A stretch of DNA of 64,000 nt from Tilletia caries (lineage: Eukaryota > Basidiomycota > Exobasidiomycetes > Tilletiales > Tilletiaceae): positions 744,001 through 808,000 of the forward strand of contig JALUTQ010000004.1 of NCBI GenBank assembly GCA_032718865.1. The letters run 5' to 3'. Both the position numbers and the translations under genes were made by a program. How positions within the stretch are numbered: position 1 is the stretch's first letter; each line of letters opens with the position of its first letter. The notes under the pieces were generated by a model, which made no database searches, had not been told where the DNA came from, and saw only the letters and a program-made list of their open reading frames with translations. Of the stretch, positions 1 to 64,000 are shown in pieces.

Positions 1-549
1 AGCTGGACGGAGGCACGGTAAACGAGATGCGCAGCTCAGGTCTAGATGCTCACCCGTGTCAAAGTCAAGTGTCACAGTCTGCGCGGGTGTACCGACGCCA
101 ACCTGTCCGACCCAGAGAAGCTCGTCCTGCTGATCGACGAGAGGCTCGCTGCCGGTGTCAGAGGCAGCGTCCACCTGGGCAGAGTCCGTGCGTGTGTCGA
201 CACCATTGCTCTTGCCGGTGTTTGCCTTGAAGTTGTCGAAGCGGTTCGCATACTTGACCCGAAGACGAGAGACGTATGCGCTTCCGATGGCGAAAGGCTC
301 CTTCTCCGAGACGGTCGCGACGTTGTCTTCACCGCCGGCGGCGACCTTGGCAGATGCGGTGACGGGATTGCGCTTGCTGAGGGACAGCATCATCGGTGCG
401 GTGACGGCATTCTGAGCAGGCTCAGATCTGGACAGCGTAGATACCTTGTTCTTGATCTTGTTGATGAGGCCTGAGTAGCCAAGTAGTTGTGGTGAGCCGC
501 TGACCACCGTCTGTGCATCGGCGGCAACCGGCGCTTTGCCGTGGCGTTG
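1..549 (-). CDS. A1-family aspartic protease, N-terminal part (runs off the left edge)
   Basis: The minus strand is open from about 549 down to 54. It ends in a segment reading GVGTPAQTVTLDFDTG, the first active-site block of pepsin-like aspartic proteases (catalytic DTG) with the usual GTPAQ strand before it. A GTGAGC splice donor follows at 53, so the rest of the enzyme lies in exons outside the window. The residues before the motif are polar and Ser/Thr/Ala rich with a basic stretch near LSLSKRNP, as expected for a propeptide. No signal peptide is joined in frame: stops occur above 549, so the start codon must lie in an upstream exon I could not place; an ATG near 588 with a short weak intron is one option. 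The family acts as secreted or vacuolar endopeptidases. Confidence 0.75.
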
Positions 550-696
550 TTACGGCAACCTGCAAAATGGATGACATCATGACACTCATTGCTGTGCTAA
601 AAAAATCAGTCGGGGGAGTCTGAGCGTCTCAAGCGTCCCAAGTGTGTGCACATTTCATGTCTGACGCCGCGTCGCCGACTGCTTGTTCCTCTCCTC

Positions 697-872
697 CATC
701 GACTCGGACTCGCGCTCGCCGCGAATGAATGCTCGCTCGGTTTCTCTCGCGCTCGCCGCGAATGTCTCGACTCGGACTCGCGCTCGCCGCGAATGAATGC
801 TCGCTCGGTTTCTCTCGCGCTCGCCGCGAATGAATGCTCGCTCGGTCTCTCTCGCGCTCGCCGCGAATGCTC
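697..872. repeat. GC-rich minisatellite
   Basis: About two and a half copies of a roughly 70-bp unit are seen. Each is built from a repeated core containing CTCGCGCTCGCCGCGAATG followed by AATGCTCGCTCGGT. All frames stay open because the unit lacks stops, which creates spurious ORFs on both strands. It lies just upstream of the aspartic protease. Confidence 0.85.
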
Positions 873-1084
873 ACCATCAACTTGACTAGGTCTCATGGCG
901 TCCTTGGACGGCGGAGGAGCCGGCCTCCGATTTTCCCTTTCTCACATGACACAATCATACAATTCTGGGATTGATGCGAGCGCATGTTTGCAACTGGCAG
1001 AAGCTGTCAAGGAACGCTGCGCTTCCTCCGTGCCTCCGCCCACCTCCTGTCTCGAACATCTTCCTTGACTCTCGTTTTGATCAT

Positions 1085-1197
1085 GGTGTTCCTCGCTGAA
1101 CTCCGCACTGCCGAAGTTCAAGGACGACCCGAAGTGGAAGGCCTACAAGGATCGCACCCCGGTCCTTATTCCCTTCCTGGGCTCGACCAAGGCGTGA
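1085..1197 (+). pseudogene. possible 3'-terminal coding relic of unknown gene
   Basis: A frame ending with the stop at 1195-1197 reads LPKFKDDPKWKAYKDRTPVL and then IPFLGSTKA before the stop. This looks like a natural coding tail, similar in style to the ends of membrane-bound DUF1295-type or steroid-reductase-like proteins. An in-frame TGA lies about 40 codons upstream and I found no splice acceptor that would connect it to another exon. I treat it as a possible relic; the family is a guess. Confidence 0.25.
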
Positions 1198-1479
1198 ATA
1201 CCCCCTGCCTCTCCGTATTTCATCGTTTCCAACTCTCAAAGTTGCTCTTTCTTGTATCATAGGCCCGTGTTACCTTGTCCCGTCATACATGTTCTTCTCT
1301 CAGCTTGGGGGGCTCAATCTTCAAAACAAAGCACTGAGTACTGAGCCTCGGCCGCGGATCATCTTGACCTGACAAGCTGGCACGCGTCACGCTGTGCGCC
1401 TCTTCTGCTGACAACGGATTATTCAATGTCTATTTGAGCATGTAGGCGCGAAACATGGCAGATTTGTTCTTGTCCTTAT

Positions 1480-1783
1480 TCACTGAGCATCAACGACCTT
1501 CTCGCCCGCCTGATGGGCAGCCTTCTCTGCCTCGGCTTGTGGGTCATCGGCGCGACGCATGCTGGGAGGAAGCGCGCGAACGGGGCCGGGAGGGAGCTGA
1601 GCCGACGAAGCGACGCGTCCGTCCTGTGCGAGCACGGCGTCAATGATGACGAGTGCGGCCATCGCCTCGACGATGGGCACGGCTCGGGGCACGACGCAAG
1701 GGTCATGACGTCCCCGGGTGGTGAGAATGCCGTCCTCTCCGGCGTAGCTGGCCGTGTTAGCATGGCGCGTCGCGGACTCGGCG
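1480..1783 (-). pseudogene. ARO2: chorismate synthase, isolated C-terminal exon
   Basis: The frame contains [20 protein letters not shown] followed by [10 protein letters not shown]. This is the highly conserved C-terminal block of chorismate synthase, the last shikimate-pathway enzyme (EPSP to chorismate, FMN dependent). The stop is at 1480-1482. A plausible acceptor with a CTGAT branch site precedes the exon at 1784. I looked upstream on the same strand to about 2400 for other conserved blocks (the N-terminal TFG..F, the SGGGR or GGISNG segments) and found none. Most of the enzyme is therefore missing, and this is best read as a truncated or captured gene fragment. A very long intron to an unseen 5' part cannot be excluded, but the neighbouring MDR gene makes it unlikely. 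Confidence 0.6.
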
Positions 1784-2217
1784 CTAGGCGGAGACGAGGA
1801 TCAGGATGGATGGAGAGGAGGGCAGTCAGGGAGGAACACAGGATGAAGGCGCGGGCCCATCCCAGCGGAAATCAAAAGGCGGAGTTTCTTCGAGCCCCTC
1901 GTTCTCAGCTTTCGAGAAGTGGATACAGACCGGGTGTGGCGGCACGCCGGAACTCTGCTTCTCCACCATCGTCCTCTTCCTAGTCACGGTCCCCGAGTCC
2001 ATCCAGGCGCCTACCCAGACCGAAGCATGGAGAGCGAACACACTCACGTGCGGAATCCATGGCGAGCGATGTAGATAAGGCTCCTGCCATAACGGGACGG
2101 TGAGCAGCAAGGCGACTGGGAGAGCAAAACAAAAGAGAGAAAGGCGAGATCGTGATCAGCAACAATGGTATTCGGAGAAGAGAGCGTGAGGGAGCAAGCT
2201 GGAAGGGATCGTGATAC
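1784..2217. other. intergenic, nothing recognised
   Basis: Several short overlapping ORFs occur on both strands with no motif or splice context that supports a gene. Part may be 3' untranslated sequence of the MDR gene. Confidence 0.5.
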
Positions 2218-3593
2218 TCATCTGAGCTGCTGGGGCACCACCAGCTTCCCTCCTGGACATGGCCTCCATGAGCGCACGTCGAAGCAGGTAGCGAGGGACT
2301 GAAGCCAAGAAGGAGGAAGAAAAGATGAGAGACAATGTCAGCGAGGATGCTTGGATAGGAAGGCAGATGTGATGATGAGATTTGGAACGCTGAACTCACC
2401 CAGCCGTACTGTCGAAGAGAACTAAGCAGCGCTGTCGATGTGGAAGAAATTCAAGGTCAGTACCGTCGAGCGAGGGAGAAGGACTCACATGCAGCCAGCT
2501 TCCTGTGGCCCGGTGCGGTCGTGAAGGTACTCCCGGAGCACGCGGGCGTGTTCGGGCATGGCCTCGTACTTGATCGACTTGGCGAAGACGAAGGGCTCGT
2601 TGGAGAAGGTGTAGCCGAGCGTGTGGTCGACTTTCACGTTCGCGTTCCGCTTGAAAGCTTCATCCGAGGGACCTAGCACGGTGACGAGATGGGCGCCACC
2701 GGGCGTCTCAGCGAGGACGTCTGTAGAACATCAAGAATGTCAGCCATCGGGAAACCGCACCGGAATTCAGAGGGGGTACACCACGTACCAATACAGGTCT
2801 CAATCGAGCCATTCTCGCTGATCGCGTCAAAGCCGTACTTGACATTCCCCCACTCCTTCACCACCTTCTTAAGCTTCTCAACAACATCAGCGTCCTTGTA
2901 ATCGAAGACCTCGTCCGCCCCAATCTCGCGCAGCGTGGCGTGGTGCTTGCTGGAGGCGACCGTGAGCACCTTGAGACCGATGAGCTTGGCCAGCTGGATC
3001 CCGTGCCACCCAATCGAGGTGGCGCCTGACCAGATCAGCACGGCTTCGTCCCGCTTTGGGTTCGAGGGCGAGGGGAGGGGCAGGCCCTGGTAGCAGCATG
3101 CCGCCTGGAGGTAGGTAAAGTCCGGTACGGGCCATGAAGCGCCCTCCTCGAAGGACATGCCGTCGGGCAGCTTCAAGAGCATCTGATCCTTGAAAATCGC
3201 GTACTCAGCAAACGCGCCGTTGTCCTCGTACTTCGTGCCGTGGAGGACGCCGGCAACCCGGTCGCCTTGCTGGAATGTCGTGACGCACTTGCCGACGGCG
3301 ACGACCTCTCCGCTCGCATCGCAACCGACGACTCTGTTTTCGTGGTGGAGTACGGGCGCGAACGCGTGCTTCCAGTCTAGTGAGTGAACAATTCGAATCA
3401 GCAATCAGTCAAACACAGCAGTCCGGACGCGCAGGAGCGTACCTGTTGGGTTGATGCCCATGGCGTGAACCTTGACGAGAACTTCGCCGTCGGGAACGCC
3501 AGACTTGGCGGCCTTGTTCGGGATCTCTTGCACCTTGACGGAGCGATCGGCCTGGGTGACTATCGCCTTGATGGTGCTGGGTAGAGAAGCCAT
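2218..3593 (-). CDS. MDR-superfamily oxidoreductase (zinc-free, enoyl/quinone reductase type)
   Basis: The start ATG is at 3593-3591. Exon 1 (3593-3443) and exon 2 (3376-2789) join at a conserved NPTDWKHAFAP sequence. Exon 3 (2720-2489) follows through another clean GT-AG intron. The protein has the N-terminal GroES-like fold (HHENRVVGCDASGEVVAVG) and then the NADPH-binding half with WSGATSIGWHGIQLAKLIG, a Rossmann-type segment. Cys/His ligands for catalytic zinc are absent, as in enoyl-reductase-like MDR proteins of fungi. The 3' end is unresolved: after the donor at 2488 the obvious acceptors give an early stop. A later frame ends KLVVPQQLR with a stop at 2218-2220, which resembles a family C-terminus but cannot be joined in phase. 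The gene may be intact with an unusual last intron, or damaged at its 3' end. Confidence 0.8.
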
Positions 3594-4019
3594 GTTGTTC
3601 TGTGGGATGCTGGTGGGGGGACGAAGGATGCAAGGAGCGCGAATTCAAAAAAGTCAGCAACAAGTCAGCGGTGGAGAGAGCAGACGGGGTGTGTAAGTTT
3701 CATCAGTCAGCTTTCAGCTTGGCTTCCTCCTCTTTATAGCCTTCTACGGCGGCAAGGATGATGGGGATGGACCGGGACCGATGGACCGCCGTGGAAGCAG
3801 GTCAGAAGAGAAGGTGGAGTCTGGAGAGGGTGGATGGACCTTAACTCCGTGGAAACTGGAAAGGCTGCCCGATCGGCAATGATTGCATTCGGCTGAACGG
3901 TAAAAGAACGTACCGACTACCGAGCTGCGCTCCTGGACCCTGGTCCGCGCTCACCACGACCAACTGACTGAATGAAGTCCCTTCAAGCAGCAAGCAACAG
4001 ACAGCAGGGAGCAAGCACA
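3594..4019. promoter_or_regulatory. intergenic region between MDR gene and Fanzor relic
   Basis: This holds the 5' flank of the MDR gene (minus strand) and the upstream side of the Fanzor-like gene (plus strand). A TATA-like TTTATAG occurs at 3732-3738. No terminal inverted repeat of a carrier transposon was recognised. Confidence 0.4.
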
Positions 4020-7000
4020 ATGGCGACTTCCGCTACATCTCTGCGGCCGCCGCTTCCCATTAAGCAGGCCTCTTCCTCAGCCTCCGCCTCCGCATCCTCC
4101 TCAGCCTCGACCTCATCCTCGGGCGACTCCCAGAGCCTCTTCGTCGTCTGCTGTTTCCTCACCGACATCTTCGTTTCCCAACGACTCGGTATCGACCCCT
4201 CGTCGAGCCGACTCTCGGGCCTTGTCACCAGCGGAGTCCTCTCCAGCCTCACCGGCACCTGCTCGTCACCGGCTTCGCTCGCTCTCCTTTTCAAGAAAGC
4301 GACCCACCGTTGACACGTCCCGGCAAAGTCTCGACCAGTCAGATTTGTCCCCAGTAGCGGGGTACTCCACCTTCTCACCGTCTTCGGAAGCGCCTCCCAC
4401 TTGGACGAGCCGCAGAGCGTCGCTGGCCCTAGCGCTGCACGAACTCGCGGACATCCAACAGGGATTCCGATGCTGAATGCAGATCATGATGATGGTGGTG
4501 AGTACATGCAGTGGTGTCCTTGCGTGGAGTATGTTTTTGAACACAGACTCATTACCCTCTCTCTCTGGTTCAGATGCACGCCATCCTAGCCCAGCTCCTC
4601 CGCCACGGCCGCCGTGGCTAGACCCCGATCTCCCGCCCCGGCTTGGCCCCGCAGACTACGGACATTACCAGTCCAACCCAGCTCCCCCTTCGCCGCCACC
4701 GCCAACACCGCAAGATCTCGCACCGCCACCACTGCCGTGGCTGGACCCTACTCTCGCTGAGAGGGATCGGCCCCCTCCGCCTCCCGGGCTCGAACTGCAA
4801 CCATTGCAACCACCGCAACCGCCCACCTCATCATGGGAATCTATTGCGCGGCTACCAGCGAAGGACAAGCAGGATGCCCTAATTCAAGCACTCCGGTCCA
4901 GTCAGAAAGATGACTGGAAGGCCAAAGTCAACAACCTTCTTGACTTTGCGACGAGCTCCTTGGTGGAGGAAGTTCGAGTGGCGATTTTATTGGCGGCTGC
5001 ACCAATTTTTCGCACCATGGTTTACGGATGAGTCAAGCAGACTCTCGCGAAGATTGTGGGGCATCACAGGAGAGAGCTGGACGCAAGAATCCGCAAGGCT
5101 TTCAGACGCCTTTTCTGCGGGCAAGGATCGGGAATGGGCAACGACTGTCCATCAGCCACGAGCCAATCGGGAACACAGCATCATTTCTGCTTCATCCCTG
5201 CGGTTCAGTCGACAGCAACTCATCTCTCGTAACGACATGGGGCAAAACGTTTCGGATGCGCGAGAAGGGGCAAGCTTTTGGGAGTGCAGGACGTGGGCGA
5301 CTCAGCGGCTTTGGGATGCATTCGTGGCGCGGGGCTTGAATACCTCCTCCCTCACGAAGCCAAAGGGGTCGAAGAGGGATACGGGAAAAAGGAAGATGGA
5401 GGACGGAGAAGGCAGCAGCGATTCAAAGAAAGTGCGCAAGCTTTCTTACGATGCCGACTCTAAGGCAGCCTTCGAGAGACGTGCTGCCAAGGACAAGAAG
5501 AGAGCTCCACCCAAGCGGAAGGAGCCGGAATGCTTACGAGCTGTGCGACTTCGACTCTATCCTTCGGCAGAACTTGGAGCAAAGCTCCGGGAATGGGAAT
5601 CATTGGCGGCCTCTTTGCGACAGATGGTTCGCGCTCGCCTCCAAAAAGCAAAGGACGTCGGAGAGAAAACGGATGCCTTCGTCTTGGCCGACCAGACTTG
5701 TCTCAGCCAAACGAAATGGAACAAGATGACTGCAGAGGAGAGGGCTTCAGTCGATCAGAACCGTCAACGCCTCATCGAACTTCCCCACAATTTTCAACGC
5801 GAACTAGTCCTCAAGGTGGCGGCGAACGCTCGAGCGGCGCAGACAAACCTGGAGCGTGGATCGACAAAGTCCTATCGACTTGATTCCGCCGACGAGGATG
5901 ATAAATCCGTTCTGTTCTTCACATCAGAAGCCATCGATAAGCGAGGAGCACTATTCCCACGCATCCTCAAGCACATCGACTCCAACCTTTACGTGCGAGA
6001 TCGCATGCTGGCTGGACCGGGCGAGCGCAGGAGAAAGCGATCGGACTGGGTCAAGCTCCTCACGGGAGCTTCCAGAAGCTTCAGCATTCACAGGACAGGC
6101 CGTAAGTGGTACTTGCTTCTGAGCCACGACGCTTGGACGGGACCATACACAGAGGAAGGAAAACGGCAGGGGTTGGACAAGAGATGGAACTCGCGCAACA
6201 AAGCAGTCTTCGAACCGACAAAGCGAGCCGGAAACTGCATCGCATTGGACCCCGGAGCTCGCGATCTGCTTACCGGCTACGATGCTCAACGGCAGCAGTT
6301 TTACACTTATCTGACGGGAATCAACGAGCACATCGAACGGGCCCATGCAAGCATCGCAAGTGCGCAGTCCAAGCTGGACAAACTCAAGAATGAGACGGGG
6401 CCCACGGTGGACACCGATACCGGCAGAAGAAGACGTCGAGCGCGTCGGCGAGTCAACAAGCAAAGAGGTGGCAAAAAGAAGAAGGGCCGGTCTAGCTCGG
6501 CCGAGCAACGCGCTGCCCGCAAGGCCGCCAAGAAGAGCCATCCCTACTTCGTCCGCCCTAACGAAAGGTCGATTTTGAGAGCACACGAACGGCTTCGAGT
6601 ACACATCACACAGGCCCAAAAACTGCACCGTTAATGCCCTCGTATCCAACTACGACCTGGTGGTACTGCCGGACTTCATGACCGCGCGGATGATCAAGCG
6701 CCGACGTCGACGGCAAGGAATGCCATATTCCAACGTACCGCAGCGAGAGGCGGCGGTACAAGGCGATGAAGCAAACGAGGAACCAGCTGCCAACTTCGTT
6801 TTGGCAAAGCGCTCTCGAGCTACCTTAGCTCGTTTTGGACATCGGCAATTTCGAGAGCGGTTGGTGGCCAAAGCACAAGCTGATCCCAACCATCAAAAGG
6901 ATGTCCTCGTTACATCAGAGGAGTACACGACGAAGCAGCACCCCTTTCAACGCGGTCTGCACAGCAAGATCGGTGGGAACAAGACCTGGCATTACTGCCA

Positions 7001-7088
7001 TCTCCGGGGTAAACGTGACAACGTGGGCGCGTTTAACATTCTTCTGCGCGCACTTACGAAAGACGAAGTGCGGCTCAGCTCCCAATGA
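4020..7088 (+). pseudogene. Fanzor (eukaryotic TnpB-like RNA-guided nuclease) gene, broken
   Basis: The C-terminal two thirds carry the TnpB/Fanzor landmarks in order: LRAVRLRLYPSAELGAKL at about 5539-5585; RuvC-I CIALDPGARDLLTGYD with Asp codon 6248-6250; NYDLVVLPDFMTARM at about 6645-6685; RuvC-II SEEYTTK with Glu at 6918-6923; and RuvC-III KRDNVGAFNIL with Asp at 7017-7019. All three acidic RuvC positions remain. The usual CxxC zinc ribbon between II and III is largely gone (TTKQHPFQRG, then WHYC). The stop of the first frame at about 6632-6634 falls inside conserved sequence, and the homology resumes at once in another frame, so there is a frameshift. The 5' part is Ser/Pro rich. It holds a clear intron (4498-4573), probable frame changes near 4140 and 4400, and possibly an intron at 5229-5288; one reading has an in-frame TGA at 5029-5031. 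Fanzors are transposon-borne nucleases using an RNA encoded near their 3' end. Identification is by motif only. Confidence 0.78.
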
Positions 7089-8015
7089 TCACCAGCAGAA
7101 CTTCACGCTCACGCTTACGCCCTGTCTCGAGGGCCACATTGACTCAGGTCTCCAAACAGGAATCCTGTGGAAACATGTGAATATACTGAGAGAAGAAGAA
7201 GCTCAAGCTCGTATGAAATTTAAATAAATGGGAGGGGGAAAGTAAAGTTAAAAGGTACGAGACTTTTATATTCTTTTCTCTCTACCATCCTTATTGGTAT
7301 ACCTAAAGAGACACGCCCTCTCTTTGCTAGGGCGATAAAAATACCTTCACCTTCGCGAACTTCTCGACCACATCGACAACGACATGGAGGGCAAAGACGG
7401 CGATAATGAATGCTATTCACAGGAGAGTACTACTGCTTCTGAAGATTGTTTGTACAGGGAGCATGCGAGTAGCTAGGGCGAGACGTTCAGAAGGAGAGTG
7501 TGAGGAGGGAATAAAAGCAGGAAGCACAGCACACCATCGAACGGTCACAGGTCACAAGGGATGGGCGCCGGGCCAGGGGGGGTAACGGGACCTTGAACCG
7601 CGGAGCGTGGCTGGCAGCGAAGAAAGGGTTCACGGAGACATGGATCCAGAAATCTTGATGAGACAGTAGGCGAAGAAGAATGAGTGTTGAGCGTTGAGCA
7701 GTCGGAAAGGACATCGGAGGCGAAGACGATGTGAAAGCCGTTTTGAAGACGAATATTGGTGGCAGCGGATACATTGTGAGGAGGTGGATACGGAAGGCAG
7801 AGAGAGCTGGTCTCCCGAGCGGCGGCCAGCGCCTCGGCGCCCCCGTCTTGTCCCTGCCTCGAAATCCAGTTGCCCTTGATCCGTATACCTGAAAAGGTTT
7901 GCTTGAGGTCGAATATGTACCCGAAAATAAGAAGATTGAATAAGAGCATGGATCCGGGTGCCGGCCATTGTCCATAGCGCAATGTCATTGACGTTTGACG
8001 AGGGTCGACCTCGAA
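7089..8015. other. 3' flanks; possible site of a Fanzor guide RNA, nothing proven
   Basis: This joins the end of the Fanzor relic to the end of the kinase gene. An AT-rich stretch follows 7220 (TTTAAATAAATGGGAGGGGG and TTTTATATTC). Fanzor guide RNAs usually lie at or just beyond the 3' end of the ORF, so 7050-7250 is the place to look, but I see no structure that proves one. The minus-strand ORFs at 7487-8067 have no recognisable domain. Confidence 0.4.
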
Positions 8016-14338
<6,323 letters not shown>

Positions 14339-14339
<1 letters not shown>

Positions 14340-14412
14340 CGACTTGCGACTTGCGACTGGCGACTGGCGACTGGCGACTGGCGACTGGCGACTGGCGACT
14401 GGCGACTGGCGG
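14339..14412. repeat. heptanucleotide tandem repeat (CGACTGG)n
   Basis: About nine to ten consecutive copies of a 7-bp unit, GCGACTT in the first two and GCGACTG in the rest. The region lies between the zinc-finger/kinase gene and the large Ser-rich gene. Confidence 0.9.
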
Positions 14413-15332
14413 ACGTGCCTCAACACACAAAGACAGAGATGAAAGGATTCCCCAAGTCTCCGTCCAGAAGCACGGACGTTTGACTCTCAGACTGACTACT
14501 GACTACTGACTGTCCTTGGTGGTCGACGTGAAGCGGTGAAGCGGTGAAGGTGGAAGTCAGCCAGAAGTCAGAACGGATGCGTGCAGGAGTGCAGCATGAT
14601 GATGCCGGAATGCAAGGCGATGGCATCCCACATCCCACACCTGAAGCAGATAGAAACCTTACAGCCACTGCGGCCTTCAAAGACCCAATCGGTCATCCCA
14701 CTGCCTTGGCTGCAGACATCCCCGAGGACAAAAGAAAGAGCAGAGATAGAGCACCTTCCCACTCTGCCAGCACAGATAGACAGCACCTTTTTCTGTATGC
14801 ACGCCAGGTTTCTCTCTTCCGGCTTCCGCCTCGCGTTCTATGCTGATTCTATCGTGAGGCGCGAGGCGATCGGGATCCACATCCACATCCTGGTCCGCGG
14901 TCCGCTGTTCCGCCGACAAGAACAAGAAAAGACCCTCTGAGGGCCCAGCTGAGGCGGTGAGGCGGTGAGGCGGTGAGGCGGTGAGGGCTGAGGCGCTGAG
15001 GCGCTGACTCCGGGTCATCCATCCGACGTTCCTCTCTCTCCGTGGTGTTCGCGGTATAGGCCCTGTGCCTGAGTGTCAGTCAGTAGTGGTCGCGAAGCGG
15101 ATCGATGTGAAGATCTGGGATCTGTGAGACAGTCTCACCCAGCCTACTTGCGGCAGGAACGCAGGCGGCAGGGTCACTGCTGGGGTTACCATAGCGGGAG
15201 GTTACCCATGGACAAAGGGGAACCCAATTGCCCTGCCCCCGCACGGCCGCGACCGCGGTGGTCTGTGACTTGTGAGCGGCACCATGGGAATTGTGACAAA
15301 TGAGGGGGGGTATGACATTTCACTGACTACTC
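14413..15332. other. intergenic sequence with a GAGGCGGT repeat
   Basis: The stretch downstream of the Ser-rich gene and upstream of the kinase gene holds no supported gene. At about 14951-15005 there are four copies of the octamer GAGGCGGT followed by two GAGGCGCT copies. The long low-complexity runs explain the apparent ORFs. Confidence 0.5.
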
Positions 15333-18300
15333 TCAGTTGGCAGGCACCTTGACCATCCTTCTCTTGGGGGTCATCGCGCTCGGCGATCGAATCGTGCCCA
15401 ACACCTCCTTCTCCTCCTCCGCTTCCTCCGGCGTCTGTGCCTCGCTAGCTACCACCTTCCTCTCTCCTCCTCCTCCTCCTCCTCCTCGCAGAGACGGCGG
15501 CGAGAGCGCCAAGCCCTTCCCGGCCTCCATCGCCTCCGCCAGCCGACTCACTTCCACCAGCGCCGTGTCGCAATTGTTCTTCGTCGCCTGCACATACGCC
15601 AGCAGGCTCCGAATCTGATCAGGACGAAGGATCATCTTCCGGAACCGGCTCATGGCAGCTGCGTCAGACACCGTCGCCGGACGCGAAGTCGAGCTCGTCT
15701 CGTTCGAATCCTGCGTCGTCGACATCGTCGGTGTCACGGTCCGCACCCCGCCACGTTGACCCAGTACCGTCGTCAAAATCGTCGTCGTGGTGGCCCCACC
15801 TCCGGCATCACTATCCGAACCCAGCGATCCCCAACTCTCTCCTCCCAGACTGCTTCCCGTTGTCACCGTCGCATTGCTGCCCACGTCGCGAGCACGCGCA
15901 GTCATACCTTCCAGTGCCATCGGCGAAGGCAACGGAGGAACCGCCGGGATCTGCTGCAGCGAGTGGGATGGAGACGGACCGGGCGAAGGTGAGGCCGAGA
16001 AGGAGCGTCCATACGCAGGGGGCCGGGTCAGCATGCTCGTCCGATTCGAATCCGTCGGTCGGAGCCCAGCAGACAATCGGCGACTGTCACCTGCCGTTCC
16101 GCTCGTGCCCGATGGTCGTCGGATCGTCTCATTGCCCGACATGCCCGCTCCCATCTGAAGTCGCTCGCCCTGTCGCCGGCCCAACGTGACCTGGTCGGAA
16201 GAGTCCGGAGGGCCCATTGCAGACCCAGCGCTGCTTGAGGGCCGGTCGCTTACATAGCTCGACGCATTGCTGAAGCCAGACTCCCCCGCATCCCCTGACA
16301 TAGCTTCGTCCTCGGGTGCCGGCAGCGGTACATTCAGTGTGACCGGGGAAATACCGTGTTTGCTCGTGAACGAGTCGCCCCGTGGTCGTGAACCCATCAA
16401 CTGGCGGCCCAGAGTCAACAATCGCTGTCGCGTACCACCACTACTTGAGAAACTCTGACCACTGGCCCGGCCGCTCGGTACTTGAGGACTTGATATTCGG
16501 CTCGCTCGAATACTCTCCCCGGAAGCCCGCAACGCCTCGATCTCATCATTCTCAGAGTTGGCCCAGCCGCTGTCGGCACTGTTGTCCGCTGCGTCGATGA
16601 CCGAGCTCGAATGAGCACTCGAACTCGTCGTGCTGATCACTCGCTGACGTCCCGGGATCACATCCAGCCGCGAACTGCTGAGGCCGCCAGTGACGAGGCT
16701 GAAAATTTTCGATCGACGCCGACTGGGTGATGGCTGGCTACTTTGCGCAGAGTGAGGCCGGCCCAGCCCCTCAAGAGTGAGCAGGCTCGATTTGGACTGC
16801 TGCGGACGTCCGTACATAGCATCAAGGAACGACGCGGACGCCTCCACACTTGTACCCGGTGGCGGCCCAGGCTCATCAGCGGGGGTAGAGACCGCAGAAT
16901 CTGGCGGAAAGCCACCCGACGACTCTGATTCCGGATTGGACGACAGCTTGAACGAGCGCAGAAGCTCCCGAAGACCTTGAAGACCAGCTCGGCTGGCATT
17001 ACGCAGCTTTCTTCGTCCGCTCTTATCGGGATCCAGCGTGTTCAGCTGGGTGAAGGAGTCCGTCGAGGTGGCCGCGAACGATGCAGTGCTTTGAGCGGCC
17101 CCTCCGAGAGACTTGTAAGGCCCGGGCCGTGGTGCAGTTGGCTCATCCTTTGGCGGGCGCGGTGACGGCTGAGCAAACGTAAGACTCGACGCGGACTGGC
17201 TCCATTCGTTTTCACGTCTGCTCTCCCTGGCGGGCAAGCCATCATCCAGAATCGACCGTGCCAGCGCCGAAGGGCCCGAAGTTTTCGCGCCACTGTCTCG
17301 ACTGCTGTTCGCAAAGCTGTGATCGAGTGGAGCTCCCGCCAGCATCAAAGAAAGAATGTCCATCTCGCGCTGGGCAGCGACCTGTCGCCCGCTCATGGAG
17401 GAGGCGCGACTGATAGCAGATGACGTGTCCGCTCTCCGCACGCTCATGTTGGAGGAGCTGGTGTCCGATATCAAAGAACTCGCTGTATCGGAGGAAAGCT
17501 CCTTGCTCATGGGGCCATAGCCTGGGGGCATCGGACGAGGCGGCGTATTGAGAGTGATCCTCCGGTTCCGATTTGGCGCAGGTGCCGGCGAGTGAGTGAG
17601 AGTGTCCAGAGCAGCGTTGCGGTCCGCATCGCCACGACCCTCGCCTAAGCCAATGAGGACATCTGCACACTCCCACCATGGTGCGTACAGGTGCTCAACA
17701 TTGTCAAGCTTGACCAGCAAGTCTTTGGAGCGTGAGTCTACGAAACCATCGGCTTCCTGGTGCCGATGTAGCTCGAGAAGTGCGGCATGATACCGTCCTT
17801 GCAGCAATTTCAATTCTGAAAACAAAGAGGAAAGTCAATGAGGAAGTCCACAATGTAGAAGGGCAGAAGCTTACTCACCTCCGACCCCGCGAGCGAAGTC
17901 CTTCAAGTACGTCATGTTGGCACGGATACCGTCTTGAGCCTTGCTGATTCTGGTGGGAATCTTGAGATCGCTAAGACTGTTGCGTCGAGGGACAAACTTT
18001 GACGACGACGACTCGTCGGTGACAACATGGGAAGCAATACCGGGTGGGAGTGGTTCTTCCGGAGAGCTCTTCAACGCGCTTGTGCCGCTCGGTCGTGCGA
18101 GGTTGCCATCGCGGTTCTGTTGTGCGCTTGCGGATGCTGCGGTCTCCTCCACCTCCGAAATCTGTGATTTGAAGCGCGTATTTGACGGAGGCTCGCCGAA
18201 CAATTCTGCATAAGGCAACTCAGGTGACGTTGAAGGTCGCCGCTGACGTCGGCCAGATGCGTTCGAAGCTTTTGATGCAGAGGTTCGGCGGGATTGGGGC

Positions 18301-21300
18301 AATGAGGAAACCGTATCGGCTGCCGCGCCCAGAGACATGCGTAGACTCTCGGGAGATCCCAGCGTTGGTGTTGTCGTGTTGCTCGAATTGCCCGACGGTA
18401 CCCTGCGACTATTTTGAGAGGCATCCTTTTCATGTTTGCTAGATGCATCACCTTGGCGAGACCAGAAATCGCCCGAGCTCAATCTGCTGCTGTTCGTCAT
18501 GGCGGTTGAGTTGGACGTACTTCGGGTGTCGAAGCCTCGTAGCGAGGCGCCATGAGTCGGGGCTGGCGCAGAAGGCAGGCTCGGCTGTTGGGACGGTGCC
18601 GCCTTGTTTCTTCGCGTGATTATCCTCGCCGATGGACTTGAAGAAGGTGAATCTTCATGGGACGACTCCTGTTTCGATGCGCTGCCCCGATCTGATGGAG
18701 TAGAAACTCCGCCATCCTTCGCTGTCCTTGGGCTTGCTTTGCGTCCAGATGAGGAGTCCTCGCGCTGCACTGGACTTTTGTCTTTACCTTTGGACTTCGA
18801 GAGGCCAAAGCTGATTGACAGACTACTTCCTGTCCGTCCGTGTCGTGGCCTTTCCTGAACAGGTGCTACAGGAGGGTTCTGGGCTGAGGCTGTTCTCGAG
18901 ACTTTGACTTCATTCAGGGTGCCTGAAGATATTCGAGACGGGAGACCAGCATGTCGTTGGCCATTGGTGGCATTCGCGTCACCCTTTCCTCCACTGCCAT
19001 CCGGAACCACCTTCTGCTTACCAGAAGACGTTGCCGAACGGATTGCCTCCCAGCTTCGACCAAAGGGACTCGACGATCTCCCGGGAGATTCGGCAGGAGC
19101 AGCGAGCATGGCGGGTTTCTTGAGGTCCGCCGTCGAAGAGCTCGGAGTCAACGCCAGCTTCGTTCGACTGTTCTGGGAGCGCGTTCTCTTCCGTTCGGCG
19201 ACCGTCGGATCGGGGATTTCTGCTCGAGACGGCGGCGTTTCAACAGCGGGGCTGCTAAGCTTGCTCGCTTTCTCTTTCTTCTGCTTATGCTGTTGCACGA
19301 GCAACTTTTTGATGCGATCGCGTTGTGTCTCCGGACTGCGAGAGGATGAGCTCATAGCACGGGACGGTGGCCTTGAATCCTCTTCGGCTGCGACGAGCTT
19401 CTGGACTCGTGACGTAGTGCGAACCCGGCTCGATGATGAGGTGGTCATTTGAGGGCTGGGCCCGCCATCCGACTCCCTTCTCTTGCTGTTGAAGGAAAGC
19501 AAGTTGGACAATGAGGTCTGCGTCAAAGACCGACCCGCCACTGGCCTGACGGAACCAGCCGATTCCGCGACGGAGCTCGCCGCCCGAGCATGTCCGAGAG
19601 GCGAAGACGGAGACGAAGCTAACAGATTCTGCGAGACAGATGAGCGTGGCCGGAGCAAAGAGTTGGTATCCTCGGTCTCTGTATCATCTGCCGCTGATCC
19701 GGTGGATTGTTGGGGGTGGAAAGTGTTCGACTGCTTTCGTTTGTACGACGGTTTGCGCACTGGAATGTCTGAGAAACCCGCGGCAACCTCTCTACTACTT
19801 TCTTCCACCCAAGCCCGTGCACGCTCTCGAGTTTGTGCTGAGGTTGCCGCTACCAGGGCCGTGATAGGCTGTCGCGCCACCGGGTCCTCCCTGACCTCCA
19901 CGCTTGCGAAGTCCACTTCGCCTGCGCGGTCCAAGGACGGACGTGGGCGTGTTCCGTGTCCGTGCCAGGAGCTGACGTCACTCTGAGCAGCCAGACGCGC
20001 GGAGAAGTCAGTGCTGGCCGAAATACTGGCAGCCTTTCTGTGCAGATTTTCGGCATTGCCACCTGCTGACGATCCCAGTCCGTCAGTAGAGTTGGAGATC
20101 ATGCTGTTTCGAAGGTGCGCCGCAGTCCCAGCAGTCCCTGCAGACCGAGATGATGTGGAGGCTTGGGAGTAGACACTGGTCCGCAGACCGGCCTTTCCGT
20201 CGTGATCGTGTGAGCTCGATGCAGTCGTTGCGGAAGTGGGCCCATCGTGCTCGCCCGGCTTCAGTGATGTCAAAACCCGCATATCGGGTACTCTCCTGGC
20301 ACTCTCGAAAGAAGAAGGACCTGAAGGGGGCAGAGGCCGAAGCAGGGCGGCAGATGCCTTTTTGTTGGCTTTCGGCGTGACTCGTCTCGAGCCCAAGCCT
20401 GTCGGCGTTTGATGGCCGGAGGGCCGGGGATTCGTCCCAGTCATCAGCAAATTCGAAGGTGTCGCCGGCATGATCGTTCGCGCCGAACTGGAGGCTGTCA
20501 TCTTCCCGCCCACCGTGCTCGTATTGACGCTGCTTCCCATACTCATTTCTCCATCCCAGTTCTCCTCTTCTTCTTCATCATCATCGTCGAAGATGTCCCG
20601 AACCCGTCCCTGCATCGTGTCGTCTGCCCCTTCGTCTTCGTCCCCTGAAGATGAGCCATCAGAATCATCAGAATCATCAGAATCATCAGAATCATTGTCG
20701 TTCTCAGCGGTGCGCCTCGTCAAGGGTTGTTGTGGTGAGAGTCGAGAAGGACGGCTGCTGCTACCGGCTGGTGCTTTTCCTTGAGTCGACGACTTCGCGC
20801 CGCTCGGGTGAGACACACCCTCGCCTCTTGACCCTGGTTGTCGCATCTCGCGAGACTTCTGAGACCGGTCCCCTACCGGCGCACCAGTGGTCCGCTGCTG
20901 TTCTTGCTGAGTCTCCTTCCGCCTGCCTTTCCGCCTCGGCCTCGTCCTACTGGCCGGCTCGTCGTCGCCAGTCTGTTCCTGAAAGAGGAAGTCCTCGTCC
21001 CATCGTTCGCTCACCAGACTGGCTTGCCGCAACCCGACGGCCCCACTAAGTCCTTCGCTTTCGCTCTCCATGTCCGAGTACACAGGTATCAAGGAGGTCG
21101 CTTCCTGGGCTGGTCTCAGTTCAGGAGAGTTTGTCCATGACGCGCCGGTGAAAGAAGAGTTGCGCCCGCCCTGCATCGACGAGGAGCCAAACATGGAAGA
21201 CTGGCGCCCGGTCGTACTGGAGAATCCGCTTTCTCCTGCATCGTAATCTTCGATGGTGGGAGTGGCCGCTTCCGTTGGAGCCGAATCCGGGGACCGTGGC

Positions 21301-22469
21301 GATGAAATAGATCTTGTTGATGATGACAGGAGTAGAGATGGGCGAGTGGAAGGAGATCGGAACGACGACAGTGGCTCAGCTGACGAAAAGGCCGCACTGG
21401 AGAGACTGGCCTTGGGCTTCCGCACCGATAGTGGTAGTATCGGTCGCGTAGAGCCACCGGTCGGGATAGCAGAAGGGACTGTTCGTGGTGGCCGCCTTTG
21501 CTCGGCTGACGGTGTCCGCTCCGCCAGCGATCCGAAGGCCGCGGGGTAGGGTTGCTCTGGTGCAAGCGATGCCTGAGCCCCAACTCTCGGGGTGTAAAAG
21601 GGTTCGTTGACGTCAGGCTGCTGCTGCCGCTGAGAAGGAGGACTTGGCACAGCTTGGGCGATGGTGGACCTGTGGACGGGAGGGGGACTCGTCTCAGGAC
21701 TGCTAAGCCCGATGATACTGTCCCGCTCGCTCCCGCTCTCCATTCCCAGCTCCCTTCTCGGCAACCTGCCGACGTGTCGAAGTGACGGAGACCTCGCGTC
21801 AGCAGCACCACTTTGTGGAGCCGTACCCCGACGAACATGTCGCGCAGCAACAGGGGAGTCTTCGAAGCTGAGATCCAGGTCCGTGTCGTCAAAGCCAAGT
21901 CCGAGGGCGTCACCAGGCGGTACGGTAAACGTGGAAGATTGTAACCGCCCGGCATAAGAGGAAGAAGGGCCAGCTTCCGCGTCCGAGTCCGAATAGTCTG
22001 TGTCATCTGCGAAGAGCGCAATGGGAGCAGCACTGCGCGTGAAGCTGCTGCTGGTGTGAATGCTGTCATTGGAAGGACTGAAGCTCCGCATGAAGTTCTG
22101 TGGAATCGGAATGCCCGCGGCGTGTTCCGAGCCCATGTCCTGGCTGAATCGTTGAGGATATTGATAAATCTCGTCCTCCAAGACACTCTGTCGGGCGAGA
22201 GGCGATGGGGACCAAGCATTCTTGATTGTACGAAAGCTGGGCGGTCCGAACGCACTGCTCGAGTTTGGCGGCTCCGGAACTTGCTGTTCAGGCGCGTCCG
22301 TTGGCGCAGTACAGTGCGACACCGTTGTCATCGAGGTTGCGGACGAGCTCTTTTCGATCCCCCCATTCGGAAGGTCACGTCGATCGGCAGCGCCTGAACC
22401 TTCGCCAGGGCTTCTTGCGACAGAGGGCTGTGCCCCGCTCGAGCTGGCCCGACCGTTGGAGGGCAGCAT
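15333..22469 (-). CDS. very large Ser-rich fungal protein (about 2,357 aa), function unknown
   Basis: Two exons, 22469-17879 and 17815-15333, are separated by a 63-nt intron and join in phase. Most of the chain is low-complexity Ser/Pro/Arg rich, with an acidic run (DDSDDSDDSDDSDGS near 20660-20695) and DDDDEEEEENWDGE. The folded part straddles the intron: a segment beginning LSDLKIPTRISKAQDGIRAN runs into DFARGVGELKLLQGRYHAAL and then WWECADVLIGLGEG. From memory, a similar layout (RIS.AQ, then a Trp-Glu-Cys-Ala segment) occurs at the C-termini of unnamed conserved fungal proteins. The C-terminal end holds an Arg-rich FRKMILRPDQIRSLLAYVQ helix. No transmembrane segment or catalytic motif is visible. 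A scaffold or cytoskeletal role would only be a guess. Confidence 0.85.
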
Positions 22470-23493
22470 GGTGCAGAAGCTTGATGTGGTAGGTGGCGGG
22501 TATTATGATGAATAAGGGGATACGTATGTTGATAAGAATGCGCGCGTGCAAGGTGGTGAGGGTTGAGTTGATGCAAGGAAGCGTGAGAACGAATGCGGAT
22601 GATCGTGCCTGTACACCGAGGATGATGAGGGAGAAAAACTTTTAAAACAGCAAAAGGATCACACAGGCAGAGAGCGTGAGCTTTGCGTATACGCGCGCTC
22701 AAGAGCGACAATGTACGTACTGTTGTAAGCTGAATGAAAACCAGGCAATACGGATCGGCCCTGGAGTGCTCCCTTTTTGTCCTTCGTCCGTTCCCGCCCG
22801 CCCCGTGACCAACGAAAGCGCCGGCGAATGAGTGTGTGATGAGTATGTACTGCTTGTCAAACGGACGTCTGGCTGCCGAACCCTGCTCCGGAGCTAATGA
22901 GGTTGTTGGATACGTAGTTCGCTGACGAGCTGCGGCTGGTGGAGTAACCCGACGAACCTGGACCACAAGAGTCCGCGCAGGAATCAAGTTACACAGAGCA
23001 CGGAGCCTCGCCGTTGTGCGATGGGCGTTTGCCGTACTCGGTCGTGTGTGCTTGCTGCCCCCAACCGCGGAGCCTGATGTCCGGGCGCTGGGGAAGATGC
23101 GGTCGCGGGCGATGAGCAAGAGTTTGCCAATGCTGTCGATGTTGAGGTCGATGTCGAGGTCCACAACATGAATCATGTTTCGCGTCCTTTTGTTTGGTCG
23201 ACCGTGTTTCTCTTTTCTCATGTTTATCCGACGACACTCGCATCCAATTTCACTGGCTTTCTCCTCTGTTCGCGACCAGCTCTCATTTCGCTGATGTGGC
23301 ACGGATGCATTGCAGGGCAAATATAAGGGAGCAGATAAAGAGTGACGTGACCATCCATCGAGACGGGAAGCAGATCCTGGCAGAGACGTTGACCCCGGGG
23401 GGGGGGCACCTCGGAGTGGGCAATCGGGGTCGGACGGAATGAAGGCGAAAGAGCTGGACGTAGTCGAAACCGTCGGAGCAGACTTCGAGCGCA
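22470..23493. other. intergenic, 5' flank of the Ser-rich gene
   Basis: A 388-codon open frame crosses this stretch on the minus strand. Its composition (many Arg/His/Pro runs) and its overlap with the Ser-rich gene in another frame mark it as spurious. The region holds the promoter of the Ser-rich gene and the 3' flank of the WDR48 gene. Confidence 0.5.
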
Positions 23494-26400
23494 TCAGGTA
23501 TCCGTCGGCAGTCGCTGTCGATACTCCAGCTTAATATCACCGCCAGCCCGGTGGTAGAATCGCTGACACTGCGCAAGTGTGCTCTCCGGCTTGAGCACGA
23601 TACCGCCGAACAAGATCTCGATCGACTTGGCGAGTTCCAGCCGAGCAAGCTCTTGCTCTGCCGCTTCGTCCGACGCAGATTGTCCAGCATGACTGGTCCC
23701 GGCTCCTGGGCTGCGATTGGGCACAGCCGTCATACTCAAACCCTGTGGTGTCCGCGTGCCGTCGACGTTCGACCGAATGCTCAGGGCGATGCTGTCCTGG
23801 TGCCTCCGCGCAGGCATGAGGTCGAGCTTCTCGCACACATACATGCTCACCTTGCGCATGCGCAGCATCCTCGTCGCACTCAGTCGCACACTACCCGAGG
23901 GCAAGGCAGGCATCGAACCATAGCCCGGCTTCCATGTGCCGTCTTTGCTCGCGTTGGGATTGGCCCATGGTTGCAGCGTGAAGCTGAGCTTGTTCGCACC
24001 CTGTTCTCTGGCCACAATACGCGACGCCAGCGTGAACTCCAGCAGCCACAGTGGAGCGGTGAGCTCCAGGGCGCTGACGTCACAGCCGGTGCATCCGACG
24101 AGCCCGCGATAGACGACTTCCCAGGATCCGATCTCTGGAATCGCCTCTGAAAGCATGACAGTCATCTCGGGATCGAATCGCAATGGCGGGAAGTCGTCGA
24201 GGGTTGTGATGTTCAGTGCACGGCCAAGAAGCTGTCGAAGCGCGATGATATGTGGCGCGCCCTTCGGCTCGGACTGTCGGACAGATTCAGTGTGAGTAAC
24301 CAGGTGCAGACCGAGATGCCCGCACGGCAGACACGATCAGTCCAAAGACACTCACCAGCGTTTCAACCTCGCCATCAGAACCGCTCTTGGCTTCCTTCTT
24401 GTCCGATTCTGCAGTCTTGCCAGCTTTGTCTTTGGTTCCTTTATTCCCCAGTCCAGCTCGAAGCCGGCCCATGAAGCCTCCGGTGGGAGTGGATGGTGTG
24501 AGGCTGCTTCCATCAACCGCAGGCTTCGACAAACTCGACGTGTTCAATGTCATCGCCTTATTTCCGCCAGTCTGAAGTGGAGTCCAACGACCGGGCGTGG
24601 TCGCGTTGGCCCCGGCCTCATTCGATGCGACTCCCGTGGGCGTCTGCGCTTGACTGTTGCCCGCGGTTCCGACGGAGAAGTAGTCAACGGCAGCTCCGGA
24701 TGAACCTAGAGGGGTCTGATTGGGGACAGGTGTACGCAAAGGTTGCAGAGCCGTGCTTCGTCTCGACGTGGCTCGCGATACGACCGGCGATACAGGCGTC
24801 GCTGCAAGCGCAATTGTGACGCCCGGTGTGTAGACCGCTTCTTGCTGAATTAGGCCACCGCTGTGCCTCAAGGTGGCGGCGCGGGACGGGCGTCTTGAGA
24901 AAAGTGTCTCGTATTCGAAAGCAGGCACGCCCATTAGAAGACTGGGCTTCTGTTCTACACGCATCTGCACTTCCGCAGCAATGAAACTGTCGAAAAGATT
25001 TCGAAGGATCCATTTGCCCACGTTGACTGGAAGAGGTCAAAGCGCAAGCATCAGAATGAAGGACCAGCGAAGTTCCAGGGGCCAGCAGTTGCTCCAAGAC
25101 TCACTTCTCCGATCGTCCTGGCACAATGCGGTATCCACAAAGTCCGTGCACTCGTCGAGATAAATCTCTGCATCGAAGCACCGAGGTTCCTCTAGATGGA
25201 CAGTCAGCGCGCCGACCTTGACATCGACAGTGCACCACGGGGCGCAGATACCTTCGCCCTCGAGCCGGGCTTTGGCCATCTCAAGAACTTCCGCAGGTAT
25301 CGACTGTGGCGAAAATTCGCCCAACTGACTTCGCCCTTTTTCAACGACGGCAGCCATGCATGCGTCATCCTTGATAGCCTGCTCCCGAATGTCGACAGGA
25401 TCGATCGTCCCAAGCATTTGCGCAGCCAGAATGTCCCAGATCGCCAGCTGCCCCTTCGAGTCTACGGTCACGACGTGTCGACGGTCGTTGAGCATCGCAC
25501 AGCGGATGAGTCCGTGCCTGCCCTCAATGGTCTCGACCGCGCTGTTCCGAAGTACCTTGGCATCCTCAGCAAGTTCTCGATCCTCGTACGCAAGCCGAGC
25601 TTCTACCGCAGGATCAGGCGGGTCGTCCTCGTCCAGAAGATCATCTTCATCCTCGATGACATGCTCGGGTGCGGTCAGGCCGGGAGGGATCGCGTTGGTG
25701 TCAACCTGAGGCGCAAATCGGAGCACACTGCCGGATCGATCCTTCTTCATAGAGTAATCGCCGGCATTGAAACTGACGTGGGCTCCAGAACCAGGTGCTG
25801 CAGCGCCAGATGACGACGTGTCCGCTGTTGCTGACTGAGAAGCGTCGCCTTCAAAAATGGAACGGCTGCGTGTTGTAGTCAGAGCCAACGGATGTCCCGC
25901 GAGCGCTGGCCTGTCGGCGCTCATGCTGGGCCTGCTGCCGAACTGAGCAAAGCTCGAGCGACTGGCATTCAGAAAGCTCAAGGAGGCACGGCCCAGTGCA
26001 CCAGGAAGGTCGCGAATACTTGTGCTACCAAGCCCAACCGCAGCTCCGTACGGATCATTTGCTGGGGCCAGCGACACCAAGCTTTCGAAGGGAATCCCGT
26101 ATAGGGTCATTGCAGCGGGAACGTCTGTCGGCTGCCAATCGCTGACTTCCCCGGCACCAAGCTGTTGCCGACCATTTGCTCGCGGACTGTTGGTTCCAGC
26201 AAGCTCTGGCCCTTTCGGGGCAGCCGGAGAGGCTACTGGTGGAAGGGCCGATGTAGTCGCCTTGGGTGTATTGGGTGAATCATCGATGTACCTCCTTCGG
26301 AAGCTCTCGGTTGCCGACAGCGGTATCCCATCAGAGAAAGAGAAGCTTCTTGGCGCGAAGCCGTTCGCAGCGTCGGCAATAGGAAAGTCCGCCTCCCGAT

Positions 26401-28126
26401 CCAGACGTGATGGTATATCCCTCCACATGCGCACATTGGATGAGCCACTTGCCGTCCAGACGTATGCGTTGTCCAACGCGACAATCTTCTGAATGCCCCC
26501 TGCCCCGAGTGATGCGCCATCCCCGTCATCTTGAGCCAACACGACACATTCACCCTCGCTAATGTCGCCACAACCCTCCAGGTCGACCTTACACAAGTAT
26601 CCACGTCGATCGCCAGAGTAGAAGACGTCGAGATTGTCGTTGGACGAGAATAAGCTCCAGACGCTGTCGTTGTGGTGGGTAAACGTGTGCAGGCAGCGTT
26701 GCTCAGGAACGGACCATAGTCGGATCGTAGAATCGGCCGAGCCCGAAAGCAAATGCCGGCCATCCGCACTAATAAGAAGAGCGCGTACGTTGTCCGTATG
26801 CCCAATCAGATTTGCAATAGGACTCGCGTTTGGTTGGGCCCGTGGATCCCAAAGCCGGATTGTGCGTGCAGGTGTCCCGACTGCGATCATGCTGGCAGCC
26901 GGCGTGACCGCAAGCGAATAAACTGATTGCCCAGTGGTCTGCTCCGGCAACTCCCAGACGGGCTTATCCGCACTGTGTACGCCGCGCCTGCTCGAGCTCG
27001 ATGCAGAGCCGAGGTCCCAGACTTTGACGGTTCGGTCTAGGCCTCCAGAGATGACTGCGTTCGCATCGGCAGCGTGGGCCAAACAGCGTACGTAGTCGGA
27101 ATGGCAGCCAAGGGTCGAGGGCAGAAGGGAAGTTGCCGGGTCGTGCGGATTCCATATCTTGATGGTCATGTCCGACGATGCGGAGATGACTGTTTTCGGA
27201 GGCAGCGCCAGCGATTGGCGTCAGCACGAGCTCGTCTGCATGCTTTGGCGCAGAGCTGACTCACGTGTCTGATTGTAGTTACACAATATAATATCGTTGA
27301 TCCAGTCCGTATGGCTCTGAAGACACTGCCGGAACTTTGTACGCCGCTTAGGGCCGACTTGCGCCAGTTGCGAGTGATCGACCTCCCAATCCGGATCTGA
27401 CTCTTCGTCCTGCACGTGCAGGGGAAGCTCCGCTGTGCCAGTCGAGCTGGCGCGTCGACTGGGGAGTTTAGTGTCCAGTTCGACACCGATTCCGCTATCA
27501 GGCTCTTCATCCTGATTGAAATCGTCGCCTTCTTCTGCGTCGTCCTCGTGCTGCCGCAAGAATCCCGATTTTCTCCGCCTCTTGCGCGGTCGCTCCTTGG
27601 CCTCGCGCAAAGGCAGACCTAACTCCCAGGAGCAGATCAAACCATCCCGCCCGCCAGTGTAGAGGATACCCTCCGGTAGGGCATATTCGCCGTCCTGCTG
27701 TGAGAGCTGACCATGCGTGATACGTGTGGAGGTATCAATTGCGAGCGATGTGACCGCGAGGCTGTGTCTGGGATGTCTACCATCGCCGCTCGAGTGGTCG
27801 GTATGAATATCACGAGTGCGCTGTGAGGGAACAAGAGTGGGTCCAGGGTTGGGTCTGTGCTCCCCTGCGGGCAGCGCTGGTGGAAGCTCAAAGACCTGAA
27901 GAGGCCGATAAGGCGGTTTGGAGCTGGTTGAGCCTGGTGTTGGGAGCACGTATGAAACTCGCCTGGGCACGCCTGGCAGTGGCAGACGGACATGAGGAGG
28001 GAAGCTAGCAGAAGCGGAGGTGCTGCTCAGGTTCGAGCTCGTCGCCGTGGACGGACGGGGACCGATGGAGGTTGGCTCAAGAGTGAATGCTCCGCCTCGG
28101 AGGAAGGATGGAGTGGTCGCTGCCAT
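23494..28126 (-). CDS. WDR48: WDR48/UAF1-like WD40 protein (deubiquitinase activator)
   Basis: Four exons (28126-27265, 27189-25105, 25026-24356, 24273-23494) join in phase to about 1,465 residues, longer than animal WDR48 because of Ser-rich inserts. WD repeats run from ILYTGGRDGLICSWELG through ISASSDMTIKIWNPH, VISGGLDRTVKVWDLG, IRLWDPRA and LLSGSADSTIRLWS to VWTASGSSNVRMWRD. The C-terminal half has the family's DUF3337 features: FDAEIYLDE, NVGKWILRNLFDSFIAAEV, and near the end ATRMLRMRKVSMYVCEKLD followed by a small ubiquitin-like tail. In yeasts the homologues (Bun107, Duf1) bind and activate USP-type deubiquitinases and help target them. The start is the first ATG of the long first exon. 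The large inserts make the exact repeat count uncertain. Confidence 0.93.
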
Positions 28127-28860
28127 GGGAGCGTTTGCTTATCGCCGGGCGCGGCTACGGGACCAGCTGAGATCGTGCGTCGGGAAGGTCGGTCGTGCAG
28201 CAGGTCTACCGTTTGTGCCGCAGGGCACGAGGAGGAGGATGGGCTTGCTACTCAGATGACTTTCCGCCTGCCCTGCCTCGCCGAAATGAGGTGTCCGGGC
28301 TTTGGGATGATCGACGTCGTGCTGAGCCCCACTCGCTCAGTCGTAACCCTAACCACAACAACGATGGTCCCGGCGGGATGATGCGCTGACCGTCACTCTG
28401 CTCTCCGGAGACGCTGAGCTTCAGACATCGGATGCGTTCACCGGCTCAAGCAGGCACAGACCTCGAGACAAGGCCTCCCTCCATAGCACAGCACAGCACG
28501 GCCATGCTTCCACCAAACCGCAGTCCTTTTGATGGTCTCGCGCTCTCGCCTTGCTACTTGTTATGCCCGAGATCAGAGCGGGCTGTCCGTCACGTGCAAC
28601 GGGGAGATTCCTGCTCCGCGCACGGGACCATCACATTCACAAGGTCACCACCGGTCACGGACTTACGCCTTACCCATCCTGATTCTGATTCCTGGTGGAC
28701 GGACGCACGAACGCATGAGCGATGGTCCGAGCAGGGAAGGCAGAGGACAACGCCAGGCGGATGTTGCACGCCGCCAGAATGGCGTGAGCCCAGCGAAGCG
28801 CCAGAGTGAAGTGTCTCGAATGGTCTACCTTCTTCCCGAAAGAGACCCCAGATGAAAAGG
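28127..28860. promoter_or_regulatory. divergent promoter region of WDR48 and pirin genes
   Basis: This stretch lies between two divergently transcribed genes. Only short ORFs without motifs occur. It should carry the control elements of both genes. Confidence 0.45.
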
Positions 28861-28870
28861 TATAAAGAGG
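28861..28870 (+). promoter_or_regulatory. TATA box of the pirin gene
   Basis: TATAAAGAGG lies 85 bp upstream of the chosen pirin ATG at 28946 and is followed by a pyrimidine-rich leader. This spacing favours 28946 rather than a later ATG as the start. Confidence 0.6.
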
Positions 28871-28945
28871 GGCTGTCTCCTCAGCTTGTCGAACTGCCTC
28901 CCTTACTTTTTCTCCCCCATCATCTCCTCACCCAATCACCCCTGC

Positions 28946-30240
28946 ATGCCTGCGAGGCTCAATCTTCTGATCCTCTCCATCCTCGTCCTTACCATCAGCA
29001 TCTTCACCATTCCCAATCTTCACCCCCTTCAGCTGTTCTCTCTCAGCCGCGGTCGCAACCTCTTGAACAAGACTGCCACTTCCTCCCTCGCCAAGCACCC
29101 CAACTCCAACTCCACCCTGAACAACAGAATGGCCAACGTCACGAGTACTGCCGTTTCCTCTGCTAATCTGTCTTGGGAGACCCAAGACTGGCGGGAGCGA
29201 GGGCATGCCGGTGAGTACATTTCAACCTTCTCCCGTTTCGCTCATCAAGATGATCGCTTACATTCATCTTCTTTCGCAGACCATGATTGGTTGAAAACCT
29301 TCCACAGCTTTTCCTTCTCCTCCTGGCATGATCCCAAGTGGTCTGGATTCGCAAACCTGCGCGTCATCAACGAGGACCGCGTCGCAGCAAAGACCGGGTT
29401 CCCCAAACACCCACACAGCAACTTTGAGATTTTCAGCTACATTGTCGGAGGAGAGCTCACTCACGACGACAGTCTTGGTAACCGCGAGGTCTTGAAGCGC
29501 GGCGACGTTCAGTTCACCAGTGCAGTGAGTACATGTTCGGAGCACGATGAGAAGCGATTTCTATATTTGCTAACCATGCGAGTTACACCCTGCAGGGAAC
29601 TGGAATTCGCCACTCGGAGCACAACAACCATCCGTCCACACCGGTCCATTTCCTGCAAATCTGGTATACCCCGGACAAGAAAAACCTACAGCCCAGGTAC
29701 TGGACCTCGCACACGCCCGACGAGCTGAAGCTGAACAAGCTTGTGACGCTCATTCGGCCACACACCACCCTGCCCGCCGACGCCCTGGAGAAGACCGGCG
29801 ATCTGAAGGAGCCTGGCGCGGCGATCCCTGCGCAGTCGAGTCTCGTCACCCGGGCATCCATCCTCCAACCGGGCAAGTCGGTCACCCACATCGTGGGCGC
29901 GGAGACCGACGTCGACGGCGTCACGGACAAGTCGCGAGGCATCTGGGTTCAGCTCATCAGTCGATCTGGGTACCGTGAGCCGGAGAGCAAAGTTGTTGAC
30001 GTTGGCAAGATTCAGGTCGGTGGCGAGTCGGGCAAGACGATCGAGGAGGGCTCGGGCGCGTTTGTCAAGAGCGCCAAGGTCGGGACACCTGTGGAGATCA
30101 CCAACGTATCTGACATGGACGTCGAGTTGTGAGTTTCTGCATCCTTCCTCCCAGCCTCTGTGAGAAGTGAGCTCATGCTGACTGCTGAATCTGATTCCTT
30201 CGTCTCTCTCAGCATCGTGTTCGACGTTACGCCGGCATAG
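28946..30240 (+). CDS. pirin-family cupin protein
   Basis: Four exons (28946-29210, 29280-29524, 29596-30128, 30213-30240) join in phase to 356 residues. The cupin metal ligands are visible: FPKHPHSNFEIFSYIVGG gives the paired His, and GTGIRHSEHN after intron 2 gives the later His and Glu. Strand order fits pirin, with FSSWHDPKWSGFANLRVINE before and IWYTPDKKNLQPRYW after. Pirins bind iron, and some act as quercetin dioxygenases or as nuclear transcription cofactors. From the ATG at 28946 the protein begins with about 25 hydrophobic residues (RLNLLILSILVLTISIF), resembling a signal anchor or targeting peptide, which is unusual for pirin. A later ATG at about 29129 would remove it. The TATA box at 28861 supports the longer form. 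Confidence 0.9.
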
Positions 30241-31424
30241 TCTCCCGGGGTTCTGTTTCTAGCACCCTGCCTGGAACCTACCTCGCCTGCCCATCTTCAG
30301 GCCGCAGAGCCTGTGATCTTTCCTTCTTCCTTCTTCCTGTACCATCTCCCAGCGCCATGTCCCTGCCTGCGTTGTTTCGAAGGAATGCATGTCGGTCTTC
30401 CCAGACCCGAGATTGTGACACCGTGACTTCAATTTCGAGGTGTTGGAGTGTGGGACAGCGCTAAAAGAAAGCTCGAAAGCTGGCGCCAGGCGAGAGCCAC
30501 TGACTTGGAGAAGCTGGCCGAGCAGCGCTCAGTGCTCACGCGGTCCTCATCATACTGTGATGGGGATGGCAGGCGGGAAGACGGGGAGGCGGTCCAGGCG
30601 AATGTCCCATCAGCATGCACTTGTCGACGGTCGTGGGCTTGGGGCTCGCAACGGTGAACAGCTGGACGGAGCGAAGTCGGGGAGATCATTAGAACTGAGA
30701 CTTTCATTGGAAGTTCGGTTTTGTATTTGAGCGTTACAAAAGGACCGTGCAGCGATTAGGAAGTCTCACGAAGCGGGGGTCACAGCCGTACTTTCTTCGC
30801 ACCCGCCCCACGCCGCCCAGTCACCCACACGCTCGCCCGGTGTTCCTCTCACCCAACCACCAACTCACCTCTCTCCTCGCCAGAGCTCCCTCTCCCTATC
30901 GCCCCTGGTAAGTGCTCCATGCTGACCGCTGTCCGCGGTTCTCCTCCCAGATCTCGCCGCGAGGTGATCGGAGTTGGGCGAGACACGTGAAGGTTCTCCG
31001 CCTGGGGGGGAAGGTGTGGGAGGTGTTGGGTGCGCGTGCACAGAGCATGGCCTGGCACGAGACGATTGGGCACTGGACCAGTCTCGCGAGCATCACCTTT
31101 CTTCCAACGACCCGCGCACCTCCCTCCCTCTTCTTCCTGACTCCCTCTCCTATCCTCATCCTCCCTCCCATCATCCCAGCTCGCCACTCACACAGACAGA
31201 CTCTCTGACGTTTGGGTACTGACCGCTCCTTCTGTCTTTCCCTTATACACACACCCCGTCACCCGCACCTCGCCCTGGACCCGCGGCTGCAATCCTCACC
31301 AACAACATTCCTCTATCGCGAACGGCACCCACCAACACACCTATCGGCGCGGCGACCTTATCTTTCGTTCTGGTCAATCAGTTCCCCTTCAACCTAATCA
31401 ACCTTCTCGTTTCACGCTTTCAAA
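30241..31424. promoter_or_regulatory. 3' flank of pirin and promoter/5' UTR of beta-tubulin
   Basis: Pyrimidine-rich tracts precede the tubulin ATG at 31425, typical of a highly expressed fungal gene. No ORF in the stretch carries a motif. Confidence 0.5.
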
Positions 31425-33264
31425 ATGAGGGAAATCGGTGAGTAGAATTGGTCCTCTTCTCAACGTGGTTCGCGCGGCGGGTGGTACAAAGGGATGCAGT
31501 AGCGGACACTCGCATATATGCACGCATATACCCAGCATGTGGCCTCGCAACATCTATCTCGCCACATATCGCTTCCTGTCCCGGACTTTCTGACTAAATG
31601 CGCACACTATTTCTGTTTTCAGTCCACCTTCAAACCGGTCAATGTGGTAACCAGGTCAGTTCTGTCCGACCGCTTTCTGTAACGCGTACTTGCACTCGGC
31701 TGAACATCTGCATACTCTCCTACTACAGGTCGGTACCAAGTTCTGGGAGGTCCTCTCGGACGAGCACGGACTCGACTCCTCCGGAAAGTACGTTGGAAAC
31801 AACGCTCTCCAGCTCGAGCGTATCAACGTCTACTACAACGAGGCCGAGGGTCAGAAGTACGTGCCCCGTGCCGTCCTTATCGACCTCGAGCCGGGAACGA
31901 TGGACTCCATCCGCTCCGGTCCTCTCGGTCATCTCTTCAAGCCCGACAACTTCCGTGCGTTTTGCTCGCCTGTTTTTCTTCGCCCACGATAACCTAACTT
32001 GTTCTGACTTCTCACGTTGTATCTACAGTCCACGGCCAATCGGGTGCTGGTAACAACTGGGCCAAGGGTCACTACACCGAGGGTACGTACTGAATGCCGC
32101 GCGTCTGTTCCACCAAACACCCTGACTTAATTCATTTGACATCCAATTACAGGTGCCGAGCTCGTTGACGCGGTTCTCGACCGTGTCCGTCGCGAGGCTG
32201 AGGGCTGTGACATGCTCCAGGGTTTCCAAATCACACACTCTCTCGGTGGTGGTACGGGTTCCGGTATGGGTACTCTCCTCGTCTCCAAGATCCGTGAGGA
32301 GTTCCCCGACCGCATGATGGCCACCTTCTCCGTCATGCCCTCCCCCAAGACCTCCGACACCGTCGTTGAGCCCTACAACGCCACCCTCTCCATCCACCAG
32401 CTTGTTGAGAACGTCGACGAGACCTTCTGCATTGACAACGAGGCCCTCTACGACATCTGCTTCCGCACTCTCAAGCTCGACGCTCCCCGATACGGTGACT
32501 TGAACCACCTCGTCTCCCTCGTCATGTCCGGTATCACCACCTGCCTGCGTTTCCCCGGTCAGCTCAACTCCGACTTGCGCAAGCTCGCCGTCAACATGGT
32601 TCCTTTCCCTCGTCTTCACTTCTTCATGGTCGGCTTTGCTCCCCTCACCGCCCGGGGCAGCCAACAATACCGCGCCGTGACCGTTGCCGAGCTGACCCAG
32701 CAGATGTTCGACACCAAGAACATGATGGCTGCTTGCGACCCCCGCAACGGTCGTTACCTCACTGTTGCCGCCTACTTCCGTGGTCAGGTCTCTACCAAGG
32801 AGGTCGAGGAGCAGATGCAGCAGACTCAGAACAAGTACTCCACCTACTTCGTCGAGTGGATCCCCAACAACGTCCAGACCGCACAATGCTCCATCCCTCC
32901 TCGTGGCGTCAAGATGTCCGCTACCTTCATCGGAAACAGCACTGCCATCCAGGTCAGTTTTCACGCATTCACATTGATCTTTCTCCAGTTGGCGTTGCAT
33001 TTCTGACTCTTCTTCTCCCGCTTCCGATTCTTGACGCGTTTACAGGACTGCTTCAAGCGTATCTCAGACCAGTTCAGCGCGATGTTCAAGCGCAAGGCTT
33101 TCCTTCACTGGTACACTGGCGAGGGTATGGACGAGATGGAGTTCACCGAGGCCGAGTCCAACATGAACGACTTGATCAGCGAGTACCAGCAGTACCAAGA
33201 GGCGTCCGTCGACGACGAGGACGTCCCTGAGTACGAGGACGAGGTCGTTGAGGAGGAGCAGTAA
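31425..33264 (+). CDS. TUB2: beta-tubulin
   Basis: Six exons (31425-31437, 31623-31654, 31729-31954, 32029-32082, 32153-32952, 33046-33264) join in phase to exactly 447 residues, the usual beta-tubulin length. The protein starts MREI, the tetrapeptide linked to tubulin mRNA autoregulation in animals. It has [10 protein letters not shown], the GTP-binding [12 protein letters not shown] loop, [20 protein letters not shown], and an acidic tail ([15 protein letters not shown]). Beta-tubulin polymerises with alpha-tubulin into microtubules. Glu and Phe occur at the positions in [10 protein letters not shown] where benzimidazole-resistance changes are known in fungi, so the gene looks like the sensitive type there. 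The exon 3-4 junction forces Leu in NF-L-HGQSGAG, where Val is more common. Early clustered short exons are typical of basidiomycete beta-tubulins. Confidence 0.98.
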
Positions 33265-35464
33265 ACGGTTTCGCGGTCCAATATCGATGGCGATGTTCAT
33301 GATGGATGGGGTTTGGATGGAACTTTCACCAAAGGACGAGGACACCACAAAAAGAATAAAGTGCGACCATCCTCTTCCGAAAATACGCGAGATTCCTGCG
33401 CTTCCCCTCCCTCCATCCCCTTTGTCATTGCCTTCGATGTCTCTCTGTTCCCGACCCTTCTCTCTCTCTCTCTCTCGTTCGCTTCTCTTCAATCATCATA
33501 CCACTCTCCCACACGGCTGAATCGTCACTAGTTGACCGTCCTTCTCCCCGGAAGAGGGTGCTTGGCGCTCGCATGGGAGAAAGGGCAGGATTTGGACAGA
33601 GCTCGCCGTCGTGCTTGCCGACGGCCACCTGCAGCGGGCAGCCAAACGAACGCCGGATCCAGCGTCACCATCGTCTCGCCTGACGCCTGACGTCTTCCCG
33701 AATTCGTGTGCGTGGATGGATGGATGAAGGTGAGAGGGACAGAACCGCACAAGCTCAACGATCGTTTCCCACAGGAGGCCTTCCACCCTATATTCCCACG
33801 CTCTCTCCAACTGCTCCGCCCGCTTCTTGCTCGCCACCACGCTTGATGCAGAGCCAAGGATGCACAACCCAAACGGGGTCGGGATGATTCTGGGAAGGCG
33901 GAACGTAATGACAGGGTAGGACAATCGGGGAGCAGTCAGTGCGACGAAGCTGCCTGTCCCTTGATACTCCTCCGCCCTCGCTCGCTGACCTCTTTCTCTC
34001 CTGTTCGCTCAGATTCAGAAAGGCCAGCTCAGACGGAGTAGCGTCGACATCGACAGCGAAGCTGATCAGGATGGCGTTGCTAGGCCGGGTGCCAACTGAC
34101 TATACAACTCGTCTCCTTTCCATCTTCTCTCCCCCCTCCCCCCAGCTCTCCAACATCCTCAAGTCATCTCTTCGGCATCAGAATCCGATTCGAGGACAGA
34201 ATCAACTCTCTCAAAGATGGATATCCCCGCCGCTTGTCTTGTCACGGTTTCCTTCACATTGTACGTGGCTCCTTCACTGGTTCGTGTTGGGACGGGCTGG
34301 ATCGAGGAGTTCTGAATCAACTTTCCAGATTATGCTACCAGCTCCAAGGATCATTCGCTTCCTCCGCTCATCTACTCCACGCAAGGTCACGACTCACGAG
34401 TCATTACGGCAGCCGTCGGAGGCCGGCACACGACCACGTCCTCCACTCTCTGCTGCTTACCTTCAAGATGCACCAGGCGCGCTCAATAACTCCATTATCA
34501 GCACAAAATCTATCGATCTACACACCTCAAGCCCGGACCACCTGGGATCGTCGCCTACGTCCCCCTCCCAAAGAGTGCCGGCTGCAGCTTGCTTATTGCG
34601 CGGGCGTGAAGGATGCTTTCGTTCACTTGCGACAACGTGGTTCCGAGCGGAAGGCGACTTGCTGTTGGACGAGGCCGATCGAAACGAGGTGGACGGGACG
34701 CGCGAACAAGTTGGCTGGGCGTAGTATAGAGTGTTCCAGGATCGCATCTTGCAAGGCAAAGACGATACTTTCTGCACCAGTCTCTGGCTCCCAAACCCTC
34801 GCACGCCTCCTCTTCGTCCTCCTTCACGTTTCAGCAGCAGTGGAAAAAAGGCGCGGATCGTCGCAGAGACTCAACCCTCCCTAATCCAGCCCTCACGTAC
34901 CCGGCCCAGGCCAATCGACCCGTGTCGCTGCCTTCAGCAATCACGCCGTGTGGTCAAGCCGTCGTCGAGCTATATACGAGGCCAGGCTGGAATAGCTACG
35001 CGTGCTTCCCGGTTCAGCAAAGGTTGGCCCGGGAGACCCGTGAGTTGGAAAAGTTGGTCTGGAAGCCTCTGAGAGCGAGGAGTATCATCGGTAGGAGGAG
35101 TGGGGGATGGCGAAGCAGTGCGGCGAAGCAGTGCGTAGGGAACATGCATACCAAGCACCGCATCCGCGGCCTTGCAAAGAAGTCTAATTCAGACTAGATG
35201 AACTGGGCTGGCAAAGGAAAGATTAATGAGGCAGTCGAGGTTGCATGAGCGGGAAGAAGCAGTCATCGATGGTCGAGAAAACGGTGCTCACGACAACGAC
35301 CTCGACTCAATAATCAACGCTCTTCAGCGCTTTCACGTCAATCTTGCGCGCAGCAAAGGCTCAGGAATCCTAGGGTAAGTTTATGGACAAACGTTTTCTT
35401 GCTCAAGCGCACGCTGAAGTGCATTCAGTTGCCAGTTGCCACTCTTTCCTCCCCTCAGTCAGGG
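33265..35464. other. intergenic, 2.2 kb without a supported gene
   Basis: Overlapping ORFs on both strands (for example 33939-34724 and 34234-34884 plus, 33496-33924 minus) lack domains and are mutually exclusive. The region includes the tubulin 3' UTR with a pyrimidine run near 33450-33490 and the upstream flank of the F-box-like gene. Confidence 0.5.
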
Positions 35465-37318
35465 ATGATGGTCCAATTCGAGGAGGTTCCGGTGGCCAAA
35501 AGGCCCAAAACGTCCCACCCTGCGACCCAGCCAGCCTCATCTGCCGTCGCTCGCTTCTTCGCCACCCCTGAGCTCGTACTCATCGTTCTTGAGAATCTCC
35601 TCGCTGAACGCATCGATCTGCTCATCGTGGCATCTGTCTGCAAGCGGTTGCGGGCGCCTGCACTTCAGACTTGGGTTCGAAACCTTGACTTCCGTCACGA
35701 CAGCTTCGAAGGCAAACTCGAGTTCCTGCAAGCAAACACACATCTTCTCGCCCACATTCGCTGTCTTCGAATCTTCAACTGCGATTGGTTTGATGTCCTC
35801 CGCCCTCATTTCGAGCGCCCACCATCGTTCTGGGACCAGGTCAAGACCATGTTTTCCTTGCTCGCCACCCACACGCCTCCCCGTGCTGCAGGACCCCTTC
35901 TCGACATCGTTATCGATGTGGAAGATGGCGATGCCTTGTACCAGGCCCTTCAGCCTTATCCAAAGCTTGCACAGCGCATCTCTGCATTGCGTCTAAATGA
36001 CCAATCTGTCAGAGCATCCGACACGGACTCAACTACCACATGGATGTCTCTCACGCTACTCCTGAAGGATGCTCTCCCACGTATATCCAGCGCCGAAAAT
36101 TTACGCGTGGTCGAGTACGAATGCCAATCGCTCGTTACAGACGCCAAGTTTCGTCGGGCGGCGAAACGGATCTTCTGGAGCACCTTGGCCGCTCAGTGTC
36201 GGTCGCTCAGCAAGATTGGCCTGTTGGTCACTTTTGGCGACGAGATTAATGAGTTGTTTCTCCACGGTTCCTTCCCGTCTCTCAAAACGTTCGAGCTCAG
36301 GGACGTGTCGAAAAATAAAGATCTGCTGGACGTCGAGGCCGTCCACACGTTTCTGGATCGACATACCGGGCTGGAGCGACTGCGACTCGAGAGATACGAC
36401 ACTCAGGCATGGTCTCTTGGTCTCACGCAAACCTTCCCAGCTCTGCAGGACCTGCAGCTCCCTGAGGGCATATCGCTTTTGGACGAGGCAAATCTCGAGT
36501 TTGTGCGGAGACATTCGCGACTCAGACGTCTGGTGATCTGGAAAGATACACGCACCGGTCAATTTTCACCGATGCGATCCCTGTTTCTCAGCAAGCCCGA
36601 CACGTTCAAGCATCTACCTAGCGCAGAGAATGCTTCGGTCACCGAGATAAACGCTCTCATCAAGATTGGAGCTCGACCTTCGAGGGCAGAGGCGAGACTC
36701 ACGAAGCCTGCTACGGACAGAACAGGCGGGAGCGGCGACGACAACCGCTTCTCCGACCTTGGCATACTATCATGGGAAGGTGTCAGACCCGAAGGTGTCG
36801 AAGATTTGACCTTCCTCCAGGTCACAACCCGAGAGCACCTAGATGGTCACGATCAGCACTTTCGCCAGCTTTTTGCGAGCGATCTTTTCCCCAATCTGAC
36901 GGAGCTTCACTTTGAACTCCGTCATCATGGAGAAGGTGCCTTTCCCACCTTGGACGTTCTTTTCCGTCATCTCGCATCCTCCATCTCGCTCCGCGTCCTG
37001 GGCATCTTTCCTGTTGTTCGTCAGGAATTCCCAACCATGCTGCTGACCAGACACGTTTTCCCAATCCGTTTCGAGCTCTTGTGCTGGAGCCAGGACTTCT
37101 ACCGTCGTTTCGACTACTTCCGCTTCGTGGCCGACAGTACAGAGACGCAAGACTTCCCCTCGACCTCGGCGACACAGGTTGGCAAAATGGGTAGATTGCA
37201 GGCGGTTCCGGCGCACATCATCCTCACACAGGTGGGCTCGGACGGAGTCTGGTATGAGAGATCTGATGTAGGCGTAGGGATCCCTAGGATGACCTTTCTG
37301 AATCATAACGGCGTGTGA
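35465..37318 (+). CDS. F-box-like protein with LRR-type solenoid
   Basis: This is a single exon of about 617 residues from the ATG pair at 35465/35468. The sequence around residues 30-75 (FATPELVLIVLENLLAERID followed by LLIVASVCKRLRAPALQTW) has the helical pattern and the conserved Leu/Pro/Val/Cys positions of an F-box. The remainder consists of repeated Leu-rich beta/alpha units such as FPSLKTFELRDVSKNKDL and FPALQDLQLPEG, as in fungal F-box proteins with divergent LRRs. Such proteins recruit substrates to SCF ubiquitin ligases. The open frame extends further upstream to a TTG, but the ATG with a nearby acidic-basic start is preferred. The substrate is unknown. No intron is needed. Confidence 0.7.
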   Translation: MMVQFEEVPVAKRPKTSHPATQPASSAVARFFATPELVLIVLENLLAERIDLLIVASVCKRLRAPALQTWVRNLDFRHDSFEGKLEFLQANTHLLAHIRCLRIFNCDWFDVLRPHFERPPSFWDQVKTMFSLLATHTPPRAAGPLLDIVIDVEDGDALYQALQPYPKLAQRISALRLNDQSVRASDTDSTTTWMSLTLLLKDALPRISSAENLRVVEYECQSLVTDAKFRRAAKRIFWSTLAAQCRSLSKIGLLVTFGDEINELFLHGSFPSLKTFELRDVSKNKDLLDVEAVHTFLDRHTGLERLRLERYDTQAWSLGLTQTFPALQDLQLPEGISLLDEANLEFVRRHSRLRRLVIWKDTRTGQFSPMRSLFLSKPDTFKHLPSAENASVTEINALIKIGARPSRAEARLTKPATDRTGGSGDDNRFSDLGILSWEGVRPEGVEDLTFLQVTTREHLDGHDQHFRQLFASDLFPNLTELHFELRHHGEGAFPTLDVLFRHLASSISLRVLGIFPVVRQEFPTMLLTRHVFPIRFELLCWSQDFYRRFDYFRFVADSTETQDFPSTSATQVGKMGRLQAVPAHIILTQVGSDGVWYERSDVGVGIPRMTFLNHNGV

Positions 37319-37371
37319 CCCGCTCATTCCTGGTTCCGCGCCTCTCCCGTTCATATAACAAGGAGTAACTA

Positions 37372-37394
37372 ACGCCCGCGCTCAGCGCGGGCGT
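37372..37394. terminator. perfect 11-bp inverted repeat with 1-nt centre
   Basis: ACGCCCGCGCT, a single C, then AGCGCGGGCGT form a GC-rich hairpin 53 bp beyond the F-box stop codon. It could act in 3'-end formation or be a transposon remnant; eukaryotic genes do not need such a terminator. The structure is certain, the role is not. Confidence 0.5.
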
Positions 37395-38319
37395 CTAACA
37401 CGTGGACTTCTCGATAATGATAATGACGAGTAAATGGCCTATTGGCCACGCGCTCAAGCCAAGGTTTACTTCACGGTGTGGACACGGCACGCCGCAACCC
37501 TTTCCATTCTGCATCTATGCTTCTTCGCTGCTTTCGTCGACCGTCTTCCTCTAAACACTACTAACTCACAACTCTTCCCTTTCCCATCCGCGTTCTGATT
37601 TCTAACTGTGCCGATCTCAAAGCATCTCCTCCTCCTCAATGTCTCATATGATGACTCATGACAGGATCCTCTCCTCAATGAGTGATGACTGGTCATCCTA
37701 CTCTATACGACGCTTGTAGGGTTCCTTGTCTTCTTTGTACAATTAGCTGACCGTTCCTTTCCCTTCGTTCTCTCTCCGATCTCTCTGTTCCTTTTCCTTT
37801 TCCGCAGATACCTTTATGTCACCTTCTTGGCTCGCCATGTCTTCTGCGGTCTACCAGCTCCTCCTCCTCCTCTCGTCATGTACGGGCAGTGGGCACATCC
37901 TCCACGTGCGACTCGTGTGCCTCCGCCGGGCCCTCCTGTCTGTCTCCCGCTGTTCTCCTGGCTCGGTCGCCGGCCCCCGGGTTTACACGCCGCTGAGCAC
38001 CTCCTCTGCGTCCCTCGGCCCTCCCGCTCATTCGCTCCGCCTTCCCTTTTCTCGGGAGTCATTGTCTTTCCCCGCACGCTCAGAACGGTATGTCGCTTCC
38101 ACGTCTCCACGGGGCTGAATCAGTCCTTATACTAACATCTCTTCATGTTTCTATTCCCCTGCAGCTTGCCAACCTTCGCAGCCTCCAGGATCGTTGTTTA
38201 CACGGTGGCGGTCGCGTTTGCAAGCCTCCTCCGAGCAGTGCTGGTGAACTACCCTCAGTCTTCTCTGTGCTTATTATGATTGCCGATTGGTGAGTATACC
38301 CCTCCCTACCAGTGCTTTT
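37395..38319. other. intergenic, nothing recognised
   Basis: Pyrimidine-rich sequence with short ORFs (for example 37816-38135 plus and 37814-38110 minus) that lack motifs. Confidence 0.4.
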
Positions 38320-38892
38320 CATGGGTCATATGACCCTGTTTTTGGGGCTTGGTCATATGACATGACTCTTATTGTGTGCGCACCTCAGAGGCTGGTCATA
38401 TGACATGACCTGAATAGGAGTCATATGACTCTTATTTAAGTCATATTTTGGTCATATTCCTCAATGTCACAAAATGCCTTCCGAGGTTGGACTCTGGCGT
38501 TTAAAGGTTGCGACAACGCACGAACATGTTGTTACATACTGTTATGCCACATGAGACAGTGCGGAAGTCACAGAAGGTCAACTCTGTACTAGAAATATCG
38601 GTTACAGAAGCTCTAGCTCGGGTTGAGATCAGAGAGTAAGTCTTAATTGGGTCATAATTAGGTCATAATTGAGAGTCGTAATATCACAAAAAGAGTCTTA
38701 TTATGACTAAATTGTGTGTTTGCAGGATTTCTGGTCATATTTCTGGTCATAATGTCATATATGACCAAAATTTCCAAAGTCTGGTCATATGATATGACCT
38801 CCAGGGCCACTCTTAATTTGCAAATATGACTTATGACTTTATGACTCTTAAAATGGTCATATGACCTATATGACTCTTACGGGTCATATTAT
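38320..38892. repeat. cluster of GTCATATGAC-type palindromes
   Basis: Within about 570 bp the core GGTCATA / TCATATGA recurs more than ten times. Full palindromes such as GGTCATATGACC (near 38326) and GAGTCATATGACTC (near 38420) occur alongside half sites (GGTCATAATT, GGTCATATTTCT). The tract is AT richer than its surroundings and has no gene. It lies between the F-box gene and the 5' LTR. Confidence 0.85.
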
Positions 38893-39241
38893 CCTGCAAA
38901 GCACTGCTCCCTACCGTACGTCTCCAAGTTCCGACAGCGCACTCAATTAATTTATTTCTTTCTGCCACATCAGCTTTTCCGTCTTCTGCCTTTTGCAGTG
39001 CCGGGCCTTCATGAGCCCGGTACGTATTCGCACTCGCGTCCGCATTACCGCTGGTCACACTGACACATTTCTGTACCAATATCGCTGACCACTTTTCAGT
39101 CTCCCTGTAGTCTATACAGAAGCGTCTCCACTCTCCGGAGCGTCCCTGCTCCTGCTCCCCTGCGCATTCGACTCGTCTATTAGCTTATCCTCCTCACCCT
39201 TTCCCCTTCACACAGCTGGAATAACGAGTGCCCTTACTTAC
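38893..39241. other. flank of the retrotransposon insertion site
   Basis: Unique-looking sequence with no supported gene. It ends at the target-site copy ATTG. Confidence 0.4.
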
Positions 39242-39245
39242 ATTG

Positions 39246-39542
39246 TGTGACGGAGCGCGGCAGAGGAACGATAGGAGAGGGGACGAGGTAGCTGAAGGAG
39301 CAGGACTGGAGGAGTGAGGACGTGCGAGGGTCTAGAAGTGGCGATGAGGTTGCTTGTTAGGGGAGTTGGAGAGGCACAGGGAGAGTCAGGCGACTCTATG
39401 AGGATCGGGGCGAGGATCCAACGGAGCTGAGAGAAGGAAATCCTTGTACTCTACCACCACTCCCTCAGAATTTACACACACACAAGTCTTGATTTCTCCT
39501 TTCACCTGTTCGATTTCTCCTGTCTTCACAGATTCGGTCACA
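39246..39542 (+). repeat. 5' LTR
   Basis: 297 bp, starting TGTGAC and ending GTCACA (6-bp terminal inverted repeat). I saw no difference from the 3' LTR over its full length. Confidence 0.97.
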
Positions 39543-39544
39543 TT

Positions 39545-39562
39545 TGGTAGCTCCGCCTCGAT
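39545..39562 (+). promoter_or_regulatory. candidate primer-binding site
   Basis: TGGTAGCTCCGCCTCGAT starts two bases after the 5' LTR. TGG complements the 3' CCA of a tRNA; I could not name the tRNA. Confidence 0.5.
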
Positions 39563-39718
39563 CAGGCCAAGGGTACCGGCACGACAACGGAGCGTTGTCG
39601 TCGACAAGCATTCGCACACGGAGAGGCTCCGTGACGACATAGGAAGTCGGAGCGACTTCTATCGGTCGACAGCGACTGAGTGGCTTCCAGGAAGTCACAG
39701 ACCACCTTCCGGCCGACG

Positions 39719-42700
39719 ATGGCGTCGACGGAGACACACACGCCCACGCAGCGTCAGCAAGCTGCTGGGTCTTCCAGCACGATTGCTGAGAAAGCTAAGG
39801 AGGTCGAGAGGTTGCAACAAGAGCAACGGGAGACTCCTTCTGATGAGGATCGAGAAGCAGAGACGATCCAAGCCCTTCAGACGCTTCAACGCGTGAAGGA
39901 AGAACAGCGTCGCAAGGACAAGGAGCGAAGGGAACGCCGGAAGAGCATTCATCAACTCGAACGCTCACTCGGCGTAGGCGACACGCATTCGGAGATATCC
40001 AGGTCGAACTCGGAGACTTCAGGCCACACCCACACGGCTGTCTCTTCCTCGTCGCATCAGAAGATCAAGGCCCTTGAGGAGGAGCTCAAGAAGGAACGGG
40101 CCATCAACGAGTCGTACAGACAAGCACGAAGTGGTCAAGCCTCTGACTCGACGCTTGTTCCTCAAGGTGAACGGCGACAGTCGACCTTCCCCACTCAAGA
40201 TGCTCGGGCAAGTTTTGGGGCACCAGCGGGCATGACTCCGGCTCAGCAATTTGCTTCACAAACACCCCTTGAATTCGGAGGATACGGTCGACAGTCGGGA
40301 TCGTTCGCTCCTCAGCAATCGGGTATTTCCTACCCCGTTCAGATACAACCATTCCAGTCAGCCTACTTCCCGCCACGACCACCAGGTCCTTATCCACCAA
40401 GACCATCAGGTCCAGCAGGTTGGCAGCCAACTCAATCTGCCTCTCAGCCAGTACAAGCAACGGCATCCTTGGGCCAACCTTATGGCCAGCTGTTGGCAAC
40501 GCTTCCTGCTCGGCAAGCTGCTCAGGAGCTGGAGGCACGAAGAACAGGAGGGGGAAACGGGAATGGAGATGGATCAGGAGATGGGAATGAAGGAAATGGC
40601 GATGAAGGAAACGGACACAGAGGAGGATCGGGTCCCCCTGGAGGTGGAGGCTCGGGACCACCTGGAGGAGGAGGTCCAGGACCCCCCGGAGGAGGAGGAC
40701 CATCCGGCGACAATCCAGAGTCCGACTTCCAAAAGCGGGACAAGGATACGAACTGGAGGACGCCTCGCTCTCAAGAGTTGGGTCACTTTGATCCAACGGA
40801 TCGACATGCTTTGGCGTTCTGGACAAGAGTTGAACACTTCCGTTCGGGAGGGCTCTACTCAGACGTCGCCATTCTAACGATCCTTCCAAGCTGCTTCGAG
40901 GGCAAGGCTCAGTCCTGGTGGGATTCGCTCACACCACACCCAAGCACTTGGGATGAGTGGCGTGATGTGTTTTTCCGACGGTGGACAAGACATCCCAGCA
41001 CCGTCACCCGTGAACTGGAACAGCGACGTTTCGTTCCGAGCCGCGAAGACTTGGATGCCTACATCACGGAGAAGTACTGGCTTCTTTGCGAGCAAGCTGT
41101 AGCTCGAATCATCACTCGTACTCATGTCTTCGGCACGATCCCACAGTTCTCTCTTGCTGAGGTGATTCGAGAGCGGACGGTTGGTGAACTCCTTCACCTC
41201 ATCCATGAGGGTTTGCCTGCTGTCTGGCAAGAACGAACGAGCGACATCCTCGAAACGTCACCGACATTCGAAGATTACACTCAACGAATGATCCGGAAGG
41301 AACCGCTTCTGAAGGCCTCTCTTGAGACCCAGTCGCGTACGCGAACCTACCCAGGATCCAAGGCTGAACGAGAATCTTCTCCGACGACGAGTCGTACACC
41401 TCGTCGACGCTCGACTAATTTGCCGAGACAGGTCGGAACCTCGAGCTCTTCTCCGGGAACGTCGCAGAGCACTCAACGTCTCCAGGGATTTCGACAATCC
41501 ACAGAAGCTGAACGAGATCAACGACGGGCGGATCGAGCAGCCGGAGCTTGTTTCCATTGTCACGAGAAGGGACACAATGCTGCCGACTGCCCGAAGTTTC
41601 CCGAGAAGGCCAGAATGACCAGACGAATTGAAGCGGAGTTGGTCACTCATCTGCCGACAATTGCTCAAGTCATGTTGGAGGAAGACTTTCATCAATATGC
41701 TGATGGACATGATTCGGACCAAGATGAGGAGGCCGGAACAGACGAGCAAGCAGACGAGGGACCAGAAGCTGATGAGGATCAATACGACGTCAGACAAGTT
41801 CGGATCCATTCGGTCAAGCTTGATTCGAAGAAGGTCTCGGGTCAACCGCAAGAAGGACCTGGACGACGACATGAGCAGGTCTCAGCTTTCAAGCTGCCTG
41901 TTTGGGTCAATCCTCGAACCAACGTTGACGCCCTTGCCCCGTACGAGCTACTGATCGACTCAGGCTCGGAGCTGAGTCTGATCTCAGCAAAGGCGGCCCA
42001 CAAGATTGTCCCGAATGCCATCTGGCATCCTGCTAGACCTATTGAGCCACGAGGATTCGACGACGGGGAACCGCAGCGAACCAGAGCTGTGCTGCAGATC
42101 CCTATCGTCTTCCAATGCTTTGAAGGTCTCCGCACGGAGATGTGCGAGTTTCACGTCGTAGAGCGCTGCTCCGATGGCTGGCTCCTTGGGGTCGACAACA
42201 TGCGGCAAGTCGGGCTTGTCTGCAATCCGGTGACCTGGTTGGCGGAATTTGTGAAGGGAGAGAAGCAGCAAGCACAGCTTCTATCTCCAATGGGCTTTGG
42301 TAAGAGAGACGTGACTGCTTTTGCTATCTCACAGACTGATAAAGAAGTCTTACATGATTTGCAGGAGGTTGATGACGATCAACCTGTTGTAGACCTCTCA
42401 GGTCTTTCACAATCAGATGCGACAGAAATTGCAGAACTCGAGATCGACTTGCCTAACGACGATGAGAAGATTACACTGGCTGTGTCGACGGCTCTGTCCG
42501 ATGAGCAGAAGGAACGACTGGCGAAGGTACTTCGGCAAGTAAACGTCTGGCCAACCAAAAGTAGGCCATTGGGCCTTCACAAGACCGCAACATCCGATGT
42601 CGAGCTGAAGCCGGAACATGAGGGTTGGACCCATGCAGAACCACCCCGTCGCGCCAATCCGGCTAAGAGAGAAGCTCTTGAGAAGATCCTCAAGGAACAT

Positions 42701-43711
42701 GAGGAATTAGGATTGTCGGAGCCAGGGAGAAGCCCTTATGCCTCGGGGATCGTTTTGGTTCCACAGCGTGACAAGATCAGGCTGTGTAACGACTATCGAC
42801 CGCTGAATGCTGTGACAAAGGACGACCGCTACTTCCTACCGACAACTGATGAAGTCCACGAACAAATCTCCCATGCTCACTTCCTTTCTATCGTCGACTG
42901 CAACGGAGGATACAATCAGTTCGGTTTGACAGATCGAGCTCGTCTCCTTCTGGCGTATTCGACTCATCAAGGTCTTCGACTTTGGAACAGAATGCCGTTC
43001 GGACCAAAGAACGCTGTCGCTTTCTTCCAAAGAGAGATGGATCAGATTCTGTCCAAGTATCGACTCAAATGCGCGATCGCTTACCTTGATAACATTTTGA
43101 TCTACTCTAGGACCTTCGAAGATCATCTACGAGATGTTGGAAATGTCCTTCAAGCCTTGGCCGATGCTGGTCTAACGATTGCTCCAAAGAAATGCTCCTT
43201 CGGTTTCACGTCGCTTCCCATCCTCGGTTATCGTGCAACGCTTCTTGGTACTATGGTCGACAAGGAAAAGGTGAAGCCGGTTCAACGTTTTCCGACGCCC
43301 TTGTCTGCGAAGGAAGCCTTACGATTTCAAGCAATGACGTCCTGGTATCGAATGTTCATCCCCGACTTTGCTCGAAAAGCTCGACCAATCAATGAGGCGA
43401 TTCACAAGACTCCATTCAGGTGGACGAAGGCTGCGAACGATGCTTTCGAAATCCTCAAGACTGCTCTAAGCTCCCCGCCTGTTCTCATGCGCCAGGATCG
43501 TTCGAAGCCGTTGATTCTCGATGTAGACGCCAGCTCGAAAGGGTTTGGAGCGGCTCTGATCCAGAAGGACCAAGACGGCAAGGAGCATCCGATTCTCTTC
43601 CTCTCCAGGCAGACGAAGAATGCCGAAGAACGTTATCCGGCCACGCACCTCGAACTCCAGGCGATCGCATGGGCAGGTGAAGAAGCTCGAGCATTACATC
43701 GACGGCGCTAA
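39719..43711 (+). CDS. retrotransposon Gag-protease-reverse transcriptase polyprotein
   Basis: The open frame gives 1,330 residues from the ATG at 39719. An N-terminal charged coiled-coil and a Gly/Pro-rich region lead to a retrotransposon gag fold (WWDSLTPHPSTWDEWRDVFF, about residues 365-460). Then come a CCHC knuckle CFHCHEKGHNAADC near 610 and an aspartic protease LLIDSGSELSLIS near 745. The reverse transcriptase spans about 995-1190 with RLCNDYRPLNAVTKDD, SIVDCNGGYNQF and MPFGPKNAVAFFQREMD. The catalytic box reads YLDN instead of YxDD at about 43082-43093. RNase H starts at LDVDASSKGFGAAL. The frame derails at 43676-43677, where one extra G shifts RNase H into the following ORF, so this ORF ends early at 43711. 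Confidence 0.93.
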   Translation: MASTETHTPTQRQQAAGSSSTIAEKAKEVERLQQEQRETPSDEDREAETIQALQTLQRVKEEQRRKDKERRERRKSIHQLERSLGVGDTHSEISRSNSETSGHTHTAVSSSSHQKIKALEEELKKERAINESYRQARSGQASDSTLVPQGERRQSTFPTQDARASFGAPAGMTPAQQFASQTPLEFGGYGRQSGSFAPQQSGISYPVQIQPFQSAYFPPRPPGPYPPRPSGPAGWQPTQSASQPVQATASLGQPYGQLLATLPARQAAQELEARRTGGGNGNGDGSGDGNEGNGDEGNGHRGGSGPPGGGGSGPPGGGGPGPPGGGGPSGDNPESDFQKRDKDTNWRTPRSQELGHFDPTDRHALAFWTRVEHFRSGGLYSDVAILTILPSCFEGKAQSWWDSLTPHPSTWDEWRDVFFRRWTRHPSTVTRELEQRRFVPSREDLDAYITEKYWLLCEQAVARIITRTHVFGTIPQFSLAEVIRERTVGELLHLIHEGLPAVWQERTSDILETSPTFEDYTQRMIRKEPLLKASLETQSRTRTYPGSKAERESSPTTSRTPRRRSTNLPRQVGTSSSSPGTSQSTQRLQGFRQSTEAERDQRRADRAAGACFHCHEKGHNAADCPKFPEKARMTRRIEAELVTHLPTIAQVMLEEDFHQYADGHDSDQDEEAGTDEQADEGPEADEDQYDVRQVRIHSVKLDSKKVSGQPQEGPGRRHEQVSAFKLPVWVNPRTNVDALAPYELLIDSGSELSLISAKAAHKIVPNAIWHPARPIEPRGFDDGEPQRTRAVLQIPIVFQCFEGLRTEMCEFHVVERCSDGWLLGVDNMRQVGLVCNPVTWLAEFVKGEKQQAQLLSPMGFGKRDVTAFAISQTDKEVLHDLQEVDDDQPVVDLSGLSQSDATEIAELEIDLPNDDEKITLAVSTALSDEQKERLAKVLRQVNVWPTKSRPLGLHKTATSDVELKPEHEGWTHAEPPRRANPAKREALEKILKEHEELGLSEPGRSPYASGIVLVPQRDKIRLCNDYRPLNAVTKDDRYFLPTTDEVHEQISHAHFLSIVDCNGGYNQFGLTDRARLLLAYSTHQGLRLWNRMPFGPKNAVAFFQREMDQILSKYRLKCAIAYLDNILIYSRTFEDHLRDVGNVLQALADAGLTIAPKKCSFGFTSLPILGYRATLLGTMVDKEKVKPVQRFPTPLSAKEALRFQAMTSWYRMFIPDFARKARPINEAIHKTPFRWTKAANDAFEILKTALSSPPVLMRQDRSKPLILDVDASSKGFGAALIQKDQDGKEHPILFLSRQTKNAEERYPATHLELQAIAWAGEEARALHRRR

Positions 43712-46256
43712 ACTCACCATACGAAGCGACCACAAGGCTCTTCTTTGGCTGTGGAATCTCAAATCAGCCGATATCACCCATCGACTTCAACGACTCACTC
43801 TCGAGCTTGCGCCGCTGAGAGAAAAGATCAAGGTTGAGTACAGAAAAGGAACGAGTAATCGCATAGCTGACGCTCTCTCCCGAGCACCGATTCAATCTCC
43901 TGACATCTCTCAAACCCAGACATACATCGAAATCACTCCACTCCAAGTCAAAGAACCAAACAAGCAGAATCCAACAAAAGCCTCTCCAACCCAATCGATT
44001 TCCGTACCAAAATACACAGACGAGAGCGCATTGGTGGCGTCGCTTTCGATCAAAAAGATACAAGAAGAAAAGAATGAAAAAGAAGATCCCATACTCCCTC
44101 CCTCAACATACTTTCAACACTCTACTCCCACTCCTACGCTTATGACCCAACAAATCGATCAAACTCCTCTCTCCAACGACAACAAATATCTCACATCAAC
44201 TTCGATCGAGTTCAGCCAGCAAGAACTACAAAGCTGGGCAGACGCATACGACAAAGATCCATCTTACAAACGAATCTGGCGACGATTACGCCTACGACAA
44301 CAAGCAAAAGAACGATACGCAAAAAGAAACGAGACAGGGGATGCATTGGTGCCGACATCCCCAGAAAAGAAACAAGACCAGAAGAACGACGAAAAAAAGA
44401 AACGAGAACGGGGTTCGAAGGTGAGATGGTTAGATGGGCGGACGGATGTGAGTGAGCAGGAGTCGAAGGACGGGAAGGGTGAGATCAGGGATGGAGTAGG
44501 AGTTGGACGAGGGACGGAGGAGATTGAGACAGAGGTTGAGGAGAAGAAGGGGGTACTGCGACGATCGGGAGAGAAGGAAGTGATCAGGGATGGAGTAGGA
44601 GTTGGACGAGAAGGTCGAGAAGGAGTGCTGCAACGAGAAGAAGGCGAGGAGATGGAGGATCAAACGGGGAAGGATAAGGGGTTGGAAGAGAAGAAGTTGG
44701 GATCGCCACAAGAAGACATGGGACGGAAGAGGAGTTCAAGAATTGCGCGGGCAGTCCAGACATCGGAGAACGAACGTCCCCATGCACGGTTCATCGTTCA
44801 TGACGGATTTCTCTTCGAACGATGTGGACCAAGTCTCGATCGCATCAAGCTTTGCGTCCCGGAAAACAAGGTCTCAACAATCATCCACGAGTTCCACAAC
44901 TCACCAAGAGCTGGACATCCCTCGTCCCGTCGGACCATCGACGCTCTCCAAGAGACCTTTGCCTTCCCCGACCTTGCCAAACGCGTGAACCAACACGTGA
45001 GGACCTGTTTCGAATGCCAAACGAACAAGTCGCGACATCACCACCCCTACGGACAACTTCAGCCGATTTTCAGTCCGGCGGAAGTGTTCCACACACTCGG
45101 AATTGACTTTGTCGTCAGCCTTGCTCCAAGTGCTGAGGGCCATGTCGATACCATTACTGTGATGTCCGACAAGTTCTCCAAGTTTGCTCTGTTCTGGCCA
45201 AGTAAAACGACCGATTCGGCAAAGCAAACGGCGGAACGTTTCCTCACACACGCATACCCATGGACGGGATTGCCCAGACGACTCATCAGTGATAGGGATC
45301 CGAAGTTCACCTCGGATTTCTGGCAGGAGCTAGTTCGAGCTTTGGACATTCAACATTCGATGTCTACGGCATATCATCCGCAAACAGATGGTCAAGTCGA
45401 GCGTTTGAACCAACAACTTGCTGCACTGTTGCGACATACAGTTGCGTTGGATCAACACGATTGGCCGAAGCATCTTCCCACAGCGATGATGGCCTACAAT
45501 CGAACCAAACACGAGTCAACAGGGCAAAGCCCATACGAGATCGTTTTTGGACGCCAGCCGCGGATCTTTCCTCTGAACCTCATCACTCAGAGATTCAGCG
45601 AGCCGGCCATTCAAGACCTTTCAGATCTCTTCGCCTTACATCAAGATGTCCAAACCCAGATCGATCATGCTCAACAACATCAGAAGACATCGTATGATCA
45701 AAGACATCAAGATTGGATACCGAAGGAAGGTGACTGGGTCCTTCTCAGCTCGGCTCATTACAGGGCACATCTCGATCCCACACAACGAGCCAAGGCAAAA
45801 CTCGGAGCCAAGTTCTTGGGCCCCTTTAAGGTCCTTCGAGAAGTGACGGTCGGTGCATACGAACTAGAGGTTCCCTCTTGGTTTCGAGCCCACAACATCA
45901 TCTCGATACAAGCTCTGGAACCTTTCCATGGAGATGCGGCCGCCGTCACTCCTCGCCCGATCTTAGGAACCACAGAAGAAGGAGCCCACAAGGAACGACG
46001 AGTTCAAGGCTATCTCGCTCGACGGCCTACTCGTTTCTTGGAAGGGCAACGCTTTGACTACTTGGTCAATTGGGCGGGAGACATTCGACCCACTTGGCAA
46101 AGTGATCAACGACTTCCAGGTCTACTCTGGGCTAGACGGGAGTTCGAGAAACAAATCAAGTCCCAGAAAAAGGTCAAACGTCTCTCTCCCACAGCGGAAC
46201 TCGTCCTCGAGTCAGCAAAGGACAGAGTCGAAGAACTACGATTGCTGGAGGACTAG
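43620..46256 (+). CDS. retrotransposon RNase H (rest)-integrase-chromodomain
   Basis: Homology resumes at about 43678 with KKLEHYIDGAKLTIRSDHKA, the remainder of RNase H. A long charged linker follows (about 44080-44750), containing an internal duplication of GGGATGGAGTAGGAGTTGGA at 44488 and 44587. The integrase has an HHCC zinc domain (H..H..C..C, ending RTCFECQTNK) and a DDE core: D in GIDFVVS, D in ISDRDPKFTSDFW, E in QVERLNQQL. After a GPF-type segment (LGPFKVLREV) comes a chromodomain-like module, VQGYLARR with FDYLVNWAGDIRPTWQ, which in chromoviruses steers integration to modified chromatin. The stop is 36 bp before the 3' LTR. No separate start is expected, since this is the downstream half of pol. 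Confidence 0.92.
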   Translation: MPKNVIRPRTSNSRRSHGQVKKLEHYIDGAKLTIRSDHKALLWLWNLKSADITHRLQRLTLELAPLREKIKVEYRKGTSNRIADALSRAPIQSPDISQTQTYIEITPLQVKEPNKQNPTKASPTQSISVPKYTDESALVASLSIKKIQEEKNEKEDPILPPSTYFQHSTPTPTLMTQQIDQTPLSNDNKYLTSTSIEFSQQELQSWADAYDKDPSYKRIWRRLRLRQQAKERYAKRNETGDALVPTSPEKKQDQKNDEKKKRERGSKVRWLDGRTDVSEQESKDGKGEIRDGVGVGRGTEEIETEVEEKKGVLRRSGEKEVIRDGVGVGREGREGVLQREEGEEMEDQTGKDKGLEEKKLGSPQEDMGRKRSSRIARAVQTSENERPHARFIVHDGFLFERCGPSLDRIKLCVPENKVSTIIHEFHNSPRAGHPSSRRTIDALQETFAFPDLAKRVNQHVRTCFECQTNKSRHHHPYGQLQPIFSPAEVFHTLGIDFVVSLAPSAEGHVDTITVMSDKFSKFALFWPSKTTDSAKQTAERFLTHAYPWTGLPRRLISDRDPKFTSDFWQELVRALDIQHSMSTAYHPQTDGQVERLNQQLAALLRHTVALDQHDWPKHLPTAMMAYNRTKHESTGQSPYEIVFGRQPRIFPLNLITQRFSEPAIQDLSDLFALHQDVQTQIDHAQQHQKTSYDQRHQDWIPKEGDWVLLSSAHYRAHLDPTQRAKAKLGAKFLGPFKVLREVTVGAYELEVPSWFRAHNIISIQALEPFHGDAAAVTPRPILGTTEEGAHKERRVQGYLARRPTRFLEGQRFDYLVNWAGDIRPTWQSDQRLPGLLWARREFEKQIKSQKKVKRLSPTAELVLESAKDRVEELRLLED

Positions 46257-46292
46257 GAGGCTCGAGGCGAGCCTGTCTTCTTGGGGGGCAGG

Positions 46293-46589
46293 TGTGACGG
46301 AGCGCGGCAGAGGAACGATAGGAGAGGGGACGAGGTAGCTGAAGGAGCAGGACTGGAGGAGTGAGGACGTGCGAGGGTCTAGAAGTGGCGATGAGGTTGC
46401 TTGTTAGGGGAGTTGGAGAGGCACAGGGAGAGTCAGGCGACTCTATGAGGATCGGGGCGAGGATCCAACGGAGCTGAGAGAAGGAAATCCTTGTACTCTA
46501 CCACCACTCCCTCAGAATTTACACACACACAAGTCTTGATTTCTCCTTTCACCTGTTCGATTTCTCCTGTCTTCACAGATTCGGTCACA
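46293..46589 (+). repeat. 3' LTR
   Basis: 297 bp, identical by eye to 39246-39542. It is preceded by the G-rich polypurine tract and followed by the target duplication. Confidence 0.97.
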
Positions 46590-46593
46590 ATTG

Positions 46594-47909
46594 TGATTTG
46601 ACCGCACTCATACTGATGTGAAGGAACGCTGTCTGATGTCCATTACGATTCGCATGCCTTTGTCATCTCACTCCTCAGTCCTCACTCAACTCTCGCATAC
46701 AGCATGCACACATTGACACATCCAGTCGGTACGGGCCCGTCTCTTTCCCGTGATTTGTGTTGCGCTGAGCCGCTGACCTTCCACTTGCGCGGCTGCTGCC
46801 CTACTCACTTTCTGAGCGCTCTTCTTTCCATTCGCTCTGAGATCTGAGACCAGAGCCCTGGCCCCTGAGGCCTGAGGCTTACGGCTTGAAGCTTGAGGTC
46901 TCCCGTCTCAGTTTTGCTTAGCAACGTTGCGGGTTCTACACTACATATCTGGCTCGGTCCCCGTTAGCGACGTTCGTCACTTCGTCTGGACTCTCGAGGC
47001 TCTGCTTCCATGCCCTCTAGCCCTCACATCTTCTTTGCTTTTTCACAGGCCCTTTCCTCGTGGAGACGTCGATACCGCCGAGCTCGTCAGCTGGACAGCT
47101 GCCATCAGGACTGAGGACTCATCATCCTCATGCCCATTGCCCGCTGTGCTGTCATTTTGCGTGCACTAAACGCCTTCCTTCTTGTTCTCATCATCCTGCT
47201 CCTTTCTTTTTTTGACTACATCTCAATCCCAAGTCCTGACTCCTCAGTATCAAATCGGTTTGTCTGCTTTTCCTTTACCCTGCAACCTCTCAACATGACG
47301 CGTCAGTCTGGTGGCACTCCGCGTTCGCACGATGCCAAACTTTCTTCCCTCTGCGCCTCTCCTTCCGTCCATGACAGTTCTTCTTCGAAGACTTTCCGTC
47401 CTCTGGAATCTGGCGCCCAATGGTGTCGCAAGGTCTCAACTTGAACGCTCCACTTCCAGCCTCTCGCCTTGTGTTTTGGTTCCCATCACTGCTCACTCAC
47501 CCTCTTTCACTGTCTCTGCATCGACGGTTTCACCTCTGTTGACTCTTTCTGTCCTTCTTTCTCAGACCCTCGCCCAGTCGCCCCTCTACTATACCCTCGT
47601 CCCACGCACGTCACACTTCGTTCTCAAAGCAGTGTTGCGAAACTCGGAAGGATACCGAGCACGTTAACGATTGATTGTCGGTTGCCTCAGGGCTGAGGAC
47701 AAAATGACAAATACACAGGCCAGGGTCTGAACACTGCTAACCTTTCTTCCCTCTGCGCTTCACTTTCTCTACTTGACAATCTTTCTCTTGCAGTCTGCAG
47801 AGCAGTGACAGATGATGGAAGACGGAAGTTCTTCATGGGGTTTCAAGGAAGCAAAACGAGAAATACAAAATCAGTCTCTCACACCTTCGAAAGAAGAGAG
47901 TACACTAAC
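46594..47909. other. intergenic, nothing recognised
   Basis: Sequence between the retrotransposon and the carrier pseudogene. Short pyrimidine-rich ORFs only; the missing C-terminal exon of the carrier was looked for and not found here. Confidence 0.45.
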
Positions 47910-49301
47910 CCGACCATGATGAGACGAGTTGAAAGACCGGTGAACAGACCGCGGACACCGGACTCTCCGGACATCTTGACGAGACGCAAGGCGACGGTAT
48001 CCCCGGGCAGGGCCTTCTGCTTGTTGATCTTCGACAGACTGTGGAGATCAACGCGGTCAGGAATCCAGCATGAAACAACTGGGGAAGAGAGAGAGACGCG
48101 TCGTGGGCAGCCATCGAGGTGGACTCACAGAGTGTCGGCGGGCTGCGAGATGGTAGTGGCGGCGGAACCGGCGATGAGACTGGAGCCGAGGTTGTACACG
48201 GTGGCCTCACCACCGGAGAGGTCGGCCGTCTTCTGTTGGTGAACTTGAGCGCGGTTTCCTGCGTGTAACGATTGTGGAAAAGGAGACGCGTGTCAGTTCA
48301 GCCCAGGCACCAGTAGGGATTCGGATCTCGGAATTGTAGAAAGAGAGCACGTACGAGGATGACCTCCAAGGTAGCGAACTGTAAAAGGGCGCAGACAGAG
48401 GGAGGGTCAAAAAACAAGCTCCCGACTGTGAACACAGGTGGGCCGCGCGTCCGCGCCTATTCCCGCCAAACTCACCTTGCCCATGTTGTAAAGAATCTGC
48501 TTGAACAGAATAGGACCAAAGCCAGCGTAGAAGCCACCGATCCCTTCCTCCTTGGCAATACGGGCGAAGCCGCCGAGGAGATCGTTTCGAAGGTGGGCTG
48601 GGAAACGAGACGGATGCGCGTAGCTTCCAGAGGGCAGAGAGCCTAGAGAAAGAGACAGAAAGAGAGACCGAAAAGCGACGCGTCGTGCCAACGATGAAGA
48701 GTCAGAGGACCGCACACAAAGGGGACGCAACGAGTGTGGAGGGGACTCACAATGTTGGCGAAGAACTCGCACATGGCGGAGGCAATCAGGTAGACAGGCG
48801 ACAGCCATGCGGTTCTCCTTTGCCTTCTTGTAGCCGACGTTGTCGACGATGGTCTTCTTCCAGAACTCGTAACCACCGAACTTGAGACCGCCCTGGACTC
48901 TGGAGGAAGTAACCTGGGATAAAATGAGCGCGCAGGATGTCCCAGATGGACAATGGTGTGTGTGTGTGTGTGTCAGTCGGTAAGTTTCTTGGGATAGAGT
49001 AGGCAGTAGCAGATGTACAACTGAGATGAGGACATAGTCAGTGGTCATGAGTTGTCAGTTGTCACCAAGTGACGAATGGCTGGAGACGGTAAAGCATCTT
49101 GTCCACGCACATCCCAGCAGTGCGAGTTGCGACGAGGACGAGAGGGGTCTGATAGAGAGAAAAGAAGAGTCAGAAGTGTGCAGGCGTGCGGGAAAGCCAT
49201 AGAGAGCAAAAATGAAAAAACCATCAGCTACTTCCGTGATTCATGATCACGCTAACCCTCACGACAGAGCAGCTGGGACCTCGATGTGTGGTGGACGCCA
49301 T
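47910..49301 (-). pseudogene. mitochondrial phosphate carrier (SLC25A3/Mir1-like), broken and truncated
   Basis: Blocks of the carrier occur in order on the minus strand: a degraded TPL.VV.TR remnant (TPLVLVATRT, about 49112-49149); GYFLQ and GGLKFGGYEFWKKTIVDNVG (about 48830-48912); YLIASAMCEFFANI; ALCPLEATRIRLVSQPTF; EEGIGGFYAGFGPILFKQI; SLIAGSAATTISQPADTL; and LSKINKQKALPG through GVRGLFTGLSTRLIMVG. Frames are broken by a 7-nt insertion at 48893-48904, another at 48793-48804, and a one-base loss after PTF. The first transmembrane pair and the final AGQF..YG.. segment are missing. Intact homologues import phosphate into the mitochondrial matrix with six helices in three repeats. Introns with good GT-AG signals remain, so the copy arose from genomic DNA and not by retroposition. 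A functional copy must lie elsewhere. Confidence 0.82.
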
Positions 49302-50883
49302 GGAAGCGTCAAGCGCCGAGGTAGAGAAAGGATGAGGCGATGAGGACGTGATCCTGTCGGTTATGTGCAGCAAGTGTGGGCGTTTGACAAAGGGAATCTT
49401 AACTCCGAACCGTAATAAGTCCGTGTTGTATCCGTGATATCCGCACTATGGACTTTGCGTTATTATATTAAAGGATTGGTTGTCCATACTTCCCTTTCTG
49501 TCATTCATTCCAACCCCGAGCACCCGCTCTCGTCTCGAAATCATCTTGCCAAGTGTGGTACCTGGTAACTCAGATGCGGGGGAAGAATGAGCATCAAGAG
49601 TAGAGGTCGCAGCTTGTCAGTAGATTTTCTAGTAGATCACTCTGCACAGAGGGCCGCATATCTGACACGGCGCTCGCAGGGAAACAAAGGTCGAGGACGA
49701 TGATCAAGCAGGGCATACGCCAGGGAAAAAGGCTTCGGAGGGCAATGACTGGGAAGGTTGCAAAGTCGGACGATCTCGATGCTCCGACTGTCGAGATTCT
49801 TCGCTGTACTCTCTCACGTATCAGAGTCGATCGGGACCCGACACTTGTGATTCTGTGAGGGTGTGAGCGCAGAGAGTGAGCACAACTTGACTTCTCCAGT
49901 GAGAGCTAGGGCCTCTCGACGCAACGGACTTACTGCTCCCACGGCGAATCCGACGGTCCTTCCTTGTGCCTGTGCGAAAATGCTACCCGGACTGGTTGCG
50001 ACCCGCCGTCGAATGACCCAGTTCCCGCCTGGATCGTAGAAAAGCCTGCGTAGTGGCAGAGGAGACTCGGTGAGCAAACGACACGGAATCGATCAGAGAG
50101 ACGCAGACCGACGTGAAGGGTGAGCATTGCCGTAACGCCGCATTCGAAAGAAAGCGGTTGCGATCTTTGTCGTGGTAGCCCGGAATCGCAGACTTGCAGC
50201 AACCAGAAAGAACGGAAGCCCTCCGTCCTGACAGCCATGAGACGAACGATGCCTGCTAGTATCGGGGACTGGGGTCGGATTCGAGCGTAAGTCGGGAGAA
50301 GTTGGTGGGTCTGACGTCGATTACCGCGCTCCATCTGCCCAGAGTCTGGGCATCTCAGGATAGGAGAGTGCTGCGTCAGACAAGAGAAGGAAGACAAAAG
50401 CCAGGCGGAGGGTAAACACTCACCTATTCACGAAGCGGACCATGACATTCACTGGAGGCTGGTGATGCAACGGCTAACCTTGATGACTGATCAAGTCGTC
50501 ACAACGCTCCTCGGGCCGGATCTCGTCATGAAGCCTTGTGCCGTGTATGGTAGTCTGTTCAAGGAGACGAGAGGGAGAAGATGTAAGCGTGAAGAGAGCA
50601 GAGATCACAATTAAAGACAGGTTAGCCAGGTAATCGCTCAAGAGGGCCGCAGTTGACATGGCGCTCGCAGGCCTGTTCTCTTCATACCGCCTCGCCTCGC
50701 ACTGATTGCGGGCCTGGCATACAGATCAGTGAGAGCGTAGCGCGAAAAGAAGGAAGAGAGGAGATCACTGAACGAGTGTGAAGGTCGATCAAGATGACCT
50801 CCGTTGGAGTATGAGAGAGACGTGAAGGAGAGAGGGAAGGAAGGAAAGGGGTGGATAGAATCTCAGGCCCTACACGAGACGGC
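49302..50883. other. intergenic, no supported gene
   Basis: The minus-strand ORF at 49930-50397 has no recognisable motif. A short stretch of another minus frame near 49940-50050 (LFYDPGGNWVIRR) looks coding-like but cannot be extended into a gene. Confidence 0.4.
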
Positions 50884-53106
50884 TCAGTTGGCAGATCCGA
50901 TAGGCACAAATTCGAAGGTCTGTAATGAATCAACCATCCGTATGGAAGGTGGGGAGAGGAGGGATGAGGACAGCGGCGTGCGTCAGCCAATGGAAGTCGC
51001 GTGTGGCGCGTGGGAACACTTTTCAGGCTCCAACTGAGTCTGACGCCGGAGTGGGAGCCAAAGCTTTGAATAACCCTGTACTCACCACTGCGAATGCATG
51101 TTGATAGATGAACCGAGCATTGAAATTGTCCAGATTGTTGACGATACCGAATTGATTTAGATCCTCCCTGTAGAACACTGTCGCAGATACTGCCTCTGAA
51201 TTTGTGGACGACAAGGTCGAGATCGACGAAGAGAGGGGCGGTCAGATCGTTACGGTCGCCTGTGACGGCGTCCCAATTGGACTCACGAGCAGAGGTTCCG
51301 CGAGTGGCCGGCTGGATCCACGTCGCCGTAACGCTCAGGTCTTGATTCAGGATCCAGATCTGGCTCTCGGCAGGCAAATCATCAAAACCCTGCGGGTTGA
51401 GGATATGCGCCTTTGTTTGCGCACCAAGGTCGGCTGGTACCCGCGTACCGTCAGGCGTCAACGTAGTTGTTCAAACGCCATCGAGCGTGCATGAATGATG
51501 AACCAGAGGTCAGCCAATGAAGAAAGAGGAAGAGGCGGGATGTCCATCGTCGATTGGGAAAGACTGTCGATGACATAAAGCAGAACACTCACCATGATCC
51601 ACGGGCCCCAACCAGGCGTATCTGTTGGAAGAAGAGCACAGTCAAAGTGTCAATCAGCTGTTTGTTGAAATCCGGCTGTGCGCCGCAGACATAGCGCACC
51701 ACTCAGTACTCACCCAACTTCGCTGAGAAAGTCGTACCCGACAAACCCCCCTATACCACCGAATTGCGGGAATGTGGAATCGCCATTTTCAGTCTTGAAA
51801 TTCATCAAAGTGCCGTACGTCCAACCCTCGGGAAGAGTGACGACGAGCGCTCCACCACCTTCACTCGTTTCCGGCGTGGAGGAGTATGCGTAGCGCGTAA
51901 CGCTTAACTGTCCCCCAACGAGACCGATCACCGAATCGTCCGACACCTTGCGTATTCGCAGGTACCCTCGCGACAGCGATGGTGTGGGCCTGGGCAGGTA
52001 GATGGTCGTGCTAGTTGGGATGAAGATGGTCGTGGGTTGGATGTCGGTCGCCGTGGCTGGGACGGTGGACAGGGAGGTTTCAGTGACGGGTACCACGACG
52101 GTGCCGACCGTGCGCGTGCTGATTGACGGAACGAAGAGCGTCGAGGTCGGGGTAACGACGGGCTCATCGGTGATCGTAGCCTTCAAAGCGGAAGCCTTGT
52201 TGATAATTGTGTCCGTGGCCGTGCGCGGGGCGGTGATGGTGGTCGTTTTGGGAGCAACGACGCGTGAACAGGCTCGTGAGATAATAGTTGGGAGAGTACC
52301 AAGCAGGTACGGCGGCGCTGTTACAGTGATTCTCGCCGCTGACGCTTTAGGAGTGCCTGTCGGGCGTGCAGCTCTTGGAATTACCGTTTCAATGGCAGGC
52401 GTGAAGAAGGTGACTGTGCTGTGGAAAGGATGTCGCCCAGATGTGTTACTACATCGGAGACTATAGAGCAGCGATACTTTTGCTTCCTATCTAGCTGCTC
52501 AACTCACTCGACAATCGTAGGGAGCTCCACTGTGGTGATCGAGGTGATCGTGGCGACCGTCACGGTCGTAGGGACGACGTCAATCCGTGTCCGGGTAGCA
52601 GTGAGCGCCTGGTTGACCACCGAGAGCGTCGTCTGAGTCACAATGTTTGGCGGAGCCGTCTTGGTCACGGTGACATGGACGGTCTGCGGGAGCTTTTTGC
52701 CGGGAGGATTTGTAGGAGCCGTGGCCGTTCCAAATGTCGTGGCCGTGGCAGCGTACGGGTTGATGTCCAGGTACCTTGAGCAAAACTCCTGAGCCTTGTG
52801 CAGCTTCAGCAGCAGAGCGGCGTGCTCCACCTGGGCATTGAAATTGACATTGCTAGTCACAGGATGCGCTGCAATCGGGTCTCGACCGCTGCCATTGGTG
52901 CCTTAAACAGCGGTAGATGGATACGTGGCACGAGAGGGACAGGTTCAACGTCAGCATCAAGCCAAGGAAGGACACGGACAATGCAATAGAAGACTACACT
53001 CACTACTACTGTGTGGTCGCTCTGCATCTCGCACTTCGTCAGGGGAGGCCATGATGCTGATGATGGATAAAAGTAAAGCCAGAGAAGCAGATGAGAGCAG
53101 CTTCAT
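50884..53106 (-). CDS. secreted Thr/Val-rich protein with tyrosine-rich C-terminal domain, unknown function
   Basis: Seven exons (53106-53004, 52901-52508, 52418-51714, 51621-51593, 51433-51287, 51195-51086, 50919-50884) join in phase to 507 residues. It begins with a clear signal peptide (MKLLSSASLALLLSIISIMA). A short Cys-bearing segment, AQEFCSRYLDINPYAATAT, leads to a long Thr/Val/Pro linker (TVHVTVTKTAPPN, TPTSTLFVPSISTRT), a likely O-glycosylation region. The C-terminal domain has RGYLRIRKVSDD, WTYGTLMNFKTENGD, SQIWILNQDLSVTATW and ATVFYREDLNQFGIVNN, ending TFEFVPIGSAN. Fungal secreted proteins with a CS.YL start, a Thr-rich linker and an IW....L..TW..P tail are familiar to me but unnamed. 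A cell-surface or extracellular role is inferred. Exons of 29 and 36 nt make the gene easy to misannotate. Confidence 0.75.
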
Positions 53107-54668
53107 GACGACGGAATGGCCAGACGGCAGGCACTGGAACTGTTAAGAGGAGTGAGGCGACGAGAAGGAGAGAGAGCGATGGACAGCAAGATATGATGAG
53201 GAGGGAAGAAGGAATTTGGTAGGGAGAGGGGAAGAAGAGAGGGAGTGATAAAGGAGAGAGGGAGGCAGAAGCTGGAAAGGAGGAAGGGTGTGGAAAAGAG
53301 TCAAAAAGGTGAATGAGAACTGACAACCTGTGGATTTGGAATTTTCAGCGCATGATCGACACCCAAAAACGAAAGCCCCGGGAGAGAGTGCGTGCGCGCG
53401 CTTGCGCGAGCAAGCTGATGGGAGGCTCCAGAGAAGGAGGAGGTGTAAGTATGTGCACGGTTACGCTGGCGAAAGCTGTTCGCGGTAAGTGCCCAGGAAT
53501 TCCTCCGCTTGACTCCTTGACAGACCCGTAATTAATGGCGAGACATCGATCGACATAATATGGTATGTGAAATGCAGCACGGGCTGAAGCAGGACACGGA
53601 GTTATCGATCAAGCCGCTCCCTGCTGCTGCGAATGCTGTTGGGTCGGACGTCAGGTGCGCTGGCTAATCGCTCGGAGCATGTTGCGGTGGACCGCGGGAC
53701 CGGCGGTCGCGATCCAAAAGGAGAAGACGGCATCCGTCTTGTCGTCGACAACAGAAGTGCCGTCCGCGAAGACATCTTCGGAAGGGCGATGTGTGCTCTC
53801 GACTTGTCGCGGTCAGACCTGCAAGGGTCAGCGGTCAGGATCGCGTTCCTCTCGGGAGCAGGGTGTCGTTGTGCGCGGCTGGGCGACGAGGAGGAATGCC
53901 AGCGACGCACGCTCCACAAGTTCACAACCGCACAAACACGACCATTCCTGTCTGACCGCCTCGTTGACCCCTGCTCTCCAAAGTATCTCGCGTCTTTGTC
54001 CACCTGCCTCGTGGCCTGCGCACTCTTTCGGACAGCGCGCTTTGAGCCCTTCGAGCTTCGAGGCGCCGTTCCTGCTCACCCTGGCTAACGCAGCAGTCCT
54101 TATCCGCTGTCACACCTTCACATTTCCAATTGCTTCCGCACACTGACTGTCAATCCTCGATGCGTCTCTTGGCTACGTCGAGCTGGGACTACAGTTGTAT
54201 CGTGCTGAACGCTTCCTTCCCTTTGCCTCTACTCATCAGGCATCAGGCATCACATTCCGGACAGGCGAAAGCAACTCTGACCGTACGTCTCTCTCTCCTC
54301 TCTGCCAGCAGTGCCGACTGTACCAGCGACTGTCGCGGTCGCCGATCGGAGTGCATACGAATCCTGCAGCTGCCAGTGCTTTTGCACATTCGGAGATGCC
54401 CTTCAGCCCTCGTAACGGGCAGACGCAAGGGTGGAAGCCTGTCAGCCTTCCAGCAGGCAGCACCCCGTGGGCTCAGGGCAAGGCTGCCGCTTCCTCGAGC
54501 ACTCCACTTCTGCCTTCCGATTGACGCCAGCAGCGAGGCATTCATTCGATTCCAGTGTTGACCAGTGACAGCAGAACGGTGTACAGCAGGCGTGCTCTTA
54601 GGCTCTGCTTCAGGCTGCGCTTCGGAAAATGGAAGAGTGAGTCAGGGAGTGTTCCAAGAGAACGAAGC
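53107..54668. other. intergenic, no supported gene
   Basis: This includes the 5' flank of the secreted-protein gene. The plus ORFs at 53633-54146 and 54130-54561 overlap each other in different frames and carry no motif. Confidence 0.45.
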
Positions 54669-54675
54669 TATATAA
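54669..54675 (+). promoter_or_regulatory. TATA box (TATATAA)
   Basis: TATATAA is followed by a long pyrimidine-rich leader and (CACATCCA)-type repeats at about 54770-54870, suggesting a plus-strand transcript that starts nearby. Confidence 0.4.
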
Positions 54676-55023
54676 CAAGGCTGATTCTCTTGAGGATTCC
54701 CCCCATCTTCTTTCTTTCCTCATCCTCTCAGAGCCAAGGGCCCCTTCTCTCCCTGCTCTCACACCACTATCTCATCCTTCATCACACATCCACACCATCT
54801 ACCTCACACTCACACTCATCTACATCCACACCATCTTCCTCACACTCATCCACATCCACATCCACACCTTCTTCGACACAACTCCTCGTCTTGTCTTCCA
54901 TCTACGGACACTGGACCGCACCTCGACCTGGCCCCCCTCCTCACCATCGGGCATCATCGGTCAAGAGATTCGGATCGTGATCGAGCAAGACTATCTCCAA
55001 CATCCCCTCCTCGGCGGCCGTCA

Positions 55024-55951
55024 AGATGGACGGAGTGCTCGGACAAGCTGCTTCGACAAGTACGACGAAGACCCAACCCATCGTCGGCGACTCCCGAACA
55101 ACTCAAAGCATGAACCGGGCCGAACCGTATTAGTCAATCATACCTTTCGCATCCCTTAATTGGTGGCCGTCTAACATTGTTTCTAGGCGCTCGTTCGGTT
55201 CATGCTTCGGGGCGGTCGGGACGATCCGGCGATGGGCACCGGCAGACTTCGACATCACGTCTGGATGGGACAATTGCGTCATCCCAACTGAAAACCGCTG
55301 CTTGCATGTCGAAGGGGACCATACATGTTTGATTTTTGTCCTTCCTGGTGCAAGCTGTTTTGGGCTTCGTTTCGGAACCTCCAGCACTTGTCCTTGCACT
55401 CCTCCTTCGACCCGGTCGTCGGTACCTTCCACCTCCTATCTCGCACAAGGTAAGTTTCCACTCTGATCCTGCTCCCTCTCTCTCCTGCTTCTGTCTATTG
55501 ATACTCACCTTGATCACTCTCTCTTCCTCTCTCTCTTTTTCTCCTTCCCCCTTCGTTTCCCTCTCTACACCTTTCTAGATCGATGACAGGAGGAGCTGGC
55601 TGCGGTCGACTACATGCCGATGGACCGCTCCGTGGTGCGACAACTCTTCGACCTTCTCACGGTCTTCGAGCACTCCTCAAACCACCTGCGGTCATCCACG
55701 GTACACCCTACCCACTACACAACCATCGGCCGTCGAGCTTCGACCGTGCACTCGCACCCGGCACCGGCACCGAGCATGCATCTTCCGCACCAGCACTGGC
55801 TATCTACCAAGTCCAGAAGAATCATCAAGCCACCAAGGTCGGACGGGAAGGAAGTCTCCACCACTGCACTGAGCCTCGGCCTCCTCAACGATACACAGGA
55901 TCGAAACACGCCTGACGTGGAAGGGAGGCCTTGGGGCAACCGGTGCCAGTG
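55024..55951 (+). CDS. possible multi-exon gene, structure unresolved
   Basis: Downstream of the TATA box the first well-placed ATG (CAAGATGG) is at 55024 and opens MDGVLGQAASTSTTKTQPIV. A possible intron ends in TTTCTAG at 55187, and a clear donor GTAAGT occurs at 55451 with acceptors near 55578-55590. Beyond these one frame reads EELAAVDYMPMDRSVVRQLF, which looks like real protein, up to a stop at 55949-55951. I could not join all pieces in one phase and recognise no family. It may be a decayed gene. Confidence 0.3.
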
Positions 55952-56488
55952 AGTGAGTTGCCCTGACCCTGCCTTTGGGCCACTTGACCTTCTTTCTTCT
56001 GCCTTGGGTATGACATAGTTCTCAGAGCGCAGTGGCTGGGGGGCTTCTCCTGCGCTCTCCGTCTCACACCCTTCTCCGCCTTAACCCACTGCAGCTGGTC
56101 TTGGGTTCGCATGCATTCATCCCATGCGAACCTGGCCAAGCCCCCAAGTGGGTTGGAGGGGGGTTTACCATGTAATATCTAGCGCGTTCTCTCTGCAATA
56201 GCATGCCTGTCATCTCCTTTTCCTCTTCGTTGCTTCCGATGTCATCTATCAGCCGAACCCGAACCGACGGAGTCGTTGTCATTAGATGTCTTCCCATTAA
56301 CATGTGCGACGTGCGTAGATCTCTTGACGGTGAAGAAGAAGACAACGGACGGAAGACGGTGTGAGAGGGCGCACGTGGATTGGGAAAGGGATACAAAGTA
56401 CAAATTGTAGGATGATTACTCGAGATGATGCGGACGGGGCTGACCAGAAGGGTAACGAGGGGGGGGCAGAGTGAACGGGGTGAAGGAT
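55952..56488. other. intergenic, 3' flank of RMD5
   Basis: No coding signal was recognised. It includes a 12-bp direct/inverted stretch around GTTCGCATGC...GCATGCGAAC at about 56105-56130 that could form a hairpin. Confidence 0.4.
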
Positions 56489-58223
56489 TCAGAAATACAC
56501 GCGGAGCGCCTGGCTGACGGAAGATTCGATTGGGCAGTAGGGACACTTGACACGTCTGTGGTAGGAAGGAAGAGCAAGGGATATCAGAGACCGCCGGCGT
56601 CCGTTTAGAGCTGAAGGAGAAGGCAGAGAGCTACGGAAGGGAACGAAGGAAGCTTGACTCACCCTGTACCCTTGCTTAACCGGTCGAGACTGTCTTGACA
56701 GACCACATGGCCACAGGCCATCATCACAGGTGGATTCGCGTCCGTGCCTTGCTCCTTGCTGACAGGACAGGCGAAGGTGCTGTGGAACCGGAGATGGTTC
56801 GGAAGGGGTATCTCGACCTGCACGCACAGTGATGCTATCAGCGATCCCGACCCAGCTTTAAAGCATCAGCTCTTCGGGGTAAAGAACTCACAGGAAGCTC
56901 ATCGGCTTGACTCCACTCGGTGCCCTTGATCTTCATGACCTGGCGCACCTTCATGATCCGACTCAAAGCGCCCCCGGCTCCTATCTCCACAGCAATCTTG
57001 AGCGGCGGTTCCCTCGCCACGCCCATATGGGCGCAGTAGTCGAGTCGGAACAGAGGCAGCAACGCGGGCGCATGGACGAGGTTCGGGTTCAGGAGGGGAT
57101 GGTAGAGTGGTGGGAAACGGTCGTAGAAGTGTGAGAGTGGTGGGGCGGAGGGCGAGGGTGTGGGAATGCGGGGAGAGGTGCGTTGAGGAGGCGCGGCGGG
57201 GAACTCGGGGAGGAACATGAGGAGGCAGTACAGTCTCTGGACTTCCAAGATTTGGGAGTGGAGGAAAGGGTGGAAGTGCTTGCGGGCGTAGGCGAATGCG
57301 AGTTTCTTGTTCGTCAGCTCAGCTGCGACGAGTGAGGGGCTACTGCTGCTGCTGCCGGTTCGTAGGAAGGACGTTGCAGGTGCTGGTGGAGGAGGAAGAT
57401 GTTGCGGCGCATGTAGGGAGATGGTTGGGTTTCCTCCTACGGCTGCTGCGGCTGCCTCTTCGTCTTCGCTGTCTTCGCCTGATGCCATGGGTGTATCTCC
57501 GTCATTCTCGAGGGCGCCTCCAGTTGCCATCGCCAACGCATGCTCGTCGTCATGCTCGTCTCCACCAGGTACGATGGGTCGACAGCCTGTGACGGCAATG
57601 CGAAGGAACTGACTCCGATGCAGGGCAAATTCGAGCGAGCTTCCGCGCTGCTCCAGGAAGTCCCGCTCCGAGCAGGCCCAGTCGATAGCCGAGGAGAGAT
57701 CGCCACGCTCGATAGCCTCGAGGGTGGAGTGTAAGCGCTCAAAGACAGAGGCCCGGTCGGAGGAGAGCGGAATACCGGTCTCCTTTGCGAAAATGTCTGC
57801 GGTCTGCCATGACCCGTTCCGGAGCAGATGGTCGAGGATGACGTTCTGCAGCGCGTACTGTGCGTTCCGGTTGGAGAAGAGGCCTGGATTTGCGACGGCG
57901 GCGGTAGAGATGGGGATGGGGAACTTGCGGTCGATGGCCTTGCCCAACTTGCTCAGCTGGCCCTCGTACTCGGCCTGCTTGTCGGCGATGGACTTGGCGG
58001 TGTAGTCGATGGAGGCGGCGAGGTCTCTGCACAGCGGCTGTACGGGCGGGGGCGGGCCGAGCGAGTTATCGGTGGAGGCCAGTCGTGCCTTGGCTGATTC
58101 GAGCTTGTTGATGAGCTGGTCCAGACTGTCGTTCACTGTCGTCAGGCTGGCCTTGGACGACGAGGAGACGAGGGGGATGGCCTTCTTCGTCGTGCGCTCG
58201 AGTTCCTTCTGAATGTTGTCCAT
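56489..58223 (-). CDS. RMD5: GID/CTLH E3 ligase subunit RMD5 (GID2/RMND5)
   Basis: Three exons (58223-56892, 56817-56663, 56555-56489) join in phase to 517 residues. An N-terminal helical region is followed by a LisH-like segment around NVILDHLLRNGSWQTADIF and a CTLH/CRA region (LEAIERGDLSSAIDWACSER and LEFALHRSQFL), with an acidic Ala/Pro insert. The C-terminal RING-like domain spans two introns: FHSTFACPVSKEQ, MMACGHVVCQDSLDRLSKG and KCPYCPIESSVSQAL, ending in RVYF. The family pairs with the Fyv10/MAEA subunit to form the catalytic RING dimer of the GID complex, which degrades gluconeogenic enzymes in yeast. The RING has the reduced Cys set typical of RMD5. The first ATG of the ORF is used. 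Four-residue Cys spacing and the aromatic end match the family closely. Confidence 0.95.
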
Positions 58224-58352
58224 CTTTCCTTTCCTTTCCTTTGCGTTTGCTCTGCTCTTGCTCCCGGTGTCGTCGCTGCTATCGACCCCAGCGCCGATGT
58301 CGTCCAGACCGGTGTCGGTGTCGAGCTCAGGGACGGAATTCGTTGCGCAACG

Positions 58353-58409
58353 TATGGAACGCCGTTTGGGTCAGCCTTTCAGGTCGCCCAACATTTTTCC
58401 AGGGTCGCC
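58353..58409 (+). repeat. left arm of a 57-bp inverted repeat
   Basis: TATGGAACGCCGTTTGGGTC through CCAGGGTCGCC matches the reverse complement of 60268-60324 with a single mismatch (A versus C in CGCCC[A/C]ACATT). It lies 130 bp upstream of the RMD5 start. Confidence 0.95.
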
Positions 58410-60267
58410 TACCACCAAAACCACTACCACAGCGAATCAATCCTCATCCACCGAGTATCTTCACATACACAAACACACCTGCGCACATGCGAGCATTACG
58501 TCCTACGCCTACAGCAGCTGCGCGCGTGCTGCACCGAGCCCAGAACTTGCGTGCGCTGACCGCTGACGTCTCCTCGACTTTCTTTCACCCTCTCCTCCCC
58601 AGTCCTCCTCTTCTCCTTCCGCCTGCTCTGCGAGCCACTCAGCGCGCACTACTTACTCTCTTCCTTCTCAACCTCTCCCCAGCAAACAGATACGAGACAC
58701 GATGGATCCATTCATGTGAGTGCCCCAATCCAAGCAAACAAGTTTTCTCAATCTTGTGCTGATGCTCTTCCCCCTCCTCTTCCCCACTCTGGCACCCATG
58801 ACAGAAGTCTCAGCCCGCCCAGCATTGCTGCTTCTGTCGTTCATGCTCTGCTTCTGCCCGGCTGCCTTCTTTTCTCGGCTACCCTGGCCCTTGAGTCGTT
58901 GAGTGCGTCAGTGAGTGGACAGGCGGCTAGACGCTAGTTGCTCAGCGCAGGTCGAAGGGACCATGCATGACCTTGTTGACCTCCCGAACACTTCTCTTTG
59001 CTTCCTACAGATACTTCGGCCACGTCCGTACGTCTACAATGCCGTTCCTGCTCCTTCGTTGCCTCCATTCGCACTCATCGTTGGTGACATGCTCTCAGTT
59101 CTGGTATTGCTCAGGCCAGCTAGGTCCTACAAGCCTATATGTACACAACAGTCGCATAAGTGATAAGACGTAACCCACTCACTCGTTCCTTGTTCGATGA
59201 TGACATGATGGATGCGTGATAGAGTGCCAGGAAGCACAGAGCTGGGTGGCGAGGTTATCAGTCAGTGGAGTGAAGAGGTCAAGAGGATGGATGGGCTGGA
59301 GGCATCATTTCAATGTGCCGTTCTCATTTCAGTGCATGATCATGCCCGTGCATCGTTATGTGTCGCCATAGGTCGACGCGGGTGAGAGGTTGGGGGGGTA
59401 TGCAACCCGGGGACGAGTCTGAAGAGGGGAGGTGTAGGTGGTCAGTGACTTGGTGCAGTCCCACGCGCAGACATGAATGGTGGAGCGACAGCTTACCTGC
59501 TTTGGCCTTTGGGATCTGAAACGGCGCAAAGCACAATATACAAAAGCTGTCAGCAGAGCATCGCACCGCGTGCGCAGTAAGGACTTATGCCTATGAACCT
59601 GCCTTCATATATTGGTATCGAGTCCGTTGAGCCCCGGTGTGTATGCCGTACAGAGTGCGAGTAGCTGTGGAAGATTGTAATCGATTATCAGTGAACGAAG
59701 TAATGGATGCATGCCGTGATTCGGGAAGTAGCCGTCTCACCTTACACAGCACCCGAGCCCTGATCACACGTGCACAGGACAGAGTGGCTCGCCGGCCAAT
59801 GATTCATCGTTGCTGCGCGGTCGTGTGGCTGTAAGGCAGGATGCAGCGCAAGAGAATGGTGATGAGCATTGAGCACTGTGCATGTAGGAAAGCGGGCGCA
59901 CTCACCTCAGGTCAAAAATGGATGGCCCTTGAAGCCTGCCGCCAAGACGAGATTCGAGAGCGCGCAAAGCGCAAGCTGTAGCCGGCAAGGAGCAGGCGTG
60001 AAGATCCGAAGAGGCTGCAACAATAAGGATTGAACAAGGTTGGAGATGACTGGCGAGAGAAGAAGTGATCAGCGATTGGTACCAGCAGTAAGCACCCAGC
60101 TGGACAGCGGCGGAGAAAGGAGAAGGGTCCGCAGAGTCGGCAGAAAAGCGCGCGCGAGACGTGCTGCAAGACAGGCGCAGACGGATAGGCGCAGCAATGG
60201 GCGTTGCGTGGGTTTGAGGATGGGTAGGGGTGATTGGGCAGTGGTATACTTAGTAGTGGAAAGTTTG
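58410..60267. other. spacer between the inverted-repeat arms
   Basis: 1,858 bp with no convincing gene and no transposase motif. If the arms are terminal repeats, this would be the body of a non-autonomous element. Confidence 0.4.
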
Positions 60268-60324
60268 GGCGACCCTGGAAAAATGTGGGGCGACCTGAAA
60301 GGCTGACCCAAACGGCGTTCCATA
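60268..60324 (-). repeat. right arm of a 57-bp inverted repeat
   Basis: Reverse-complement partner of 58353-58409. It lies 110 bp upstream of the ATG at 60435. No target-site duplication was seen outside the arms. Confidence 0.95.
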
Positions 60325-60434
60325 CCGCCTGCACGTGAGCACGCATGCAACAGAGATGATGAGATTCTTTGCGATCGACATTCGACAGTACCCTAAGAAA
60401 CCACCATCATCATTTCGAGCAGTCACAAATCACA

Positions 60435-61554
60435 ATGAATCGGCCTAACCCAACTCTCTTCGCGCAGCCGCCATCCGCAGGTATAACGACTGCCCAGGAG
60501 AACGCGCTCTTTGGCGCCCTTGAACTTCAGGTCGGGGGAGGGGCGCAGCAGCTAGACATAGATCAGCTGCTGAGCGTCAATTCCCTTCCTCCTCGGACAC
60601 AGGACGCTTGGCGGACAAGTCTTCACACTTTTCAAGATTTGGTACAAGGTACCGAACCCGTGGACGGTTTCGATGACTGGCTTAAGAATCTCGTAGGTCA
60701 ACCGATCGCCGTCTCCAGATTCTCCTGTTTACCTTGGGCCAAGTTCTGACACTATTGGCGTTCTATGATCTCTCACTCTCGTTTGATAGGATATCCCCTC
60801 GTCGAGCCAGCCGCGCTTCGCAGCGTTGCGCACCGACATCTTGACGGCCCTCACGCTCTCCCAGGTGGCCAAAGCAGCTCAGACAACCGAGCCCTCTGAG
60901 GTGCGGGCTCCGTCACCCTCATCCTCGCTCAGATCGATGTCCTCCACTTCATCCTTGCCCCCAGGAGCTGCGGGAGGGTCAGGCAGCCTTACTGTCGGAA
61001 ACGCTGGGGACACCACAAGATGGCGCGGTGCCATCTTGTACTCGGATCAGAACAGCAAAACCGCTGAGGATGGCAACACCGGGAAGGGCGGAATGACCTG
61101 GGATCTCAAGGAAGAACTAAGAGGCGGCCAGGCGCAAAACTACCGGGGTCCGCTATCGCCCAAATCTGTCTTGAAGATGCTCGAAACCGCACCGAGTGCC
61201 CACGCTCGTCACGCCCTTACCGGTGCCTGCCTAGGATATTTGCAGTACTATCATTTCCTCGGCTGGGAGAGTCTCGATACGCGAGATGTTCGAAGGGGAC
61301 CCAAGCCAGGACCCAAGCGTGCGGTAACCCCGCGAGAGCGATGGCAATGCCGTATATGCCATACTCAACTATATGTACCCTCACAACAATTGTCGAACCT
61401 AGGAGTCCATCTCTACGGCGACCCGCGTCGTGCAGGTTGTTTTTCAGACAACCTAAAACATTCAGTAGAGGCGGTTCCTCGTCCAGAGGTAGATGATGAC
61501 GGCAACATTGTCAGGCTAGGAGCCACCAGTCGGCATCGCCGAGGGGCAAATTGA
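60435..61554 (+). CDS. hypothetical protein with a possible BED-like zinc finger
   Basis: Two exons, 60435-60692 and 60790-61554, join in phase to 340 residues starting MNRPNPTLFAQPP. The first 115 residues look helical; a Ser-rich linker follows. The C-terminal part contains RWQCRICHTQLYVPSQQLSN followed by LGVHLYGDPRRAGC, with a Cys-X2-Cys pair and later His and Cys, loosely like a BED or related zinc finger. BED domains bind DNA and often come from hAT transposases. There is no transposase catalytic domain here. The intron (60693-60789) has a GTAGGT donor and TAG acceptor. Function is unknown and the finger assignment is tentative. Confidence 0.6.
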
Positions 61555-62169
61555 TCTTTCTTCACATTCCTATTTTTGAACTGCTAGCTTTTTCTTTTTC
61601 CTGGCTGTCGATGTAATAGGTACAAGGGGGACAGAAAATACATACGTGAGGCAAGGGACAATGACGCCCCATCCTGTCCCTGACTCTGTGGGACAAAGCG
61701 GCACTGGTGGAGCGTGGAGGTGTCCGAGCCACGGAGGTTGCTTGACGAACCGCCGGTGGTAGTCGATGTACTGCCGCAAGTTAGAGCCCCTAGTGGTTGT
61801 CGATGATCCCGAGCCAGAACCGCCGGTAGGCGGTACCAGAGATGGTTATCCGGCATCTCTTGAGCATGCTGGTCTGGGAGGTGACGGGTGAGGTAGATTT
61901 GGCCGCATTGGCGGCCGGGAGGGGGGGTTTTGATAGGCTGTGCGATCCATCCCTTGGTCTTGATGGCGACCCAGATGTGCTCCACAAAGGCCTTGCTTGA
62001 AGGAGTAGGTGGTAACGTCGTCCTAGAGCGGGTTCACACCGGGTGACTTGGGCAGCTTGACGGCGTCGTCGATGACCTTGTGGACGAAGGCAATGGACCT
62101 GCCGCATCTCAAATGATGGCAGTGAGTCCGAGAAAGTCCCCGGCCACTGGAAAAACACGGGCGTTGGCG
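61555..62169. other. intergenic or degraded sequence
   Basis: Minus-strand frames at 61584-61985 and 61790-62173 overlap and have no motif. Fragments such as KAFVEHIWVAIKTKGWIAQP look coding-like and may be remnants. Confidence 0.35.
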
Positions 62170-63726
62170 TCATCCTGCGGGGGACGACGCCAGTCGGCGG
62201 TGATGCCGCCGCTGAGATTGTAGTTCGTCCGCTACGTCCTCTGCCTGTGGCCCTTCCCTGGTGGTGATGGTGGAGAATCGAGGGCCGAGCACGGTATCAG
62301 AGTCATCGCTTCCAGTCGAAAAGATGCTCGTATTCTCAACCTCGCTGTCCCTCCGCTGCTTCAGAACATGAGCGCGTCGTCGACCTGAGTCTGAAAGGCC
62401 GCCACCGCTGCTGGTGTTTGACGTCGCCGATCTTGTTTCGTCAAGTGCCTCCTGGAGAGCTGCCCGGAGCGAATGACGGGCGTGGTGCTCGTCGAGGGAG
62501 GGCATTCTTTTCTGTGTCGCTGGTCTTCTGCCCTGCGTGTCAGCTTGTTCAGACGCCGCCGCCGCTTCGTCAAGATCAAGAGCACCGTCAGGAGACATGG
62601 CCATGTCATCCGGTGGAAGCGGGGCGGACCCAGAGATGAGGACGGGCCAGATACCCGGAGAGACTTTGTGGAGGTAGATGGTGACCAGCCTTGCGCCGGC
62701 GAGGGAAGACGCTGACAGTCCTGAGGAGGATACGGAGGCGGCTGAGGTGGAAGCTGGGGCTGAGGCTGTGGACGGGCTTGTGATGCGTGGAATGACGAGG
62801 GAGCCGGATAATTGGGAGGAGGAGGAAGGCGGGCCACCACCGCTGCCACTGCCACTACCACTACCACTGCCACTCCCGCTGTGAGACCGAGCTTCTTGCT
62901 GCGGACAGGGTGATGGAAGAGGGTCTGCATCATGAGGCAAGAGATCGTCATGCGCTCGCTCGGCCATAGGCGTCGGGTCTGCCGTGGTGGGGGCTGATGT
63001 GCCGAGGAGCGAGCTGCGGTGGGCGACCGAGGTGACCTGAGCTGCTGGACTCCCACGCGAGCTCATATGTCCAAGACTGAGAAAGCTGTCCTGGGAAAGT
63101 GAGAGATCCTGCTGAACTTCGCCTCCAGCTCCTCGAATGGATCGAGCGCGTCTGAGATCGCTGCTGATGCTTCTGGTGCTACTGGCCAAGGTGGTCTGGG
63201 CTTCTTCTCCTGCTCTGGGGTCCATCCCGAAGCTGGCATTTGCACTGGCGAGGCCGCTGAAGGAGGTTGTGCTTCCGGAGCGGGAGGCCAGACGGGATGT
63301 CGAAGTGGACGGCGGCTAGAGGCGAGCGGGCAGAGAAGCGATGGAGGACGCCATAAGGCCGTCAGATTCGTGGCCCGCTTGGTCTGCCTTTCCACTGCTT
63401 GAAGCGGGTGGATTGCGGAAACCAGCATGTGCAGAAGAAGGCGAGGCTGATGATGATGGGACGACGAGGTGTGGGGAGATGGCGAGTCTGGATCGGATTG
63501 AGAAGCTGCGGGTGGCACTGGGGTCGAGGCGGGGCAGCAAGCGACGGGTCCGACGGGTTTGTTGCTATCCGTCTTCGGCTTGGGAGATGTAGCCGCTGCT
63601 GCTGGTGGCACTCCCTCCTGCGTCGCTCTCGGAACCAGAGTGGGAATCGGTTGCGGTGCGAACACCGTGACTTCCGGGAGTGCTGCCGCCGATGATGCTG
63701 TACGTAGACGAGGGCGGACCCTCCAT
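62170..63726 (-). pseudogene. Ser-rich coding sequence interrupted by frame breaks
   Basis: An ATG at 63726 opens MEGPPSSTYSIIGGSTPGSH and runs to a TAG after YISQAEDG. Protein-like sequence continues in a second frame, then returns to the first as SSASPSSAHAGFRNPPASS, hits a TAG at 63316-63318, and goes on in frame as RLASRSGSTTSFSGLASANA through a 351-codon tail ending at 62170. The tail includes a (GlySer)n run near 62830-62885 and LVTIYLHKVSPGIWPVLISG. No GT-AG introns remove the stops. It looks like a disordered regulatory protein gene with damage; the family is not recognised. Assembly error is the alternative. Confidence 0.4.
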
Positions 63727-64000
63727 CCGAGCTCGGCGACGATGTTTTCGTTGGAGAGGGGGGTCTGAACCGTGTGGTACCAGGCGTGGAAGCCGAGGTC
63801 GGCGCCGTATAGGAACTGTGCCTGCTTGATGGCGTCTGGGTTTGCGGGGAAGTTCCCGCCGATCAGGAAGATGGTGGCGGCGGTCTTCTGCTGGGCGAAG
63901 AAGTTGTACGGCGTCGGGGACGGTGGGTTTAGTCCGTCTTCGACGTTAATGCCCGAGTATTCGTCGGGAGCCTTGGGGATGTTGTTGGGCCCGCTACCCG
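63723..64000 (-). pseudogene. polysaccharide deacetylase (CE4, chitin-deacetylase-like) fragment at the right edge
   Basis: Reading leftward from the window edge the frame gives GINVEDGLNPPSPTPYNFFA, AATIFLIGGNFPANPDAI, GADLGFHAWYHTVQTPLSN and ENIVAELGW. These match the first half of the NodB fold of fungal chitin deacetylases: the DDG metal/catalytic pair (here EDG), the ATFF..G strand, the HxxxH motif and the NE.IVAELGW helix. Homology stops abruptly at 63723, before the RPPYGD motif, and the frame passes into the Ser-rich sequence. The first Asp of DDG is replaced by Glu. Either the gene is truncated here or an intron leads elsewhere, but I found no RPPYGD block downstream within the window. 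Confidence 0.6.

What the first reader, a model, noticed from the sequence alone, without database searches (positions are those of the whole stretch)
4020..7088. A Fanzor (RNA-guided, TnpB-like) nuclease relic in a basidiomycete-like genome
Motifs LRLYP, DPGARDLLTGYD, YDLVVLPDF, SEEYTTK and KRDNVGAFNIL appear in the TnpB/Fanzor order, with all three RuvC acidic residues retained although the reading frame is broken near 6625-6640. Fanzors are known from some fungi and protists, but copies are scattered and few are described for basidiomycetes. The long Ser/Pro-rich N-terminal region is also unusual. This is the best candidate in the window for a little-studied system.
Basis: partly seen in the sequence, partly recalled or inferred. 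Interest (0 to 1): 0.88.

Follow-up and report, generated by a model that had tools for sequence, protein, structure and literature searches.

The report
Fanzor-bearing one-ended Helitron-like transposon
This stretch is a shortened, frame-broken copy of a young fungal jumping gene that carries a relative of the RNA-guided DNA cutter Fanzor and appears to copy itself like a rolling-circle transposon, sometimes dragging neighbouring host DNA along.

Summary
The Fanzor reading is right in substance, wrong in anatomy. Window 4399-7193 is one of nine copies (about 98% identical) of a transposon in a Tilletia genome (bunt fungus, near T. controversa). Its gene keeps the Fanzor DPG, relocated Glu, TT and RD signatures, but three or four of the four zinc-ribbon cysteines are gone. 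An unbroken predicted protein, probably an allele of this locus, is held for T. controversa; T. walkeri has a 56% relative. The window copy has two frame breaks and lacks the element's 5' part. The Ser/Pro-rich stretch from 4020 is an unrelated duplicated fragment. All nine copies share one 3' terminus with nine unrelated right flanks; 5' ends are truncated or run into host DNA. The complete element has a 9-bp asymmetric terminal inverted repeat; two of six testable copies have 8- and 11-bp target duplications. Chlamydomonas Fanzor1-Helitron2 elements show this pattern. The genome holds 24 further Fanzor-like loci; the three fetched keep the cysteines. Verdict: new variant of a known kind, a zinc-ribbon-degenerate Fanzor in a Helitron2-like element moving one-endedly. 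No autonomous partner was found; RNA-guided activity is untested.

The parts
3984..4398 (+).
   Evidence: Matches C34:1460150-1460293 and 1460625-1460903 at 94-96%; at L057 the same sequence ends ..GCGCCTCCC and goes on with other DNA, a natural counterpart without the element
4399..7193 (+). 5'-truncated copy of the Fanzor-bearing element; the first 491 alignment columns of the 3.29-kb shared core are missing, and the 117 nt that precede the core in complete copies
   Evidence: DNA repeat, 8 long copies and 1 split copy at about 98%; common right end
4399..4497 (+). Remainder of exon 2 of the Fanzor gene (..PQSVAGPSAARTRGHPTGIPMLNADHDDG); exon 1 with the first ATG is missing here
   Evidence: L050 reads MKEMPAYE, an intron, then PEPAKRPIEFLDEPQSVAGPS.. 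(read by eye); T. walkeri P0002 begins MPAYESVAGPSAARTRG
4498..4573 (+). Intron (GTGAGT..TTCAG)
   Evidence: Sequence; P0001 reads straight across it: MLNADHDDGDARHPSP
4574..7088 (+). Main coding part of the Fanzor-like protein, in three frames because of two breaks at short A/T homopolymer runs (near 5006-5012 and 6618-6634)
   Evidence: unbroken protein P0001
6248..6256 (+). RuvC-I DPG motif with catalytic Asp
   Evidence: Sequence; P0001 D568, P0002 D532
6918..6920 (+). Relocated RuvC-II Glu (Ealt) in SEEYTTK
   Evidence: Aligned with the Glu of VEDWTSKVCSTCG and PEDYTSRTCSECG of other Fanzor-like proteins of the genome
6939..7013 (+). Degenerate zinc ribbon (HPFQ..YCHL where families B and C have two Cys pairs)
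7014..7019 (+). RuvC-III RD motif
   Evidence: Sequence
7169..7177 (+). 3' asymmetric terminal inverted repeat GGAAACATG, 16 nt from the 3' end; its partner CATGTTTCC is the 5' end of complete copies (L050:1855) and does not occur in the window
7178..7193 (+). 3' terminus of the element
   Evidence: nine mutually unrelated right flanks

Best explanation
Window 4399-7193 is a 5'-truncated, frame-broken copy of a non-autonomous Helitron2-like element whose only recognised gene is a Fanzor-like RNA-guided nuclease with a degenerate zinc ribbon. Shown by sequence: nine copies with one common 3' terminus, nine unrelated right flanks and variable 5' ends (truncated, or extended into host DNA), a 9-bp asymmetric terminal inverted repeat, and 8- and 11-bp target duplications at two copies. 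Inferred: a RepHel protein made elsewhere in the genome nicks at the 3' end; rolling-circle copying runs towards the 5' end; stopping early gives truncated copies such as this one, and running past the 5' repeat captures upstream host DNA. Inferred from Fanzor biochemistry: the protein binds an RNA from the element's 3' end that reads into the right flank as guide, cuts the matching empty site, and so favours keeping or spreading the element. The window copy itself is most likely inactive.
For: Fanzor-like: PF07282, PF01385, NF040570, phrog_506; DPG, Glu six residues before the zinc-ribbon position, TT, RD with spacings 225/227 and 24; hhalign E 8.8e-7 to family B, which passes the NF040570 cut-off (E 2e-30) and hits solved TnpB and TnpB-like L79. 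Transposon: 9 of 9 copies share the 3' end, with small variants at the last bases in the window copy and L056, and their 1500-nt right flanks show no mutual BLAST match. Variable 5' ends: window at core +491, L051 near -10, four copies (L049, L052, L054, L055) at 0 joined to one 165-bp sequence whose counterpart without the element is L060, three (L050, L053, L056) running past the 5' terminus into one sequence whose counterpart is L062. ATIR CATGTTTCC/GGAAACATG (27 of 63,988 random starts give as much). TSDs: 11 bp at L055 flanking an 8-kb unit, 8 bp at L056; 8 bp or more at 132 of 200,000 random junction pairs. Helitrons are abundant: 60 PF14214 matches, some of them pieces of one element. 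The same signature (3'-intact, 5'-truncated or 5'-capturing copies, 7-19 bp TSDs, ATIRs) is described for Fanzor1 elements CRe-1, 2, 3 (PMC3627910).
Against: No autonomous element with these ends: with up to 3 mismatches the 3' end was found only at Fanzor copies (8 of the 9) and the 5' end at three Fanzor copies and one other locus on C35, whose nearest listed Helitron match is over 300 kb away. Termini of two Helitrons could not be delimited. TSDs not seen at L049, L051 and the window copy, doubtful (5 bp) at L053; left junctions of L050, L052 and L054 lie outside the fetched DNA. The ATIR was found on testing three candidate 5' starts; the other two gave none, and the control does not count that choice. 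The 5' terminal base is C, not T; the 3' ATIR lies 16 nt, not 20-30 nt, from the end; the 4-bp stem found lies upstream of it. Seven of nine copies sit on contig C34, which also suits local duplication. No RNA structure signal at the 3' end (z -1.3 and -0.6). AlphaFold model useless (pLDDT 38.7). C4 zinc finger not met. P0002 alone scores poorly against TnpB profiles.
Confidence: 0.74

Rival explanations
1. The copies were spread by ectopic recombination, break-induced replication or segmental duplication on contig C34, not by transposition; the common 3' end marks a preferred break point.
For: Seven of nine copies on C34, binomial p 2e-8 if places were independent; pairs share long left flanks (L049/L055, L052/L054).
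Against: One 3' terminus with nine mutually unrelated right flanks, two of them on other contigs; TSDs at two copies; ATIR.
Confidence: 0.14
2. The copies are LINE-type retrocopies: common 3' end, 5' truncation and variable TSDs all fit target-primed reverse transcription.
For: 3'-fixed, 5'-truncated copies and 8-11 bp TSDs; the window copy ends in a GAA-rich tract.
Against: The 76-nt intron region has no gap in the 8 aligned copies (L056 was left out of that alignment), no poly(A) tail at the right ends, 4.7 kb of upstream DNA carried along, a terminal ATIR, no reverse-transcriptase match in the frames scanned.
Confidence: 0.06
3. The frame breaks are assembly errors in a hard-to-polish repeat, so this genome's copies are really intact.
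For: Single-base length differences at short homopolymer runs (eight A/T-run sites and, in the Pro-rich part, two C-run sites of one or two bases) differ from copy to copy and do not follow the copy pairs that share long flanks; P0001, sharing 10 of 14 window-private residues, is unbroken.
Against: Other repeats of this assembly keep long open frames: 9 of 19 loci scored alike in family B have frames of 400 aa or more (one of the 9 with an inner stop), seven Helitron frames exceed 1,000 aa. Substitutions among copies look near-neutral (43 nonsynonymous, 18 synonymous; 2.8:1 expected) and include one in-frame stop in L053.
Confidence: 0.4
4. The protein is a host-domesticated or unrelated RNase H-fold protein rather than a Fanzor.
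For: Profile scores mostly below curated cut-offs, zinc ribbon lost, no homologue outside Tilletia in three protein searches.
Against: Nine mobile copies; colinear homology to family B with aligned catalytic residues.
Confidence: 0.05

Closest known systems
CRe-1, CRe-2, CRe-3: Fanzor1 in non-autonomous Helitron2 elements of Chlamydomonas reinhardtii (Bao and Jurka 2013, PMC3627910; passages and sections 8 and 9 seen)
   Same: Fanzor1-type gene with introns, no RepHel of its own, 3' end kept, 5' truncations and captured upstream DNA, variable TSDs, ATIRs at the ends
   Different: Fungal host; 9-bp ATIR, 16 nt from the 3' end; 5' base C; no TTTT before the two TSDs; no Helitron sharing its ends found; zinc ribbon degenerate; nine copies, seven on one contig
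Characterised Fanzor1 nucleases SpuFz1, GtFz1, PpFz1 (PMC10432273, PMC11423790; passages seen)
   Same: Fanzor-type RuvC site: Asp, Glu near the TNB domain, third Asp (Asn in GtFz1)
   Different: C4 zinc ribbon lost, extra loop after LPDF relative to families B and C; RNA and activity untested; no significant sequence match to solved chains
Fanzor-like families B (L063, L064) and C (L065) of the same genome
   Same: Same RuvC core, aligned catalytic residues
   Different: B is a single open frame with CxxC..CxxC; C has four Cys (second pair spaced by four); B and C score far better against TnpB profiles
IS91/ISCR one-ended transposition (recalled; the IS91 comparison is in PMC3627910 section 8)
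   Same: Copying from the 3' end with capture of DNA beyond the other end
   Different: Bacterial, with its own transposase, no Fanzor

Membership tests
Fanzor (Fanzor1) | DPG at RuvC-I | tested here: met
   Window 6248-6256; P0001 D568, P0002 D532; definition from PMC10711439 passages
Fanzor (Fanzor1) | Relocated Glu six residues before the zinc finger | tested here: met
   E791 in P0001, aligned with the Glu of families B and C; counted to the position where the first Cys would stand
Fanzor (Fanzor1) | D-X(125,275)-[TS][TS]-X-X .. X(5,50)-RD | tested here: met
   Spacings 225 and 227, then 24; motif from the PMC3627910 abstract
Fanzor (Fanzor1) | C4 zinc finger between RuvC-II and RuvC-III | tested here: not met
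   HPFQ..YCHL and HPFQ..FDGM. PMC10711439 says 'many' have it; so filed as a Fanzor-like variant, not as plain Fanzor1
Fanzor (Fanzor1) | Profile score over curated cut-off | tested here: inconclusive
   PF07282 over the cut-off at 2 of 8 listed copies, the window's just under (25.8 against 26.3); NF040570 30.6 against 100; P0002 far under
Fanzor (Fanzor1) | Guide RNA from the 3' end | tested here: inconclusive
   No significant fold; no DNA of a distant relative to test covariation
Fanzor (Fanzor1) | RNA-guided DNA cleavage | not testable with these tools
   Needs biochemistry
Helitron2 (non-autonomous) | Asymmetric terminal inverted repeats, 5' copy 0-2 bp from the end, 3' copy subterminal | tested here: met
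   9 bp at offset 0 and 16 nt from the 3' end; published 3' spacing is about 20-30
Helitron2 (non-autonomous) | Hairpins at both ends | tested here: inconclusive
   4-bp stem CAGG-AAT-CCTG upstream of the 3' ATIR; the 5' fold involves part of the ATIR but has no control
Helitron2 (non-autonomous) | 5'-terminal T | tested here: not met
   5' base is C; a nucleotide preference in PMC3627910
Helitron2 (non-autonomous) | Ends shared with a RepHel-coding Helitron of the genome | tested here: not met
   Patterns with up to 3 mismatches hit only Fanzor copies and the C35 locus; more divergent ends not excluded. Hence 'Helitron2-like', not Helitron2
Helitron2 (non-autonomous) | One-ended copies with variable TSDs | tested here: met
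   Common 3' end in 9 of 9; TSDs of 8 bp or more at 2 of 6 copies with a known left junction

The most novel reading that the evidence does not exclude
In fungi as in green algae, Fanzor-bearing Helitron2-like elements move one-endedly and capture host DNA, and the Fanzor protein itself, here without a working zinc ribbon, steers this, by cutting guide-matched empty sites or nicking at the 3' terminus so that copying starts there: a rolling-circle transposon with an RNA-guided targeting step.
Probability: 0.1. Interest if true: 0.85.

Novelty: new variant of a known kind. Interest (0 to 1): 0.56.

Why it matters
What a Fanzor does for its transposon is open. A young fungal family with natural element-free counterparts, target duplications, captured DNA and an unbroken protein in a sister isolate gives, beside Chlamydomonas, another case of Fanzor with one-ended Helitron2-type movement. 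It also suggests that the TnpB zinc ribbon can be lost while the RuvC triad is kept. The same genome shows several Fanzor-like families side by side in a basidiomycete; the held library has no paper with Fanzor and either Basidiomycota or Tilletia in its text, though supplementary tables were not searched.

Tried and rejected
A short intron in place of the break near 6630: rejected, since P0001 reads through there as coding sequence. Structure prediction on two sequences: too poor to use, so no fold search was run. Sequence search of solved structures with the family: no meaningful hit. Three large protein searches: only Tilletia relatives (searches scored only the about 8,000 candidates sharing most words). 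3'-end RNA structure: not above shuffles. Delimiting two autonomous Helitrons for end comparison: failed, they are too divergent, and the one short shared stretch is low-complexity. Frames of the C35 locus that shares the 5' end (four scanned): no Pfam match better than E 0.17. PADLOC: nothing.

Full report
What is there. Library scans of these pieces give weak but consistent TnpB-type matches: PF01385 E 0.011, PF07282 E 2.7e-5, NF040570 E 5.3e-5. P0001 (below) gives NF040570 E 2.1e-7 and phrog_506 E 5.8e-8, its T. walkeri relative P0002 only PF07282 E 0.12. Solved-structure sequence searches gave nothing useful.

Whose genome. The window is G000:C4:744001-808000 of a 38.1-Mb assembly in 40 contigs. 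Querying with a natural frame of copy L052, the best protein relative is an 846-aa 'unnamed protein product' of Tilletia controversa, P0001 (98%, a cluster of 31 member sequences), then an 816-aa T. walkeri protein, P0002 (56%). P0001 carries 10 of 14 residues private to the window copy among 8 aligned copies and the others' residue at the remaining 4, so it is probably an allele of this locus, with an unbroken predicted frame. That the assembly is T. controversa or a near relative such as T. caries is an inference. Passages of PMC9172201 list helitronORF among the transposon classes of these bunt fungi.

Copies. DNA search finds eight long copies and one split copy of window 4400-7191 at about 98% identity: the window copy, one on C9, seven on C34. 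In the 8 copies aligned (L056 left out), coding length differences are single-base differences at eight A/T-run sites, one- or two-base differences at two C-run sites of the Pro-rich part, and copies of a 9-bp repeat unit. No copy matched the two window frames as one open frame. The differences do not follow the copy pairs that share long flanks. Whether they are mutations or assembly errors cannot be settled here. Substitutions among copies are near neutral: 43 nonsynonymous, 18 synonymous, 2.8:1 expected, with one in-frame stop in L053. Between P0001 and P0002, at 52% identity, the catalytic motifs are kept.

Gene anatomy. Copy L050 reads MKEMPAYE, then an intron, then PEPAKRPIEFLDEPQSVAGPSAARTRG (by eye); P0002 starts MPAYESVAGPSAARTRG. 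The window copy begins inside exon 2. The intron 4498-4573 is supported by P0001, which reads across it. The upstream stretch 3984-4398 matches C34:1460150-1460903, where the sequence goes on without the element.

Protein. D568 in DPG, E791 in SEEYTTK, and R823-D824 (P0001 numbering) align with the DPG Asp, the relocated Glu and the RD Asp of two other Fanzor-like families of this genome. The cysteines of the zinc ribbon are gone: the first pair is His and Gln in both P0001 and P0002; of the second pair one Cys remains in P0001 and none in P0002. Defining signatures come from passages of PMC10711439 and PMC3627910. The AlphaFold model was too poor to use.

Mobile element. All nine copies end at the same 3' terminus, with small variants at the last bases in the window copy and L056, and their 1500-nt right flanks have no mutual BLAST match. 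Left ends differ. Three copies (L050, L053, L056) run through the 5' terminus CATGTTTCC into one sequence whose element-free counterpart is L062. Four (L049, L052, L054, L055) start 117 nt further in and are joined to one other sequence whose element-free counterpart is L060; of these, L049/L055 and L052/L054 carry further upstream DNA, in L052 with a TLC-domain-like frame (PF03798 E 0.0013, under its cut-off), in DNA also found at C34:1424829-1426588. L051 starts about 10 nt before that point, and the window copy 491 alignment columns after it.

Ends and target duplications. The 5' terminus CATGTTTCC has its reverse complement 16 nt from the 3' end (two other candidate starts tested there gave none); 27 of 63,988 random starts would do as well. 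Left junctions are known for six copies. L055 has an 11-bp duplication, AGATCACCCTC, around an 8-kb unit of captured DNA plus element (the script, cut one base short, scored 10). L056 has 8 bp, AAGGCTTT. L053 has a doubtful 5 bp; L049, L051 and the window copy have none. Random junction pairs reach 8 bp in 132 of 200,000 trials.

Comparison. Bao and Jurka (PMC3627910; passages and sections 8 and 9 seen) describe Fanzor1 elements CRe-1, 2, 3 of Chlamydomonas as non-autonomous Helitron2 with intact 3' ends, 5' truncation, captured upstream DNA, 7-19 bp TSDs and ATIRs. The Tilletia element matches in these points. It differs in the 5' base, the 3' ATIR spacing, the zinc ribbon, and in that no RepHel element sharing its ends was found, although the genome has 60 Helitron_like_N matches. 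I therefore file it as a Helitron2-like element with a Fanzor-like gene.

Wider view. PF07282 finds 33 places in the genome: 8 of the 9 copies of this family, 24 other loci at E 1e-4 or better (23 clearly stronger than the window family, one about equal), and one weak. Three of these 24 were fetched: two of a 19-locus set scored alike (family B; L063 gives NF040570 E 2e-30, with CxxC..CxxC) and one of three loci within 24 kb on C34 (family C, four Cys, second pair spaced by four). That all 19 belong to B is inferred from their scores.

How it works. Shown: copy number, ends, junctions, captures, gene anatomy, catalytic residues. Inferred: RepHel in trans, copying from the 3' end, guide RNA from the 3' end, cleavage of empty sites. 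Literature: no paper in the held library joins Fanzor or TnpB with Tilletia, or Fanzor with Basidiomycota; PMC10432273 passages say that Fz1 and Fz2 are widespread in fungi; supplementary tables, where such hosts could be listed, were not searched.

Noticed in passing
Genome G000, e.g. L063, L064, L065; places: 24 further Fanzor-like loci outside the window family; two fetched copies of family B keep long open frames with zinc-ribbon cysteines.
   Followed up: partly
L055:5347-6644 and window:2515-3802: The L055 insertion lies next to a 95% paralogue of the window's dehydrogenase-like gene region, so two copies of the element sit close to copies of the same gene.
   Followed up: partly
L056:4189-4977 and L061 (reverse strand) 1071-1859: A 790-bp repeat, 98% identical, is inserted in Fanzor copy L056 and lies in the C35 locus that shares the element's 5' end.
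   Followed up: no
L052:650-1837, C34:1424829-1426588: A frame with a weak TLC-domain match lies in the upstream DNA carried by two copies (L052, L054; scanned in L052 only) and that DNA occurs elsewhere at 98%: likely gene capture.
   Followed up: partly
window:39680-46256: Two overlapping frames with reverse transcriptase, RNase H, integrase and Tf2-1-like SH3 matches: a gypsy-type retrotransposon.
   Followed up: no
window:17871-22502: A 1543-aa open frame on the - strand without any Pfam match at 1e-5.
   Followed up: no
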